Origin: Hesseltinella vesiculosa
Taxonomy: Eukaryota; Mucoromycota; Mucoromycetes; Mucorales; Cunninghamellaceae
Assembly: GCA_002104935.1 (NCBI GenBank)
Contig: MCGT01000011.1
Span: 186,001-250,000, forward strand
DNA: 64,000 nucleotides
Direction of reading: 5' to 3'
Shown here: positions 1 through 64,000 of the stretch, piece after piece
Position numbering within the stretch: position 1 is the first letter of the stretch
Layout of the letters: each line of letters opens with the position of its first letter
Made by a program: the position numbers and the translations under genes
Notes under the pieces: model-generated
Database searches by the model: none
Seen by the model: only the letters and a program-made list of their open reading frames with translations
What the model was told of the DNA's origin: nothing

Positions 1-470
1 TTTTTCAAAATGAAAAGTAAAAAAAAAATTGGCTGTCAGATTCAACCCCCGCTTTCTACCTTCGATCCCTGGCTTGTACTGACGTGAAGCTACCATTTGT
101 GTTTCCTCGAATGTTTATTATCTTCAAGCAATCGCGAAAGAGCTTTGATACAACTCATTCTAATCAATTATTGATAAATGTGATTTGCCCTTTGGTATTA
201 TTTTGAAACAGAAATTCCTACCAACCGGAAACATGAGTGCGTTGGTCTCCTGGCTGGCTGAAATTGGTAAACGCTGACGTTCGCTGTCCATCAACAGCTC
301 AGAGTCGTACACGCATGTTTTGCCACTTCAAATTGCCCCTGGAGAAAACGGATTGCTCTTCCGAGCAGCCCCGTTGCCATGGCAGCGGGATCACAGAAAT
401 GCCCCTGAACTAGATTGACGAGTAGGTGTTTTTTTAATGTGGAACATGAGGAATAAATACTAGAATGAGA
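1..470. repeat. Partial dispersed-repeat copy and intergenic DNA
   Basis: The first ~100 bases, starting TTTTTCAAAATGAAAAG, resemble one half of the dispersed repeat family also seen near 11.6 and 49.8 kb: the same A/T hinge followed by a segment containing TGGCTTGT. The rest of the stretch shows no convincing exon. It is the 3' flank of the minus-strand 7TM gene that ends at 501. The repeat assignment is by eye and the copy is diverged. Confidence 0.35.
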
Positions 471-500
471 CAAAAAATAATAAAAAAAATGTAGGACTGT

Positions 501-2059
501 TTACACTTTGGAATTCAATTCAGTCAACACGACAACTTCTTGATGTTGCTTGATTTCCAATTTGATAGGCTTGTCACTGCTACTTTGCTGGGGCAGGATG
601 CGTTCCATGAACTGGGTTTCGGCTGGGTGGGCTGTGACCCAATGAATGACAATACAGACAATTGTGACGTCCTGGAAAAAAAAAGGTAAAGGTGAGCATG
701 CTGGATTGTAGCACAATTTTGCTTTTCTCTTTACCAAAGAGGTGACACAGGTCAAAATCAGACCGCGCAAGCCATCTTGATAAGCGATGCTGAGGGCATA
801 TTTAAGGCCAGAGGTGACAAGGGCGACCAGGCCGATGATCATGTTGCGTTGGCTGGTGATGGAGATGGACATGGCGTGCTGTGAGGCCTGTTGATCTTGA
901 GTGGGGTAATAATAAGCTTTGGCGAACATAGCGGTGAACATGAGGATGATGACGGTTTCGTAGGCCATGGCGGTGATTGAGGCGGGCCATTTGTAACCTA
1001 TCCAACAATGATATGGCGCGGCCTCGGCCACGTAGACCACGCGATAATAAATCATCAGCACAATAATGCCAACGTAAGGAATCAAGGCAATGATATTAAA
1101 ATTATACAGGAAAGAACGCAATCGGCTGGTTTTTGTCATCGAAGTCAGGTACAGCTAAAAAAAAAAAAAGATTGCATGAGTGTGCATGTCGGAAATGCAA
1201 GCCTTGAAAATTTTCTCGACACTAACCTTTTCGGTCCAATACAAATAAAGGAGAATTTTGGTGACGGTATAAATCAAGGACATGTTGAAGAAGGAGAAGG
1301 AACAAGATACAGTGTTACCATTGTTGGTACTGGTCAACATGCAGCCAATCAAAGTAATGATCCAGGATAATGTGTAAAGTAAAAGCAACAGGGTGCGGAT
1401 ATAGTAAAATTTGTTGTCATAGCTTGTCAATTTGCGACCAAACAACGTGGAAATGATGGATATACATGCCACGCTACAAGCCTCTGCAAGGATTTCGTAC
1501 TCGTCGGGTGAATACATCTGTTTTTAATATAAAGAAGGGGAAGGGTATGAAAAGAAGGGATGAAAAATAAAAAGAGAGCGCAAATCAAGCGCTGCTTTGG
1601 GTATTTTATATATGAGAAAAAAAAAGAAGGAAAAAAAGGAGAAACCAACTTCAACCTGGTCACCTTGCTCATTTTGCTTTTTTTTAAGGTTTTCCACTCA
1701 GCTTGAATTAGCTCTCGCAACCGTTGGCGAAACCTTGTTTATTTTTTTCGAGGTCCACCGATTTTGACAGTCCAAACCACTGTCTCCAAGTGGAGGCTTT
1801 TTTTTAATTTTATCCAACGTCATAAACTATCAGCCAAGTTCTGCTTTATCCATTTTATTTTTACTTCCGTCGATTTGTTATGGACCCGGTCTTTGGACTG
1901 ATTAGTGAATTCGTTGTTATTTTTTTTTTTGTGATACGAGGTCAAGGCTATTCTTTGACGTGATTCGCTTTTATCCACCTTCGTCGTAACACAGATTTTC
2001 TAAAAACTAACCTGATCGACAATCAAGAAAAACAGGAGCCAGACCAACATTGAGTTCAT
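501..2059 (-). CDS. Seven-transmembrane protein, possible GPCR-like receptor
   Basis: Four exons on the minus strand, join 2059-2012, 1517-1227, 1154-735 and 671-501, give 309 aa. All introns are GT-AG and in phase. About seven hydrophobic helices are visible: one in exon 1 (MLVWLLFFLIVDQ), two in exon 2, three or four in exon 3 and one in exon 4, with a short polar C-terminal tail. This topology fits a GPCR-like or other 7TM protein, but I recognise no diagnostic family motif, so ligand and signalling partner are unknown. The reading frame stays open upstream of the chosen ATG, adding a hydrophobic stretch, until a TGA near 2130, so an extra upstream exon is possible. The gene is divergent from the Timeless gene, with ~210 bp between the starts. 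Confidence 0.6.
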
Positions 2060-2271
2060 GAGAATCGCCAAAGATAGCAAATGATCCAAAAAATTTGCGA
2101 CGTTTGGGAAGAAATCACTTTGCCCACGCTTTTGCCATCATCCAAAAGTAGCCTGGTTTTTGAAATCCCGACGGGAAAAAAAAACACACACCACGCGCCA
2201 CGCTCATATTTTTTTTTCTTCTCAACACGCTTTCCTTTTCTTTGTATTGATTTTGCTTGCATTCTCTCGTC
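2060..2271. promoter_or_regulatory. Shared bidirectional promoter region
   Basis: About 210 bp separate the divergent starts of the 7TM gene (-) and the Timeless-like gene (+). The stretch contains T-rich runs and no convincing exon. It probably holds both promoters; no specific binding site is recognised. Confidence 0.4.
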
Positions 2272-5200
2272 ATGGAAGTCGATGAAGAGTATCAAGGACA
2301 AGAACACACACGGAATTTAATACTCTCGACATGTACAGCTCTGGGTGGCTTCGAAGATCGAGTGCAGCCCAATGGTGTCGTCGAAAAAGTGTACTTGGTT
2401 GGCGACGAAGCTCTACGTAAAATGAAACAGCACACCTAGCTTTGATCCTCGCTAATCTATCGCATCTATCTTCGCTTTTGAATAGCTTGTTTAAAGGATT
2501 TAAAACGAATCATTCGTGTCGATGAAGTGTTAGCTCGCGATGTCTTGATTGGTCTTAATGTGCTTGAATCTGATCTGATTCCAATCGTCTTGAACCAAGA
2601 CAGGCTTGGAACGGCTACTGGTGAACGATTTGTGCTGGCATGTTGTACGCAAATATATGATATCATGATCGCAATCGATAATAACCCTCTTTTTATTCTC
2701 TTTGTAATTTATTATTTTTGAATGGACAGTGGAAATCATCGTTCCCATGACCTGGCCATTGCCAAAGGTGCTTGAGCCTGACTTGAATCCCAATCTGGTC
2801 TTAGCCTACCGCAAAATGAAGCACCAACTTTTGGAGAAAGGAATTTTTGAAGCAGCACTGAGGATTTGCGCCAAGTCATTGAAGATCCCTCTCAGGTAAC
2901 AAGCCAAGGAGGACACAACCCATGGCGACTGACACTGTGTTTTTTCTTTAATGATAGGGAACGATCCGGTCGCGACGAAGCCATTATTCGATTGACACTT
3001 TATTTCTGGAGAAACCTGACGGCTATTCCCGATCCCCTGGCTACTGAAATTGCAGCAAACGACCTGGTCTTTGAATCATCCCTCCAGGTAACCAATGTGG
3101 TGGAGTCTCACAGTAGCCAGAAGAGACCCCAAGGAACCTCACGATTCTTTTTTTTTTTTTTTTTTTTTTTTTTTGCACAGGAACTTTTGTTTTCACGTTT
3201 ATTTGAATCAAACGCGCTGGAGCTGATCTTGACGATTGCCTCGAACGCCGGCGTCACCGACTCAGCCGAGTGGAACCCTGTCGTCTTGGAGATCCTTTTT
3301 TATCTGCTGGAATATACCGAGCCCAAAGCTGTGTTCAAAGCCAACGCCAGTGCACAGGTAACAAGCAGTAAAATATAAGAAGCGATGATCCTGACAATAG
3401 CTTTTTTTTTTTTTCGTCGGCCCCTCTTAGGTCACAAGTGAACTCGCCAGCAGGCTGTCAACGTTGATGTCGTCCGAGCACCAGAACAAAAAATTCAAGT
3501 CAGACACACCTGCGTCAAGACACAACCGATTCGGCGGAAGCTACGTGGTCCAAGGATGGGTAAGGGAAAGGTTAAACGTCTCACACAATGCGCTAACTTC
3601 TCGGCGTCAAATCATTTCTTTCAACTTAAAAGGATGGAAAGAAACATGTGTCTATGAAACAGCAAGCGGGCTATGCAAGTTTGGATTCGCTTTTCAACAA
3701 CCAAAAGAAGAATAGGGCAGGGGTCAAGCGCAAACAGATGGTAAAATGATAATTCCGCACACATCGTTGACTTGGCCTGACCATCTCTTTTTTCCTATCA
3801 AGGATGACAATATACGTTCTGGATTCAAAAGCAACCAGTCACTTGTCTACCTTCGGCAATTCTCCCAGAGCTTTATGGAATCCTGCTTCAACAGTAAGCC
3901 GAAACTTGAGCCCTGAAAAAGGAAGGCTTACCAAGCTCTCTCTTATTTAATCCTATTTTGCCTAGCATTTTACACATCGATCTTCAAATCCATGCAACGA
4001 GAAGACAAGGCCTTGGTCGAAGCCGATTATGCTCGTCATTACTTCACTCAGCGATGGTTCCTCGAGTTTGTGACTTACGAAATCCATGCAGCAAGAGCTG
4101 CGCAACACGAACGTGAAAAGGAAAGGCATCAAAAAGAAAGCGATACGCTGATCTTGCCGGCACGACCTCCACCAACCGATGCTGATAACAGCGATGACAC
4201 CTCGCCTTCTGCAGATGTTCATCCTGCCCCCTCCGCTGACATTCAACCCTCTGTAGAAGAACCTCTTGCCTTTGACTATGATTTGGTCGCTAATACCATC
4301 GACCTAACTGTGTTTGGCGCATGCATGCGCCGTATTCGTACCTGCATAGAAGATAAGGTAAAAAAAAAAAAAAAAGAGAGAGAGAGAGAGAAAATAGTGA
4401 AGGCTGCTCAAAGACATCAACATTGATTTACTTATCGCTTCTTCTTCTTAATCTTCATAGCGTTGGTTTGACGTGAAGGTTGCTGCAGACTGTCTGCGAC
4501 AAATGGTAATTCACAGGAAAGGAGGCGAGGACACACGCCGTTATTCCGACCCACTCACTTTCCTCTCCTCAATCTCTAGCTGGTGATCGTTAGTGGCATG
4601 GCCAATACATCGACACCTGAATACCAAGAAGTATCCGACTATATCCAAAGTAACCTGTATCATGAACAATCCACTCTAGACATTTTCCCCGATCTGATCC
4701 GTACCTACAAGGACCAGTCGCTGAGGTAATTTTCTCGTGCCAATTTGAACCCACCACCGACCGATACTCAACTCTCAACGCGACACTGCGACTTTTGCTT
4801 TTACTACTTCCAGCTATCTAGACTCCGTGATTCAACTTGTCCATGTCATACTCAAGCTGCTTGAACGGTACTGCAAGAAAGAAAAGGTTCTATTTGTACG
4901 AAAGAAACGGAAAGCCAAAGGTAATCACTCTCAGGAATAGCAATGTCATACTCACCTTCCTATTGACTCTAGCCAAAAAGACCGGCGACACACAGGAACA
5001 GGATGGTCTCGATAATAGTGAAGATGAGGAACGAGAACAGCAAATGGCCAGTCATGAACATGCCTTTGCCTTTGAACAATTTGAAAAGGTGAAAAGAAAA
5101 AATCACACAAATGCAAGCCCTCTCACTTTCCATCTGTCCCATGCAGCGATTTGTAAACTACGATTGTGTACAAGTGTGCTGTCAACTACTGGAACACTAT

Positions 5201-5611
5201 CAAACGTTGGAGGCTGACTCTTTACACTGTATCACGAGTATCTTCCATCGGCTGATGGTCAAGAAGAAAGCTGAGCATTTATTTTGGAAGGTATGTGGCC
5301 TTTCTAAACTCATGAAGAACAGAAAACTCACCCAAACGCCTTTCCTGCCTCCCCCCCCCCCCTCTTCACAGATACCAACATTGGAGTTGTTTAATCGTAT
5401 CTTGCAAGATCGCACCAAACTACCGAAATCCGCAGCCCTGACTAATCTGTATCAATTTATAACCTTTGTCACTCGCCAATTCTTCAAAAAAGCTGACGCC
5501 TATCCATTGCTCTTTGTTGAGACCTTTTTCAAAGTGGAACCTTGTCGCTTGCCCACGCCAGTAGTTAAGCCCTCCCTCACGTATGACGATAACACCCTCA
5601 ATTCTACCTAA
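2272..5611 (+). CDS. tof1: Timeless/Tof1/Swi1 replication fork-protection protein
   Basis: Fifteen exons can be joined in phase: 2272-2416, 2486-2644, 2730-2895, 2958-3087, 3181-3357, 3431-3559, 3633-3740, 3803-3893, 3966-4357, 4461-4505, 4580-4725, 4814-4920, 4973-5088, 5147-5290 and 5372-5611, giving 764 aa. The N-terminus carries Timeless-domain hallmarks: ALGGFEDRVQPNGVVEKVY, a CLKDLKRIIRVDE segment and IVPMTWPLPKVLEPDLNP. A later block with RHYFTQRWFLEFVTYEI matches the second conserved part of the family. Family members travel with the fork, bind the Tipin/Csm3/Swi3 partner and mediate S-phase checkpoint signalling. The protein is shorter than the usual ~1000 aa. An alternative small intron at 5581-5620 would bypass the TAA and add a short tail, so the 3' end is uncertain. 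Confidence 0.88.
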
Positions 5612-6480
5612 TCCTTTTAGTGTTGATAAAATTGATGTCTTTGCCGTCATATCACCCTGCCGTATTTTGCTAATATTTTTTCAAAAAAAAAAAATCATAG
5701 TGGTGGTCGGGCTTCCAAATATTTAGCTCCTTTGTCAAAGAATCCAATTTTGTTCATTTGATCTTGATTTCTTCGCCAAGGAGAAAACACTACATTCGAA
5801 ATATTTCTATAATACAAATATGTCAACACTATCACCTTCCTTCCGAGAAGCATTACTTGCCTCGTTTACTACATTCCGAGCCTCATTTGACCCGCCAGCC
5901 GAAGAATCAACCGAGCCACGCCAGCCATGATGTTCAAAATTGTCCTCGCCAGTTGGTCGTCCCGTTGTAAGCCTCATTGGATCTGTGCTCTCCTCGACAG
6001 CGGATGAAAATGTAACTGCCTGGAGAAACCATGTGGTAGAAAACTTCCAAGGGTCTGCGACTGAGCTGTGGGACCCTCAGCAGGCTCAGGGCGTTGTCTG
6101 TTGTTGTTCATTGGGCGGGATGACATGGTGGCGGTGTCGTGGTTATCACGGGCCGTGTCTTGAGCATGACTTTGGCCAACAGAGATTGCTAAGCAAGCAT
6201 TTGGGTCGAGACCAGATATGGAGACCATTGGCTGGATTGCGTTGATGGCACCTGATTGTCCAAAGGATTATGACAAATTGCTGGCGCCAGCAATGGCAAT
6301 TGTATATGCTGGCCGATCTGTGGGCGTTGCAGTGGCCAAGGCCCTGCCAGCCTCAGGGGGCCAGCTCAGTGGTAATGCTGGGATAGCATGGCATCGGTTT
6401 TCAGGCGTTACAGGGCGACGGGTGTCGCTAGGCTCGATCTCCATGGCATCATTCTCGGTGTCCACACGAAAAGGAGCCAT
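5612..6480. other. Intergenic DNA with decayed open frames
   Basis: This lies between the Timeless 3' end and the Fanzor relic. Two overlapping minus-strand frames (about 6268-6480 and 5974-6228) and plus-strand frames are open and Pro/Ala-rich. None has splice sites or recognisable motifs that make a convincing gene. GC content is higher than the flanking A/T-rich DNA, so an old coding sequence or transposon remnant is plausible. Confidence 0.3.
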
Positions 6481-6494
6481 CCTATTGACAGAAG

Positions 6495-6645
6495 GAGAGC
6501 TGTACTTTGCCCGCCTGACAAGAGTATGTTCACCATTTCACTGTCCATTTTTTGTCGCCCATGGTAATTCAGAAAGCGTAACTTGGGTAAGAGGTTGCCA
6601 TAGAAAGTCGTTAGGTCTTTCTTCAACGCCAGGCTTACAGACTCC
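6495..6645 (-). pseudogene. Fanzor-like relic fragment
   Basis: The minus-strand translation contains FYGNLLPKLRFLNYHG followed by Q...V.I...GG. It aligns with FYGQDIQQLRFLNYRG and Q...V.I...GG in the large Fanzor gene at 57.7-61.0 kb. After the GG the frame shifts and a KYSS continuation, like KYGS in the full gene, appears in another frame. Neither the RuvC nor the zinc-ribbon part is found beside it. This is therefore a short decayed fragment of the same protein family, not a gene. The match is from inspection only. Confidence 0.55.
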
Positions 6646-6833
6646 ATTTTTTTTTCTGGGTTCAGTCAGTCTCCTTTCATTGCAATAATTTTTATGTGTT
6701 TTTGTCGCCTTTGGAGCGTAAACGCTCTCCATAGTTAATTTATGGATAATATGCAGCTGGAAAATGAATGGATGAGTGGTATAGAAAACGAGATACATGT
6801 AGATATATAAACAAAGAGATAAAAGGAAATTCA

Positions 6834-9800
6834 TCAGGAAAGAGCTTCCAAGGAGCTGCAGACAACATCCATTTCGGAAGCTAAAGCAGTATCACCCAGA
6901 CTATATACCTGAATGGAGATGAGGTCAGAAATAAAAATCTTGTCCAGCCTTTCCCCTGTATTTTTTTCACGCTTCCTTACCATGGGGATAGAGGATTCTA
7001 ATATAAAAGTTGCTTTGTCCTTTTCCTTCAGGGTGATATAGGCTTGCGCCAGTTTGATGGCCGCCCAGTAGTAGTTTCGAGCATTAAAGTTTTTTTTGGC
7101 AAGATCCATGGCAGCCTCGAGGGTCACAATTGCTCGTTTGGTTTGACCATGTTTCTAGCAAGGTTAAAATGAATCGTCAATATCGCCTGAACAAGTAATC
7201 AACCTCACACTCTTGTTATTTGAAGAAAGTTCTTACCAAGAAAATCTGGCTCAGCAAGATCAAGCACTTTGTGTGATGAGCATGGTCGTCCTCGGTCAAT
7301 TCGAGTAATCCTTGCAGTATTTCAAAGGCCTGTTATTAAAGTAAACGAGAGCTGTTAGCTTGGTGACTCGAAACAGAAGTAAATAAGATCAGAAGGACAT
7401 CCACAACTTACAACATGATCCATGTCCTGCTTCAGTTGCTTTTCGGCAAACCGGATCTGGGTATCTATGCTTTGGTGGTCTTGCTGGCCTTGAAGGTACG
7501 TCATTTGCTCTATCTGACGGTTCAAGTACACTTGCTCTTTATCTAAAGGCAGGCCACTTTGACGTAAAATAAAAAATAAAAAATAAGCACAGACTAGACA
7601 CGCTCGTGCTCTTAAAAACGATATTACCTGTCATCCGTGTATCGCTTCATACACACTTGAGAAAGCTTGACAGCTGCCCTGGCATCATCTGCAAACTTTT
7701 TGCTATACTCCTCCACAAGAGCATTCGCTTCAACGTTTAAACCAGCATCGATACACTACATTTTATGGCAGACGTCAGCACCAGATATATCCCGTCTACA
7801 TTTCTTACCGAATCTATGGTTTGGAGATAGGCATGTTCGAGATCATCCATAGTAGCAGGCTCATTTTCAAGGGCCATTTTGTTGTAAGTGTCGGCAAGAA
7901 GGTGGCTGCCATACTGCTGCCAAGCGTTGGCCATGGTGGAGAAATGAGGTACTGCAACATAATCAATGTTCTTCAGGTATGCCAGGATGCCGCATTGATA
8001 TAACTTCTCAAAAACCTTGATAGGATGTTTGCCCTGTAGTTTTTAAAAGAAAGGCTGAGATACACTTGCATTTGGTGGGTGATTTTTAATCTTACTGATT
8101 TCAGCATATCCTGAATACGCTGGATCTGATGCATGGTTTTCAGATACGTGGTGTTCTTCAAGCCATCGTCTTCATTTTTGTCGGATTCAGTGGTGACATC
8201 ATCATAGACTTTGCCTTTTAAAAATGATATCCAGCTTGAAATCACATAAAAGAGGAAATCAGGGTCCTTTTTCTGCTAGAGTAGCACCGGCCCCTTACCT
8301 CTGCACTTCATTGAGGCATTCGCGATCTTGATGCTCACGAGCTACAATGGAGGCTTCATCAAAGGCCATCAATGCCCGTTGGGTATGCTTGAACTTGGCT
8401 TCTAGGATGCCTAGACTTAAAAGAGCATACTGGTACATTGGCCTGGCGGCGAGTATAGAGAAAAGGAAAATATGAGCGCCAGCTGTGGTCACTTGGTACT
8501 TACGTTTCTCGGTGATGGAAGCAATAATCGTAAAACTGATGTAGATTTTCAACCGCTCCTTCATATTCGTAGGTTCGTATATGGTTCAAAAATCTACAGA
8601 AAAGGTGTGGTCAGTCCATTACGATCGTCACCCCATACCCTCGAATTCTCTTTTTTTTTTTTCCTTACCGCACTTGGTAAATCTTGCCAAGGTCAGGAGC
8701 GTGTTTTTGTAAAAAATCCAAATAGCGATCAAGTGTCGTAGGCGATACGTTGGTTGTGCCTGTGCGTTCCATGTTTTCGGCCTGCTGCGTGAGGAATTTG
8801 TCGACTTGGTCATCCGATATCCAGCCTTTAAATATTGACGGATGAGAGCCCGATTTTCGCATTGTAGGTACTTCCACCGCTTGCCCTCGTCGATCTTACC
8901 GTCTAATCTATACGTTTCATCAAGTCCAATGGGGTCGACAGACAAGTACACGGTCTTGATATCCTCATCCATAGCATCTTCTTGTTTCGGTACCAACTGC
9001 TTGTTCTTGGCTTTGCCAGTGATGTAGCCTCGGAAGATCTCAAAGAGTTCGGCTTTGCGCTGCGTTGAGTACCTCAAGAACTCCACCCGGCATCGTCTTG
9101 CAAACAGACCAAACAAACTATTGGCTTCCTACAGATGCGCGAGAAAGCCCATGAAAAATAAATGGTTAGCCAACTTGGCATCTCTCATTGGCTGATCCGT
9201 CGCTTACCAATACGGTGTAATCACCGTTGCCACCGCCATCCTAGATAAAGAAAGGCAATCGTTAAGTCCACTGGAAGACAGTTCACAGTTGCCCATGTGC
9301 ACAAGAACTGTACCTCTTCGTTGAGATCTAAAATGTTGCTAAGAGCTTTTTTTGCGTAAGAAAAAAAAAAAAAAAAGGTTAGCCAACGGCCGGGGATAGG
9401 AACGCGTAGCAGGGCAGCTTGCTTACATGTCATGAACTGGAATAGATTATCTGGGTATTTCATGCGTGCCAACTGGAAAGTCGAACGTTAATCTGGAAGG
9501 CGGAAGAAGGACTATGGTTTATACATACCTTGCTGCGAATGGAATCGACGAGTGCCATGTTTTGAGGTGGTTGATCAAACTCTTCAAACTTGGCAAGGAT
9601 ATCTTTGAATTCAGGTTCGATATAGGACTCTTTTGATCTCTAGGACGCACCATGAATATAAGCGCTTCCATGAGTGTTCCATCGATCATGTTTTCCATGT
9701 TCTTTTTTGACTTACCAACACGCATTCCACAAGATACTTGACGGCATGGGGGATGGTTGTTGTCGAGAACATTTGAAAGTGGCAGAACTCATAAATCAAA

Positions 9801-9886
9801 AATAGAAGCACCAGCTTAAAGGGTGTAATAAATGGAGTACGTATGATCAATGGCGTTCGCGCTGGTCCTGAGAAAAAATCATCCAT
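6834..9886 (-). CDS. apc5: Anaphase-promoting complex subunit 5
   Basis: Sixteen minus-strand exons join in phase (9886-9716, 9639-9529, 9472-9427, 9345-9314, 9240-9208, 9128-8900, 8825-8669, 8593-8504, 8442-8299, 8234-8096, 8033-7809, 7755-7628, 7556-7412, 7329-7237, 7154-6981, 6908-6834) for 663 aa. The N-terminus reads TPFITPFKLVLLFLIYEF, like the start of APC5. Further landmarks are LFGLFARRCRVEFLR, a DKFLTQQAENM block before the TPR region, YALLSLGILEAKFKHTQRA and C-terminal TPR-like helices (NYYWAAIKLAQAYITLKEK). APC5 is a scaffold subunit of the APC/C ubiquitin ligase that triggers anaphase. Length is close to the animal protein (~755 aa). The E4 acceptor follows an A-run and is the weakest splice call. 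Pieces of this gene recur at 50.1 and 53.7 kb. Confidence 0.85.
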
Positions 9887-9929
9887 GTTGAAGTGCAGAA
9901 ACGAAGTAAAAGAAAAATAAATGTCTTTA

Positions 9930-9937
9930 TTCGTTCA

Positions 9938-9973
<36 letters not shown>

Positions 9974-10095
9974 GAACGCTGCACAGAACTTTTGAGTGAT
10001 TAGACGTGAAATTATCAGTGAATGCGCAAATGCGTAAATGATGATGGTGCTGAAAAAGGCAGCTCGATTGGTGAAGGTTGATTAGCCAGCTTTTC
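9930..10095. repeat. Dispersed repeat family, copy 1
   Basis: A poly-A tract is followed by a conserved block: GCTGCACAGAAC, TTTTGAGTGATTAG, AAATGATGATGGTGCTGA and GGTGAAGGTTGATTAGCC. The same ordered block occurs near 11.7, 40.7 (inverted), 45.5, 49.7 (inverted) and, weakly, 61.5 kb. It contains no ORF and sits directly between the APC5 start and a truncated nuclease-gene copy. It is probably a non-autonomous transposon of unknown class. Confidence 0.6.
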
Positions 10096-10119
10096 TACAG
10101 CTTCGTTTGTTAATCATAT

Positions 10120-11060
10120 TTTTTTTTGCTGCCACGTTCTTACCAACAAGGTCAATGGCAGCCACAGTACGCAGGGTTTCACGTCTGGGATCCAAGGCGC
10201 ACAGAAAAGAAAGGATAGAGGCATTGGTGCGTAGGTTCTTACATTGCTGGGCTATCACCAAGGCTGGACCAACGGACGCTTTCTTGACTTCAATGCTGCT
10301 AAGTTCCACAGCATCATTGCTGCAAGATTTCAGTAGCACGTCTATCTTGCGCCCGATGCTTGCTGCCGCATTACCGACACCATGAACAGTGCTGTTGAAA
10401 ATCTGCGTGGTTTTTGTGCAGCTGCTCGTTGTTTCGCCTCTGAAAAAAATAAGGAAGAATGGATGACTTGATGAAGAATCACCCCACTTTGTATTCCTCT
10501 TACTCTGCAAGCTTGATCTTCGTACCGCGGAATACATGATCGAGGATGGTAGCAAAGCGACGTTGTACTGTAGCTTCGTTTTCGCCGGAAGAGTAGGTGT
10601 CCAAGCAATCAAGGCTACATAAATCAAACTGTTAAAAAAAATCAGGCGGAGCAATCTCCTTACAGATACTCAACAATCTTGAGCACACGGTATTGCTTGG
10701 CATCGAACTAGCTTGCTGACAAAAAAGGCTTCTGCAGTTCATGTACTAACAGCAAACATTCACCCACTGTCGCATCATTGTCACTATGAATGAATCAAAT
10801 AAAAATTGTAAATCGCTTCTCAATCCCTTCGTCTGAGCATTGTTCTAGATTTACATTGCTGTCGTGATGCGAGAAAATAAAGCCGTCGAATCATTGCTGA
10901 TACCATGCTTCAAGAAGCGCGCCACCACTAAGTCCATCCGTTCTTGGTAATTGATGGATTTGATATAAGGTCTAACACGCGAAAACTGGCACTGATTCAT
11001 CGTGTTGACGATGCCTGACAGGCAGAGTCTGGATTGCCTTGATATTAATTTAAAAAAACC
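10120..11060 (-). pseudogene. Truncated copy of the PD-(D/E)XK-like nuclease gene
   Basis: On the minus strand this repeats, with introns, the part of the 36.9-39.5 kb gene that starts at the LCLSGIVNTM exon and ends at the intron after AAIDLVG. The GRKIDVLLK and SSIEVKK motifs are intact. The upstream exons and the last two exons are missing. The 3' break falls inside an intron A-tract and runs into a dispersed-repeat copy. Because introns are kept, it arose by DNA duplication and not by retroposition. A short lysine-rich frame upstream (11160-11280) may be a further remnant. Confidence 0.7.
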
Positions 11061-11559
11061 GAGGCCTTGTCGTGTGTGCTAAAACGAATATACGCGCACC
11101 TAATAAATACAATCATAGATGCATCAGTGGGGTACTTAAATAAATGCTGCAATTTACGTCTGTTCTATTTTTTGGCAACATGTAGCATCCCTACTGGATT
11201 TGCATGCTGCTCGATCAACTTGTAAATTTCTGCATCGGTTTTTTTGTTCAAGCTCATTTGCAATGAGCAGGACTTGACCGTATCGTCGGCAGTAACGAGG
11301 AATGGTAGCGGATGATGTCATTATGAATAGGTGTAGAGAAAAAAGTAAAAACTAATTGTGGAATAGAGAGAGTCTGGACTGAGTAGCTATCTCACCAACA
11401 GCATCGTTCATTTCCTTGACGGTTTCCCCAATGGAGGCCTAGAATTTGGATTTCAAGGCTTCAGGAAGAGAGTTGAAGACTGTGCCTTTTAAAGTGTTGA
11501 CCATTAGGATAGGGGGGGGGGAATGAAAGTTAAGACAGTGATAAAAAAAGGTGGCTCAA

Positions 11560-11885
11560 ACAAGTGGAAAGAAAAAAGCCAAGAATCGATAGCTCTGCAC
11601 GGAGACTGAAATATGGCCATCCGTTTTTTTTTTTTTCAAAATGAAAAAAAAAAGCAAGCGTTGTGCAGCATTTTTGAGTGATTGGATACTAGTGGAATTT
11701 TGTAACGATACGCAAATACATGAATTATGATGGTACTGAGAAAAGCAGCTCGTTTGGTGAAGGTTGATCAGCCAACTTTTCATCATCTTCGTTTGACATT
11801 TCCGATCCCTCAGCTAAAAAAAGTGAAAAATCGGCCATTTTCGTCAGGGAGCCCCCAGGCCATCAGATCACCTTGGCTTGCCAGC
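11560..11885. repeat. Dispersed repeat family, copy 2
   Basis: This is a fuller copy with two halves around a T-run and the hinge TTTTCAAAATGAAAA. One half contains CCAAGAATC and CTGCACGGAG; the other has GTGCAGCATTTTTGAG, ATTATGATGGTACTGAG, GGTGAAGGTTGATCAGCC and CATCAGATCA. The copy at 49.66-50.07 kb has the same order on the opposite strand. No ORF of its own is seen. Confidence 0.65.
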
Positions 11886-12163
11886 CAAAAAACATATTCA
11901 AATTCCGCTATTGGTTGAACTGTGTGCATGCAATTTCTGCCGTCATCTCTCTGGCAAAATCCATTGTAATGATCAAAAACGTGCTCAGATTCATCTAATT
12001 TACCTCGAGGAAAGTCCACAGCCAATTGCATAGCATTGGAAAATCGATGAAAGATCTGGAGAAGGCATGGACTTTTTTTCAGTGTAGCCTCAATCCTCAC
12101 TTGCTTGCGAGGGATTCGGGGTTTTATTTATGCAGGGTTGATGTAGGGTATGCTTAATTAATA

Positions 12164-12457
12164 TTATTCGTCTTTCTTGTGTTGGACCCTCTTCTTGACG
12201 GAAGTAATGGAGGCTTCGACACAGGAGCCAATTGTGCGAGTAAGAAAGCACGGATCCCTGGTTTGGCGGAGGAATTCATAACCCATCTGGAATTTGTCAC
12301 CCATAGCACGGGCAGACAGGGACGAGCGATGCTTCTTGTCGTTTGGCGTCAAGTCTTGGAAATACTCATATCGCTGGTAGGGTTCATAAGGTGGAGGTGC
12401 GCTATCACCGGGTGTCACTGTTGGCCCAAAATACTCTTCTTCGTTAAATCTAGCCAT
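12164..12457 (-). CDS. Small protein of unknown function with PPPY motif
   Basis: A single open frame of 97 aa starts MARFNEEEYFGP and contains APPPYEPYQRYEYFQDL. It ends in a basic tail (VKKRVQHKKDE). PPxY is the usual ligand of WW domains, but at this length the match could be chance. There is no signal peptide or membrane segment. Codon content looks coding and the frame is uninterrupted. I do not recognise the family. Additional exons at either end cannot be excluded. Confidence 0.45.
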   Translation of the reverse strand: MARFNEEEYFGPTVTPGDSAPPPYEPYQRYEYFQDLTPNDKKHRSSLSARAMGDKFQMGYEFLRQTRDPCFLTRTIGSCVEASITSVKKRVQHKKDE

Positions 12458-12529
12458 TGCTGTTTAATTTAAAAAAGACGAGGACCAACTTGGTAGACGT
12501 CGCATTTTATATTTTTTTTTTTTTTGCAC

Positions 12530-13203
12530 AGTTTCCGCTTTGAGCGAGAATTGCCCGTGGTCAACCAAAAGGGGTTTTTTTTATTTTTCCAGCTGCGCGA
12601 AAATGCTAGTCCCGTGGCCTGGCTATTGGCAGCCAATCATCGGCAAGTACCACATATGAAAACGGTCGAGCTCTTCTCTTTGTCCGTTTCCTGCCAACCA
12701 ATATTGGATACAGTGACAAATACCTTCTCTATTGCTGAACCTGGCAGAAAGGGAAAAAAGGTGAGCTGCCTTTTCTTTCGATTTGGTTTCAGTCGCCCGT
12801 AGAATTCCAAGTCAGCAAGCAAGCCGTTTTTTTTTTCTCTGTTTCTCTTTGTTCTAGCCTTTCTTCTTGAATAACCGATAATGACTATGCCTGTGCTAGA
12901 TCGATGGAAAGAGAGAAGGGGGGATGCAGTGGTTAAAGGGGGCAAAGGCCGCCCGGTAGAGGTGGGCTGTTTTATCGATACTTTTGGGTGGTAAGTCGTG
13001 TTCGAGCGCTGACTTTCCTTTCCCACCAGCTTTATCCATAGCTCGATACTCGAAGACGCACACAAGCAACAGGTAGGACAAAGGGGGAGAGCATGACCAA
13101 TGTTCCACGTTAATTTTTTTTAATCGCTCCAGCTTTGATCTGCAATCTTCTGGGCTCAAAGAGAAAATTGACGATTTAGATGGAAAATTGGCCTGCTTCT
13201 AGA
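12530..13203 (+). CDS. Possible multi-exon gene of unknown function
   Basis: A plus-strand frame with coding-like composition runs to about 12760 (LRENASPVAWLLAANHRQ, then MKTVELFSLSVSCQPILD). It ends at a plausible GTGAGC donor. A later exon-like piece ends with SGLKEKIDDLDGKLACF and a TAG at 13201-13203, after a good T-rich acceptor. The pieces between are not all in one phase, so the structure is unresolved and it may be a decayed gene. No known domain is recognised. Confidence 0.3.
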
Positions 13204-14129
13204 AGGTCACTTTTTTTCCTTTGCCTAAATCGGAATGTCGGCGTTGCTCTGAGCGCGGTGATCTTCCATTTGCATTGGCCCTCCATCTTTTTGCAGTTAA
13301 TTTATGAGCATCTGCTCGGAAAGATGTACGAGAGCACGTTTGTATTTAGTGCTAATGTTATAAGAAAGAAAGCCGCTTAACAATGGTCATGTCTTGGTGG
13401 CAAAGGGTTCAAGGGAAAAAAAACGTGGCTTCTCCTCCTTCTTATCCTTGGAAAGGGAACCGGCGTGGCCTGGATTGAAATTTGCTCTCCCCCCCCTTTT
13501 TTTTTTCTAGACAGGCAAGGTGTTTCATGCAAGCCAATGGTGCAGGTTACTCCCTGACAGGGCCATTCAGCATTGAAATTCCATAGGTGTAGGGTCTCGT
13601 CACGATGCTGAAGTTGATATGCTTGATAACGATGCAGCTCATGCAAAATGCGTTTGTCTCATAGTCTTCCATTTGATGTTCGCGGTTGAAAATTCAAAGA
13701 GGAAAAAAAGTGGCTCGCATGTAACAGGGTTAGCTGAATCTTCAATATGGAGAACAGGTTTTTTCTGCTGGTCAGGCAATTAACCATGGCTTGGTCTCAT
13801 GATCTAAAGGAAAAGCGTGTCACTTTCTAAATTCGAGTCTCAAGGTTGATGAACTTTAATATTTGATGTGTGGAGGAAACATGATAGCAGAAAGGTTGTA
13901 CAAAAAAACCCAAACGCATGCCAAGCATACGAAATGTAAATCATCTCGTTGGAAAAAAAATGGGGGGAGATCCAAAAAAAGCTTGTTTCGAACAAGCGGA
14001 AGTGTAATCCTATTCAGGTAAAAAAAAATGGCAGCGTGTATTTATTTTGTTTCGATTTTTTTCTTTTCTTTCTTGCTTTTTTCTTTCAATTTTTTTTTTT
14101 GTTCTTGCATAAATAACCCTCCGTTGATC
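13204..14129. other. Gene-poor stretch upstream of the 14.1 kb gene
   Basis: The stretch is A/T-rich with several homopolymer runs and short frames on both strands. I see no convincing exon, tRNA or repeat. The final ~100 bases are strongly pyrimidine-rich, as in fungal 5' UTRs and promoters, and lead into the 14130 ATG. Confidence 0.35.
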
Positions 14130-15002
14130 ATGGATTTTCTCGACTCTCCTCTATTGTTTCCTTCTGATATGGAGCATCCAAAACTCTCATCTGACCCCAC
14201 CTTTAAACTTCCAGAGGCGATCCAGTGGGCTGACTATGATTATGACCACCAGCAACTTCATCACCCACTTGCCGATAAACCTTCCTTGACATCGATTTTC
14301 CAGCTTGATCCTATCCCTGACCCAGTCGCAGTTTCCACGGCCTATGCCAGCTTCCTCCAGTTAGATATCAGCAAAGGCAGCCTACAGCAACAGGACCAGT
14401 TACCTCGCAACTTGCCAATGCTTGCATTGATGGCTTCCTTGGCTCAGGCTTATCAACCACCTATGCCATCACCTAAATTACATGATCAAGAACGCACCAA
14501 TGAACTACGTGCAGCACTTCGCTGTGCTTTGGACATTGTTGAAAATGACATGCAGCTGCATGACGTGCCCATGCATGCCAAGCACCCGCATCCCCACGAA
14601 CCTGCCTCGGCCGAGGCGCTGGCGCCTTCCTATCATGACCACTACCAACAAGACCTTCTGGGCGAATTATCCTGGCACACTGATCTCATGGATGTGCCTG
14701 ATCTGATCTCTTGTTCCACACTTTCCAGCGCTTCTTCTTCATTTACCTCCTTACTGGACGATGACTTGGACACCAACTCTGTCGACGATCAGCCTGAGCC
14801 TCTAGCCCTGCTTCTGGAAAGCGACGTGTCTCACGCCTCTCTGGATTTTTATTCGCCTCCCTCAATGATAACACATCTTGACCACTTTGACTCGACCCCC
14901 AAGTCCACTCGTCCATCTTTGAAACAATGGATGGCTCAGCATATCAAGCCTGTTTCCATGAAGAAAAAATTCAAGGCCCTGGCCAAAAAATTCTTACTAT
15001 GA
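14130..15002 (+). CDS. Unknown acidic, Ser/Leu-rich protein with basic C-terminus
   Basis: An intronless frame encodes 290 aa from MDFLDSPLLF. The same frame is open 34 codons further upstream from an ATG at 14028. That extension is translated from a T-rich tract and looks like untranslated leader. The body is acidic and rich in Ser, Leu, Pro and His, with probable disorder (STLSSASSSFTSLLDDDLD). The last ~25 residues are basic (MKKKFKALAKKFLL). The low complexity and charge pattern would suit a regulatory nuclear protein, but I recognise no domain. Confidence 0.7.
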   Translation: MDFLDSPLLFPSDMEHPKLSSDPTFKLPEAIQWADYDYDHQQLHHPLADKPSLTSIFQLDPIPDPVAVSTAYASFLQLDISKGSLQQQDQLPRNLPMLALMASLAQAYQPPMPSPKLHDQERTNELRAALRCALDIVENDMQLHDVPMHAKHPHPHEPASAEALAPSYHDHYQQDLLGELSWHTDLMDVPDLISCSTLSSASSSFTSLLDDDLDTNSVDDQPEPLALLLESDVSHASLDFYSPPSMITHLDHFDSTPKSTRPSLKQWMAQHIKPVSMKKKFKALAKKFLL

Positions 15003-15502
15003 AACCCTGCCCCGTCTCGTTAGAACTCATCCAGCACGCTCAGCCAGTTTTTATTATTTTTATTTTTGCCTCGCTCCATTTCCGCCTTTTTGCCCCATTG
15101 TTTATGCCCTTTCAGCCTTATGCAGCTTTGTTTTTGTTCTTATGTAGATAGTCTATTTGATTGTGCTTTTATTGATGTTGTACATAGCTTTTTTTTCCCC
15201 AATCACTTTCACTTTTGCTCCCTTTGAATGTGCAGGCTCTCACATTTGGGGTCCACCTTTCATGATAAATAAAATGACATGCAAAAAAAAAAAAAAAAGA
15301 GGATCATTTCCTTTTTTTTTTTTTGTTACAACCATCCATCTTGCTCATGTTGCTTGTCCTCCCATAGGATTAATAAAAAAAATCGTGTCTGTGGGTTTTG
15401 ACTTTTTGACTTGATCAATCACGCTACCTTCTAGGGGGGAGGGGGGAGGGTTGCCTTCATTTTTTGACAACCGGGAAGTGAAAAAGTTATAACTGTGCTA
15501 CC

Positions 15503-15715
15503 ATGCGACGACGATATGATCCAAATTTACCAGATGTGAGTTTTTTGTGTGCGGATTACCCGTTTAAGTCTTTCCATGCGGTCAACCACACTTTTCTCAC
15601 AATTAAGAATACTAAAGCACAAAACCGTCCGTGCATCCTTCTTTTTTGATAGCTGTCCGAATTCGAGAACAAGGCTGCCATGCGTTCATTCTTTACTTCC
15701 ATGAAAAAAGAATAA
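15503..15715 (+). CDS. Possible micro-protein (31 aa) with one intron
   Basis: Exon 15503-15535 (MRRRYDPNLPD) ends at GTGAGT. A T-rich acceptor restarts the frame at 15653-15715 and ends MRSFFTSMKKE-stop. The join is in phase and gives a 31-aa Arg/Lys-rich peptide. The evidence is only the start codon, splice sites and frame; it could be the first part of a longer gene or chance. Confidence 0.25.
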
Positions 15716-17530
15716 AAAAAAGATAGACGAGCCACCTTTTTTTTTGAGCGGCGTCGGCGTCACCATGGTAACCCCAAGTTCTGGCTGCACGTGCCACCAA
15801 CTCTTTTTGTTTTGTGTTTTTTTTTCTCGTTCATCAAATCACTCACTTTTTGTCAGATGATCGCTTTGCCGATCATTCTGCATTTTTCCTCAAGGAAACG
15901 AGACAAAATGGTGGGGTAATCGCGAGACACGATGCGTTCAACACGATCTTTGTGATCCCTCCGAGGTCACAAAGAGGTGAGGAATAAGGCAAGCACAGTT
16001 TGCAATCGCGCATGTGCTTTTCCATTCCCTTGTCCTTCTCTCTCTCCGCTCTCCCCCCCCCAAAAAAAAAATAATAATAATAATGAAATTGAGCTGGTTG
16101 TTTCAAGGGTAAGGATAAGATCTGGTTGATAGCAAGGGGAAGAAGGTTCGTTTGAGAAAGAGATTTGTATGTCCTCGATTTTTTTTTTAAAGTTCTAATC
16201 CGACCGACGCCCTACGAGATCTGACCGTTGCGATTAGCCGAGGACACAGTGCAAAAATGCTATCAATGGAAAAAAGAAAGGCAGCCAGCCTCGATCAGTA
16301 CAACAATACTTTTTTTTTTTTGGTGAGATCTGTAGCCCAGGAAGATTCCTTTCAGAAGATCAACTGCCCAGTCACATTATTAAAGTTCTGATCGGATCAA
16401 AAACGCCAAGGGTCCACCAAGGAATGAAACAAAGATCGAACATTCGCCTGAAGGGTTAAAAAAACGATGATCGATGAGCCGATGACCATCCTAGCTTGTT
16501 TCAAGTGCAAAAACGCCCAACCCTTTTTGAATGAACTCCACCGCAATCTGTCCCACCTCAGCTTTTTCATTTCGAAAAGAAAGATCTTGTCCTACAGCAA
16601 AAAAAGCGCAAAAAAGAGAGAGGGTGACAGAGATGGCCGTCAACGGGAACGTTCCTATTCATTTTTTAACAGATGTATCGGCCAAGCCCGAATGAACGTC
16701 ATGGAAGCTAAAGGTCCAGCGCGTTTTTCAATGGTCAAACCTATTCTTCGGTAGATAGCGCAAAATTTAATATATCCGGTTGACATCTTCATGTCAAAAG
16801 AAACTTGCACGACCGGACCTTGCAAAAAAAAAAAAAAAAAAAAAAAAAGATAAAACGGACATATGCACTGCTTCTTTCAGGCTAGTTTGCGGGCCCATAA
16901 GTCAGTCTGTCAAATACTCAACCAGCCAGACTGGATGGAAATGCTGCTATTGTATATTTCTTCTGTAGAATATCACATTATCAGTAGCCTGACCTTTAGC
17001 TCATGGTATATCTGCATCATGAACAGGCTACCTGCAAATTGAGGAGAATGTCGACATTTGAAAGCTTTGTTTTTTTATTTTTTTTATTTTTGGTATGACT
17101 GGTCACTTTCAACAAGGGTTGTTCCTCATCATCCTGGTATGTTGACAAAATTCCTTACTCTAATTAAACTAGCGATATGTGACTGGACAGCTCAGGCGGA
17201 TCAACTTAGTTTTTCAGCGTCCTTGTTGTTCATGGTTCATAGCACCCATACAAAACCTCATATTGATCCATAAAGCTTACAAGAGCTGCGTACCGTCATC
17301 TCCCCAGCCCACCCTTTGATAAACAATAAAACCTATGCTGGAAAATCCTTAGAGCTTTAAGTGCTCGTGTTGGTCGCATTGCGGTTGGATGTTTGCGCTA
17401 TATTACATATCGTTTCGTTCATAAGGAAATTCATTCACCATAAATCTCAACTTTGATCAGCCATGGTCTGAAGTTTTCTAAAAAAAAAAAAAAAAGCCAA
17501 GCGCGTCCCCTGAAGTAGCACAAGAAAAAA
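15716..17530. other. Gene-poor A/T-rich stretch
   Basis: Homopolymer runs are frequent and the longest plus frame (16467-16754, starting MIDEPMTILACFKCKNAQ) has no recognised domain and no supporting splice structure. No RNA gene is recognised. It ends at the inverted repeats of a Tc1/mariner relic. Confidence 0.35.
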
Positions 17531-17539
17531 CCACCAGAA

Positions 17540-19090
17540 TCGATGCACATCACCGCCTCATAGTCTGAGGTCAAGATGTCCTGATGGGCCGGATCATGGT
17601 GAGAACACGGCCAGCTCTTGGTGAGAGCACAGTAGCCTCATGGTGTGAACATGGTTGCAATTGTCTTTAACGGTAGCACGATAAAAAAAAAAGAGAACGT
17701 GGGTGCCGCATGTTTTGGGATAGATATCACAGTTGCGATCGCTTGACAGGACCAGTGCGACGTTTGAATTGTTGAGCTCCACTGTCTTGCAGCAGTTCAG
17801 TAGGGGAAAATGTCGTGAAATGATGGCCTTGGTAAACGACGACAGAGTGGATACTGGGAAGATATCTTAATAAACATAAAAAACCGGTCAGTATGGTGCT
17901 CATCGTCATATAAAGCACGATTTACTCGATGAAGTCTTTGATGTCCTCCGGCATAATCCTGCACGACCAGGCGAATGGGAAGTTGCGTCGATTGAGCAAA
18001 CTAGATGAAGTCTAAAAAGGATGCCATAAGAGATCCAATGTTGCAGGTGATCATGCTTTTTTTTTTTTTTTTTTACCTTGCATATCACCAGCGTCGTATC
18101 TGATGCTGCGCAATAGGGACGGATTGCGAGTCTTGTCGCGTGCGATCAATTTGGAGGACGACGTGCAGCGAGGTGACACGAACACTTTTGTGCACAGGCA
18201 GTGCGGCCACAAATTGTAAGCCATGTCAGTGAGAAGCCTTGCACGAGTTACAGCTGTTTCGCCCGATGGTGACTTTCTGGCATAGCCAATCGTCGCTGCC
18301 GTTCCTTGATGCAGTCAGGTGATGACGAGGATGCCAAGGTGCTGGTAGCTACGCTGCCAGTGGTCGTTCATGCTTGAAGGTACGTCACCATATCGAAAGA
18401 GCTTTTGCTTAAGCAAAGCCGAGATATTTTCAATGGGATTCAAGTCAGGGGACTGGGGAGGCCACACCACCAAGAAGAGGAGTTGCTAGCTAGAAAAGAG
18501 TAGTAATCGTTTAACAAAACTGGCAACAAGACGATCCAACAATAGATTTCGAAGGCTGTCAGGGTTGTCGTCCATGTATGATAGGTATATCAATGGATCG
18601 CGGGTGACGATGTTCATACCCATGGCAATGGGGTTGGTCATTCCAAGCTCTTTGACGTGGACCACTTCCAAGCCTGCTTCGTGGAGTCTCAGCTTGCAGA
18701 TTTCTCCATTCTTGGGCGTCATTTGCATGCCGTACACTTTGCACGCCATCTCTCCTTTGTAATCATACGTGGGAACAACCAGTAGCTGGTAGAGGATACA
18801 AAGAACGAGAAGTGAGAAAAGATGCGCGCCGCTTTTTTTTTTTTTTTGGTCTTTTTATTCTTTCTCTTCATCTTTTTTTCTACCTTTTGTATCATATCTT
18901 TTATATCAAGAGCCACATAAACGTAATGATAAAACCAGCCATCCTGCTACCGTTAGAGGCAATTGCAATCATGTTCACACCATGACCCAGCCGGGTTCAC
19001 ACCATGAGCTTGCCGTGTTCACACCATGATCTGGCACTTCAGGACATCTTAAACTCAGACTCTGAAGCGGTTGTCATATGTATCTGGTGC
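17540..19090 (-). mobile_element. Tc1/mariner element relic with inverted termini
   Basis: The two ends are inverted copies. The right end has TGCTACCGTTA, GGCAATTGCAAT, three TTCACACCATGA-like direct repeats and CAGGACATCTTA; the reverse complement of 17540-17690 repeats this order with mismatches. The roughly 1.5 kb interior carries a decayed minus-strand transposase. Diverged subterminal direct repeats are typical of Tc1/mariner elements. Exact ends and target duplication are unclear. Confidence 0.7.
18000..18765 (-). pseudogene. Decayed Tc1/mariner transposase
   Basis: The minus strand encodes WPPQSPDLNPIENISALLK near 18440, the hallmark segment around the last catalytic Glu of DDE transposases. 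Before it lies GLEVVHVKELGMTNPIAMG, a mid-domain segment. Stops and frame changes separate the pieces: a TAG lies between the FSS end of the long frame and the WPPQSPDLNP block. The DNA-binding N-terminus is not recognisable. It sits inside the 17.5-19.1 kb inverted repeats. Confidence 0.7.
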
Positions 19091-19640
19091 TTTTCGTCTA
19101 CAAACGCGCTAGACAAAAATTCCTTTTATGGACTTCTGGTATGACCTCTTCGTTTTCTTTCAAGATGAAAAAGTAGTCCTGTAGAGGTGATGATAGATGG
19201 ATTTACCAAAAAGAAAATAGGCGATGTTTAGCCCTGTGCAATCTCTTGGTGGAAATCCTGTATGACCGAAAACAAAGGATGCTCACGTACTGTTTTTCTT
19301 TGCTTCTGTCGTACCGTCAGCGGTATGAGAATGTCCGAAGAAGGTTCATTGAACAAATTCACCCTGATCAACAATATACTCCATCGGCTCATGACCTCCA
19401 TTCTCATCAACGACAATTTCGTGGAATCTTCAAGTAAAAAAAACTGGAAAAAAAAATAATCACCTCCGAAAGTCTTTGTTGCAGGCGCCTTCGCACAAAA
19501 GCGGAGACAAACCTTCAAAAACTAGAACCAATCATGATGGAGCAACGCATGGTTGCCATTTGGCGGTGTGCGGGTAATGACCCCCTCTATTATTTTTTTT
19601 TTCTTTTTCTTCTTGTTCATCCAAAACATTTTCTTTCATC

Positions 19641-20833
19641 ATGGCCAAATTCTCATTTTCTTTATGGGCACTGTTCCTTGTGGTGCTGGCTTCTGCTTTT
19701 GGTAAGTGATGGTTCCGGCGTAATGCAAATAGAAGTGTTTACGGTGGAAAGCGACTGCACGTCTCTGTTGTTGTTTTGGTCAAATCGCTCACCCCCCCTT
19801 TTTGAATAGTTTTTGCTGAAGAACAAAAGCAAGCCGATGCTATTAACGTTGAAGTGATTGCCGAATTCCCTGATAATCCCTTTGGATGTAAGTTGTGAAT
19901 TACAAGGAGAGTTTTGGTGGTGTTTTTTTGAGCTCTGAGATGATCTGATGATTTTATTTTTCTAGTGATTGTGAATGGTCAACGTAACAAGGTGGTCTTG
20001 ACCTTGAACAACAAGGATACTCGCGATGTTGCCGTGTTAGCCGTTTCTGGTCAAATGGCTTTGGTGGAAGATACTTCTCGTGTGATTCAAAACGTAAGAT
20101 TATCGAGACGAGGGTAGATGAGCGTGGGCCGCTGACTTTTTTTAATGATGTCTCGTAGTTGACTGGTCTTCGTTATGGTATGCAAGTGGCTCCTGAAGAA
20201 AAGGTCGACGTGCCTTTCCAATTCTACTCTGAATTCAACCCTGGTGACCTTTCCTTGACTGTGTTTGTTGACTTGTTGGTTGGTGTAAGTTGCATCATTT
20301 AATTAGAAAAGACCATACACGTTACTCACAAGTGGGCTGGGCTTGATTCTATAGGAAGAAATGGTTCGTATTGTCGGTTACAATGGTGTCGTTACCATCA
20401 CTGATCCTGAAACCTCCTTGCTTGATCCTCAATTGTAAGTCCAGGAGTTGTCCGGTGGAGCCCGCGCTCTTCGCCATAGGATCGACGCTCATCATTTTTT
20501 TTTATTCAGGCTCTTCCTTTACTTGGTTTTGGCTGCTGCTGCTGGTGGCGTATTGTATTTGATCCGCGAAGCCTTCTTTGGCGGTGCTACCAAGAAAGCG
20601 ACTGTAAGTAGCCTGTCTACACGTTTGGATGTTTGGATGGACATCGTCTCATCTGGATTCTATTTTTTTCGCGGCCTTTGTAGGTGACTAAGAAGAAGGA
20701 AGTAGTGGAAAAGGCTGCCCATCGTGATGACAAGGGTAACATGGTATTGGACGAATCCTGGATCCCTGGCCATCACCTGAAGTCTAGCCCCAGCCAATCT
20801 CCTCGTGCTAAGAAGCGCAGTACTCGCAAATAA
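19641..20833 (+). CDS. irc22: Translocon-associated protein alpha subunit (Irc22/SSR1 family)
   Basis: Seven in-phase exons (19641-19701, 19810-19887, 19966-20093, 20159-20284, 20355-20434, 20510-20603, 20684-20833) encode 238 aa. A signal peptide (FSLWALFLVVLASAF) is followed by an acidic lumenal beta domain (VEVIAEFPDNPFGLIVNGQ, YGMQVAPEEKVDVPFQF). Then come one membrane helix (LFLYLVLAAAAGGVLYLI) and a basic cytosolic tail. This layout is that of TRAP-alpha, an ER membrane protein beside the Sec61 channel that assists co-translational translocation. Length and topology agree with the family (~220-290 aa). Confidence 0.82.
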
Positions 20834-20979
20834 TACCTCTGTTGTTATGGATGACTTGTAGTAGATGTACTTTTTTTTTTCTCGTGGTTCTCGAGCTTTA
20901 TTTTTATTTTTTTTTGAATGGGGTTTCTTCGTGTCATGTTTGGAAAGAAAAGAAAAGTAAATAAAATGAAATTCCTTTG

Positions 20980-22428
20980 ACTCTTAATGACATGCTTGTG
21001 CTGCCGCATGGTTTGGGTGTCTGGAGAAAAGGAAATCTGGAGAAAAGGTCAAAGAACGAACAGAAGCAGGGAGTGGAGGTCCTCCATGTAAGAGAGCAGA
21101 AGGCTGCGCGCGCAGCTGTTCACCAGATTGGAAACTCAGCATGCGCGTGTGGATCCTACTTTTACTTTTCTCCTTGGCTCCTTTGAGGTGTTCACTTGAC
21201 GATGACGCTCCTGCGTGACCCTTTCCTCTCTTTGATGCGTAAGGAGAGGATTCATCCCACGAAAAAGCTTCGCATTACGGTTAAATGGAAACCGAAAAGG
21301 TTTTGCTCGAGGATATGAAAGTTTGAGCTTATACCAGAACAGAATGAAGCTGACGCTTGTCATCATTGCTAACTTTAAAAAAAAGAAAAAACGTTCTCGA
21401 AGGAATGGAAATCATCGCGATCTTTTTCGAAGTCGCCGATGACGACGAGATGAAAAAATAGCTTTGTCTTTTAACTTTCCCCTGTGCATCACCACGCGAT
21501 ATTTTTTATTGTACAGGTTCATTACACCAGATTAGGGTAATTTAGAAAGATGAACATATAAGCCCAATGGCATTTCGTTGAAAGGGAGACTGTCGGCGAC
21601 AAAATGGATGGGGGGTTTTTCCCCTCCATAAAAGGGGCAAGGAGATGATGAAGAAAAAAGGAGCATTGGCTTCGGTCGCTTTAATCGTTTTGAGCATCGC
21701 AAAGAGGAGCAATAGACAAAGTTATCAATTTGACTTGTGGTTTAAAGTTATACATTGACCTGTTTTTCACCAGAATAGGGGAAGTGCTAGAAAAAAAATA
21801 GGGAAACGCGTTGAAAGGGGGAAAGGGAGCTGCATTGTCAAGTCATAAAAAACTTTCTTTTTTTGGCAAGAACAAAGGGGTTCTCTTTCCCAATGATGAA
21901 GGGTACCCCAAGATGGGTGAGAAGAAAAAAAGGGAGATGTTGCTTTCTCTAGTCTCAAAACGTCTGAACAATAGAAACAAAAATGAAGGAGTATTGAGTG
22001 ATAGACAATGGTCACAGACAGGCTGAGTTTTGCTCCCCTTTTGCAGGACAATGATAAGGCAGAAAAGAAAGCATGGCATGTTTTGTGCGGCCATGAGGTT
22101 TTTCACTGCAAACGTCCTTGTGTTCTCCTTTGCACTCTTCCCTATTCATCTTCTCCTATGTAAAGACCCTATCGCCTTCCCCCCTTTTTTAACTCAAACG
22201 AAAAAAATGGGTAAGAATATAAAAGGACAGGTACAAAACCAGATGGCCGGATTCTTTTTTTTTTTTTTCTTCCAACTTTTTCATCACTGCAGATAGAGAA
22301 CAAAGGAAGCAAAGCTCTTATAGAACCTTTCCTTAGATAAATATTATAGATTTTTTTTCTTTTTAGACTTTTAAATTTTTCATATAGAACCATTTCCTCT
22401 CTTAGATTATATATTACATTACATAACC
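20980..22428. other. Long intergenic region upstream of the kinase gene
   Basis: About 1.4 kb without a convincing gene. It contains homopolymer tracts and short frames on both strands. The last 200 bases are T-rich and probably hold the 5' UTR and promoter of the kinase gene starting at 22429. A TATA-like TATATTACATTACATA lies ~20 bases upstream of the ATG. Confidence 0.4.
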
Positions 22429-23684
22429 ATGAGCTCATCTATTGCTAACCCTGAATCTTTTGTGAACAAGTACATTGATAACAAGTCGATCAAACTCTGC
22501 TCTATCCTTGGTATTGGAGCCTATGGTGTGGTTTACCTTGGACGCCATATCCAAAGCAAGCGTACCGTCGCTGTCAAGTTGCTCTCACCCGAAAGTCGCA
22601 CCTACAAAACCGAGATCCAGTTGCATGCCCATGTATCTCATCATCCCAACGTCTTGTCGCTGAAAAAGGTCGTCAAGGAAGAAGGTTTGATTTTCATTGT
22701 GATGGAATTTGCCGCCGGTGGTGATTTGTTCTCCGCTATCACCAAGAACACGCACGACATCATTGGCAACAACGACAAGATCAAGGAGCTTTTCATCCAA
22801 TTGCTCGATGCTGTCAACCATTGCCACAGTCATGGTGTTAGCCACCGGGATCTCAAGCCTGAAAACATCCTCTTGACCAAGGACCTCCAAATCAAGTTGG
22901 CCGATTTTGGCTTGGCCACCACCCGCTCTGTCTCGGCCGATTTTGGTTGCGGCTCCACCTTTTATTTCTCCCCTGGTAAATCCCCAAAAGAGAGGAACAC
23001 TCCGACTCCGACCAAGGTTGACATTTTTTTTTTTTTTTTCGTTGCAAAGAATGCCAATCGGGTTTGTTGCGTGATAATAAGCAAATTAATGGTTATGGAA
23101 CACAAGCCAATGATGTATGGAGCCTTGGCGTGATCTTGATCAACCTGGTGACCGGTCGCAACCCCTGGCGTCAGGCCAACTTGGATGACAGCACCTTTGC
23201 TGCTTATGTTGAGCAGCCCAAGGGTTTCTTCACCACCATCTTGCCCTCTATCTCCGATGAATTGGACAACATCTTGCAACGCATCTTCTGCCTCGACCCT
23301 GCACACCGTATCTCCATTCCTGAGTTGAAATGGCGCATCATGGAATGCCCCACGTTCCTGTGTGACGTGCCTGCCTCGACCGTCAGCAAGCGCAACACCA
23401 TCGGCAGCCAGGCCTCGGCCAAGCAAACGCAGCCATCGACCTTTATGTACCCTAGCAACTCGGTGACCGAATTCATCATGGGCTACACCGATGTCTATTG
23501 CCCTGTGCCCATGCCTACCATGGCTCCTTCGTCTTCTTGTTCCACCTCTTCCAGCTCCTCTTCCCTTGCTTCTTTGGATTGCCCTGGTACTCCCATCCTT
23601 TCAGCTGCGGATGCACCTAGCAAATTCTCTCACCGTGCTTTGGTTGATCTGATCCAAGCTTCAGCCTTCCAAGCTATCCCCTAG
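22429..23684 (+). CDS. Ran1/Pat1-type serine/threonine protein kinase
   Basis: Two exons, 22429-22975 and 23050-23684, give 393 aa. The kinase domain is complete: glycine loop GIGAYGVVY (about 28-36), VAVK lysine (50), SHRDLKPENILL (about 138-149), ADFGLA (158-163) and an activation segment with GCGSTFYFSPEC. It continues GYGTQANDVWSLGVILI and GRNPW, as in Ran1/Pat1, Ksp1 and Sks1 kinases that control meiosis, nutrient response or filamentation. A Ser/Pro-rich tail follows the domain. The intron falls exactly inside the SPEC motif. The specific orthologue is not certain. Confidence 0.9.
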
Positions 23685-24030
23685 TTTGACTTTATTCCTG
23701 CTGTGCCACATTTTTTTATTTATTTATTTATTCTTACATAGACTCTCCACTTACTACATTCATACATGCTCTCATAGACCTTTCTTTCCCAACATTGTTT
23801 AAATGTTTTGTTTCTCTCTTTTTTTTTCCACTCCTTCTTCCAATCTTTTAGACTTAAGCTTTAGAACTACTTTTTAGATCTCCCCCAACTCCAGTCATCT
23901 TATGCAACGTACCGTAAAATAATAAATTCTTTTTTTTAACTCTCAGCAAACACAATCAAGGTCATTCCCACTTTGTTTTATTTTAGTCCAAGGAAATTTC
24001 AGCTTCAAGAGAAAAGAGCACGGCGGACGT

Positions 24031-26253
24031 TTAATGAAGATCGTGTTGGCGGATGAACAACGTTGATACCAACGACAGGGCTGCCAAAGCCACACTAAAC
24101 AAAAAGGCATAGTGAATGGCCACATCATAGCTTGCCAGGACGGTTTCCAAATAATCGGCAGGAACCAGCGTACGGACATCCATCATGGACTTGCGGGCAA
24201 TTTCGATGATCTATACCCAAGGTGGGAAAAAAGAATTCGAGGTCAGCTGGCCGAAAAAAAGGAGAAAGCAAAGGTGATTACCTCGGCAGCATCAGGAACA
24301 CCAGCCAATTGTTGGACAAGCAGGTCCTTGACCACCCCTTGGAAAATAGCTTGCGACAAACTCACACCAATCACACCACCCGTGGTACGGAATAAGTATG
24401 AGATCGACGTCATGGTAGCCATTTCTAATATGGTAAAGCAAGCAAAAAAAAAGGGATGAGCGGGAAGTTCCGTGTGGTTGCCTTTTTTGTCCTCGTGCCA
24501 CTTGACTCTTTTTCATTACCTTGACGCTTAACACAGGAGATCATCGAGATCAAAGAAGCAGTGATGATGACACCACCAGAGAAACCATCCAGCATGGTGA
24601 CAGGCATGGTCCACCACACATTGGTGGCGGTGTTCCAGGTGCTGATCAACATCACCGCCAGTAGCATACCCACACTTGAGGCAATCAAGAGTTTTCTGTA
24701 TTCGCCGCGGTGCCGGATATGATAGCCAGCATACAATGAGCCAACGGAACCTCCCACCACACGAGGCAAGAAGAAAAGTCCGCTTTGCGAGGCGGAATAG
24801 TTGAGGAGAACCTGAGGAAAAAAGAGTGAGTCTCGGCCAAGGTCATGGCGATTTTTTTTTCTCTGTACCTGGAAGTAGAGAGGGAGAACAAAGGTGTTGG
24901 TCATGGCACAGCCCAGGCAGAAAAAGTTGGTAAAGGCTGAAGCCAAGGGGGTCTGCTGCGAGATAATTTCGATGGGCATGATCGGGAAGGTCGCATAGTA
25001 CTTTTCGACAAACACAAAGACAATGCCAGACAGCAACGAGGCTGCCAGCAGACCAATGACAAAGGGATCCGACCATTCACGAGAGTTTCCGCCCAAGGAT
25101 GTGGCCAGCATGACAAAGAAGACGGTGCAAACCACAAAGAATGCACCAGCCCCATCCAGCTCGCGCACCTTGTCCATAAACGAGCGGTTGTCTTCATCTT
25201 GCAAGTTATAGTTGGAGATTTTGAAAAACGAGGCATACAGAGGTCCCAACAAGATGGGGATGTTCAGATAAAAGCAGAATCTGGAATAGAACGCAGAAGC
25301 AACATTATGAGCAAATCTTGCGCCATTTCGCATGATGATTTTTACCTCCAGCCAATCGTATCACTCAGCAATCCACCCAAAGGAGCGCCGATGACGGCTC
25401 CAGCACCAAAGAACAAGTTGGCATAGCCTTGAAAGCTGGCACGATCCCGAAGTGACACCAGATCACTCGTGATGACAGAAGAAATCTATTTGGAAAGGAT
25501 GACATTATAAAAAAAAGAGGAGGTTATTTTTTTCCCGTCCAAGCGTGTCTTGAAGAAGGCTGTGTCCCAACTTTAAATGACAATGTTTGGGAGCTGACCA
25601 AGCAGTTGTACAAAAATGTCCTTACCGTATTCAAACCACCACCACCAATACCAGCAACCGTGCGAGCAAACACTAGAAATTCGAGACTGGTGGCTGCACC
25701 ACACAATAGCGACCCAATAAAGAAGACAGTGACAGCAAATTGATAAGTTGTTTGGCGGCCAAACGAATCCGACAAGCGTCCATCTAAGAACAACGAAAAA
25801 AATAAGGTTCAGTGGACATGTAGAAATATAGCTTTTTGAGTGTTGGCAGTTACAAAGAGGTTGGAGAGCAGCATAGCTTAGCAAATACGACGTGGCCACC
25901 CAAATGATATCATTGGACCTTAAGAAAACCAAAAAAAACCACAAAGGAAGTGAGTTGGGTTGTACAAAGGTGAGCGATCAGTTTTACCTGTGGAATTCAG
26001 TCCCAATGCGAGGATAAATGGTGGCAACGATGGAACTATCAAGAGACGACAAGAACACACCTACCCAGAGACCAACGAGGATGGTGTAGACGTTGACCCC
26101 ATTCAACTTTTTAGTAATGGACAGGTCATGGCTCATTTCAGTTGTGTCAGTGGTATCATGAGCAATCACCTGAGGGCCGGTGGTCTGATAGTCTGTGTTG
26201 GTCCGTTTAGTTGAAGGCACTAGCCTTGTCGTTTCATTGCTGTCAACCGCCAT
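24031..26253 (-). CDS. MFS drug:H+ antiporter, DHA2 family
   Basis: Eight in-phase minus-strand exons (26253-25988, 25918-25854, 25783-25626, 25485-25346, 25280-24869, 24811-24520, 24424-24282, 24210-24031) encode 551 aa. A hydrophilic N-terminus leads into LVGLWVGVFLSSLDSSIVA, then motif A-like YGRLSDSFGRQTTYQ and a GIGGGGLN segment. There are about 14 membrane helices. This is the DHA2 pattern found in Vba-type vacuolar basic amino acid transporters and multidrug exporters. Substrate and membrane cannot be read from sequence. The 3' end faces the kinase gene, ~350 bp away. Confidence 0.88.
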
Positions 26254-26505
26254 GTGTGGAAAGAGGAATAAAGAAAAAAAGGAGAGCAATTTTTTTTTCT
26301 CTTTTTACCCAATTTTGAAAATGGACCTCGGAATCCGACCCTCGGTGCGCTCGATGTGGTTCACACCAAATCGGGGAGGCAATCTTTTTTCTTGCCTTCT
26401 GGTTCCTGGAGAAAATAGATGCTCATTTATGCAAAAGGAACTTTTTGATAAGAGGAATGCAAGCTTTAGTGGTGTTGAAACAATACAATGAAAAAATGAT
26501 GAAAA

Positions 26506-27368
26506 CTATTTGGTACGTTTGGCCATGCGTCTGGATTTGCCTGGTCGGTTGGTTGTCTTTTTTTTCTTGTTTTTTTGACCAAACGGTTTTTTCTTATCCT
26601 GCTGCTTGCCCTGGATAAAAAGAGAGGTCAGGTGATGGACTTTTCCCCCGTGCTTGTTCTTACCAAGGCATGTTGTTTTCGCAAAATGCTCGTTGACTTC
26701 ATCGTGTCATCTTGGTAATCATCCAAATCAAAGTCAGTCGTCAGGGTATCGTCTGCCTCAATATCCTTGCGCTCTGTGAAGGGGAAAAAAAACCAGTAAT
26801 AAAAGTGAGTGACAGTACTTCCATAAAGGGACAGGCTGCGGGTAGGGTGACACTTACTTCGCTTCATCAGCTTGATGCGTTGTTCTTCGGGGTTGGTGGA
26901 TTTTGTGCGATCTTTCAGCGTCAGGCCTTGGATATCTTCGGGGGGTGTGAAAGGACGGTTGTGCTGTCGACATTGGTCACGTGCTAGAACCACACATTCC
27001 AGTGCTTGTTGTTCAAATGCGGCCTCTCGACTCAAATCGTCATAAACGTCAGCAACAGACACTGGCGTCGAAGCGGTGTAGCACAACGTCTCGTAGGCTG
27101 GTATATCGGTCCATTGCATTTGTTTTGTCAATCGTTGAAGAGCCACCTAAGTAATGAAATGATGAATATCTCATGGAGGACCATGCGCCATTCTTACTTT
27201 GTTGTTCACCAAGAGCCGTTGTTCAATGATCATATCGCCATCGTCATTGTCCAAATCACTTTCGTTTAGATCTTCCAGAGGGACCCATTGATCTTTAGGT
27301 ACATCGTCCACTGTCGAGGTCGCTACTGAGGATGGTTGGATAAAAACAGCGCTGTGCTTCTCTGACAT
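26506..27368 (-). CDS. EBP2-like nucleolar rRNA-processing protein
   Basis: Four minus-strand exons (27368-27198, 27146-26858, 26773-26664, 26610-26506) encode 224 aa. The core has VNNKVALQRLTKQMQW, then DVYDDLSREAAFEQQALE and RPFTPPEDIQGL, in the order seen in EBP2 (NNK.AL, DDL.RE.AFY.QAL, PFTRP.DY). The C-terminus is very basic (FGQKNKKKK and KSRRMAKRTK), as expected for a nucleolar 60S assembly factor. It is divergent and shorter than usual (~270-430 aa), so the family call is moderate. It shares a ~155 bp promoter region with MED28. Confidence 0.62.
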
Positions 27369-27523
27369 TGTCTGTAAGAAAGGGTACAAGAATGCTGAGG
27401 CAAAAAAAAAAGAGAAAGGAAAAAAAAAAAAAAAAAAACGCTGTAGAAAGCCACATCCAAAACCACGCTGATCTTCAAAAGTTGTATTTTTTTTTCTTTT
27501 TACTCATCCTCCTGTCCTAAATC

Positions 27524-28119
27524 ATGGCCAGTGATTTAAATGAACTAGTTGATAAGCTATCGTCGACGTTTGATAAATGTTTAGGCAACGCTCTTAGTGA
27601 TACATCCAAAGAAGAAAAAGGTAAAATGTCTCGCGATGGAACGTCCAAGATGCTGATTTTGTCATTGTAGACAAGCTTGACGTGACAATCTTGAAGCAAT
27701 GCTTTATCGATCTCCAATACCAGCTCAAAAGCATCTCCCTAGCATCCATTCAACAAAAACCATTATCTGTGAAAGAGGTAAGCCTTGATAGGAAACATAG
27801 CCGACACTTATTCGTTCGACAGTCCATTGCAGCTCTTGAAAAGGATATTGCCATCAAGCAGCAAACGATTGAAAAATACAATGGAAAGATAGAGCACTGG
27901 CTGACAGTCTTGCCCGAGCTGGAACGACAGAGCCGACAAGTCTTGAACACAAACCAACTGCCGCCACCACCCACCCCGCCTACCTCGTCACCTGCGCCGC
28001 CTGCAGCTGCTGCCGATTTGCCTCCTCGAGACAGTGCCACACCTGTAGAAGCCACATCACATCTCAATCACGAGGACGACGACGACGACGACGACATGGA
28101 GTTTGAAGATGTGTCTTGA
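27524..28119 (+). CDS. med28: Mediator complex subunit 28
   Basis: Three in-phase exons (27524-27620, 27671-27777, 27823-28119) encode 166 aa. The N-terminal helix (NELVDKLSSTFDKCLGNAL) and the later coiled coil (IAALEKDIAIKQQTIEKY, then KIEHWLTVLPELERQSRQ) follow the Med28 order. The C-terminus is Pro-rich and then a run of Asp. Med28 is a head-module subunit of the Mediator coactivator for RNA polymerase II. The recognition rests on the helix pattern and the HW..VL.ELERQ segment, so it should be confirmed by profile search. It is convergent with TRM10 (98 bp apart). Confidence 0.65.
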
Positions 28120-28217
28120 ATTAAAATGAGATACCCACTTTTTTTAATGATTCTGCTTTTTGATACAGGCACCTGAGAGTACAATGGAAGGAATTGGTAT
28201 GAGAGACTGGATGCGCG

Positions 28218-29295
28218 CTAGTTTTTCGAGGTAGGGTCTTGATCGGCGGGGTTCGTGGCGGATTGCTCGACAGAGGCAGGGGGGACGGCACTGGTGCCTT
28301 CGGTTGAGGCTACAGGCACTTCGGCATTGTCGGCTTGTTTAGGGGAAGCACTCGCTTGCTCACTCAGAAGCACACTGTCCTTGAGCTTGCGTTGGGGGAT
28401 GACGTCAGTAAAAGCCTTTTCCCAATCACGGTACTCGATCCATTTCATCATAATTTCATAGACTACAAAACAAAGACGGGTGAGCGCACGTATCCCCCCT
28501 GCGGTTTTTCTTTTTACCTTGATTGACTGTCAACACTTTTCTGCTAGACATTTGGATATAATCGCCAATAGGGAGCTGGGCGGTGGCAATGCCTTGCTTG
28601 GCTGCCTTGTTTTGGCATAGATTCTTATGTCGGTTCTTGTCGACGATACCGCCAATGATGTAGATCTTTTCAGGGTCGAGTTCATGCGCCACGTTGTCCG
28701 AGTCGGCAGAGAGATAAACCAGTTTATCTTTATCATAGAGCTCTTCATACGACTCGGGCTTGAATTGGATATGCAGCCAATGGTCATAGCTAGGCGTCTT
28801 TTTTTCCAGGGCTTCTTTCAATCGGTCGTCAAAGCCTGTGATCACCATTTCAGCACCTTCTTTGGACGTGCGATTGGCACTATAGCAGCGCACCAGTTGG
28901 CTTTGGATCGAATCCATTTCCTATTAAAAAAAAAAGGTCAGCACAAAGGCGTCAATGCAACATCACTTTACCTTGTCATTCATGTATTCACTAAATGCAC
29001 AGTCGATAACAATAGTGCGGTTGCCAATGACCATGTCCTTGGATCGAAGGCGTTTGGGTGCAGGAGCAACCAATCCTTGTTCAGCCATTTGAGCACGCGT
29101 TCTTCGCTTGAGCTTATCCTTTTCACGTTGGGATTTGATACGATCGGGTTTGTTCTTTTGCCACAGATCTTCCTTGAGGAGTCGCTTGATGGCATTCTTG
29201 CTGAGACCTTCAAATCGAGGATCGTTGAGATCGTATTCAAGCCCTTTGTATGACTTTAATTTTTGATCCGTTGTTTCTGGCTGCTGATCGGACAT
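28218..29295 (-). CDS. trm10: tRNA (guanine-N1)-methyltransferase Trm10
   Basis: Three minus-strand exons (29295-28972, 28920-28518, 28462-28218) encode 323 aa. After a basic N-terminal arm (KLKRRTRAQMAEQG) comes the SPOUT methyltransferase core: TIVIDCAFSEYMNDKE, VYLSADSDN, KIYIIGGIVDKNRHKNLC and TAQLPIGDYIQMSSRKV. The Trm10 family methylates G9 (and sometimes A9) of tRNA using S-adenosylmethionine. The knotted SPOUT motifs are well preserved. An Ala/Ser-rich tail extends beyond the core. It is divergent from the small membrane-protein gene at 29485. Confidence 0.92.
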
Positions 29296-29484
29296 GATGG
29301 TTGAAACTGTCAAAAAAAAAAAAAACAAAAAGAAGGGGGACAGTCTTTCCACTGAAAATTGAGCAAAAATAAAAAAAAAATTGCAGCCGGAGCTTTCCTG
29401 TCACACAAAAAATGCCAATGCGATAAAAAAAAAGGGATTCTTCTCTTTCTTGTGATTCTATTTCTCTTGCGTCAATAGAACCAA

Positions 29485-29870
29485 ATGGCAATTGACTCAC
29501 CGTTTTTTGCCCTTGTTGCTGTATGCATTTGCCTGTTACTTTTGACATTTTACCTGGCAGTCCGGCGACGACGACGATTCAATCGGCAACAAGGTAAGAT
29601 CACTATTTGAAAAAAAAAGTACCGAGGTTTTAACTTTTTCTGCTTTTTTTTTGTTTAGCCCAAAATCAGCAAACGGTACAATACGATTATTCCCCTAATG
29701 TCATCATCACCATTCCATCCAACCATCGTCCTACCATGGGTACTTACCCAACGTCAAGCTACGACCGGCCGCCTCGCCCTGCCGTCCAAAAACCCGAAAC
29801 CAGCCTAGAGCCGCCACCTCCTTCCTATCAAGACTATCGTAAAGACGTGCAACTCATCCCACGCCCATAG
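29485..29870 (+). CDS. Small single-pass membrane protein with PPSY motif
   Basis: Two exons, 29485-29593 and 29659-29870, give 106 aa. A short lumenal or outside end is followed by one helix (FFALVAVCICLLLLTFYLAV) and a basic stop-transfer stretch (RRRRRFNRQQ). A cytosolic tail ends with PPPPSYQDYRKD. The PPxY motif next to a membrane helix is the layout of adaptors for Nedd4/Rsp5 ubiquitin ligases that direct membrane-protein sorting. That role is inference. I recognise no orthologue by sequence. Confidence 0.68.
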
Positions 29871-30244
29871 AAAAATTATCCCATGCATCCTATTTTCAGC
29901 CGAGGCTATTGCCCAATCCTGATTTCGACTGATGCTCATCGTCTCGTGTATATCCTAATTTCTTTTTTTTTTTTTTTTTATTCATGTCGAGAAAAAAAGG
30001 GCCAGGCCCTAATTTATCCATCTACCTCACCCTGTGGGTGGAAACAATAAAAAGAAAAAAAAAAGCAGCTATAAAAAAAATAACGAACATGGGATCCAAG
30101 CGTTTGGAAAGAGGAAAAAAAAATGCATAGTTCATAATGAAGTGTGAATGGTGAATAAGAAAAAAAGGGGGTAAGAGGGGAGAGGAGGGAAGGAGAGAGG
30201 AGAGGGGGGAGGCTGATCAATGCGAATGGAGAGAGGGGGGTCAA
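29871..30244. other. Convergent 3' intergenic region
   Basis: This separates the 3' ends of the PPSY membrane-protein gene (+) and the zinc-finger gene (-). It is homopolymer-rich with an A/G-rich purine tract (GGGGAGAGGAGGGAAGG). No gene is seen. Confidence 0.35.
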
Positions 30245-31267
30245 TTATAGAGTCACCTTTTCAACAGTGGCATGGTTGGTATGGAGATCGTGTTCCACTT
30301 CGTCTTCATCGTCGTCTTCAAAGGAGAGAGTGTCGTCCTGGTCATCCTCAGCCGACATCAGTACATCTAATAACACGCGGCGCTCCGTCTGCAGTCGTTT
30401 CAAGCGTTGCTGGACCGTTGCCCATTCATCCGAGAGCATTTCGTTCTCGCGCAAAATGTACTGAAGTTTGGCTTTGGCGAATTTGTACTTGACATGGGCA
30501 GGCTGTTCAGAGGATTTCTTTTGGCCATCGCTCGACGGCTGCAGAGCAAACGAAGCCGCCGATACCAGGTCGTCATCGTCCAGTTCGTCAATGTCGCTCC
30601 CGTGGAGATCCGTCTTGCCTCGCTTGTGCTTGCCGTGGTCATGCTCAGGCCCGGACTTGCGTTTTCGAATCGGTTTGCCGTCTGCGCCGTAATGCACCTC
30701 AGGTTTGACAGCTGACGTCGTGGTGATGGCGGGCTGGTCGTGAATGTGTGAGTTCATGGTGGTATCTTCCGTTTCTACATAATGATCTGTTTTCATATGT
30801 CGATTCAAGGCATCCGAACGTCCAAAGCTATAGTACAATAAATCTGATGAGAAAAAAAATCTCCTCATGGAAACCCGTAAAAAAGTAGAGAAAGCTAGGC
30901 TTACTTCATACCACATCCTTCGACCTTGCATTCATAGGGCTTTTCACCCGTGTGGATACGTAGGTGCATAATCAATGCAAAGCGATTATGGCACTTGACA
31001 CCCTTGCGAGCACAGTTTGTCCATTCACAGCAGTATTCGCCACGTTTCCATCCAATATGATCTACATGAACAAAACGAGGTCAAAACGTGTCCTCATCCT
31101 TTTTTTTTTTTTTTTAAACTACCTTCAGATAAATGTTGGCTTAAAGTATCATAGTCAGCAAAAGGGCGCGAGCAGCTATTCCATTGACAAACAAGATGAG
31201 ATTCCTGAACAGGATTGGGTGTGGAAGGTAGTTGTTGCGTAGTGGATATTGACGGAGGCGTCTCCAT
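30245..31267 (-). CDS. C2H2 zinc-finger protein (resembles Iec1-type factors)
   Basis: Three minus-strand exons (31267-31123, 31061-30905, 30827-30245) encode 294 aa. The N-terminus holds three C2H2 fingers: CQWNSC...H...H, CEWTNC...HLRIH and CKVEGC...FGRSDALNRH, with the canonical linker HTGEKPYEC. Then come an acidic and basic low-complexity part, a coiled-coil segment (EWATVQQRLKRLQTERR) and an acidic C-terminus. The finger arrangement plus C-terminal helix resembles Iec1 of the fission yeast INO80 complex. A sequence-specific factor is equally possible. Confidence 0.75.
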
Positions 31268-31445
31268 ATTGCTCAAAAAGAAAAAGCGATAGAAAAAAAA
31301 AAAGGCACCCAAGCTTTTTTTTAAGCCAGAAAAAGCAGTCCAAAGTCCGTCGCCTTTTTTTTTTTTTCATACTGCAAAAAATCTTTCTTACGCTTTTTTC
31401 TCTTCTTCCCCTTTCTTCTTGCACGTCTATATCGTTTTCAATCTT

Positions 31446-34400
31446 ATGGAACAAAGCCTGGATAAGATCAGAAAGCATCTCCAGTCCAAACTGGAGAATC
31501 AAAAGCTGGTAAGCGACATTACTAAGAAAACAGTAGCAAATCTAACTCTTTTTCTCCTGTGATCAAGCATGCCCAAACCTTGCTGGCTATCGAAGAGGTA
31601 ACTTTTTGACTTTTGTTGTTTGTTTATTCATTCTTTCTCTCTGTTAGACTATTCGCGAACAAGGAACTGAATTGACTCCCACAGCCTATTTTGGTGCTAT
31701 TGTAAGTGACCCTGCTTTGATCTCTCGCTGGATCAACAGCTCACGCCATTTTTTTTTTCATTTTTCCTGCCTCTTGCGTTTTAGATCACCACGATCCAAT
31801 CGTCACAAGACAATGAAGCATTGACTGGTGCTCTCCTCTACTTGTTGGCTGCCGTTCTGAAACAGTAAGGCCCATCCCTTACGTCCGATCTGTATGCTCA
31901 AGCCTTTTCTACCTTCTCCCCCTCAGTGTGCCTACCTCTGTCCTACGCTCCAAGTTTAGCACTGTCATGCCCATGTTCGAGGCCATTTATGAGCAGCACA
32001 GCCACGATCAGCCCATGGTGCGTGCCATTGTCGAATGCATGGCATCCTTCTTGTTGGCCCAAGATGCCCACCTGTGGTCCATGCCTGCCACCAAGAAATA
32101 TTACCAAACGTTGCTCATTCTCAGCGCCAACGCCACCCCCAAGGTAAGAAAAAACAATCCCCGACGACCCAGCTGATTGTTCTTTCGTAGGCACGCAAGG
32201 ATGCTCAGGAAGCGGTGCAATCCATCCTGGCCAACCCTCCCCCTCCCACCACCGTTCACCCTGCTTCATCCATGACTGCTGAATTTATCCTCAAAGTCTT
32301 GCATGAAGCCACCAAATCCAACCAGCAAGCTGCCCAGCAAATCCTGGCTCTTCTTCAATCCATTGTGCAATACTGGCCCCCTTTTGTAAGCCGCCGTCTC
32401 GTGTCCATAGTCGACAGCCGCTTAAAATGTTGATTCTTTCCATAGCAATTCACTGCCCTGTGCCAAACTCTGCTCCAGTTACCCCGCTACAACAACATCT
32501 ACCTGACCAAGGCTGCTTTTGACGTCTTCGAAGCCTTGTTTGATGCCCAAGAGCACGATCTCGATAGCGAAAAGCTATCTGATTTGTTGACGGTAAGCAA
32601 TACCTGGAACTTTCTCAATCGAACAAGCTGCCTAAATGCACAGCTCTCATCTCCTTTTTTTTTTTCATTAATTTTAATAAGGCCTTGTGTGAACTGAAGC
32701 CGGCTGCTCATGATGAACGTTTGTTGCCTACTTGGCTGTTGATGATCAGCAAGGCTTATCCTGCTTATGCAAAGTAGGAACCTTCTTTTTCATTTATGAT
32801 GCAGTTTCTCATCGACCTTTTTTTCTTCGCATTTACTTTCTCCAGGCTCAACCCTGTGCTATGTGCGAATGGCTTGGCCACCATCTTCGAATTAGTGTTC
32901 CGTGACTTTGAAAAGGATTCACGCAACTACACCCAGATGGCCAACTGCTTATCTACACTGCTAGAATACTGCATTACGGATGAACTCATCCAGCAAGCCA
33001 TGATGGGCACCCCCAACAGCTTGACCACTGTCCTTGAGTACTTGCAAGCCGGGCTCGGCATCCACACGCAACCTGCCTGGAAGCAAGTCATGATGATTCA
33101 AGAAGCCTTGTTTCGCAAATTGCACCGCAACGCATCGCCCCTGATGGACCGTTGTGTCGTGCTGTTAGGTGAAATCCGCCTTACCCCTGGGCCCTCCTAC
33201 AAGGAACAATTGGACAAGACCTTGGGTGCTGCTATTACTGCCATGGGCCCCGAAGCCTTTTTGACCTTGCTGCCTTTGAACTTGGAAGGTGGCCAAGGCG
33301 TCGGCCGTGCCTTTTTATTGCCTCTGCTCAAGACCTACATCACCAACACCAACATGACCTTCTTTGTTGATGAGCTGATGCCTCTCGGTGACCGACTTGC
33401 CGAGAAGGCTCAGCGCGCCTCTGCCGATGAACTGACCCTGCAAGCCAAGGTATACGAAACCTTGGTCCACCAAATCTGGAGCTTGGCTCCTGGCTTCTGT
33501 CAACTGCCCCTGGATCTTCCCCAAGCCTTCACTGAACAAGTGGCCGAACGCTTCAGCGCCTTGCTGTACTCCCAACCCGATCTGCGCCCCACCGTCACCC
33601 AGGCTTTGCAGTTGCTGGTGGAGAAGAACGAACAGCTGGCCAAGTCGCAATCCGATGATATCTATCTCCTCAAAGCCTATGGCTTGACTAAGCAGGATGG
33701 CCAAGACAACCTTGAACTGATGGGCAAGTTTGCCGTCAACTACCTTGCCGTCTTTTTCAACGTCTACAGCCAAATTCCCTCGGCCAACCGTGGCTTCATG
33801 TCCGATGTCATCAAAACCTACTTGACCGTCACCACCCCTCAGGACATTAACACCACGTTCAAAAAAGTTCTCGGTTTATTGTCAAGCGCACTAGAATCCA
33901 ACGAACCTCAGATTGTGCAAGATACCAATGTACCTCCTCCCATGGCTCAGACCATGCTGGACTTGGCTATCATCATGATCCCCTTTTTGGATGTCGAATC
34001 GGCCCAGCTGCTCTACAATGGCACCATGACCTCGTTGCTCGATAAAGAAGATGCCCCTCTCTTGCAAAAGAAGGGCTACAAAATCCTCAACCATCTCATG
34101 GCTCATGCTAATGGCCGCCAAGTCATCTTGGCCAACCTGGGCCAACTGCAGACACGTCTCTTGGACGCCACTGCTACCTGCACCCCCTCAGCCCGCAAAG
34201 ACCGCATCAAGACCTTTATGCATGTTGTCCGTCTGTTGAATAGCTCGGAATTGCAATTCATCCCTTGTATTCTCTCGGAAGTCGTCATCTCTCTCAAGGA
34301 AGGCAACGAAAAATGCCGCGGCTTTGCTTTCAGTACCCTTGTCGACATGGGCAACCGCATGAAGGAAGGTGGCATGATCAAAACCAGCCAACTGCCTGGC

Positions 34401-35714
34401 ATGCCTGCCGATGCCCCTGATGGTAAACATGATCCAATGAAAAACATAGGCGTTTCTCATCTTTTTTTTTCTGGGGTGGTAGCTCCTGCCAGCTTGCGTG
34501 AATTCTTCACCATGGTTACCGCTGGTTTGGCCGGGACGACCTCTCAAATGGTGGGCGCCACAGTGACGGCTTTGTCACGTGTGTTCTTTGAATTCAAGGA
34601 CGACCTGTCTGGCGAAGTGGCGTCGGAGCTGCTGCAAACCATGAACACGCTTGTGGCCAGCAACAACCGCGAAGTCGTCAAGGCTGCCCTGGGTTATGTA
34701 AAGGTATGCATTGTGGTGCTGGATGCTGCGATCTTGGCCCCTCAATTGGACATGATCGTGCAACACTTGCTGTCCTGTAGTCACCAGCACCGTGTCTTCA
34801 AGCTCAAGCTGCGCCATGTGCTTGAACGCCTGATCCGCCGCTTTGGCTACGACTCCATTGCTCACCTTGTTCCTGAAGAAGACAAGAAGCTGATCTCCAA
34901 CATCCAAAAACGCCGCCTGCGTGCCAAGCGTCAAAAGAAGGAACGCCAAGCTGGTGACGACGAAGACGACGAAATGGACGATGCCATCGCCCACGCCCAC
35001 ACTGCCAAGAAGGTCACTGGCTTCCACGACGCCTACGAAGAAGTCGTCTACGGCTCCGAAAGCGAACTGGAATCCGACGACGAATCTGCCCTGCCCAGTA
35101 ACAACGCCGGCAGTAAAAAGAAAACCCAAGGCGGCAACACCTTTATTCGTGAACACATGGACAACGGTGGCGTCCTGGATCTGTTGGACCGCTCAGCCCT
35201 GGCCCAAATCACCTCCTCCAAACCAACTCAACGCCGTGCCGCCTCGGGCAAGCAAGCCTTCCTGCAAGACGACACTGGCCGTCTGGTCATCGATAACAAG
35301 ACCAAGGCTGCCGACAGCGATGACGATCAAGAAGAACCCCAAGAAGACTATTACATGGAAGCCGTGCGCAATGTTGATGGCTTTGTTCGTGATCGCCGCA
35401 ATCGTATCAAGTTCAAAAAGGGAGGAAAGAACGACATGGAAGAAGACCAAGACATGGACGTCGACGGTGGTAGCAAAAAGAAGCTCAAGCCCAAATATGA
35501 ACGCCTCGGCAAAGAATTCAGAACAAAGGTAAAAAAAAAAAAAAAAAAAAAAAAGGAGCAAGCTAATTTTTTTTTCCTTCCCTAGCGTGCCGGTGGCGAT
35601 GTCAAACGAAAAGGCCAAAGCGATCCTTTTGCCTATGTCCCTCTTGGCAAGGTCATCAAGAAGAAGGGCAAGCAACCAAACAAGGTCACCTACACTGGCC
35701 GTATCAAGAAATAG
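31446..35714 (+). CDS. rrp12: Ribosomal RNA-processing protein 12 (NUC173/HEAT repeat)
   Basis: Eleven in-phase exons (31446-31508, 31568-31597, 31648-31701, 31785-31864, 31927-32143, 32191-32385, 32446-32592, 32682-32773, 32846-34422, 34483-35528, 35586-35714) encode 1209 aa, the usual length. Leu-rich HEAT-like helices run through most of the protein. The C-terminus has FKLKLRHVLERLIRRFGYD, basic and acidic stretches, GGVLDLLDRSALAQI and a lysine-rich end (PFAYVPLGKVIKKKG). Rrp12 is needed for export and processing of pre-40S and pre-60S particles. The coding strand is GC-richer than its surroundings, which produces long antisense frames. Confidence 0.9.
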
Positions 35715-36650
35715 ATCACCCTACCCTCATCTTCCTCCTACTGTGCTATTATTTTATTTTTGCTGGATTTTTTCTTTTTTTTTTTTCCTTTTGCATTCAT
35801 TGTCATTCAGTATCATATCCTTTTTTCTTCTCTTCACAGTCAATTCAAAAATAGAATTTGTGATTTTAAAATTGGCGTCGTGTCATCGTACTTAAGGATA
35901 TCGCACTTCCCATTGGGTGTCACGCGGGAGCATCAAAAAGGTGTCGCAGTGAGGCACCGAAGATTTCACTTTTTGTTGTTGCATAACGACAAGTAAAATG
36001 TTATTCGAAGATGGGCAAGGATCGCTCGTCACGAGGATGAGAGTGCCGCCATGGAGCTCGTTGTGGAAGATTATGAAAATGGGGAAATCATGCCCATGTC
36101 GACGTTGACTCGATTGGCGGATAGCAGATTGTTGATGGTGTCGAGCAGATGATGCCTATTCAGCAGCAATAACCTCAGCCATTCTGCTGCAGCGAAAGCC
36201 AAGGATGACAATTGAGGAGGTCAAGTGCTTGGCTGACGCGTCCTTGAGCACTTTTGCACCAACAGTGCATCTGTTGCGTGTTTAACCCCGCCCAACTCAG
36301 CGTATAATGAAGGAATGTAGAAACGAGCCTACTGATGGATTCGACCAAGACAATGGAGTACCCTACAAATAGAAAAAACCTCAAAATTCTTGATATCCGT
36401 GTTTTTTTGATTTGCGCCCAGGATAATCATGCTAGCAGTCAAACTGGGTTCCATTCAGAGGCATTCAATAATTTTTTTAACAGGCAATAGAAATCCTCAT
36501 TACAGTCACGTCAGTGCACGCACAACGCTCTCCAAAAAAAAAAAAAAAAAACCTTCATTTTCTCGGGAAGGTGGTGGGATTACTGGGTAGGAGGGATGCG
36601 GCAAGTATTTTTGTCTTTCCAAGGGTGTTCGACTTCGCTCCGAAAGTGTT
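35715..36650. other. Gene-poor region downstream of RRP12
   Basis: No supported gene. A minus-strand frame at 36175-36384 shows no recognised domain. Homopolymer-rich sequence leads into a mariner relic at ~36.66 kb. Confidence 0.35.
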
Positions 36651-36654
36651 GTAG

Positions 36655-36732
36655 TATCCCGAAATGAAGGGACACTATCTTGTCATGGATAATGCTCCTA
36701 TCCATAACTCAACGGATATTGGCAAGTTTTTA
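36655..36732 (+). pseudogene. Tc1/mariner transposase remnant (target of an insertion)
   Basis: The plus strand reads GHYLVMDNAPIHNSTDIGK, the conserved segment around the second catalytic Asp of Tc1/mariner transposases. At 36731-36732 (TA) the sequence switches to the inverted-repeat element of 36733-40007. Beyond that element, from 40010, a continuation in the same frame (CIEACWCHLG) could be the other half. The nuclease-carrying element therefore seems to have inserted into an older transposase relic. Confidence 0.55.
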
Positions 36733-39700
36733 GAATTAGTGAAGCGTGTGATAGTTACATTTAAGCGATTTCAAAGGCATTGTTTATCATTCTGCTCAAT
36801 GTTTTGGTAAGTGTTTCAACTAAGAGAGACTGTAAAAAAAAAAAAAAGAATCGAGAAGGAACGTGATTTAAAAAGTCATGTTGATGCATGGTGTTTAATT
36901 CTGGCGGTTGGCAAGACGACCAATGGAAAACCTATTTGGCGACGCTACTAATGAAGGACGGAACAATCCCAATGAGCTTGCACGCCACAACATGTTCACT
37001 CAGGGCGTCTGCCGGTACTTTGGAGACATACAGCCAGCTCCCATTGAGAACCAACTGATTCCTTGGCCAAACCTTCCGGAAAAGAAAACAGGAAAAAAAA
37101 AATCACCAATGGTGCGCTGTGTGGCCGCTGCCTCTTCTCTATCCCTTTTTCGATGTTCCTTGGCCAGAAAGGTGAGCTTGATGCATCCATTATGTTAGAA
37201 TCATACTTGCTTATCTTTTTTTTTACATTGTCATTAGAACTCAATGAATATTTACGGCGGACGAAGCATCCTACCTTTGCGAAATTTATCACAACCCATG
37301 AAGAAGACCTTGCGCGCTGGTCTTTGCGTCAGAATGTTAGCGATGCCCAAGAATTCCACAACCTGTGGTCATCCAGATATGGCCAAGGTCTATTAGAATT
37401 CAAACCACACAAGATACCAGAGTGAGTGTACATTTGTGTTTGTGTATGGGACATCATATTGATTTTTTTTTTATTCATGACGATAGGCGCATTAAATTCA
37501 ACGCAAAGATGTGGGAATCAATCGTAAAATACAAGGCCAACATGGTGTCTGTTGATGTCAACTTAACATCGAACGCCTTGCGTGCCGTGGGTGCTTACAG
37601 TTGGAAAGCAGGTGACATATTAGAAAGCACTGCCCAGGAATCTGTCAAGAGACTTCACAACGATGATCTCGTGCGCCCAACCGCCAAACGTCATCAACTC
37701 AGTAACAGCAAGAAGGAAGACCAGCATAAAAAGCAGAGTGATGATGATGTCAATCAAGTGCTAAGCAGGAGGGTGAACAACACGCGGAGATGGGGCGGCA
37801 GCAGGATGACCACCAGCTCAGCGGGGTCATCGGAATCTTGTTCACTATGGGTTGTAAAAAGGTATTTTTACGCAACGTAGCACCCGCATCGATGGACTTA
37901 TGCACTTTTTATTGAACCATAGCTCGCCCACAAGCAATGGACAGACAATGAAAAACGATTGCTTGAAGAGCTGATTGATGGCAACATCTTCCTGGATGTC
38001 GAGATGACCTTGGCTCCGTGTATCATTGATCTTTTGAAAAGTGACATGAAATTTCAAGATCTTCCCTTGCTGAAGTAAGTTTCATTGTTAAAATATGTGG
38101 AACGGCCTAATGCTTTTTTTTTCTTTATTTTTTTTTTTTTTGCTAGACTCTGCCTGTCAGGCATCGTCAACACGATGAATCAGGGCCAGTTTTCGCGTGT
38201 TAGACCTTATATCAAATCCATCAATTACCAAGAACGGATCGACTTGGTGGTGGCGCGCTTCTTGAAGCATGGTATCAGCAATGATTCGGCGGCATTATTT
38301 TCTCGCATCACGACAGCAATGTAAATCTAGAACAATGCTCAGGCGAAGGGGACTGAGAAGTGATTTACAATTTTTATTTGATTCATTCATTTATTTCTTT
38401 CATAGTGACAAAGATGCGACAGTGGGTGAATGTTTGCTGTTAGTACATGAATTGCAGAAGCCTCTTTTGTCAGCAAACCAGTTCGATGCCCAGCAATACC
38501 GCGTGCTCAAGATTGTCGAGTACCTGTAAGGAGATTGCTTCGCCTGATTTTTATTAACAATTTGATTTATGTAGCCTCGATTGCTTGGACACCTACTCTG
38601 CCGGCGAAAACGAAGCTACAGTACAACGTCGCTTTGCTACCATCCTCGATCATGTATTCCGCGGTACGAAGATCAAGCTCGCAGAGTAAGACGGAAAAAA
38701 AGTGGGGCGATTCTTCATCAAGTCAACCATTCTTCCGTATTTTTTTCAGGGACGAAACGACCAGCAGCTGCACAAAAACCACACAGATTTTCAACAACAC
38801 TGTGCATGGTGTCGGCAATGCGGCAGCAAGCGTTGGGCGCAAGATAGACGTGCTACTGAAATCTAGCAGCAATGACGCCGTGGAGCTTAGCAGCATTGAA
38901 GTCAAGAAAGCGTCCGTTGGTCCAGCCTTGGTGATAGCTCAGCAATGTAAGAACCTATGCACCAATGCCTCTATCCTTTCTTTTCTGTGCGCCTTGGATC
39001 CCAGACGCGAAACCCTGCGTACTGTGGCTGCCATTGACCTTGTTGGTAAGAACATGGCAGCAAAAAAAAAAAAAAAAAGTATTGGATGCAAAGCAATTGA
39101 TTACCCTTGATTTTAGGAAGTGTTGGCTACGTGTACTTGCTGACGTCAGTGGGGAGTCTCTTTTTTGCACAGCAAATTGGAATCTTGTCGCTACCCAGAT
39201 CACTGAGAGACTTTGCCCGCTTCGCTACCTCACTGAATCTGCTTTTTGGCTACAAAGTAAGGCAAAAGATGTGATGCCAAAATTCCTATTAAAAACACGC
39301 GTTCCTTCTTTTTTAGGATTTCGTTTTGCGTCTTGCTGAGGAAGCCCAGTCTGCTTTTGACCACTGCCAAAATATGGACGCCATTTGCGAGGCCATCACC
39401 ATTGACAATACCGAGGCACCACGCCGCCAGTCTATTTACATCACGCCCACCCGCCATGACGCAGCCCGTTGCGACGGTTGAGCTGCGCCATCCCCATCTT
39501 ATCCATTCTATTAATTTGTCAGTTTTCTTTTGTACGCGCTTTTCGTAGCCTGATTAATGCAAAGATGAGTGTCCTGATGTGTCATAAAAACGACGCGTTC
39601 GGAGGCGGAGCAATGATCATGAAACGCGGTGACAGTCACCGGTTTTGTTTTGGTTTTCCTTTCCCTCTGCAATCGATGGCTAGGCTAAGGGATCATTTAG

Positions 39701-40007
39701 TTTTCAGCTGGCTGTATGCTTCCAACGTATCGGCAGACGCCCTTAGTGAAAGTGTTGTGGCGTGCAAGCTCGTTGGGATTGTTCCGTCCTTCATTAATAG
39801 CGTCGCCAAGTGGGTTTTCCATTGGTCGTCTTGCCAACCGCCAGAATTAAACACCCTTCCTCAACAAGTCTTTTTTATATCACTCCTCGATTCTTTTTAT
39901 TTTACAGTCTCTCTTTGTTGAAACACTTAGCAAAACATTTAGCAGAAATAATAATACAAAGCCTTTGAAATCGCTTAAATGTAAGCTATCACACGCTTCA
40001 CTAATTC
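36733..40007. mobile_element. TIR element carrying a PD-(D/E)XK-like nuclease gene
   Basis: The ends are inverted copies for roughly 330 bp. The left end starts GAATTAGTGAAGCGTGTG and the right end closes with its complement CACTAATTC. Shared inner blocks include TTCTGGCGGTTGGCAAGACG and AGCTTGCACGCCACAAC. Both outer edges are flanked by TA (36731-36732 and 40008-40009), as in a TA target duplication. The element is ~3.28 kb. It carries no DDE transposase of its own; its main gene is the nuclease-like ORF. Whether that protein mobilises it is unknown. Confidence 0.65.
36923..39481 (+). CDS. PD-(D/E)XK-like nuclease-domain protein inside TIR element
   Basis: Exons 37238-37421, 37487-37853, 37923-38074, 38147-38320, 38406-38525, 38575-38685, 38750-39045, 39117-39256 and 39317-39481 join in one frame to a TGA (569 aa). 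A first exon from ATG 36923, inside the left TIR, needs a one-base shift in an A10 run (~37090) to stay in frame. The C-terminal part has VQRRFATILDHVF, GRKIDVLLK, then ELSSIEVKK and AQQCKNL. The Asp followed by hydrophobic-E-x-K spacing is that of PD-(D/E)XK nucleases. I have seen this family in Mucoromycota proteins but know no named function. The A10 shift makes intactness uncertain. Confidence 0.6.
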
Positions 40008-40009
40008 TA

Positions 40010-40540
40010 TGTATTGAAGCGTGCTGGTGTCACCTTGGGAACGAAAAAGGGTTTTTTTTTGCATTTATTTTTCCCTCCACGACCCATACCCACCTCTCTT
40101 TCTCACTCTCACACACACACACTCATTCTCTCTCTCTCATACGTGGACATATTTTTAGAAAAATGTCGTCAACTGCAAACAAAAAAAAATATGAAGGGCG
40201 GAACCTGGAACACCCTGAATGAAGGGAAGAATTGGACGACTGACAAAAAATCCGCATGCACAGACCAGGAATCAAACGCATTGTGCGGAGGTAGAATATG
40301 GTTTAGCAGATCTTTTCGTCATTTTGAAAAAAAAAAAGAAATGAACTGGGAGGTTCAGGAAATTCATGGATGTCCTTCCTTTTATGTTGCTTTGTTAATG
40401 TACACCGGATTTCCGTCATCATTTGGCGGCTGCCAGGTATTTCTTGGAGATGTGAAAAAATAAATTTTTAACTGGTGACCCAATAGGACAAAACCACTAA
40501 AATTTTCAAGTGTGCGAGCAAGCAAAAACAAGTGTGTGCG
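40010..40540. other. Mariner flank remnant and gene-poor DNA
   Basis: The first bases may continue the transposase relic interrupted at 36732. Then come an AC/CT-rich low-complexity tract (ACACACACACTC, then TCTCTCTCTC, ~40105-40138) and open frames without recognised domains. No supported gene. Confidence 0.3.
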
Positions 40541-40604
40541 AAATCATTTAAAATGCATGTTTGCGAGCCTGTTATTCTTCCCTGCCCTGCCTGAGAGAGC
40601 TATA

Positions 40605-40885
40605 ATTTTAACAAGGTCATTTCTCGTCATTTTGTAATAGCATGGAAAATTTGGGGTGAATTTATTTGGATCAACTTTGCGCTGTGATTTTTGATCAGAT
40701 GGCCTGGGGGGTTCCCTGATGAAAATGGCCGATTTTTGCATTTTTTTAGCTGGTGTGTCGGAGATGTCAAAACGAAAGGGATCAAAAGTTGGCTGAGCAA
40801 TCTTCATCAAACGATGTGAAATTTTCAGTACCATCATCATTCATTGGTTTGGGCACTTTTGCATAATTACACTTTGATCGGATCA
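40605..40885. repeat. Dispersed repeat family, copy 3 (inverted)
   Basis: Ordered blocks GGTGAATTTATTTGGATCAA, TTTGATCAGATGGCCTGGGG, AAAATGGCCGATTTTTG, AAAAGTTGGCTGAGCAA and CAGTACCATCATCATTCAT match the copies at 11.7 kb (opposite strand) and 49.7-50.1 kb (same strand). No ORF. Confidence 0.65.
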
Positions 40886-41345
40886 CCCAAAAGTGCTGTG
40901 CAGTGTTTGGTTTTTTTTTTTTCCTTTTTTTTTACGAATCGAAAAGATTGTCATTCAATTTCCGCGCAGTTGTTTTCTTTTTTTTTTTTTTACTCTGGGT
41001 CTTCTCTTTTCCCATGGGCACCTAATCTACTACTAATTGTCATATAGCAACAAGCGACTTCCAATGATCTCTGAAAAGGTACATGAAATAACTCATAAGT
41101 CAGATCACATTACTTTTCGTGAAGTCACAAAGACACCAGCGCCAAACGCAAGGATGCGGTCTAAACTAGGCTGAGAGCTGGTGTCGACTTTATGCATAAA
41201 TGAGTCGTCGATGACAAGTCATTGGCCTAACCTCCCACTCTGCATCACATAGAAAGCAGAGCATTGTGCCTGTGCTCGCGATTCTACCCCTAAGCCTACC
41301 TTATCTTAACCAACATGTTGCTTCAAGGAATCTTCATGTGCTCCC

Positions 41346-42622
41346 GCTAGTTTATTAAAAATCTATTTCAAAAATCAATACGGCGCCATGCTTTTTTTTG
41401 TAATCGCTAAACCCAGCTCTTGAATCCCTGTCGAATGCACTTGGAGTGAGACCTTGGAGACCATTGTTGAGAAAAAGAAGAACAAAAAGGAAATACGGCG
41501 CGGACTTTTTAATTGCGGACTGCCTAGTTGAGCCTTGGCTGATGGCCAAGCTTAGAATCGTAAAAACATCGACTTTTTGATCTAGGAGAGCTAACGAATT
41601 TTCTTTCAAAACACTGATAGAAGATATATATTATAGGTGACAACTCAATTTTCAGAAGGATTGAATAGCAAATGCAAGGTTTCGCCCATGACGACGGGTG
41701 ACAGGTACAATTCCCGATTTGGAAGAAAAATATCAACAGAAAAAATGGCACAGTGAGCGAACGACGAAAGATAAAAAGGAGTGTATGGTTGGTCAACATA
41801 GGCTCAGGGTAAGTGAGAAAAGTTATAGTTTTATTAGGGTTTTATAATGACTGGTTAATGAGATATGGCTCTGAAGGCTGTGGGCTTGTAAGCGGAGGAA
41901 AGGGCAAGATTGGTAGGCCAGAAAGGTGTATGCCAGGGTTTGTGCACAACCTTCCTGTTGCTCTGGTTTCGCAAAAGCTTGAGGTTATCATCCACAATAT
42001 CATCACCAACCCTGCTGACACGGATGGTCATCTGCCTTACGACCGCTCCCCTACTGAGGCCTTCCTGTTTTGCCCTTTCCTCCGCATACAAGCCCACAGC
42101 CTTCCTAGCCATGTCTCCTTAACCAGTCATTATAAAATCCTCATAAAACTATACCTTTTCTCATTGACATTGCCTCTATGTTGACCAACCACACACTCCT
42201 TTTTATCTCTCGTCATTCGCTCACTAGGCCATTTTTTCTGTTGATCTCTTCCTTCCAAATCGGGAATAGTGCCTGTCACCCGTCGTCATGGTTGAAACCT
42301 TGCAATTGTTATACAATCCTTCTGAAAATCCGGCTGTCACCTACAAAATATATATTCAATTGGTGGTTTCAAGGAAAAGTCATCAGCTCTCCTAGATCCA
42401 AAAGTCGGTGTTTTTACAATTCTAGGCCTGGCCACCAGTCAAGGCTCGATTATGCTGTCTGCGAATAAATAGCCCGCCTCGCATTTTTTTTTTCGTTCTT
42501 CTTTTTCTCCTTCAACATTGGTCTCCAAGGTATCGCTTCAAGTGCATTCGACAGGGATTCAAGAGCTGGGTTTGGCGATTACATCAATGCATGGCGTCAT
42601 ATTGATTTTTGAAATTCGATTG
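41346..42622. mobile_element. Nested inverted-repeat (foldback) element
   Basis: The left arm (~41346-41910) and right arm (~42065-42622) are diverged reverse complements around a ~150 bp centre. Landmarks in both arms are TTTCAAAAATCAATA near the tip, AGCTCTTGAATCCCTGTCGA, TTGACCAACCATACACTCC (variant) and CGGAGGAAAGGGCA near the centre. It interrupts the left arm of the 41.16-44.62 kb element. No intact ORF. Confidence 0.6.
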
Positions 42623-42761
42623 TTTACAGTCAATATCATTTAAACTTATAAAAATGGATTTGGGATTTTCGAAAAAATAAAAGTTATTAGTTTTGGCTTA
42701 ATGCTTTGTATGGTATTTCCGTGTAACATTCATGACCAAAAAGAGTGTCACAGTGCCGTTT

Positions 42762-42986
42762 TTATTTTGGCTCGGAAGGGTGGAAAAAATCTGAAACTTT
42801 TTTTTGCTTCGATCTGCTTCTGATGCTTGACCCTAGTTCTGAGGCAACTTTGCCCAATATAATAGACAGTTCCATTTCAGTTTCAGTGTTGAATGGAATT
42901 GCATTCATAGTGTTGTTGACAAGCATGGCAAAGTGATAAAGGTCCTTGATTGATGTCTCATCGTCCGTGCCAGCGACTTCTTCCAA
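42762..42986 (-). CDS. Coding-like fragment of unknown function
   Basis: A 74-aa minus-strand frame, MEEVAGTDDETSIKDLYHFA to KKVSDFFHPSEPK, has protein-like composition and is the best coding candidate inside the 41-44.6 kb element. It lacks a clear start context. No domain is recognised. It may be an exon of a decayed element-borne gene. Confidence 0.3.
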   Translation of the reverse strand: MEEVAGTDDETSIKDLYHFAMLVNNTMNAIPFNTETEMELSIILGKVASELGSSIRSRSKQKKVSDFFHPSEPK

Positions 42987-43124
42987 TTGCTTATTTCTGT
43001 GTTCATTTCAAACCATGGCTGGTACCATCAGCATTGTCGTTCTTGCAGTGCCGGAACACATCACTAGTAATCCAGGCTTTTTGGTTTCCGTAAACCCAGT
43101 TACCAGTATGTCCATAAGGCTGAT

Positions 43125-44130
43125 GGTAACAATTTTAACATCGGTGTTTAAAAACCAAAATTGATGTCAGATCGTATGAACCATCTAGTCAGCCACTGTA
43201 CCTGCGCGCAGAAAATAAAAAAACATGGCGATGGTATAAAAAGGTACAGAAGATTTTGAAAGGTGTAAATACTCTCCTAGAAAAAATCTGAAAGGAAAAA
43301 CGATGCACAAAAAAAAAAACTGTTCTAGTTCACTTGGGTTAAGCTTGGGAATGTTGTTTTAAGGACAGAGTGCGCTCATCTCGAAAAAAAAATTGGTCTC
43401 CAGGACACGCGTGAAAACCGTCAAAGTCTGAAAAAGCAACTGTGGGGACGGAAACCAAGTCATCCCGGGTTCGAAAAAAAACCCATATTTAGACATGGCA
43501 AGAAAAGTGTAATGTTTAAGCAAATACTTGCCTTCAAAGGAAATGAAAATAATTGTGAGCGATATATTTTTCTTTATATGGGTGATGGATTTTTTGAAAA
43601 TATACTTTCCTAAAAAGTAGCAATTATACTTTTTTAGAAAGTATATTTTCAAAAAATCCATCACCCATATAAAGAAAAATATATCGCTCACAATTATTTT
43701 CATTTCCTTTGAAGGCAAGTATTTGCTTAAACATTACACTTTTCTTGCCATGTCTAAATATGGGTTTTTTTTCGAACTCGGGAACGATGACTTGGTTTCC
43801 GTCCCCACAGTTGCTTTTTCAGACTTTGACGGTTTTCACGCGTGTCCTGGAGACCAATTTTTTTTTCGAGATGAGCGCACTCTGTCCTTAAAACAACATT
43901 CCCAAGCTTAACCCAAGTGAACTAGAGCAGTTTTTTTTTTTGTATATCATTTCTCCATTCCGATTTTTTCTGGGAGAGTACAGTATATTTTGCGCCTTCA
44001 ATTTTTTTTTCGAAACCTTCTGTACCTTTGTATACCATCGCCATGTTTTTTTTTCTGCGCGCGGGTAGTTCATAGATCTGACATCTTTTTTTGGGGGTTT
44101 TAAACACCGATGTTAAAATTGTCACCGCAG
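43125..44130. repeat. Near-perfect ~1 kb DNA palindrome
   Basis: The left half (43125-43620) and right half (43624-44130) are reverse complements around a centre near 43622. The inner ~300 bases of each arm, from AAGTATATTTTC outward to GAATGTTGTTTTAAGGACAG, are almost identical. The outer part, out to ACATCGGTGTTTAAAA, is more diverged. There is almost no spacer, so the strand could form a long hairpin. Apparent ORFs on both strands are mirror images of the same arm. Confidence 0.85.
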
Positions 44131-44598
44131 CCAATTCTGCCTGCAGATATTTGCAACGCTCTTTTTTGATACGGCTAACATGGCCCCGAGCTCTGTTTTC
44201 ATTGTTGTACCATAAAAACCACAAGAAATGAAAAAAGGGGCAAAAGAAAGCCACGACTCAAAAAAAAAATTATATTAGGAATTCGGAGATTTAATTATCC
44301 GTCACAGAAAACTAAAAGTTACAAGTTTTTTTCACAATCGGCTGAGCGTAACCATGTTTACGCCCTGTGCAACGTCTCAGTGTCAGCAAAAATACAAGTT
44401 ATAACTTTATCAAACTATAAGTTTAAATGATATTGACTGTAATAAGTTACCAGGAGCACAGTAAGATTCCTTGAAGCAACATGCTGATTAAAGTAAGTAG
44501 GCTTAGGGTTTGAATTGTAAGCACAGACTCAGTGCTTTGTTTTCTGTGCAATGGAGATTAGGAGGCTAGGTCTTTGACGTGTCAACGTAGACGCAATC

Positions 44599-45385
44599 AT
44601 GCAAAGTCGACACCAGCCCTCAAGAGCCATGGTCACAATTGCCGCCTCTTACAACCGAAGCGTATCCGACGAATTGAAAGTGAATCAAGAAGAACAAAAC
44701 ATCGTGCAGGTATTGTTGCTGTATCAAAAGTCTTTTCCTAAAGCTTTTGAACTTATTATGACAGCCATGGACAAGCCAGTGCTCATGCTCTACCTTTTTA
44801 TGGACAAGGTGGAATGTGAGCTAGCTGAAAATCATTTTATCAAAATCGTGCAGTTTGTCTTGACGGATTGGGCCGGAAAACGCAACCGCTCTGTCGTTTA
44901 TCAGCCTTAATCTGAACGTACCTTTTGGATCGACAGAGTCATCCCCAATTTCCAATCCATTGGCGACCAAACCGTCCTAGCTGGTTTTGAATGGTGTGAA
45001 ACGAACCCGCAATCTTTCTCGGAATCAACAATGCATCAAGATAGCTGGAAGCGCGAGCCTTCAAGAAACCTGGATGGACTGAAGGCGGTGCCGAAATCAT
45101 TTTCATGGAAACCTCATCGGCAACGACCATGCAAGTACTAAACACACCAATGACGATACTCTGGAGATCATTCATAGTTCAATCTGGGCATTGGAGTCGT
45201 TCTGCAGAAGATATCGCTCTGCGCGGTTTTCACCCACTGAAAATTTACTGATCTTCTCCATCCAATCTGTTTGCTCCACCATCACCCTGTCCACAACAGC
45301 CCTTGACCCACAACATCCTGGCCGATAGGTGTATTCAACACCATTTCGACAATAATTTCGTTTGAGCTCAAACTAAAAAAAAATC
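44599..45385 (+). pseudogene. Decayed copy of an unknown multicopy gene, with repeat X end
   Basis: The plus strand encodes VTIAASYNRSVSDELKVNQE, then KSFPKAFELIMTAMDK and VQFVLTDWAGKRNRSVVYQP before a stop. Further pieces (GDQTVLAGFEWCETNPQSF) follow in the same frame. The same order is found, complemented, at 47.34-48.48 kb. The last ~90 bases, with CAACAGCCCTTGACCCACAA and CGTTTGAGCTCAAAC, are repeat X. Family function is unknown. Confidence 0.6.
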
Positions 45386-45424
45386 CTATATTCTTATCGT
45401 CATTTTGAAGAAGAAAAAAAAAAA

Positions 45425-45670
45425 GAGCCAATGCTTCACAGCACTTTTGAGTCTTCAGGTCGATGAGAAATTTTGTATGCGTGCGCAGATGCATAAATGA
45501 TGATGGTGTTGATAAACTTAGAGCAATTGATAAAGGTTGCCCAGCCAAGTTTGATCTGTTTCGTTTTGGCACCTCCCATCACCTAGCTATAAAAAATGAA
45601 AACCCGACCATTTTCGCCAGGGGAGCTCCAGACGATCTGATCAAAAATTACAAAACATGCGCATATTTTA
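45425..45670. repeat. Dispersed repeat family, copy 4
   Basis: Blocks AATGCTTCACAGCACTTTTG, AAATGATGATGGTGTTGA, GATAAAGGTTGCCCAGCCAA and GAAAACCCGACCATTTTCG follow the family order. It lies ~270 bp upstream of the RPF2 start, so RPF2 has mobile DNA immediately on both sides. Confidence 0.6.
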
Positions 45671-45935
45671 TTTAATGAGTTAGCCGTTGATATAAATTAC
45701 CAACGGATCAAAAAAAAAAAAAACTGATTCTGCAATTGCGTCCAATCAAAGCATGCCTCTTTGAAAACGGCGTGCGGCATCGGCACAAAGCTGGACATCG
45801 CGGAGGTCGAGATAGTCCGATGCCACATGCACTGGACACCAAACAGGAAAGTGGCTTGGTTCCGAAAAAAAAAGAGCCGACTTTTTGGGATTTTTTTTTC
45901 TTGCATTTTCTTAACCCTTATTTCCTTTGTTGATC

Positions 45936-47117
45936 ATGTTGCGCACAGTGTAAGCCAAAAGAAGCATAGTGGAATCTTGTAGAGAAAAGCTAAAGCTATT
46001 TTTTTTTCTTCAGAAAACCAAAGACGGCTCGTACCAAGCGATTCTTCAAGAACAGAGAATCCAAAGTTCATGAAAACCCTAAGACGGCTCTGATCGTCCA
46101 CAGCTCCACCTCTAGCCAAAAGGTCAACGATGCTTTGAAAGACTTGGTAGGTTCGGGGGATTATTGGTGCGCTAAATAGCTACGATGGAACTCATCATGA
46201 TTTGTAGTATGCCTTGAAACGAGCCAATGGTATTCACTTTACAAAGAAGAATGAATTGCGCCCCTTTGAAGACGAAGAAAAGCTTGAATTCTTCTCCACC
46301 AAGAACGATGCGTCGCTGATTGTGGTCGGTTCTCACCAAAAGAAGCGCCCACACAACCTCACCTTCGTCCGTATGTTCAACCACCAAGTCATGGAAATGA
46401 TCGAATTGGGCATCGACTACAGCCAAGTCATGTCGCAAGTGCCTGTAAGTGGCTCGCTCTAGAAAGTGTGTCAAAACAAGAGGCAGGGAATGCTGACTCT
46501 CTTTTTCTCATCTAGGGTGCCAAAGCTGCTGTGGGTATGAAGCCTGTGTTGGTGTTCAACGGTGAACTTTTCGATAGCAACACGACCTGTCAGAACATCA
46601 AGAACTACTTTTTGGATTTCTTCAACGGCGAAGAAAGCGATGCGGTGAACTTGAATGGCCTGGAGTATGTGATCAGCTTCACAGCCTTGTCGGAAAACAA
46701 GATCGCCATGCGCACCTATACCGTCCAAATGAAAAAGAGTGGTGTCAAGACCCCCCGTGTGGAATTGGAAAACATGGGCCCCAACTTCGATTTTGCTGTG
46801 CGTCGTACCGTAGCTCCTCGCCGTGAATTGTGGAAGAACGCTGTCCGCGTGCCCTCTGAAATCAAAGTAAGTGAAGGTTGGAGGAGTGGCTAGGCAGAAA
46901 GATTGACGCTTTCGTTTGTTTTTAGAAAACCAAGACCAAGAACGTGGAAAAGGATGCTTTGGGTGATACCTATGGCCGTATCCATGTGGGTCAACAAAAC
47001 TTGAGCAAGATCCAAACTCGCAAGATGAAGGGCCTGAAGAAGCGTTCCAACGAGTCGGACGAAGACGATGAAGTGTCTAGCAAAAAGCAAAAAGTGGACG
47101 ACAATGACGAAGAGTAA
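45936..47117 (+). CDS. rpf2: Ribosome production factor 2 (Brix domain)
   Basis: Five in-phase exons (45936-45949, 46014-46146, 46208-46444, 46516-46866, 46926-47117) encode 308 aa. The 14-base first exon supplies MLRTV, completing the classic start MLRTVKPKTARTKRFFKNR. The Brix domain follows: NPKTALIVHSSTSSQKVN, NDASLIVVGSHQKKRPHNL, TFVRMFNHQVMEMIELGI, KPVLVFNGELFD and NMGPNFDFAVRR. The C-terminus is basic and acidic. Rpf2, with Rrs1, brings 5S RNP into pre-60S particles. Length matches the family. Confidence 0.93.
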
Positions 47118-47204
47118 GATGCCAAATCCCCCGCCTTCCTTGTCACTCCGTGTAATTTTTTCCCCGTTTACCCCTCTTTCATGCGATCACTTTTTTTTTT
47201 TTCT

Positions 47205-47325
47205 TTGTTCTCTCTTCCCTTGTTTCATCCCTGTTCATGCATTTATAAACTCTCACATCTAAGTTTAATACATAACGTAACGAATGTTTATTGGTGTTGA
47301 TGGTGGATGAAGAAATGGAGGCGAA
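47205..47325. repeat. Direct repeat flank, left copy (RPF2 3' region)
   Basis: About 115 bases just after RPF2, including CTTCCCTTGTTTCATCCCTG, AAGTTTAATACATAACGTAA and CGAATGTTTATTGG, recur in the same orientation at 63340-63456 beside GLE1, with several mismatches. The two copies flank the ~16 kb mobile island. Confidence 0.75.
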
Positions 47326-47339
47326 ATGTGAGTGCGATT

Positions 47340-49103
47340 CCTGATCTGTGCATGCTCAATTTTTTGACAGCCATTCAGCCACTGGTGCATATAGGATTTT
47401 TTTGTTTACTTTGAGCTCAAACGAAATTATTGGCCAGATGGTGTGGAATAGTGTCAATCTTGTCGATGTTTTCAATTCCTGAATTCTCCCTTTGTAGCTG
47501 GTGCACCACCAAAACCTGCTCCCGCAGCATGGACACCAAGTAGGCGACGAGCTCAAACACCTTGAGCCAGTTCAGTCTTTGATCGTGACCCAAAGGAATT
47601 TATGCAGTTCGGCATTCTTGATGAACGTATCGGCCAGGTTGTTGTGGGCCAAGGGCTGTGGTAGATAGGGTGATTGTGGAGCGAATAGACTGGACGGAGA
47701 AGGTCAGTAAATTTTCGGTAGTCAGTAATCGTGCAGCAGCATATCTCCTGAACATGGATTCTAATATGCAGATGGAGCCATGGATGTTTTTGATCGCATC
47801 GTCCTTGGTGAGTGATATCTTCGTTGGTTATCCCCGAAGAGCCTTCCATTACAATGACTTCGACGTTTTGCACATTACGTCATGGTCCGTCCACATTTCT
47901 TAAAGGGCCACGCTTCCAGCTGTCTTGGTGCATTGTTGATTCTGTATAAGATAACGGGTTCGTTTCACACCATTCAGAACCAACTAGGCCGGTTTGGTCG
48001 CCAATGGATTGAAAGATGGGGAAGATATTTTCAATCCAAAAGGTGCGCTCAGATTTAGGTTGATGAACGACAGAGCGGCTGCATTTTCAGGCCCAATCCG
48101 TCAAGTCAAACTGCATGATTTTGATAAACTGCGCTTCGGCTAGGTCAGTTTCCGCGTTGTGAGTCCATAAAAAAAGTAGGGAGAGAGAGCAATGACCTGT
48201 CCAAGGCATCCACAATAAATTCAAAGGCGTTCGGGAAAGACTAAAGATACACTAGCGAGTTCTGTGCAGTCTTGTGTTCTTCGAGTTTCGCTTCTAATTC
48301 GTCGGACATACTTCGATTGTAAGAGGCTGATATAGTGACCATAGCTTTTAGCTTAGCAATGACATCTGCTGATAATTTGGGCTGATGCGGTCGGTAAATA
48401 TTATCAGCAATTGCCGTGAACGTGATAATGTTGCTGGAAGTCGACAGTGATACGTGTGAAAGACGGTTCAATGGACTTAATCAAGTATGAGTGAGATTGC
48501 AGGATCATTGCAAGTGGGGTTGGTTCAGGTGGGTTGACTTCATGCGGCATGGGTGACGGCGAAGGGCTTGAGACGTATATCAGAGTAGGAGAAAAAGAGA
48601 GGTTGTGATAGCAGTTGAGAATTTATAGGGGAGACGGAGATTGAAATATAAAAGATGATGAGCGGGAAGAGAGGACCGATAATGTGAGACGTGCCAATAA
48701 ATGAGTGTTGCCATTTTTTTTTTTTTTTTATGTATTTAACAATACGCTTTCAACGCGTTACCTGTTGAGCTGAGGTTCTTCTGATAAGCAGGTTAGCATG
48801 TCAGCTGCTGTTTCGCCAATATGCTGCAATTCGATGTGAGATTTAAGCTGTGCCATGTCAGCCGAATGGTAGAGGCAAGCTAGGGCAAGCATGGTACACT
48901 CCAAAGGAATCATGGTTCACGTTTTGAAAGATGTAGACGGTGTCGTTTGTGTCCCTGTGCTTTGAACCAAGCGGACGACCCTCAAGCTGAACCCCGTGTA
49001 CATTGAGTAGGTGTCTTCTCAAGTTTTGTGGGGTCGTAAAGCGGCTGCCGGGACAAAGATAACAGTTTTTGGTTATTAAGATGATTCGTGGTAATGTTGA
49101 CAT
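47340..49103 (-). pseudogene. Decayed C2H2-finger gene of a multicopy family
   Basis: On the minus strand the gene starts at 49103 (MSTLPRIILITKNCYLCPG) with a C2H2-like finger (CYLC...RRHLLNVHG). It continues, after an apparent ~10-base insertion near 48880 that shifts the frame, with DMAQLKSHIELQHIGETAAD. Then come the family segments SADVIAKLKAMVTISASYNR and SFPNAFEFIVDALD, and finally repeat X (47340-47720), whose translation includes VFELVAYLVSMLREQV and ENIDKIDTI. Stops occur between segments. Partial copies lie at 44.6-45.4 and 63.0-63.3 kb. Finger plus long C-terminal domain; function unknown. Confidence 0.5.
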
Positions 49104-49139
49104 TTTGGAACAGAGAAAATAAATGCAGATGCGCATGTT

Positions 49140-49660
49140 TGAAGTGAATAATGTAAAAAAAAATAAGTTGAACTATCCCTGTCAGTTTTGAAATAATATA
49201 ATATTCATAAAACTGTTAGAACCAGGTTGACGCAATATATGTATGATTTCGTACGAATATGGGTCATTTTTTATGATATTGATTGGCACCAGGTTTGCAC
49301 AACGCAGTAAGATTTGCTGGATGTAATTTGGTTTTTTTTGGTGATTCACCAATTAAAAATATTTGGCAAAAGTGGATGAAAACGGGACAGAAGACAGCAT
49401 TCTTTTTTTAGCTGGTGATGTGAGTACACTTTTGGAGTCCATCATTTCCCCATGTTCGATTCAAGCCCCACCCCTTTTCTTTTCTTTTCACTGTTTGCCA
49501 CTTATTTTTCTTTTCTCTTCCTCTTCCCCTTTTTCTTATTTTTTCTTTCTTTACGCTTTCTTTCTTTCATAATGTTTATCCATATTTATTAACAAAATGA
49601 TTATTAAAAAATAAAAGGTGTCAAGTATTTTATTACAAGAAGAAAGTCAGAACACTGGGG
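49140..49660. other. A/T-rich gene-poor stretch
   Basis: No supported gene. It includes a long CT-rich tract (CTTTTCTTTTCACTG onward, ~49475-49570). It lies upstream of the decayed finger gene and before a dispersed-repeat copy. Confidence 0.35.
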
Positions 49661-49661
49661 A

Positions 49662-50080
49662 GTCGGAAGTGTCAATACGAAGCTGGTCAAAAGTTGGCTG
49701 ACCAACCTTCACCAAAAGAGCTGTATTTTCCAGTATCATCATAATTCATGTATTTGCGTATCCTTACGAAATTCCATTTGTACCCAGTCACTCAAAAATG
49801 CTGCACAACATTTTTTTCAAAATGAAAAATAAAGAGGATAGCCATATTCAGCCTCCGCACAGAGCTTTGGATTCTTGGCTTGTGCATCAAAGGCAATTGC
49901 TTATCTCCTAACTCTTCCCTCCATCAGTTGAGAGACTTGTGATAGCCGTCAAAGTCATATCTCTTCATTTTGTACTGGCATACATAATTCAGGGTGAATT
50001 TATTTTGAGCAATCTTACGCCGCGATATTTGATCAAGTTGCCTGGAATCCAGTTTGACCGCTGGTTAAAAAACCGCCCTT
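49662..50080. repeat. Dispersed repeat family, copy 5 (inverted, fullest)
   Basis: The longest copy contains AAAAGTTGGCTGACCAACCT, CAGTATCATCATAATTCATG, TGAGTGA-complement TCACTCAAAAATGCTGCACA, the hinge TTTTTTCAAAATGAAAAA, CATATTCAGCCTCCGCACAG and GGTGAATTTATTTTGAGCAA. It ends near TTTGATCAAGTTGCCTGG. It defines an element of roughly 400 bp. Confidence 0.65.
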
Positions 50081-50116
50081 TTTTTTTCTCTACTTCTTTT
50101 CTACAATCTATCCAAC

Positions 50117-50162
50117 ATGGATGATTTTTTTTTTCTCAGGACCAGCGCGAACTCCTTTGACT
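50117..50162 (+). pseudogene. Captured start of APC5
   Basis: CAACATGGATGA, a T-run and CTCAGGACCAGCGCGAAC copy the first ~40 coding bases of the APC5 gene at 9886 (-). The T-run is four bases longer, breaking the APC5 frame. After this point the sequence is unrelated to APC5. Confidence 0.6.
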
Positions 50163-52140
50163 TGGACTGAGTTTACCGAATCGCAGCTTTGGATCCTGAG
50201 CAGCATTTTGAACATTGGCAGCTGTCCAGCACTGATCAAAGTAAGGTCCCTTCGCACACATCAGACAAACGTTTCGCTCACGGCTTCTTTTCATTTTTGA
50301 TGCTTTGTAGTAACCATTCCCGATTCCCAACCACCAAGAACCTTGGCCGATGATCTACCGGACAACAGCGAGGCTGTCACAACGAAAGAAGCATCGCCAG
50401 ACTCTCATTTGCCGCCATCGATCGCTCCCTTGCTACCTCATTTACCTTCTATGGATCAACAACTTAATGATCTACAACAATCAAGGCGAGTTACACAGCC
50501 CAGTTCGGCGATCCTTACGACAGCGAAACACCGATCAGGTCCACCCATTTACCTTGGAACAGCAGCATTATTGGCAGCAAGTGGGGTGCCATATCCCTCG
50601 ACACCGACGGCGACCTGATCATGCCTGATAGCGACAACTACACCTTTGGTGCGTTCAAATCGTTGCCGTTGGAAGTTGACCCGCCTGTCCTACATATTCC
50701 TGGTCGTAACGGCGTCATTTAGTTTGGAGGAAGTGATGAAGACAACAGTGCCTCACCACCAGCCTTGCATCTACCTACCCACGGTGTCGCTGGCCACCGG
50801 AAAACACGGGTGTCTCAGGATGGGGAGAAAGAGAACGATATTTTTTCCCTACCTCCCGCAACGCCTTCCTATCGACCTTTGTTGGATCCTTTTGGATCGC
50901 TACAGCGACCACTGCTTATCACCTGTAAACGCCACCGAAAAATGGCCTCTCTCTACTCGCACACAGCTTTTCTCGTCCGCAATGAACCCTACCCAGCTCC
51001 TCTCGCCCACCCGACTGTCCACACCTTCCGGCTGCCCTTGCCAGCATCCTCAAAACCCACGCCAAGCGCTCAGCCAGATCAAGCTCCTTTTGGCTCGGCT
51101 TGGGCGGACCTGTTGGACGACAATGACCACCACGATATACTCTCTAGCCCTGCCGACGACATTTTTGATATTGGCACTCTTGCGCTAAAGGCAAGCCTCC
51201 TGAACGTCAGCACTCACCGACGACAACGGCAACCCTACCAGCACCTTCCTCGCCCTGCAGCACCAACAAGCCTCCTGCCCTTCGGTAAACACCTCCACAG
51301 AAACCTCACTTGCTGCACGCCCACCTCGACCGTCGCGTTCAAGTCGGGAAGACGATGACTTTATTCGACGGTGTACTCAAGGAAGCGCAGTCTCTTTTTT
51401 ATCGTGTGCTATATCTGTTTGGCTATCAGGGTCGAACACATGAATGGTGCACTAGCCAACCTTGGGTGCGCAATTGCCCTCGAACGAGAAATGTGCTGGT
51501 GGTTCCTTTGTTTGCTCAGGTGGAATAGATCTTCATTGCACAGGATCGGTCTATCCCTCGACCAACGGGCATGCCTACGCTCCCTACTGCGTTGTACAGT
51601 CTCGTCAGCTGGCTGCTATCGCCCAGACCTGCCTATTCCAAGTAAAAAAAAAAAAAAAGGCATCCGCCCGATCTATTTTTATTAACTGAAATGCCCCCCC
51701 TTTTTTTTTTGTTTGCTTCGTTTTGCTAGGAAAGACAATGGGATTCTACAGGCAATGGCAAAAGACAGAAGCTGTGGCTTTCAACCATGGTCTGCTGTAG
51801 ATCCAGTGATCAAAATGGATCGCATTATCAATCGGCGGCTCAGTCAGAGTCAGCAACAGAGATCTTGGCTGCTATCCAGGAAGGTCCATTGAGTGTCTTC
51901 AAGTTGATGCTGGACCTGCGCACGGTGTTTGGTCGCTGCTACCTGTTGTTGGATTGGTTTGGCTGGCAATGGCAAGGCACAACCCTGCGGTTGCTCAATG
52001 ACCCGATCCAATGGCAACCCTGCAACTCTTCACTCCCCACCCGTCACCAGACGATGCCCGGCCGTTGGATACAGCCTCGCTTCCGGTTGACAGCATGCCT
52101 GACATGCTACCTACCGATACCTGTGGTGCGGTGTTTTTAA
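50163..52140 (+). pseudogene. Decayed coding sequence, identity unknown
   Basis: GC-richer than its flanks, with protein-like segments in changing plus-strand frames: WTEFTESQLWILSSILNIG, WGAISLDTDGDLIMPDSDN, FGSAWADLLDDNDHHDILS, GGSFVCSGGIDLHCTGSVY and EGPLSVFKLMLDLRTVFGR. Some fit GT-AG introns (for instance 51641-51730), but phases do not join and stops intervene. It may be one or more host-gene fragments gathered by transposition. I cannot name the source gene. Confidence 0.4.
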
Positions 52141-52566
52141 AATGGATCTCGCTTGGACTTTCGCAATAGTCGACAGCATCTTGCGTTCAAGACGTCTCCA
52201 ATAGGATCCTGCATCATCTGTAATAAATTTCCCACGGCTAAAAAAGGCAGCAAGGTCGGACGACTGAAGTTAGGCTTAGCTAGCAGATTTGAAGTAAACC
52301 AACACTAGTCCTGGCTCCCCATGTGGACGCAATACGTTGTCAATTCAATACAATAAAACCTCGCTCAAGGTGTAGGGGTCAAAAACGGGGGTAATAAAGG
52401 TGTATTCGGCGTCGAAAATGCTCATCGAAGCAGCAAAGTTTACGCGACAGCAGTTATCTTTGCTGAGTTTTTGTGCTACTTTTGACTCTATCACACCCTT
52501 TACTCAACTGGTATAAATGCCCAAACAATTTGAAATAAAATAATCTTTTCCCAAAAAAAATCTGTT

Positions 52567-52947
52567 ATGACAGTAAACATTGACATTGGAGCAGTTATTA
52601 AAGAAGTAGCTTTAGCCTTTGAAAAATTAGCAACCGCGATAGCTGACCACATAAGAAGACGTGGCCAAAAAAAGGAAGACCAGTGGTTCGTTGAAACAGT
52701 ACACAGTCGCCTCCAAGTCATAGGAGACGCATCTGTTAAACTATCAAACAAACGATTAGAACTTGGCTATGCTTGGGATGCTGCTCTGAAAGAAAACAAT
52801 CAAGTCCTGATGGATGCTCTTAATGCCAGTATGTTAGAAATCGACAATTATATCACACATAATACGAACCTTGCAACGGAGCTGAGCGAATTACAAAGTC
52901 AAGCTGCGCAGAGGCTAATAGATAACTTTAATAATAAAAATTATTAA
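52567..52947 (+). CDS. Unknown 126-aa helical protein, possible island cargo
   Basis: An intronless frame starts MTVNIDIGAVIKEVALAFEK and ends RLIDNFNNKNY. It is rich in helix-forming residues with heptad-like spacing (NLATELSELQSQAAQRLID). No membrane segment, signal peptide or known domain is recognised. It is AT-rich and intact, unlike the decayed sequence on its left. A TATA-like AAATAAAATAATC lies ~25 bases upstream of the ATG. Confidence 0.5.
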   Translation: MTVNIDIGAVIKEVALAFEKLATAIADHIRRRGQKKEDQWFVETVHSRLQVIGDASVKLSNKRLELGYAWDAALKENNQVLMDALNASMLEIDNYITHNTNLATELSELQSQAAQRLIDNFNNKNY

Positions 52948-53198
52948 ATATGTTCACCCTGTGATGGTCTCATTTTTTAAAAAAAGACGTTGTTTGTCTC
53001 ATCTTTTTTTTTTTACGACATCCCTTCCCTTTTCTCTTTTTTTTTTTTTTTTATTGTCAAGGTTAAGCACCGAACGGATTCGGTAGGTTGCTTGTTTAAT
53101 ATCTTTCACTTTGTCCCAAATTACTCATTATTATTTTTACCATGAATAAGGTGCCATATTTACGTTTAGCAGTCAGAAGTACAACAATCGGGTGTGAC

Positions 53199-53625
53199 TG
53201 AAGTACAGCCAAGAGGAGCTTCCCGTCCTCGGCACACCCTCATCCTCGGTTGAAAATCTCCCTCCACCTTCTGCATCGACATCGTCCTCCCCTCCACATC
53301 CACCACCTGCATCAGCCATGCACACAGGAACCAATACCCCAGCACCTCCATCACCAATGTCTGTGACTTCCATAGCTCCTGCACCAGCGTCACCGATGTC
53401 AACATCAACCGTCACTCCAACAACTAGCTTGAAAAGGTAATTGAGCAACGAAGATAAAGCATCACTTGAATAGAACTCACACCGCTTTATAGAAAATGCG
53501 TGGAATCCTTTCTCCACCTTGAGGAAGAAATTGTGGCCAAACGCGCCAAAATAATGGAATTGAAGAAGGAGCTTAGTGATATGGAAGGCCTAATATCTGC
53601 AATGAAATTGTTTCTGGAAAAATAA
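53199..53625 (+). CDS. Small two-exon protein: Pro/Ser-rich part plus coiled coil
   Basis: Exon 53199-53436 encodes a Pro/Ser/Thr-rich stretch (NLPPPSASTSSSPPHPPPA) and ends at GTAATT. Exon 53493-53625 continues in phase with KCVESFLHLEEEIVAKRAK and KELSDMEGLISAMKLFLEK, then stop. The first ATG in frame is 53318, giving about 84 aa. The frame upstream is open to ~53199, so more 5' exons are possible. The layout resembles other small Mucoromycota proteins of unknown role. Confidence 0.4.
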
Positions 53626-53724
53626 ATAAAAATCTGCATGACGAATTGCTGGAAAGCTATAGGATGGTCATCTCTAATCAATAAAAAAACTGGTCAAATC
53701 TTTTTCTCTGCCATGATATGTAGT

Positions 53725-53862
53725 GCATCGATGCTGATCTAAATGTGGAAGCGAATGTCCTTGGGGAGGAGTTTATCGAGAAATTTGTAGATGGTACCAG
53801 GGTAACGATCAAGCTCTCTCAAACCTTCATCAAGCAATACACGGATGGCAGGTTAAAAATCG
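53725..53862 (+). pseudogene. Captured APC5 exon with intron flanks
   Basis: The translation ADLNVEANVLGEEFIEKFVD and TIKLSQTFIKQYTDG aligns with AGLNVEANALVEEYSKKFAD and KLSQVCMKRYTDD of APC5 exon 7755-7628. Similarity continues into the upstream intron (CTGCCATGATATGTAG against CTGCCATAAAATGTAG) and past the donor. Retained intron sequence means DNA-level capture and not a cDNA copy. It ends just before the mariner insertion at 53890. Confidence 0.75.
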
Positions 53863-53889
53863 ATTTTTTTTAGCAGCATTTGCTGAATA

Positions 53890-54230
53890 CAGTATTTTTA
53901 GTGATGATTGGCGCGCAGGATAAAAATTTTAGTAGGCAAAAGAAAACCAATTCACAGGCAAAATAAATTTGAATGCACGCAAACCAGGTCTGATTTGCCC
54001 GCAAAGCATTTCCTGGTTCTCCAGCCACGCAAACCAGACCTCCGACTCCCGCAAACCTGATCTTCTCCACCCGCAAACCTAGTCTCCCCTCACGCAAACC
54101 AGATCTCCAGTGCACGCAAAAAAAAAAAACACCATTTATTTTTCTTGAAAAAAAAAAGAGGTGCATGACTAGAGCTTCTCCTCCTTGCTCAAACAACGAT
54201 CAAAAAAGGTGAGGGAGTGCTGGATCCATC
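53890..54230. repeat. Left terminal inverted repeat of the mariner element
   Basis: Complement of 57021-57402. It includes direct repeats of CGCAAACCAGA/CGCAAACCTGA type between 53975 and 54115 and a complementary copy of the last ~20 transposase codons (HSLTFFDRCLSKEEKL). Confidence 0.85.
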
Positions 54231-54610
54231 CTTGGGGGTTGAGGGATGGGCTGTAGGGCGGTAATTTCAGCCATCGCTGAAACACCAAACTGCTCCAGCA
54301 AGTCGTAGGGTGGGTTGCCATCAAACATCCTTGCATATTTGTGGCAACTGCTACGTGACGCATTCACGCATTTTGCCGTGTTTGTGTACGACATTTTCAG
54401 CTGGTACACACAAATCCAAATCTTGCACCGCTGCATTGCGCTCAGCATGCGTTGGTCCTTGCGCGATTGTTGGTAGTCAATGTTGACAAAAGGATGTTTT
54501 TCAATCGCCAAAGAGGGTGAAGCTGATTGGGAATCAGATGCGCCCATAAAATCATAGATCTTAAAGATAGCAGGATTTTCATAACCAAGATCATATTCAG
54601 TTGTAGGCAT
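54200..54610 (-). CDS. Mariner-borne ORF, 136 aa, unknown function
   Basis: A frame from ATG at 54610 (MPTTEYDLGYENPAIFKIYD) to a stop inside the left TIR. It contains RSSCHKYARMFDGNPPYDLL. A TATA-like TATATAAG lies ~75 bases upstream. The last ~20 residues are encoded by the repeat in a different frame from the transposase. No known domain. It may pair with the upstream DNA-binding ORF as a split accessory gene. Confidence 0.5.
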   Translation of the reverse strand: MPTTEYDLGYENPAIFKIYDFMGASDSQSASPSLAIEKHPFVNIDYQQSRKDQRMLSAMQRCKIWICVYQLKMSYTNTAKCVNASRSSCHKYARMFDGNPPYDLLEQFGVSAMAEITALQPIPQPPRMDPALPHLF

Positions 54611-54748
54611 TTTAAGACAAGACAGACAAGACAATTTAAATTGAATGAAAGAGGTGCAGTCGATTTCATCATGATTCTTATATACGTTCTTTTGGTGCTA
54701 CAATACTGTGTGCAACAAAAAAAAATTGGGAAAAAAAATAAATTTATT

Positions 54749-55237
54749 TTACAGGCAGATCGCTAACTTTTCAAAATCAAAACTTAATTCCTCACTTGCT
54801 GATTCTACCAATTGCATTGCTTCAAGTCTCTGCATCAAATATCCAAGGGTAAGCTGATTATTATTTTCATTTGGGCTAGAATATGTGACCGAGCTTTCAT
54901 CCTCCATTTGTCGACCAAATGTAAATAACATAGATTCCATTGGAGGTGCCTTGATTTTGGGCTTCGGAGGACTGCAGACAGGGGGCTGGCACAACTCCTT
55001 CATCCAACGTTGTGCAACGCGTCGGTGCACGTTATGCTTCGCTGCAATCTTTGCAATTGATTTCTTGCCCTGATTATGGATTGCTTCAAGAAGGACTTCG
55101 TGTTTAATTTTTTTCGAATATCGGTTGTAGTGTCTTTTCTGTTGGGTTGGCGGTCGCTGCTGCGTTTCTTCGTTTCTTCCCTTTTCTAATACAAATTGAA
55201 TGTCCATGCGAATTTTCGAAGAGATTGAGAGAGACAA
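54749..55237 (-). CDS. Mariner-borne helix-turn-helix-like protein
   Basis: The frame from ATG 55237 encodes 162 aa; an internal ATG (MDIQFVLEKG) is the alternative start. After a Gln/basic stretch comes YSKKIKHEVLLEAIHNQGKK, then SIAKIAAKHNVHRRVAQRWM, a helix-turn-helix of the Psq/transposase type. The C-terminal half is Ser/Glu-rich and ends FDFEKLAICL. It has no catalytic domain. It is divergent from the transposase across a repeat array, so a repressor or end-binding accessory factor is plausible. Confidence 0.6.
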   Translation of the reverse strand: MSLSISSKIRMDIQFVLEKGRNEETQQRPPTQQKRHYNRYSKKIKHEVLLEAIHNQGKKSIAKIAAKHNVHRRVAQRWMKELCQPPVCSPPKPKIKAPPMESMLFTFGRQMEDESSVTYSSPNENNNQLTLGYLMQRLEAMQLVESASEELSFDFEKLAICL

Positions 55238-55274
55238 ACAAATTTAGGAAGATGCGACTTCGCTCTGGAAGCGC

Positions 55275-55512
55275 TCTGCTTGCAATCAAAAAAATGGCAA
55301 GTCGAACAATGTCGAACGCTTCTTGCCTTTTTTTTTTTTTTTGGTCGCAATTACCTTTTTTTTTTGGTCGCAATTACCTTTTTTTTTTGGTCGCAAGTGG
55401 CGACTTGCCATTTGGTCACAAACGGAGCGTTCGACATCGTTCGACTTGCCTTTTTTTTATTGGTCGCAGTGGACTTGCCATTTGGTCGCAAGCGGAGCGT
55501 TCGACATCGGTA
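55275..55512. repeat. Direct-repeat array between divergent mariner genes
   Basis: GGTCGCAATTACC preceded by T-runs recurs in tandem at 55350-55390. GGAGCGTTCGACATCG occurs near 55425 and 55495, with related GTCGAAC and CTTGCCATTTGGTC copies. It separates the helix-turn-helix gene (-) and transposase (+) promoters and could be a regulator or transposase binding array. Confidence 0.6.
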
Positions 55513-55557
55513 CGTTTATGACAAGTTGACTGGCCTTGAACGATCTTGAGCTGTGCG

Positions 55558-55566
55558 TATATATAT
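55558..55566 (+). promoter_or_regulatory. TATA box of the mariner transposase
   Basis: TATATATAT lies ~62 bases upstream of the transposase ATG at 55628, a suitable distance for a core promoter with a short leader. Confidence 0.45.
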
Positions 55567-55627
55567 CCTGGGTCATTTTGAAAACAAATTCATTTTCTGT
55601 TCGATCACTCCTGTTTATTAAGATCGT

Positions 55628-57088
55628 ATGACTGCTATTTGGAACCTCCGTTCATCTACCAACGCCATCAGCGATTCTGACAGTGTTGAAACTGCTTCAA
55701 TTATGTCCATGGAAGAGGAGCTTGTCTTGCTTGCTGGTGCTTACGAAACGTTTAATGACAAGCCTCCAACAACATGCAGAGACCCACAAGCTGGCTTTGA
55801 TGTTAATTATTTGAAACTTGATCGTGGGCAGCTGATAAACTTCGAAGCATATCAAGCTTTGTACAAACGCGCAATCGAGCCTATGGATACAGATGTCACC
55901 GCCGAGACTCCAGCTGTGAAAACTCAACCGCTTACACCAAAACGCGGCCCTTACCGAGTGTATTCCGCAACTGATGTTGAAAAGTTAATAGATATGGTCA
56001 CCACCAAAGGTATAAACGTATAAACATTTAGAAAATAAGCGTCCAGGCGGTGGGAAATGACCTGTTTTTTTTTTCTTTTAGGCTATACAGCGGCTGCAGC
56101 AGGCAGGGAACTTGGTATCAAGGAACGTACTGCTCAAGGGTACGTGGCTAAATTTTTCAAAGACGAGCAACAACGTGTGCCCATCCCCGGAATGTGTCAT
56201 CGAAAAGGAGGCAATAGAAAGCTCTTTCAAGAACACACGGACTTCCTTGTTGCCTTTTTTGACGATGACCCAACCCACACATTGGCTGAAGCGAAAATTG
56301 CCTTGGAAGAGCAGTTTCCAATGACCATCTCTGCGTCTGGCCTGCGCAGCCACCTTCGCTCGCACTGCATGTTGACCCTCAAAAAGGTGCAACTCTTCTC
56401 AGAAGCAAGATTTTCACCAAGGACCATACAACTCCGATATGACAGGATCTTGGAATGGAGAGCGCTCAAGGACTTTGATTTTTCGACCAACTGCGTTTTC
56501 TTGGACGAAGCTGGTTTCAATCTTCACCTGCGCCGTGGGTTTGGCTGGGCACCCCGTGGTGAAACTCCCAAAGTCAAGGTTGCAGCGTCCAAAGGTCCAA
56601 ACATCACCATCCTTGGGGCAATTTGCGAGCTTGGCATTGTCAACCTCACCCTGCGCAAGCCAACCGTTTCTACCACAACTGACAAGAAGGGCAAGAAGGC
56701 GAAGGCAAAAGCTGGCACAAGGACGGAAGATTTTTTGGCCTTCATCGACGATGTTATGACGTGCCTTGAAAATGATGGCATCCGCGGGCGTTACGTCATC
56801 ATGGACAATGCTACCATCCACAACAACGACACTGTCAAAGCTGTCATCACGAACCGTGGATTCAAACCAATGTTCCTACCACCCTACAGCCCATTCCTCA
56901 ACCCGATTGAGGAATGTTGGGCCAAAATCAAGGCAGGTGTGCGCCGGTCCCCCTTGGACAATCAAGACTCTTTGGCCCCAAGAATCCGCGAGGCTGCTCT
57001 CTCTGTGACACCAAGCGATTGCCAAGGGTGGATCCGGCACTCCCTCACCTTTTTTGATCGTTGTTTGAGCAAGGAGGAGAAGCTCTAG
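55628..57088 (+). CDS. Tc1/mariner transposase (DD34E)
   Basis: Exons 55628-56009 and 56082-57088 encode 462 aa. A variable N-terminus precedes a helix-turn-helix (AAAAGRELGIKERTAQGYVA). The catalytic core shows VFLDEAGFNLHL (Asp ~269), GRYVIMDNATIHNN (Asp ~369) and LPPYSPFLNPIEECWAKIK (Glu ~404). The last two are 34 residues apart, giving the DD34E signature. The frame is intact and all three catalytic residues are present, so the enzyme may be active. The 3' end of the gene lies in the right TIR. Confidence 0.9.
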
Positions 57089-57402
57089 TCGCTGCACCTC
57101 TTTTTTTTTTTTTCAAGAAAAATAAATGAAGGTGCTTTTTTTTTTTTTTTTTTTTTTTTTGCGTGCACTGGAGATCTGGTTTGCGTGAGGGGAGACTGGG
57201 TTTGCGGGTGGAGAAGATCAGGTTTGCGGGAGTCGGGGGTCTGGTTTGCGTGGCTGGAGAATCAGATTCACGTGCACTGGAAATGCTTTGCGGGCAAATC
57301 AGACCTGGTTTGCGTGCAATCAATTTTATTTTGCCAGTGAATTAGTTCTCTTTTGCCTACTAAAATTTTTATCCTGCGCGCCAATCATCACAAAAAATAC
57401 TG
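57021..57402. repeat. Right terminal inverted repeat of the mariner element
   Basis: Complement of 53890-54230. It carries the mirrored GGTTTGCGTG/GTTTGCGGG direct repeats and a long poly-T tract near 57138-57160, and ends ATACTG before the TA at 57403. Confidence 0.85.
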
Positions 57403-57404
57403 TA

Positions 57405-57694
57405 GTACTGTGTTTCCAAAAAAAAAAAGTCGCAAAGCAAGAAAAAAGTCAGCTATGAAAAAGGAAAATGAAGTGGTTAGTTTAGCAAAAGCTAGGCATC
57501 TTTTTATTTTTTTCCACTCACCCTTAGAAAAATTGAATTTGGCATCTTCTTTTTTGCTACTTACAGCCAGACAAGACGTTCAAAGAACTAACAGGTCATT
57601 TTGCCTGAGTGGATGCGAAGTCTGATCAGATTACTGCACAGTTGCTTTTTTTTGACTTACAGCTTATACGTCGTACAGGTTTTTGATACCTGGA
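57405..57694 (-). other. Fanzor 3' flank, candidate guide-RNA region
   Basis: About 290 bases between the Fanzor stop codon and the right end of the mariner element. In TnpB and Fanzor systems the guide RNA is transcribed from the nuclease 3' end into its downstream flank. I see no strong hairpin or terminal repeat by eye, so this is a positional candidate only. Confidence 0.25.
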
Positions 57695-60600
57695 TTAAGT
57701 GGGGGTTGGTTGGTTCGGTTGCGCATCTGGTGGCGAGGTTGTGGAAGGGTCGGCCTGATCTTGGTCTTGGGGGGTGAAAACAAGAGGCTTCACACCAAGA
57801 GCAGCAAAATGGGAGTGCGCATGGATGTTTCGGGAGGCGTTGCAATCTCGTTGCCACACAGTGCTACATGTTTCGCAACATTGCACTGCATGCAACTTTG
57901 ATTCGCCACCATCCACCGTCACGTTGGTCAAAGTCTTCTTCCCACATTTGCTGCAAACTTTGGACGAAAAGGCTTCGTCTGCATCGACCACAAAAATGGG
58001 GAATTGACGCTGGGCCAATCGAACCACTTTCTTGAAGCGATTTGCAAGACCAAGTGGCTTTTTGTTGAAGCGTCGCCTGCCAAATCTTCCATCACCAATG
58101 CACAGAAGGGGTATCTGGGTGGATGGTTGGAAAGGCAGGGGACGCCACTTTCCATTTCTTGTCTCGCTGAATAAAAAAGAAGTCAGTTTTTTTTTGTTGG
58201 TTTTGATTTTGACATTACCTTGGCTGAGGAGGGGAGGGATGTGCATGCTGACGCCGACGACTCTTAAAACTTCCATCTTCATTTAGCCGGCTCATGTATG
58301 TGTCGTGGCTGTTGTAGTTGGAGGCATGGGATCCGTACTTGCGACCACCGTCGACAAATATCTTGACCAGGTCGTGGTTAACGAGCTGCGCGCCCCTGTA
58401 GTTCAAGAAGCGGAGCTGCTGAATATCTTGGCCATAAAATAAGAGCAAGCGATCCAAATGGCGTAGCTTTTCAGTGATGTAGGCAGTGATGTTTTGGCGC
58501 ACTGATGTTTTTGGCGATCCAAAGGACGACTCAATTTCAGTGATGCCGTGCTGCTGCTTCCAGGCTTTGATATTTGCGACGGTTTTTCGATAGCCAGCTT
58601 TGACATAATATTCAGCACTGGAAAAGCGGCGGATCTGATGCCTTGGGTTCGGCGGTGTGGCTAGCAATGGTTCATCTGGGAGGTCCGCTGGGGAGAGGTA
58701 AGCACGGGGATCGGAGGAGTTTGATGCTACAAAGATGTCGGTGACGCCAGGATCTATACCCCAAACGTCCATTTGCTGCATGGCCACAGGGCTAATGTCG
58801 GTCAGTCGAAGAGGTTGGCCGATCGATGCACCAGACACCTTTTTGAATGGAACGCAAACGGAATAGCCATCAGTGTACAGCTGATTGAGGAAGATTCCGC
58901 GACTAGAAAATGAAAAGTGAGATATCTTTTTCCGGCAATGCCCTCACCTTTTTTTATATCTCTTTGTTTCCGACTTACCCACTATGGATCCTTTTCAAGT
59001 TCAGGATCTTGAAATTGTCATGCACTTGTCCAGCAACTGGGCGAATCGCTTGAGGTACGACGTAGTGTTCTAATCCGAAATGGCGCATGATTTCACCAAG
59101 AGAATCGTGGGAGACTTGAATGAATTTTCGAGTGAGAGACGGTGTGGGAAGGACCGAGAAAAGACGCACTTTTGGTGACACAAGGTATGCTTCGGATGAG
59201 AATGTGCCAGCAGCAAGAGCTCGTTGCGTTTCGGCCACAAGCGTGGTCACTTGTTGGCGGGATTGCTGAGAAAAGACACGAGGCAGTCGTTCAATGTCCA
59301 CTGGAGTGTTGTTGTTGATGGATTTGGATATACCACGGACGAGCTTTGACCGCTGGTGATGGTTCAGATAACTCCAGTCATGCATTCCAGAGAGCTGGTG
59401 ATGTGTCCAATTCCAATGAACGGAGGTTTGTGGCGCCGGTGCAGTATGTTGATCTTCATTTAGGCGCTCCAAGCTGCACAAGACATCAAATAGAATCTTG
59501 ATAAACAGGTGCGGATACCGGGTGATCGTTGTCGTTGTAATAGACACAGATGGAGGAGCCTGGCTACGAATAGCGTTGTCAGTTGAGAGAGATGGATCAG
59601 CTAGCGGAGGCAAGGTATAAGGACCAGTAGCAACATCAAGGCGCGAGATGCCAAGGGTTGAGATAGTGTCGATGGACATGGCTATGGCTGTGCTGACCGA
59701 GAGGTTGTCATCCTCTTCTTGGTTGTCCTCGTCGTCTTGGTTGTCCTCATCCACGTCTTGCTGTGGCAAGGGTCCTTCTTGTTCAATACGAATGGCGAGT
59801 TGTGTCCATCTGTCCCAAGTCTCGTCTATCAATTCGTTCAAAGCAGTGTCGACCTTGGCATCCACCATAGCATGGTCGATAGAATCTTCAACATTGATCG
59901 TCGGCCAAACTGGTTCAAAGTCTTGGTTTTGTGCACACGTGTCAAACACGAAATCCGCAAGGGCTCCAACTAGAAAGCGATTAAGTTCCTATTTGGAAAA
60001 AAAAAAGGTGAGCTGTGAATGGTGGAGGTTTTTTTGAGTTACTTACTGGAATAGAACGAGCAAGGCGAGCTTGCAAATAACCAATGTAGGCTTGGTCGAA
60101 ACCCTCGACCACATGATTCACCATGCTGGAGGCGTATGTGCGGGCCGTGGAAGCTAAAATCTTGGAAAAGCCAATAGGGCGTTTTCCTCGCACAGTAGAC
60201 GGGACCAGTGGACAGTGGACATTAGGATGCTGAATCAGAAATGTGGCAAACGATTCTTCAATGTGTTGACGGACCTCTTCAGTAAAGAGTGAGTTGTTCG
60301 ACCAAGATCGGCCAATGACAAGCTGAAACACACCATTGACAAACCGATAGTCCAGGAACACTAGAGGGATATCCAGGCCATTGGTGAGGCGGGAGTTGAA
60401 GTAATCCAGGATAAACAGGTGACTGCAAATCAACACACGACGATTAAAATCAACAACTGCTTGAAGGCCATCCATAAAAATTTCTTTCTCGGCATTGCGT
60501 AGCGATTTCAATAATGGGTACAGTCCATGCTTTATCGTGAGTGTCTTGGTCTTCTTTCCACCAAGCAATTGGTTCCCTTGTGCACGTTGAGAGGGTATGC

Positions 60601-60998
60601 GCTAGGGACATAGGCGACTTGATGATCTTGAATGGGTCAATGACGATTCTATGTTTCCATTCTTTATACAAGTTGGGCAGGGTCGTCGAGATCGTCGCTG
60701 TCGATCGATGGCAAGGCTACGCTCATCTCTCCCGGTACGCTTTGCTGCTTTTTCATCAGCATTCTGCCTTCTTTTTATTACATTCCTTGTTTTGTTTCGT
60801 CTTTGTCGCTTGACAGGGCCTGATGAGAAAAGCGATTAGATAACGGCGCTATCGAAAAGACAATTCATATGTATCATGCTTGGTCATACGTGACGTAGAA
60901 GGGCCAGCTTCTTCTTCAATTGGCACTAACTGAGTTCTATCCGACTCCATCTCGGGCGTATTTTGTCTTCTTTTTCTACCCTGCTTGGTACGGGCCAT
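57695..60998 (-). pseudogene. Fanzor (TnpB-like RNA-guided nuclease), interrupted by one TAG
   Basis: Five minus-strand exons (60998-60890, 60819-60047, 59988-58979, 58902-58219, 58166-57695) join in phase to 1016 codons. An N-terminal CPTC...THSRSSSRLCP knuckle (~84-108) is followed directly by an in-frame TAG at codon 109 (60604-60602); every later codon to the stop is open. The middle has KTLTIKHGLYPLLK and RGIFLNQLYTDGYSVCVPF. RuvC-I is VWGIDPGVTDIF (Asp ~681). The usual RuvC-II site reads CIGDGRFG without Glu, while Glu ~923 precedes SSKVCSKCG, the relocated position known in Fanzors. The zinc ribbon CSKCG/CETC and RuvC-III WQRDCNASRNI (Asp ~966) complete it. It could be a recent pseudogene, a sequencing error, or use a start after the TAG. 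Confidence 0.88.
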
Positions 60999-60999
60999 T

Positions 61000-61425
61000 T
61001 TTCGTGATGAAGGAAAACGAGAAGAAAGAAACAAAAAAAAAAAGGTGAAACGCGAGTTATATTTTCACTCCGCCATTTCCCCACGCTGCAACTGCGTCCC
61101 ATTCTTCCTTTCCATTTTAGTCTATTTTGATTCGTTGAATATTAGTAAATTGACCTAAGAGCATTTTCTTTTACTATTTAAAATTTATATATCCTGTATT
61201 TGGGCAATAATCGTTGCGATTCGTTGCACGGAACACAAACTGATAAAGCAGTAGGCCTGAGCTTTCGATATGCCTGAGATTTTTTATAATTTATGCTTAC
61301 ATTGCATGTCGACAATCCCTAGCCCATCACTTCCATGCCTGAGAGGTGTGTACCATTATTACCCCTCCATGTGCAAAATTTGATGTGAATCGATTTTTGA
61401 CGAATTTGAAGTTGATATTTGATCA
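61000..61425. other. Fanzor 5' flank
   Basis: A/T-rich, no gene. It should hold the Fanzor promoter. I searched by eye for a terminal repeat matching the 57.4-57.7 kb flank and found none. Confidence 0.35.
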
Positions 61426-61427
61426 GT

Positions 61428-61610
61428 TCGCCTGGGAGTCATCTGAAAAAATGGCATTTTTTAGCTGAAGTTTGAGACACATCAAAACTAACCTGCTAAA
61501 TATTAGCTAGGAGATCTCTACCAATCGATCTATTTTTTTTAGTATCATCACCACTCAACACGCTATTTACCCATGCGTAGTTTTACGTCAATCCATTGAT
61601 CTTGAAAAAA
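61428..61610. repeat. Dispersed repeat family, copy 6 (diverged)
   Basis: TTTGATCAGTTCGCCTGGGA, AAAATGGCATTTTTTAGCTG and AGTATCATCACCACTCAACA follow the family order with many changes. It is the most diverged copy. Confidence 0.45.
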
Positions 61611-61839
61611 AGTAAAGTCAGTATTTCACATTCCGATATCTGCTCGAATCTCTGTGATCAGACTAGCTGAATCATAGCTATCGTGTACGTTTGTATTAAC
61701 TAATGGTCTTGGTTAAAACCACTAATGATTCAAACATTGTGATCCAAGAACTATCTTGGGAGCACGAATAGGAAAAAAACGCCCTCTGATCGTACTCCAC
61801 TTTTTTTCAGTGTTGGCCATGTAATATTTTGATTGGCTA

Positions 61840-62720
61840 GAAATATTAACATCACTGATGAGATTCCAAAAGCAGAACGACATGCGACTTTTAGAATGCG
61901 ACAGCATTTGCTGGAAACACTGTACACTGTTTCCATGAATAAGTGGCGGCTCTCAAGGAAGACGAATTGCGGACTTTGGATTTCCGAGTGTCGCACAAGC
62001 CATGACAAATTTGGCGCAGCGTTTTTTTTTTCTTTGTCGTAGATATTTTTTTTTCGTGTCGTCATAGACTTGTCGTGCGACAAATTGTTACTTAAATTCA
62101 ACTACATAGGGGTCCTATGGAAGCAGCCATTGATGCGGGGAGATGAATTACCGATAAAGCCATGCAGATCCTTATAGAAACATTATTACACGCCGCGTTG
62201 ACTCGATGCGGCCGACCAGAATTGCTCAATCGGATTGAGCTCAGGGGAATAGGGTGGAAGATGCATGTATCGATACCCACGATTCCTGATGAAGGTATCG
62301 ATGGCCTTGGATTGATGAATTGGTGCATTGTCATCACCAAATAGCAGCCGTCAAATTCTGGATGTTGGTCCATAGTAATCATGACCTCATTCAAGAAGGC
62401 GATGTAGTGATGAGTGTTTGTGCCGATGCCAATGTGTTTGTAGGTAACTTGATCAAGTTTGCTTTTTTGTTCCTTGTAGCCGGACTTCTCATGCTGATTT
62501 GAACAACACCAGAAGCACAAGGACCAAGGATCGTGGATAAAGGCAACTTTCTCAAAATGCGACATTATGCATTTGGTCATCCTGCAAAAAAAAAAAAAAA
62601 CGCTGCGCCAAATTTGTCTTGGCTTGTGCGACACTCAGAAATCCAAAGTCCGCCACATGTCTTCCAGGAGAGCCGCCACTTATTCATGGAAAGAGTGTAA
62701 CTGAGGCAGGGCATGGATCA
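61840..62720 (-). mobile_element. Second mariner relic with inverted repeats
   Basis: Blocks CGGACTTTGGATTTCCGAGT, GTCGCACAAGCCATGACAAA and TTGGCGCAGCG at 61950-62020 return complemented at 62590-62690. The interior minus strand encodes TYKHIGIGTNTHHYIAFLNE, DNAPIHQSKAIDTFIRNRG and LPPYSPELNPIEQFWSAAS. The first of these is in a different frame from the last two, so the transposase is dead. Confidence 0.75.
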
Positions 62721-62984
62721 TGCCGTAAGTTGTGCATGCCTTTCCCCTGATTTTATTAACATCTGTTCTGAGTCACGAGCTAACTGCCCTCGTTACCTTT
62801 CATAACATGCCTTGGACAAACAGACTGTAAAAATTGCAGGTTTTCTGAGGCACTGATTTTTTCCACTGACCATACCAGAAGTCCAAAAAAGGTAAACTTG
62901 CCTTACGCGTTAGACAAATTTCTTTGGGTGACGTTAGATAAGAATTCCAAAAACAGAAAAAGGATTTTCGTATCCGTGAATTTT

Positions 62985-63275
62985 CTTAACCTCTCGTTTA
63001 GTTCTTCTCCGTCCAGTGTATTCGCTCCACAATCACCCTATCCACCACAACCCTTGACCCAAAACATCCTGGCCGATATGTTCACCAAGAATGCCGAACT
63101 GCAGAAATTCCTTTGGGTCACGACCAAAGACTGAATTGCCTAAAGGTTTTTGAACTCGTTGCCTACTTGGTGTCCATGCAGTGGTGGTGCACCAGCTGCA
63201 AAGGGAGAATTCAGGAATTGAAAACATCGACAAGATTGACACGATTCGACACCACCTCACTGATGCTTTAGAATG
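62985..63275 (+). repeat. Repeat X, right copy (fragment of an unknown gene)
   Basis: PQPLTQNILADMFTKNAELQ and KFLWVTTKD are encoded here; the later VFELVAYLVSM and ENIDKIDTIRHHLTDALE appear in other frames. The same sequence, complemented, lies at 47340-47720, and a short piece at 45285-45385. The two long copies face inward at opposite ends of the 16 kb island. Confidence 0.6.
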
Positions 63276-63339
63276 AAAAGAGCTCTGTCTTCCGTGTGCA
63301 TGTTGCTAGGTGTTTTTTTTTTTTTTTGGGGGGGGGGTT

Positions 63340-63456
63340 GTTCTTTCTTCCCTTGTTTCGTCCCTGTTCATGCACATATAAACTCTCACATCAAAGTTTA
63401 ATACATAACGTAACGAATGTTTATTGGGGCTGATGGAGTGGATGAAGAAATGGAGG
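63340..63456. repeat. Direct repeat flank, right copy (GLE1 3' region)
   Basis: Same orientation as 47205-47325: CTTCCCTTGTTTCGTCCCTG, AAGTTTAATACATAACGTAA, CGAATGTTTATTGG and GGATGAAGAAATGGAGG. It lies just downstream of GLE1. Confidence 0.75.
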
Positions 63457-63491
63457 GGCGGTGGATATCAAGTGGAGGGTTTTTCTGTTCG

Positions 63492-64000
63492 CTACTTGGG
63501 TGGGACTTCAGGGATGGGCGTGAGCATACCGGTTTGGAAGTAGTCTTCCAGATAGATCTTCAAACTGGTGATGGCGCCGACGTTGTCTTTGGCATGGTGG
63601 ACGGGGATGGTGGGGATCACTTGGTCGTACAGAAGCCGGAGAGCTTTGGGAAATTGCTGTGGGTAGGCGGCCAGCAGGTGGCGACCGGCAATTTCCAAAA
63701 AGCCGTGTAGCAGCAACGGGTTGATTTCGCGCTGGGCCATGTTCAACATGCGAGCAAACCAGGTCCAACCAAGACCAATGGCAAATGGGTTGTTGGGTAG
63801 TCCTGGTCCATTCGTGGTGGTGGTGATCAAGGCGGCGAAAAACATGACGTAGCATCGTTGCTGGGTCGCGTGCTGTAGAAATGGCTGGAACTCGTTCTTC
63901 TGCTCGTCATATTGGTAGTGTAGTAGGCGCTTGATAGCGCTGTGATCAAGGTTCTATGGAATTAAAAAAAATATGAGGCCCACACTTTCTCGTACCCGAG
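63492..64000 (-). CDS. gle1: GLE1 mRNA export factor, C-terminal part (runs off window)
   Basis: The last exon, 63953-63492, encodes NLDHSAIKRLLHYQYDEQKN, VMFFAALITTTTNGPGLPNN, GLGWTWFARMLNM and LLHGFLEIAGRHLLAAYPQQ before a TAG. This is the C-terminal HEAT-like domain of Gle1, which binds IP6 and stimulates the DEAD-box helicase Dbp5 at the nuclear pore. An intron (63957-63995) precedes it and the final bases of the upstream exon reach the window edge. It is convergent with RPF2 on the other side of the island. Confidence 0.82.

Follow-up and report, generated by a model that had tools for sequence, protein, structure and literature searches.

A nonsense-mutated copy of a Fanzor-bearing, Tc/mariner-type transposon in Hesseltinella vesiculosa and an intron-like unit near its right end

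Does this part of the Hesseltinella vesiculosa genome encode an RNA-guided nuclease, can the copy found here still produce it, and how would the guide RNA of such a nuclease be made? These questions are raised by a locus in a stretch of 64,000 nucleotides of contig MCGT01000011.1, which is called the window below. On the minus strand, from 60998 to 57695, five exons join in phase into 1015 codons and a stop, with exactly the coordinates that an earlier note had proposed. The four introns measure 70, 58, 76 and 52 nt and every one runs from GT to AG. Exon 1 (60890..60998) carries the start codon and a basic region. Exon 2 (60047..60819) contains an N-terminal knuckle, C-P-T-C-x11-H-x7-C, starting at C84 and covering residues 84-107 (60608..60679), and exon 3 (58979..59988) includes an acidic stretch. 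RuvC-I is encoded by exon 4 (58219..58902), where the GIDPG motif occupies 58746-58760. Finally, exon 5 (57695..58166), recognised by exon joining and by a Pfam match, brings Glu923, the zinc ribbon, D966 of RuvC-III and the stop codon.

The features announced in the earlier note are all present: GIDPG, a relocated glutamate before SSKVCSKCG, a CxxC...CETC zinc ribbon, WQRDCNASRNI and the knuckle. With residue numbers taken from copy L011, which has the same length as the window copy, the active-site residues are D681 (GIDPG), E923 and D966 (WQRDCNASRNI). The published Fanzor motif, D-x(125,275)-[TS][TS]-x-x-C4-x(5,50)-RD, is found with spacings of 244 and 6: D681, 244 residues, SSKV, C930...C959 and RD at 965-966. 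The relocated E923, just N-terminal of the zinc ribbon, is invariant in all six families of an alignment containing one copy per family. The profile search proposed in the note also upheld the Fanzor identity. Pfam Cas12f1-like_TNB matches the last exon above its cut-off (E 1.4e-10), and the NCBIfam TnpB models match the gene far below theirs. A profile built from the six families retrieves, among solved structures, the TnpB-like L79 (2e-6), SpuFz1 (0.0011) and GtFz1 (0.005); PpFz1 reaches only E 0.19. The single window protein has no significant relative among solved structures, the best relevant one being L79 at E 0.54, and the protein must therefore be very diverged. Its assignment to Fanzor1 (Fz1) rather than Fanzor2 is inferred from the non-IS607 transposon context. 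A length of 1015 residues is unusual, since Fz1 proteins mostly have 600-700 (from the available text of PMC11423790); this size is typical of the class and does not define it.

The frame is not open, and the idea of an intact gene fails at this point. A premature TAG at codon 109 (60602..60604, minus strand), directly behind the knuckle, occurs in the window copy only; no stop stands there in any of the 12 other copies covering the place. As it reads, the window copy cannot give the full Fanzor protein, and an intact gene at this locus is ruled out by the stop. It might be argued that the gene works nonetheless, for instance by read-through of the stop or from a later start, and apart from codon 109 the frame and the splice sites are indeed intact. 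However, the stop is confined to this copy, and a later start would drop the basic region and the knuckle, so that a functional gene here is very improbable.

The genome holds many relatives. The RuvC-I exon alone has 79 matches across 27.05 Mb in 85 contigs, far above chance. In the family of the window copy (family A), eight other copies retain all five exons (L009-L014, L019, L020), and four of them are open from end to end (L009, L010, L011, L012). In intron 4 of L009 and L010 the donor is GC, and intron 2 of L010 lacks its AG; L011 and L012 show canonical splice sites only, L012 having lost the left transposon end and reading GKDPG. The others are broken by an 11-nt deletion (L013, L019), a stop (L014) or a frameshift (L020). 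L017 and L021 are truncated, and L015, L016 and L018 form a diverged, decayed subgroup. Among the pairs for which values were printed, dN/dS is 0.20-0.44 for family A copies against the window copy, L011 or L012, and 0.36-0.73 against the decayed subgroup; inside the latter it is 0.46 (L016-L018) and 1.02 (L015-L018). The low ratios show, at the level of sequence comparison, that the Fanzor protein was under purifying selection while the main family spread.

The decayed subgroup has peculiarities of its own. An 80-nt stretch of the window (60640-60719) was considered as a possible intron and rejected: it is deleted in L015, L016 and L018, and no conserved splice sites lie at its ends. The same three copies break off at a place matching window position 58078. 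Beyond it, L016 and L018 have a stretch of about 3.5 kb in common (97%); in L016, a knuckle, CNTCGLPGHSRASHPACP, is encoded there, with which another Fanzor gene perhaps begins. A related family B encodes proteins of about 1300 residues, as estimated from frames, that are about 30% identical to those of family A over most of their length, and its elements have similar ends with TA. In the family B proteins (L022-L028), the HSRxSSxxCP half of the knuckle is kept and no CxxC was seen before it.

Comparison of the copies delimits the element that carries the gene. The extent common to copies is 57408..61922 (minus strand), about 4.5 kb, as seen in L009, L010, L011, L013 and L014; with the window copy, these make six in which both ends are visible. 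Matches of other copies to the window run from 57405/57406 to about 61924. The ends read CAGTGTTTCC and GGAAACACAG, with a TA on each side: 61923..61924 at the left end, on the 5′ side of the gene, and 57406..57407 at the right end, on its 3′ side. The left terminal inverted repeat, CAGTGTTTCC, occupies 61913..61922 on the minus strand; the right one, CTGTGTTTCC, which differs from it by one mismatch in 10, occupies 57408..57417 on the plus strand. Right flanks differ among copies, and so do left flanks, save for several that share one neighbouring repeat. In L009 and L011, 504 bp upstream of the gene are absent. No Pfam transposase was found in the exons or in eight further frames of the element, which is therefore filed as non-autonomous, and as Tc/mariner-type by its ends only. 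The Fanzor gene is the only recognised gene of the element, an arrangement already known with mariner ends, for example in PUl-4 (according to the available text of PMC3627910). In the earlier note's description, a large transposon-associated Fanzor, the transposon stands; the size is unusual for Fz1 and the window copy lacks the full protein.

The element has mobile neighbours on both sides. Next to its right end, positions 53888-57404 belong to another transposon, which has ends of about 200 bp and at least 47 matches in the genome and contains a DDE_3 transposase (56039-57088, E 2e-29). In the window, L018 and L020, the end of a transposon of this type is at, or within a few bases of, the end of the Fanzor element. 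At the left end, the element is directly abutted by a repeat (61923-62699) that measures about 0.78 kb and has inverted ends of 113 bp. This repeat is flush with the left end in five of the 12 family A copies whose left end is readable and in one family B copy (window; L011, L013, L016, L026, L031). Either it inserted repeatedly at the TA beside related ends, or the two moved jointly. The fungal mobile island suggested by the earlier note is accurate for this transposon cluster, 53888-62699; farther from the element, ordinary genes are present in the window as well, RRP12 (32778-35585, E 8.1e-91) for example, along with a weak match to an MFS transporter.

The many copies make it possible to read the TAM and the guide from insertion sites. 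On the left side, all 17 TA-bearing sites have G or T at -3, directly before the TA (12 of family A, 5 of family B; L024 and L027, which have no TA, and L039, which has no end, are left out). On the right side, the mirror base, A or C, follows the TA in 8 of 15 sites (9 A, 6 B; L019 and L027, without TA, left out). The difference gives a one-sided Fisher p of 0.0019. A single repeat family provides, with its end, six of the 17 left flanks, and counting these once changes p to 0.007. If a symmetric transposase acted alone, left and right should show similar preferences; the asymmetry thus points to the nuclease and suggests that (T/G)TA on the left is a candidate TAM. In known Fanzors, the TAM is on the left side of the element (PMC10432273, available text).

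A further feature appears at the other end. Over its last 90 nt, which have the look of a 3′ splice region, the element is similar to the distant Fanzor family C. For four additional families, E, F, G and H, the right end was located by aligning two copies of each; their terminal sequences differ, and each has a unit made of donor, branch, polypyrimidine and acceptor. A single pattern (GTRAG donor, branch, polypyrimidine, YAG), composed after inspection of the ends, was then run on the last 240 nt of right ends. Exactly one unit, 54-72 nt long, was found in each of the seven family representatives. In the window copy, the predicted unit lies in the 3′ untranslated region (57453..57521, minus strand; 69 nt, GTGAGT...CTAAC...TAG). 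The 45 nt from its acceptor to the element end (57408..57452, minus strand) would begin the last exon. The corresponding distances are 45 nt in A, 54 in B, 45 in C, 4 in E, 136 in F, 58 in G and 11 in H. The unit is present in 23 of 24 copies, the miss being L046 with a donor GTAGGC, and in three of three further B copies, including L027, whose element end is decayed and was placed by eye. Of two partial right ends, L058 has the unit and L057, a relative of family F, lacks it through a changed donor. In total, 27 of 29 copies carry it.

Such a unit might be a chance feature, or an acceptor by which host transcripts are freed of the transposon through splicing, rather than part of a local intron. 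The late composition of the pattern gives this some weight, as do the two copies out of 29 without the unit, one of which (L057) has lost the donor. However, the seven hits in seven families contrast with 59 of 2126 background windows (2.8%; 31/1063 and 28/1063 on the two strands of the window, real introns included). In the fetched loci, 205 of 4858 windows score, a count that includes the right-end units themselves. Moreover, L022, whose element is 76% identical to that of L025 and which was checked after the pattern had been written, keeps donor, branch and acceptor, and donors are conserved as well as acceptors. Chance or a lone acceptor is therefore unlikely, and a real terminal intron is the likely reading of these sequences. 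An intron-like unit at the end of a Fanzor transposon is not described in the available text of PMC3627910, PMC10432273, PMC11423790 or PMC10711439; its occurrence beside the right end in seven Fanzor families of one genome is new here.

Two side observations concern these ends. The right end of L048 was excluded from the family counts because no Fanzor frame was seen with it. When the right end of family G served as query, four loci (G000:C57, C34, C8 and C62) aligned at 87% with its last 134 nt and with no other part of it; they are possibly short right-end derivatives without nuclease, by analogy with the ghost elements of SpuFz1.

Known Fanzor guide RNAs arise at the right end of the transposon (PMC10432273 and PMC10711439, as far as available). 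In the window copy, the predicted guide would comprise about 15 nt beyond the TA (57391..57405, minus strand) and extend into the terminal repeat of the transposon 53888-57404. Guides of the window, L018 and L020 copies would thus match a repeated family. How is the terminal intron related to such a guide? It may tentatively be imagined that the guide RNA is spliced: removal of the intron would join an upstream scaffold to a last exon that consists of the right-end repeat, the duplicated target and the guide taken from the host. Alternatively, the intron may be real and unrelated to the guide RNA: the messenger would simply have inherited an ordinary intron in its 3′ untranslated region, and the guide RNA would be unspliced, as in SpuFz1, whose scaffold is a contiguous 75-nt right end (PMC10432273, available text). 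To this latter possibility we give slightly less than an even chance, and to the spliced guide RNA a clearly lower one.

Conservation bears on the choice in both directions. The intron is the least conserved part in pair C (69.8%, with flanks at 92.5 and 83.3%) and in pair G (82.5%, flanks 98.9 and 93.1%), and the unit stays near the element end despite end sequences that differ between families; both speak against an intron unrelated to the guide. In pair F, on the other hand, the intron (93.0%) exceeds its flanks (80.7 and 82.5%), and in pair B the values are similar (intron 77.8%, flanks 79.8 and 72.5%), as an ordinary messenger intron would allow. In families E and H, only 4 and 11 nt of element lie between the acceptor and the element end, and the 11-nt tail of H can pair with the exon preceding the intron. 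A search for a common RNA fold in the seven families gave z below -2 only for H (-4.57 spliced, -3.93 unspliced) and G (-2.13 spliced), A, B, C, E and F being unremarkable. When pairing between the tail and the exon upstream was tested in 10 copies, z fell below -2 in just two, and the tail hairpin of family G, judged by eye, is weakened in two of three copies. An Rfam scan of 57300-62000 returned no match (best E 0.73). A motif TTGCGAC is present in A and C, as TTGCGTC in most of B, and is lost in L022.

Two observations made by eye touch the same subject. In L046 and L047, a conserved stretch of the 3′ untranslated region, foldable as a three-way junction (GCATCCCGTTGCAAATCGGGATTCCTTCTTCAAGGA..ATGC), is a possible scaffold. 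In families G and H (right ends L053, L054, L055, L056), the final 12 nt of the element include AATAAA, and poly(A) cleavage after it could fall in the flank at about the guide length.

Among the listed titles and abstract beginnings of open-licence papers, none concerned a spliced Fanzor guide RNA. In the main text of PMC10711439, neither 'splic' nor 'intron' occurs. In that of PMC10432273, 'intron' is absent and 'splic' appears once, in a reference. In that of PMC11423790, 'intron' is absent and 'splic' appears twice, in a reference and in a remark on cyclophilins, which act in splicing among other processes. This remark is worth a thought because PpFz1 binds cyclophilin (same source, available text).

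Considering all these data, it is highly probable that the transposon copy in the window carries a nonsense mutation and belongs to a multi-copy, non-autonomous Tc/mariner-type family, the only recognised gene of which encodes a large Fanzor1-like RNA-guided nuclease, the mechanism below included. Against it stand the poor PpFz1 score, the single protein without a significant solved relative, the empty Rfam scan, the unremarkable folds of five out of seven families, the transposase that was looked for in the element and not found, the single repeat family behind six of the left flanks and the broken state of the window copy. The gene structure, the motifs, the transposon ends with their TA duplications, the related copies, the purifying selection and the intron-like unit are read from the copies themselves, and the remaining steps are modelled on known Fanzors. 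Intact relatives would be mobilised by a transposase supplied in trans. Transcription of the gene would continue across the right end and into the flanking DNA, so that the right end, the TA and about 15 flanking nt would supply both the terminal part of the scaffold and the guide. Directed by this RNA, the protein would cut (T/G)TA-flanked sites matching the guide, that is, element-free sites, and repair from the occupied copy would retain the element in place. The intron-like unit would be spliced, so that the right end and the flank become the last exon of the transcript, and transcription through to the guide would thereby be favoured.

With a spliced guide RNA, the transposon would be using host splicing to attach its guide, and it would be an error in such families to take the contiguous right end as the scaffold. 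Thanks to the intron-like unit, one can test by what route the guide RNA is produced and terminated in the host to which these elements belong.

The element was compared with the closest known systems, as described in the available text of each source. Tc/mariner elements such as PUl-4 (PMC3627910) likewise have Fanzor as the sole gene, mariner-like ends and TA duplications; they differ by occurring in other organisms, and no end intron is mentioned for them. PpFz1 of Parasitella parasitica (PMC11423790) is likewise a large fungal Fz1 with an insertion in RuvC. It has a 75-nt guide RNA, and differs by its E of 0.19 to the six-family profile, by its TAM, ATN, and by the absence of any mention of a knuckle. 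The Fanzor1 of the insect virus SfAV (PMC10711439), whose main text does not speak of splicing, is likewise non-autonomous with Fanzor only, and its terminal repeats and target duplication belong to the guide-RNA scaffold. SpuFz1 of Spizellomyces punctatus (PMC10432273) differs by a single open frame in a 2.1-kb locus, whereas 1015 residues are spread here over five exons; by its contiguous scaffold, in the place of which an intron-like unit is found here; and by its TAM, CATA instead of (T/G)TA. It shares with the present element the order of active-site residues, a guide RNA at the right end (predicted here), many genomic copies and a constant short motif outside the left end.
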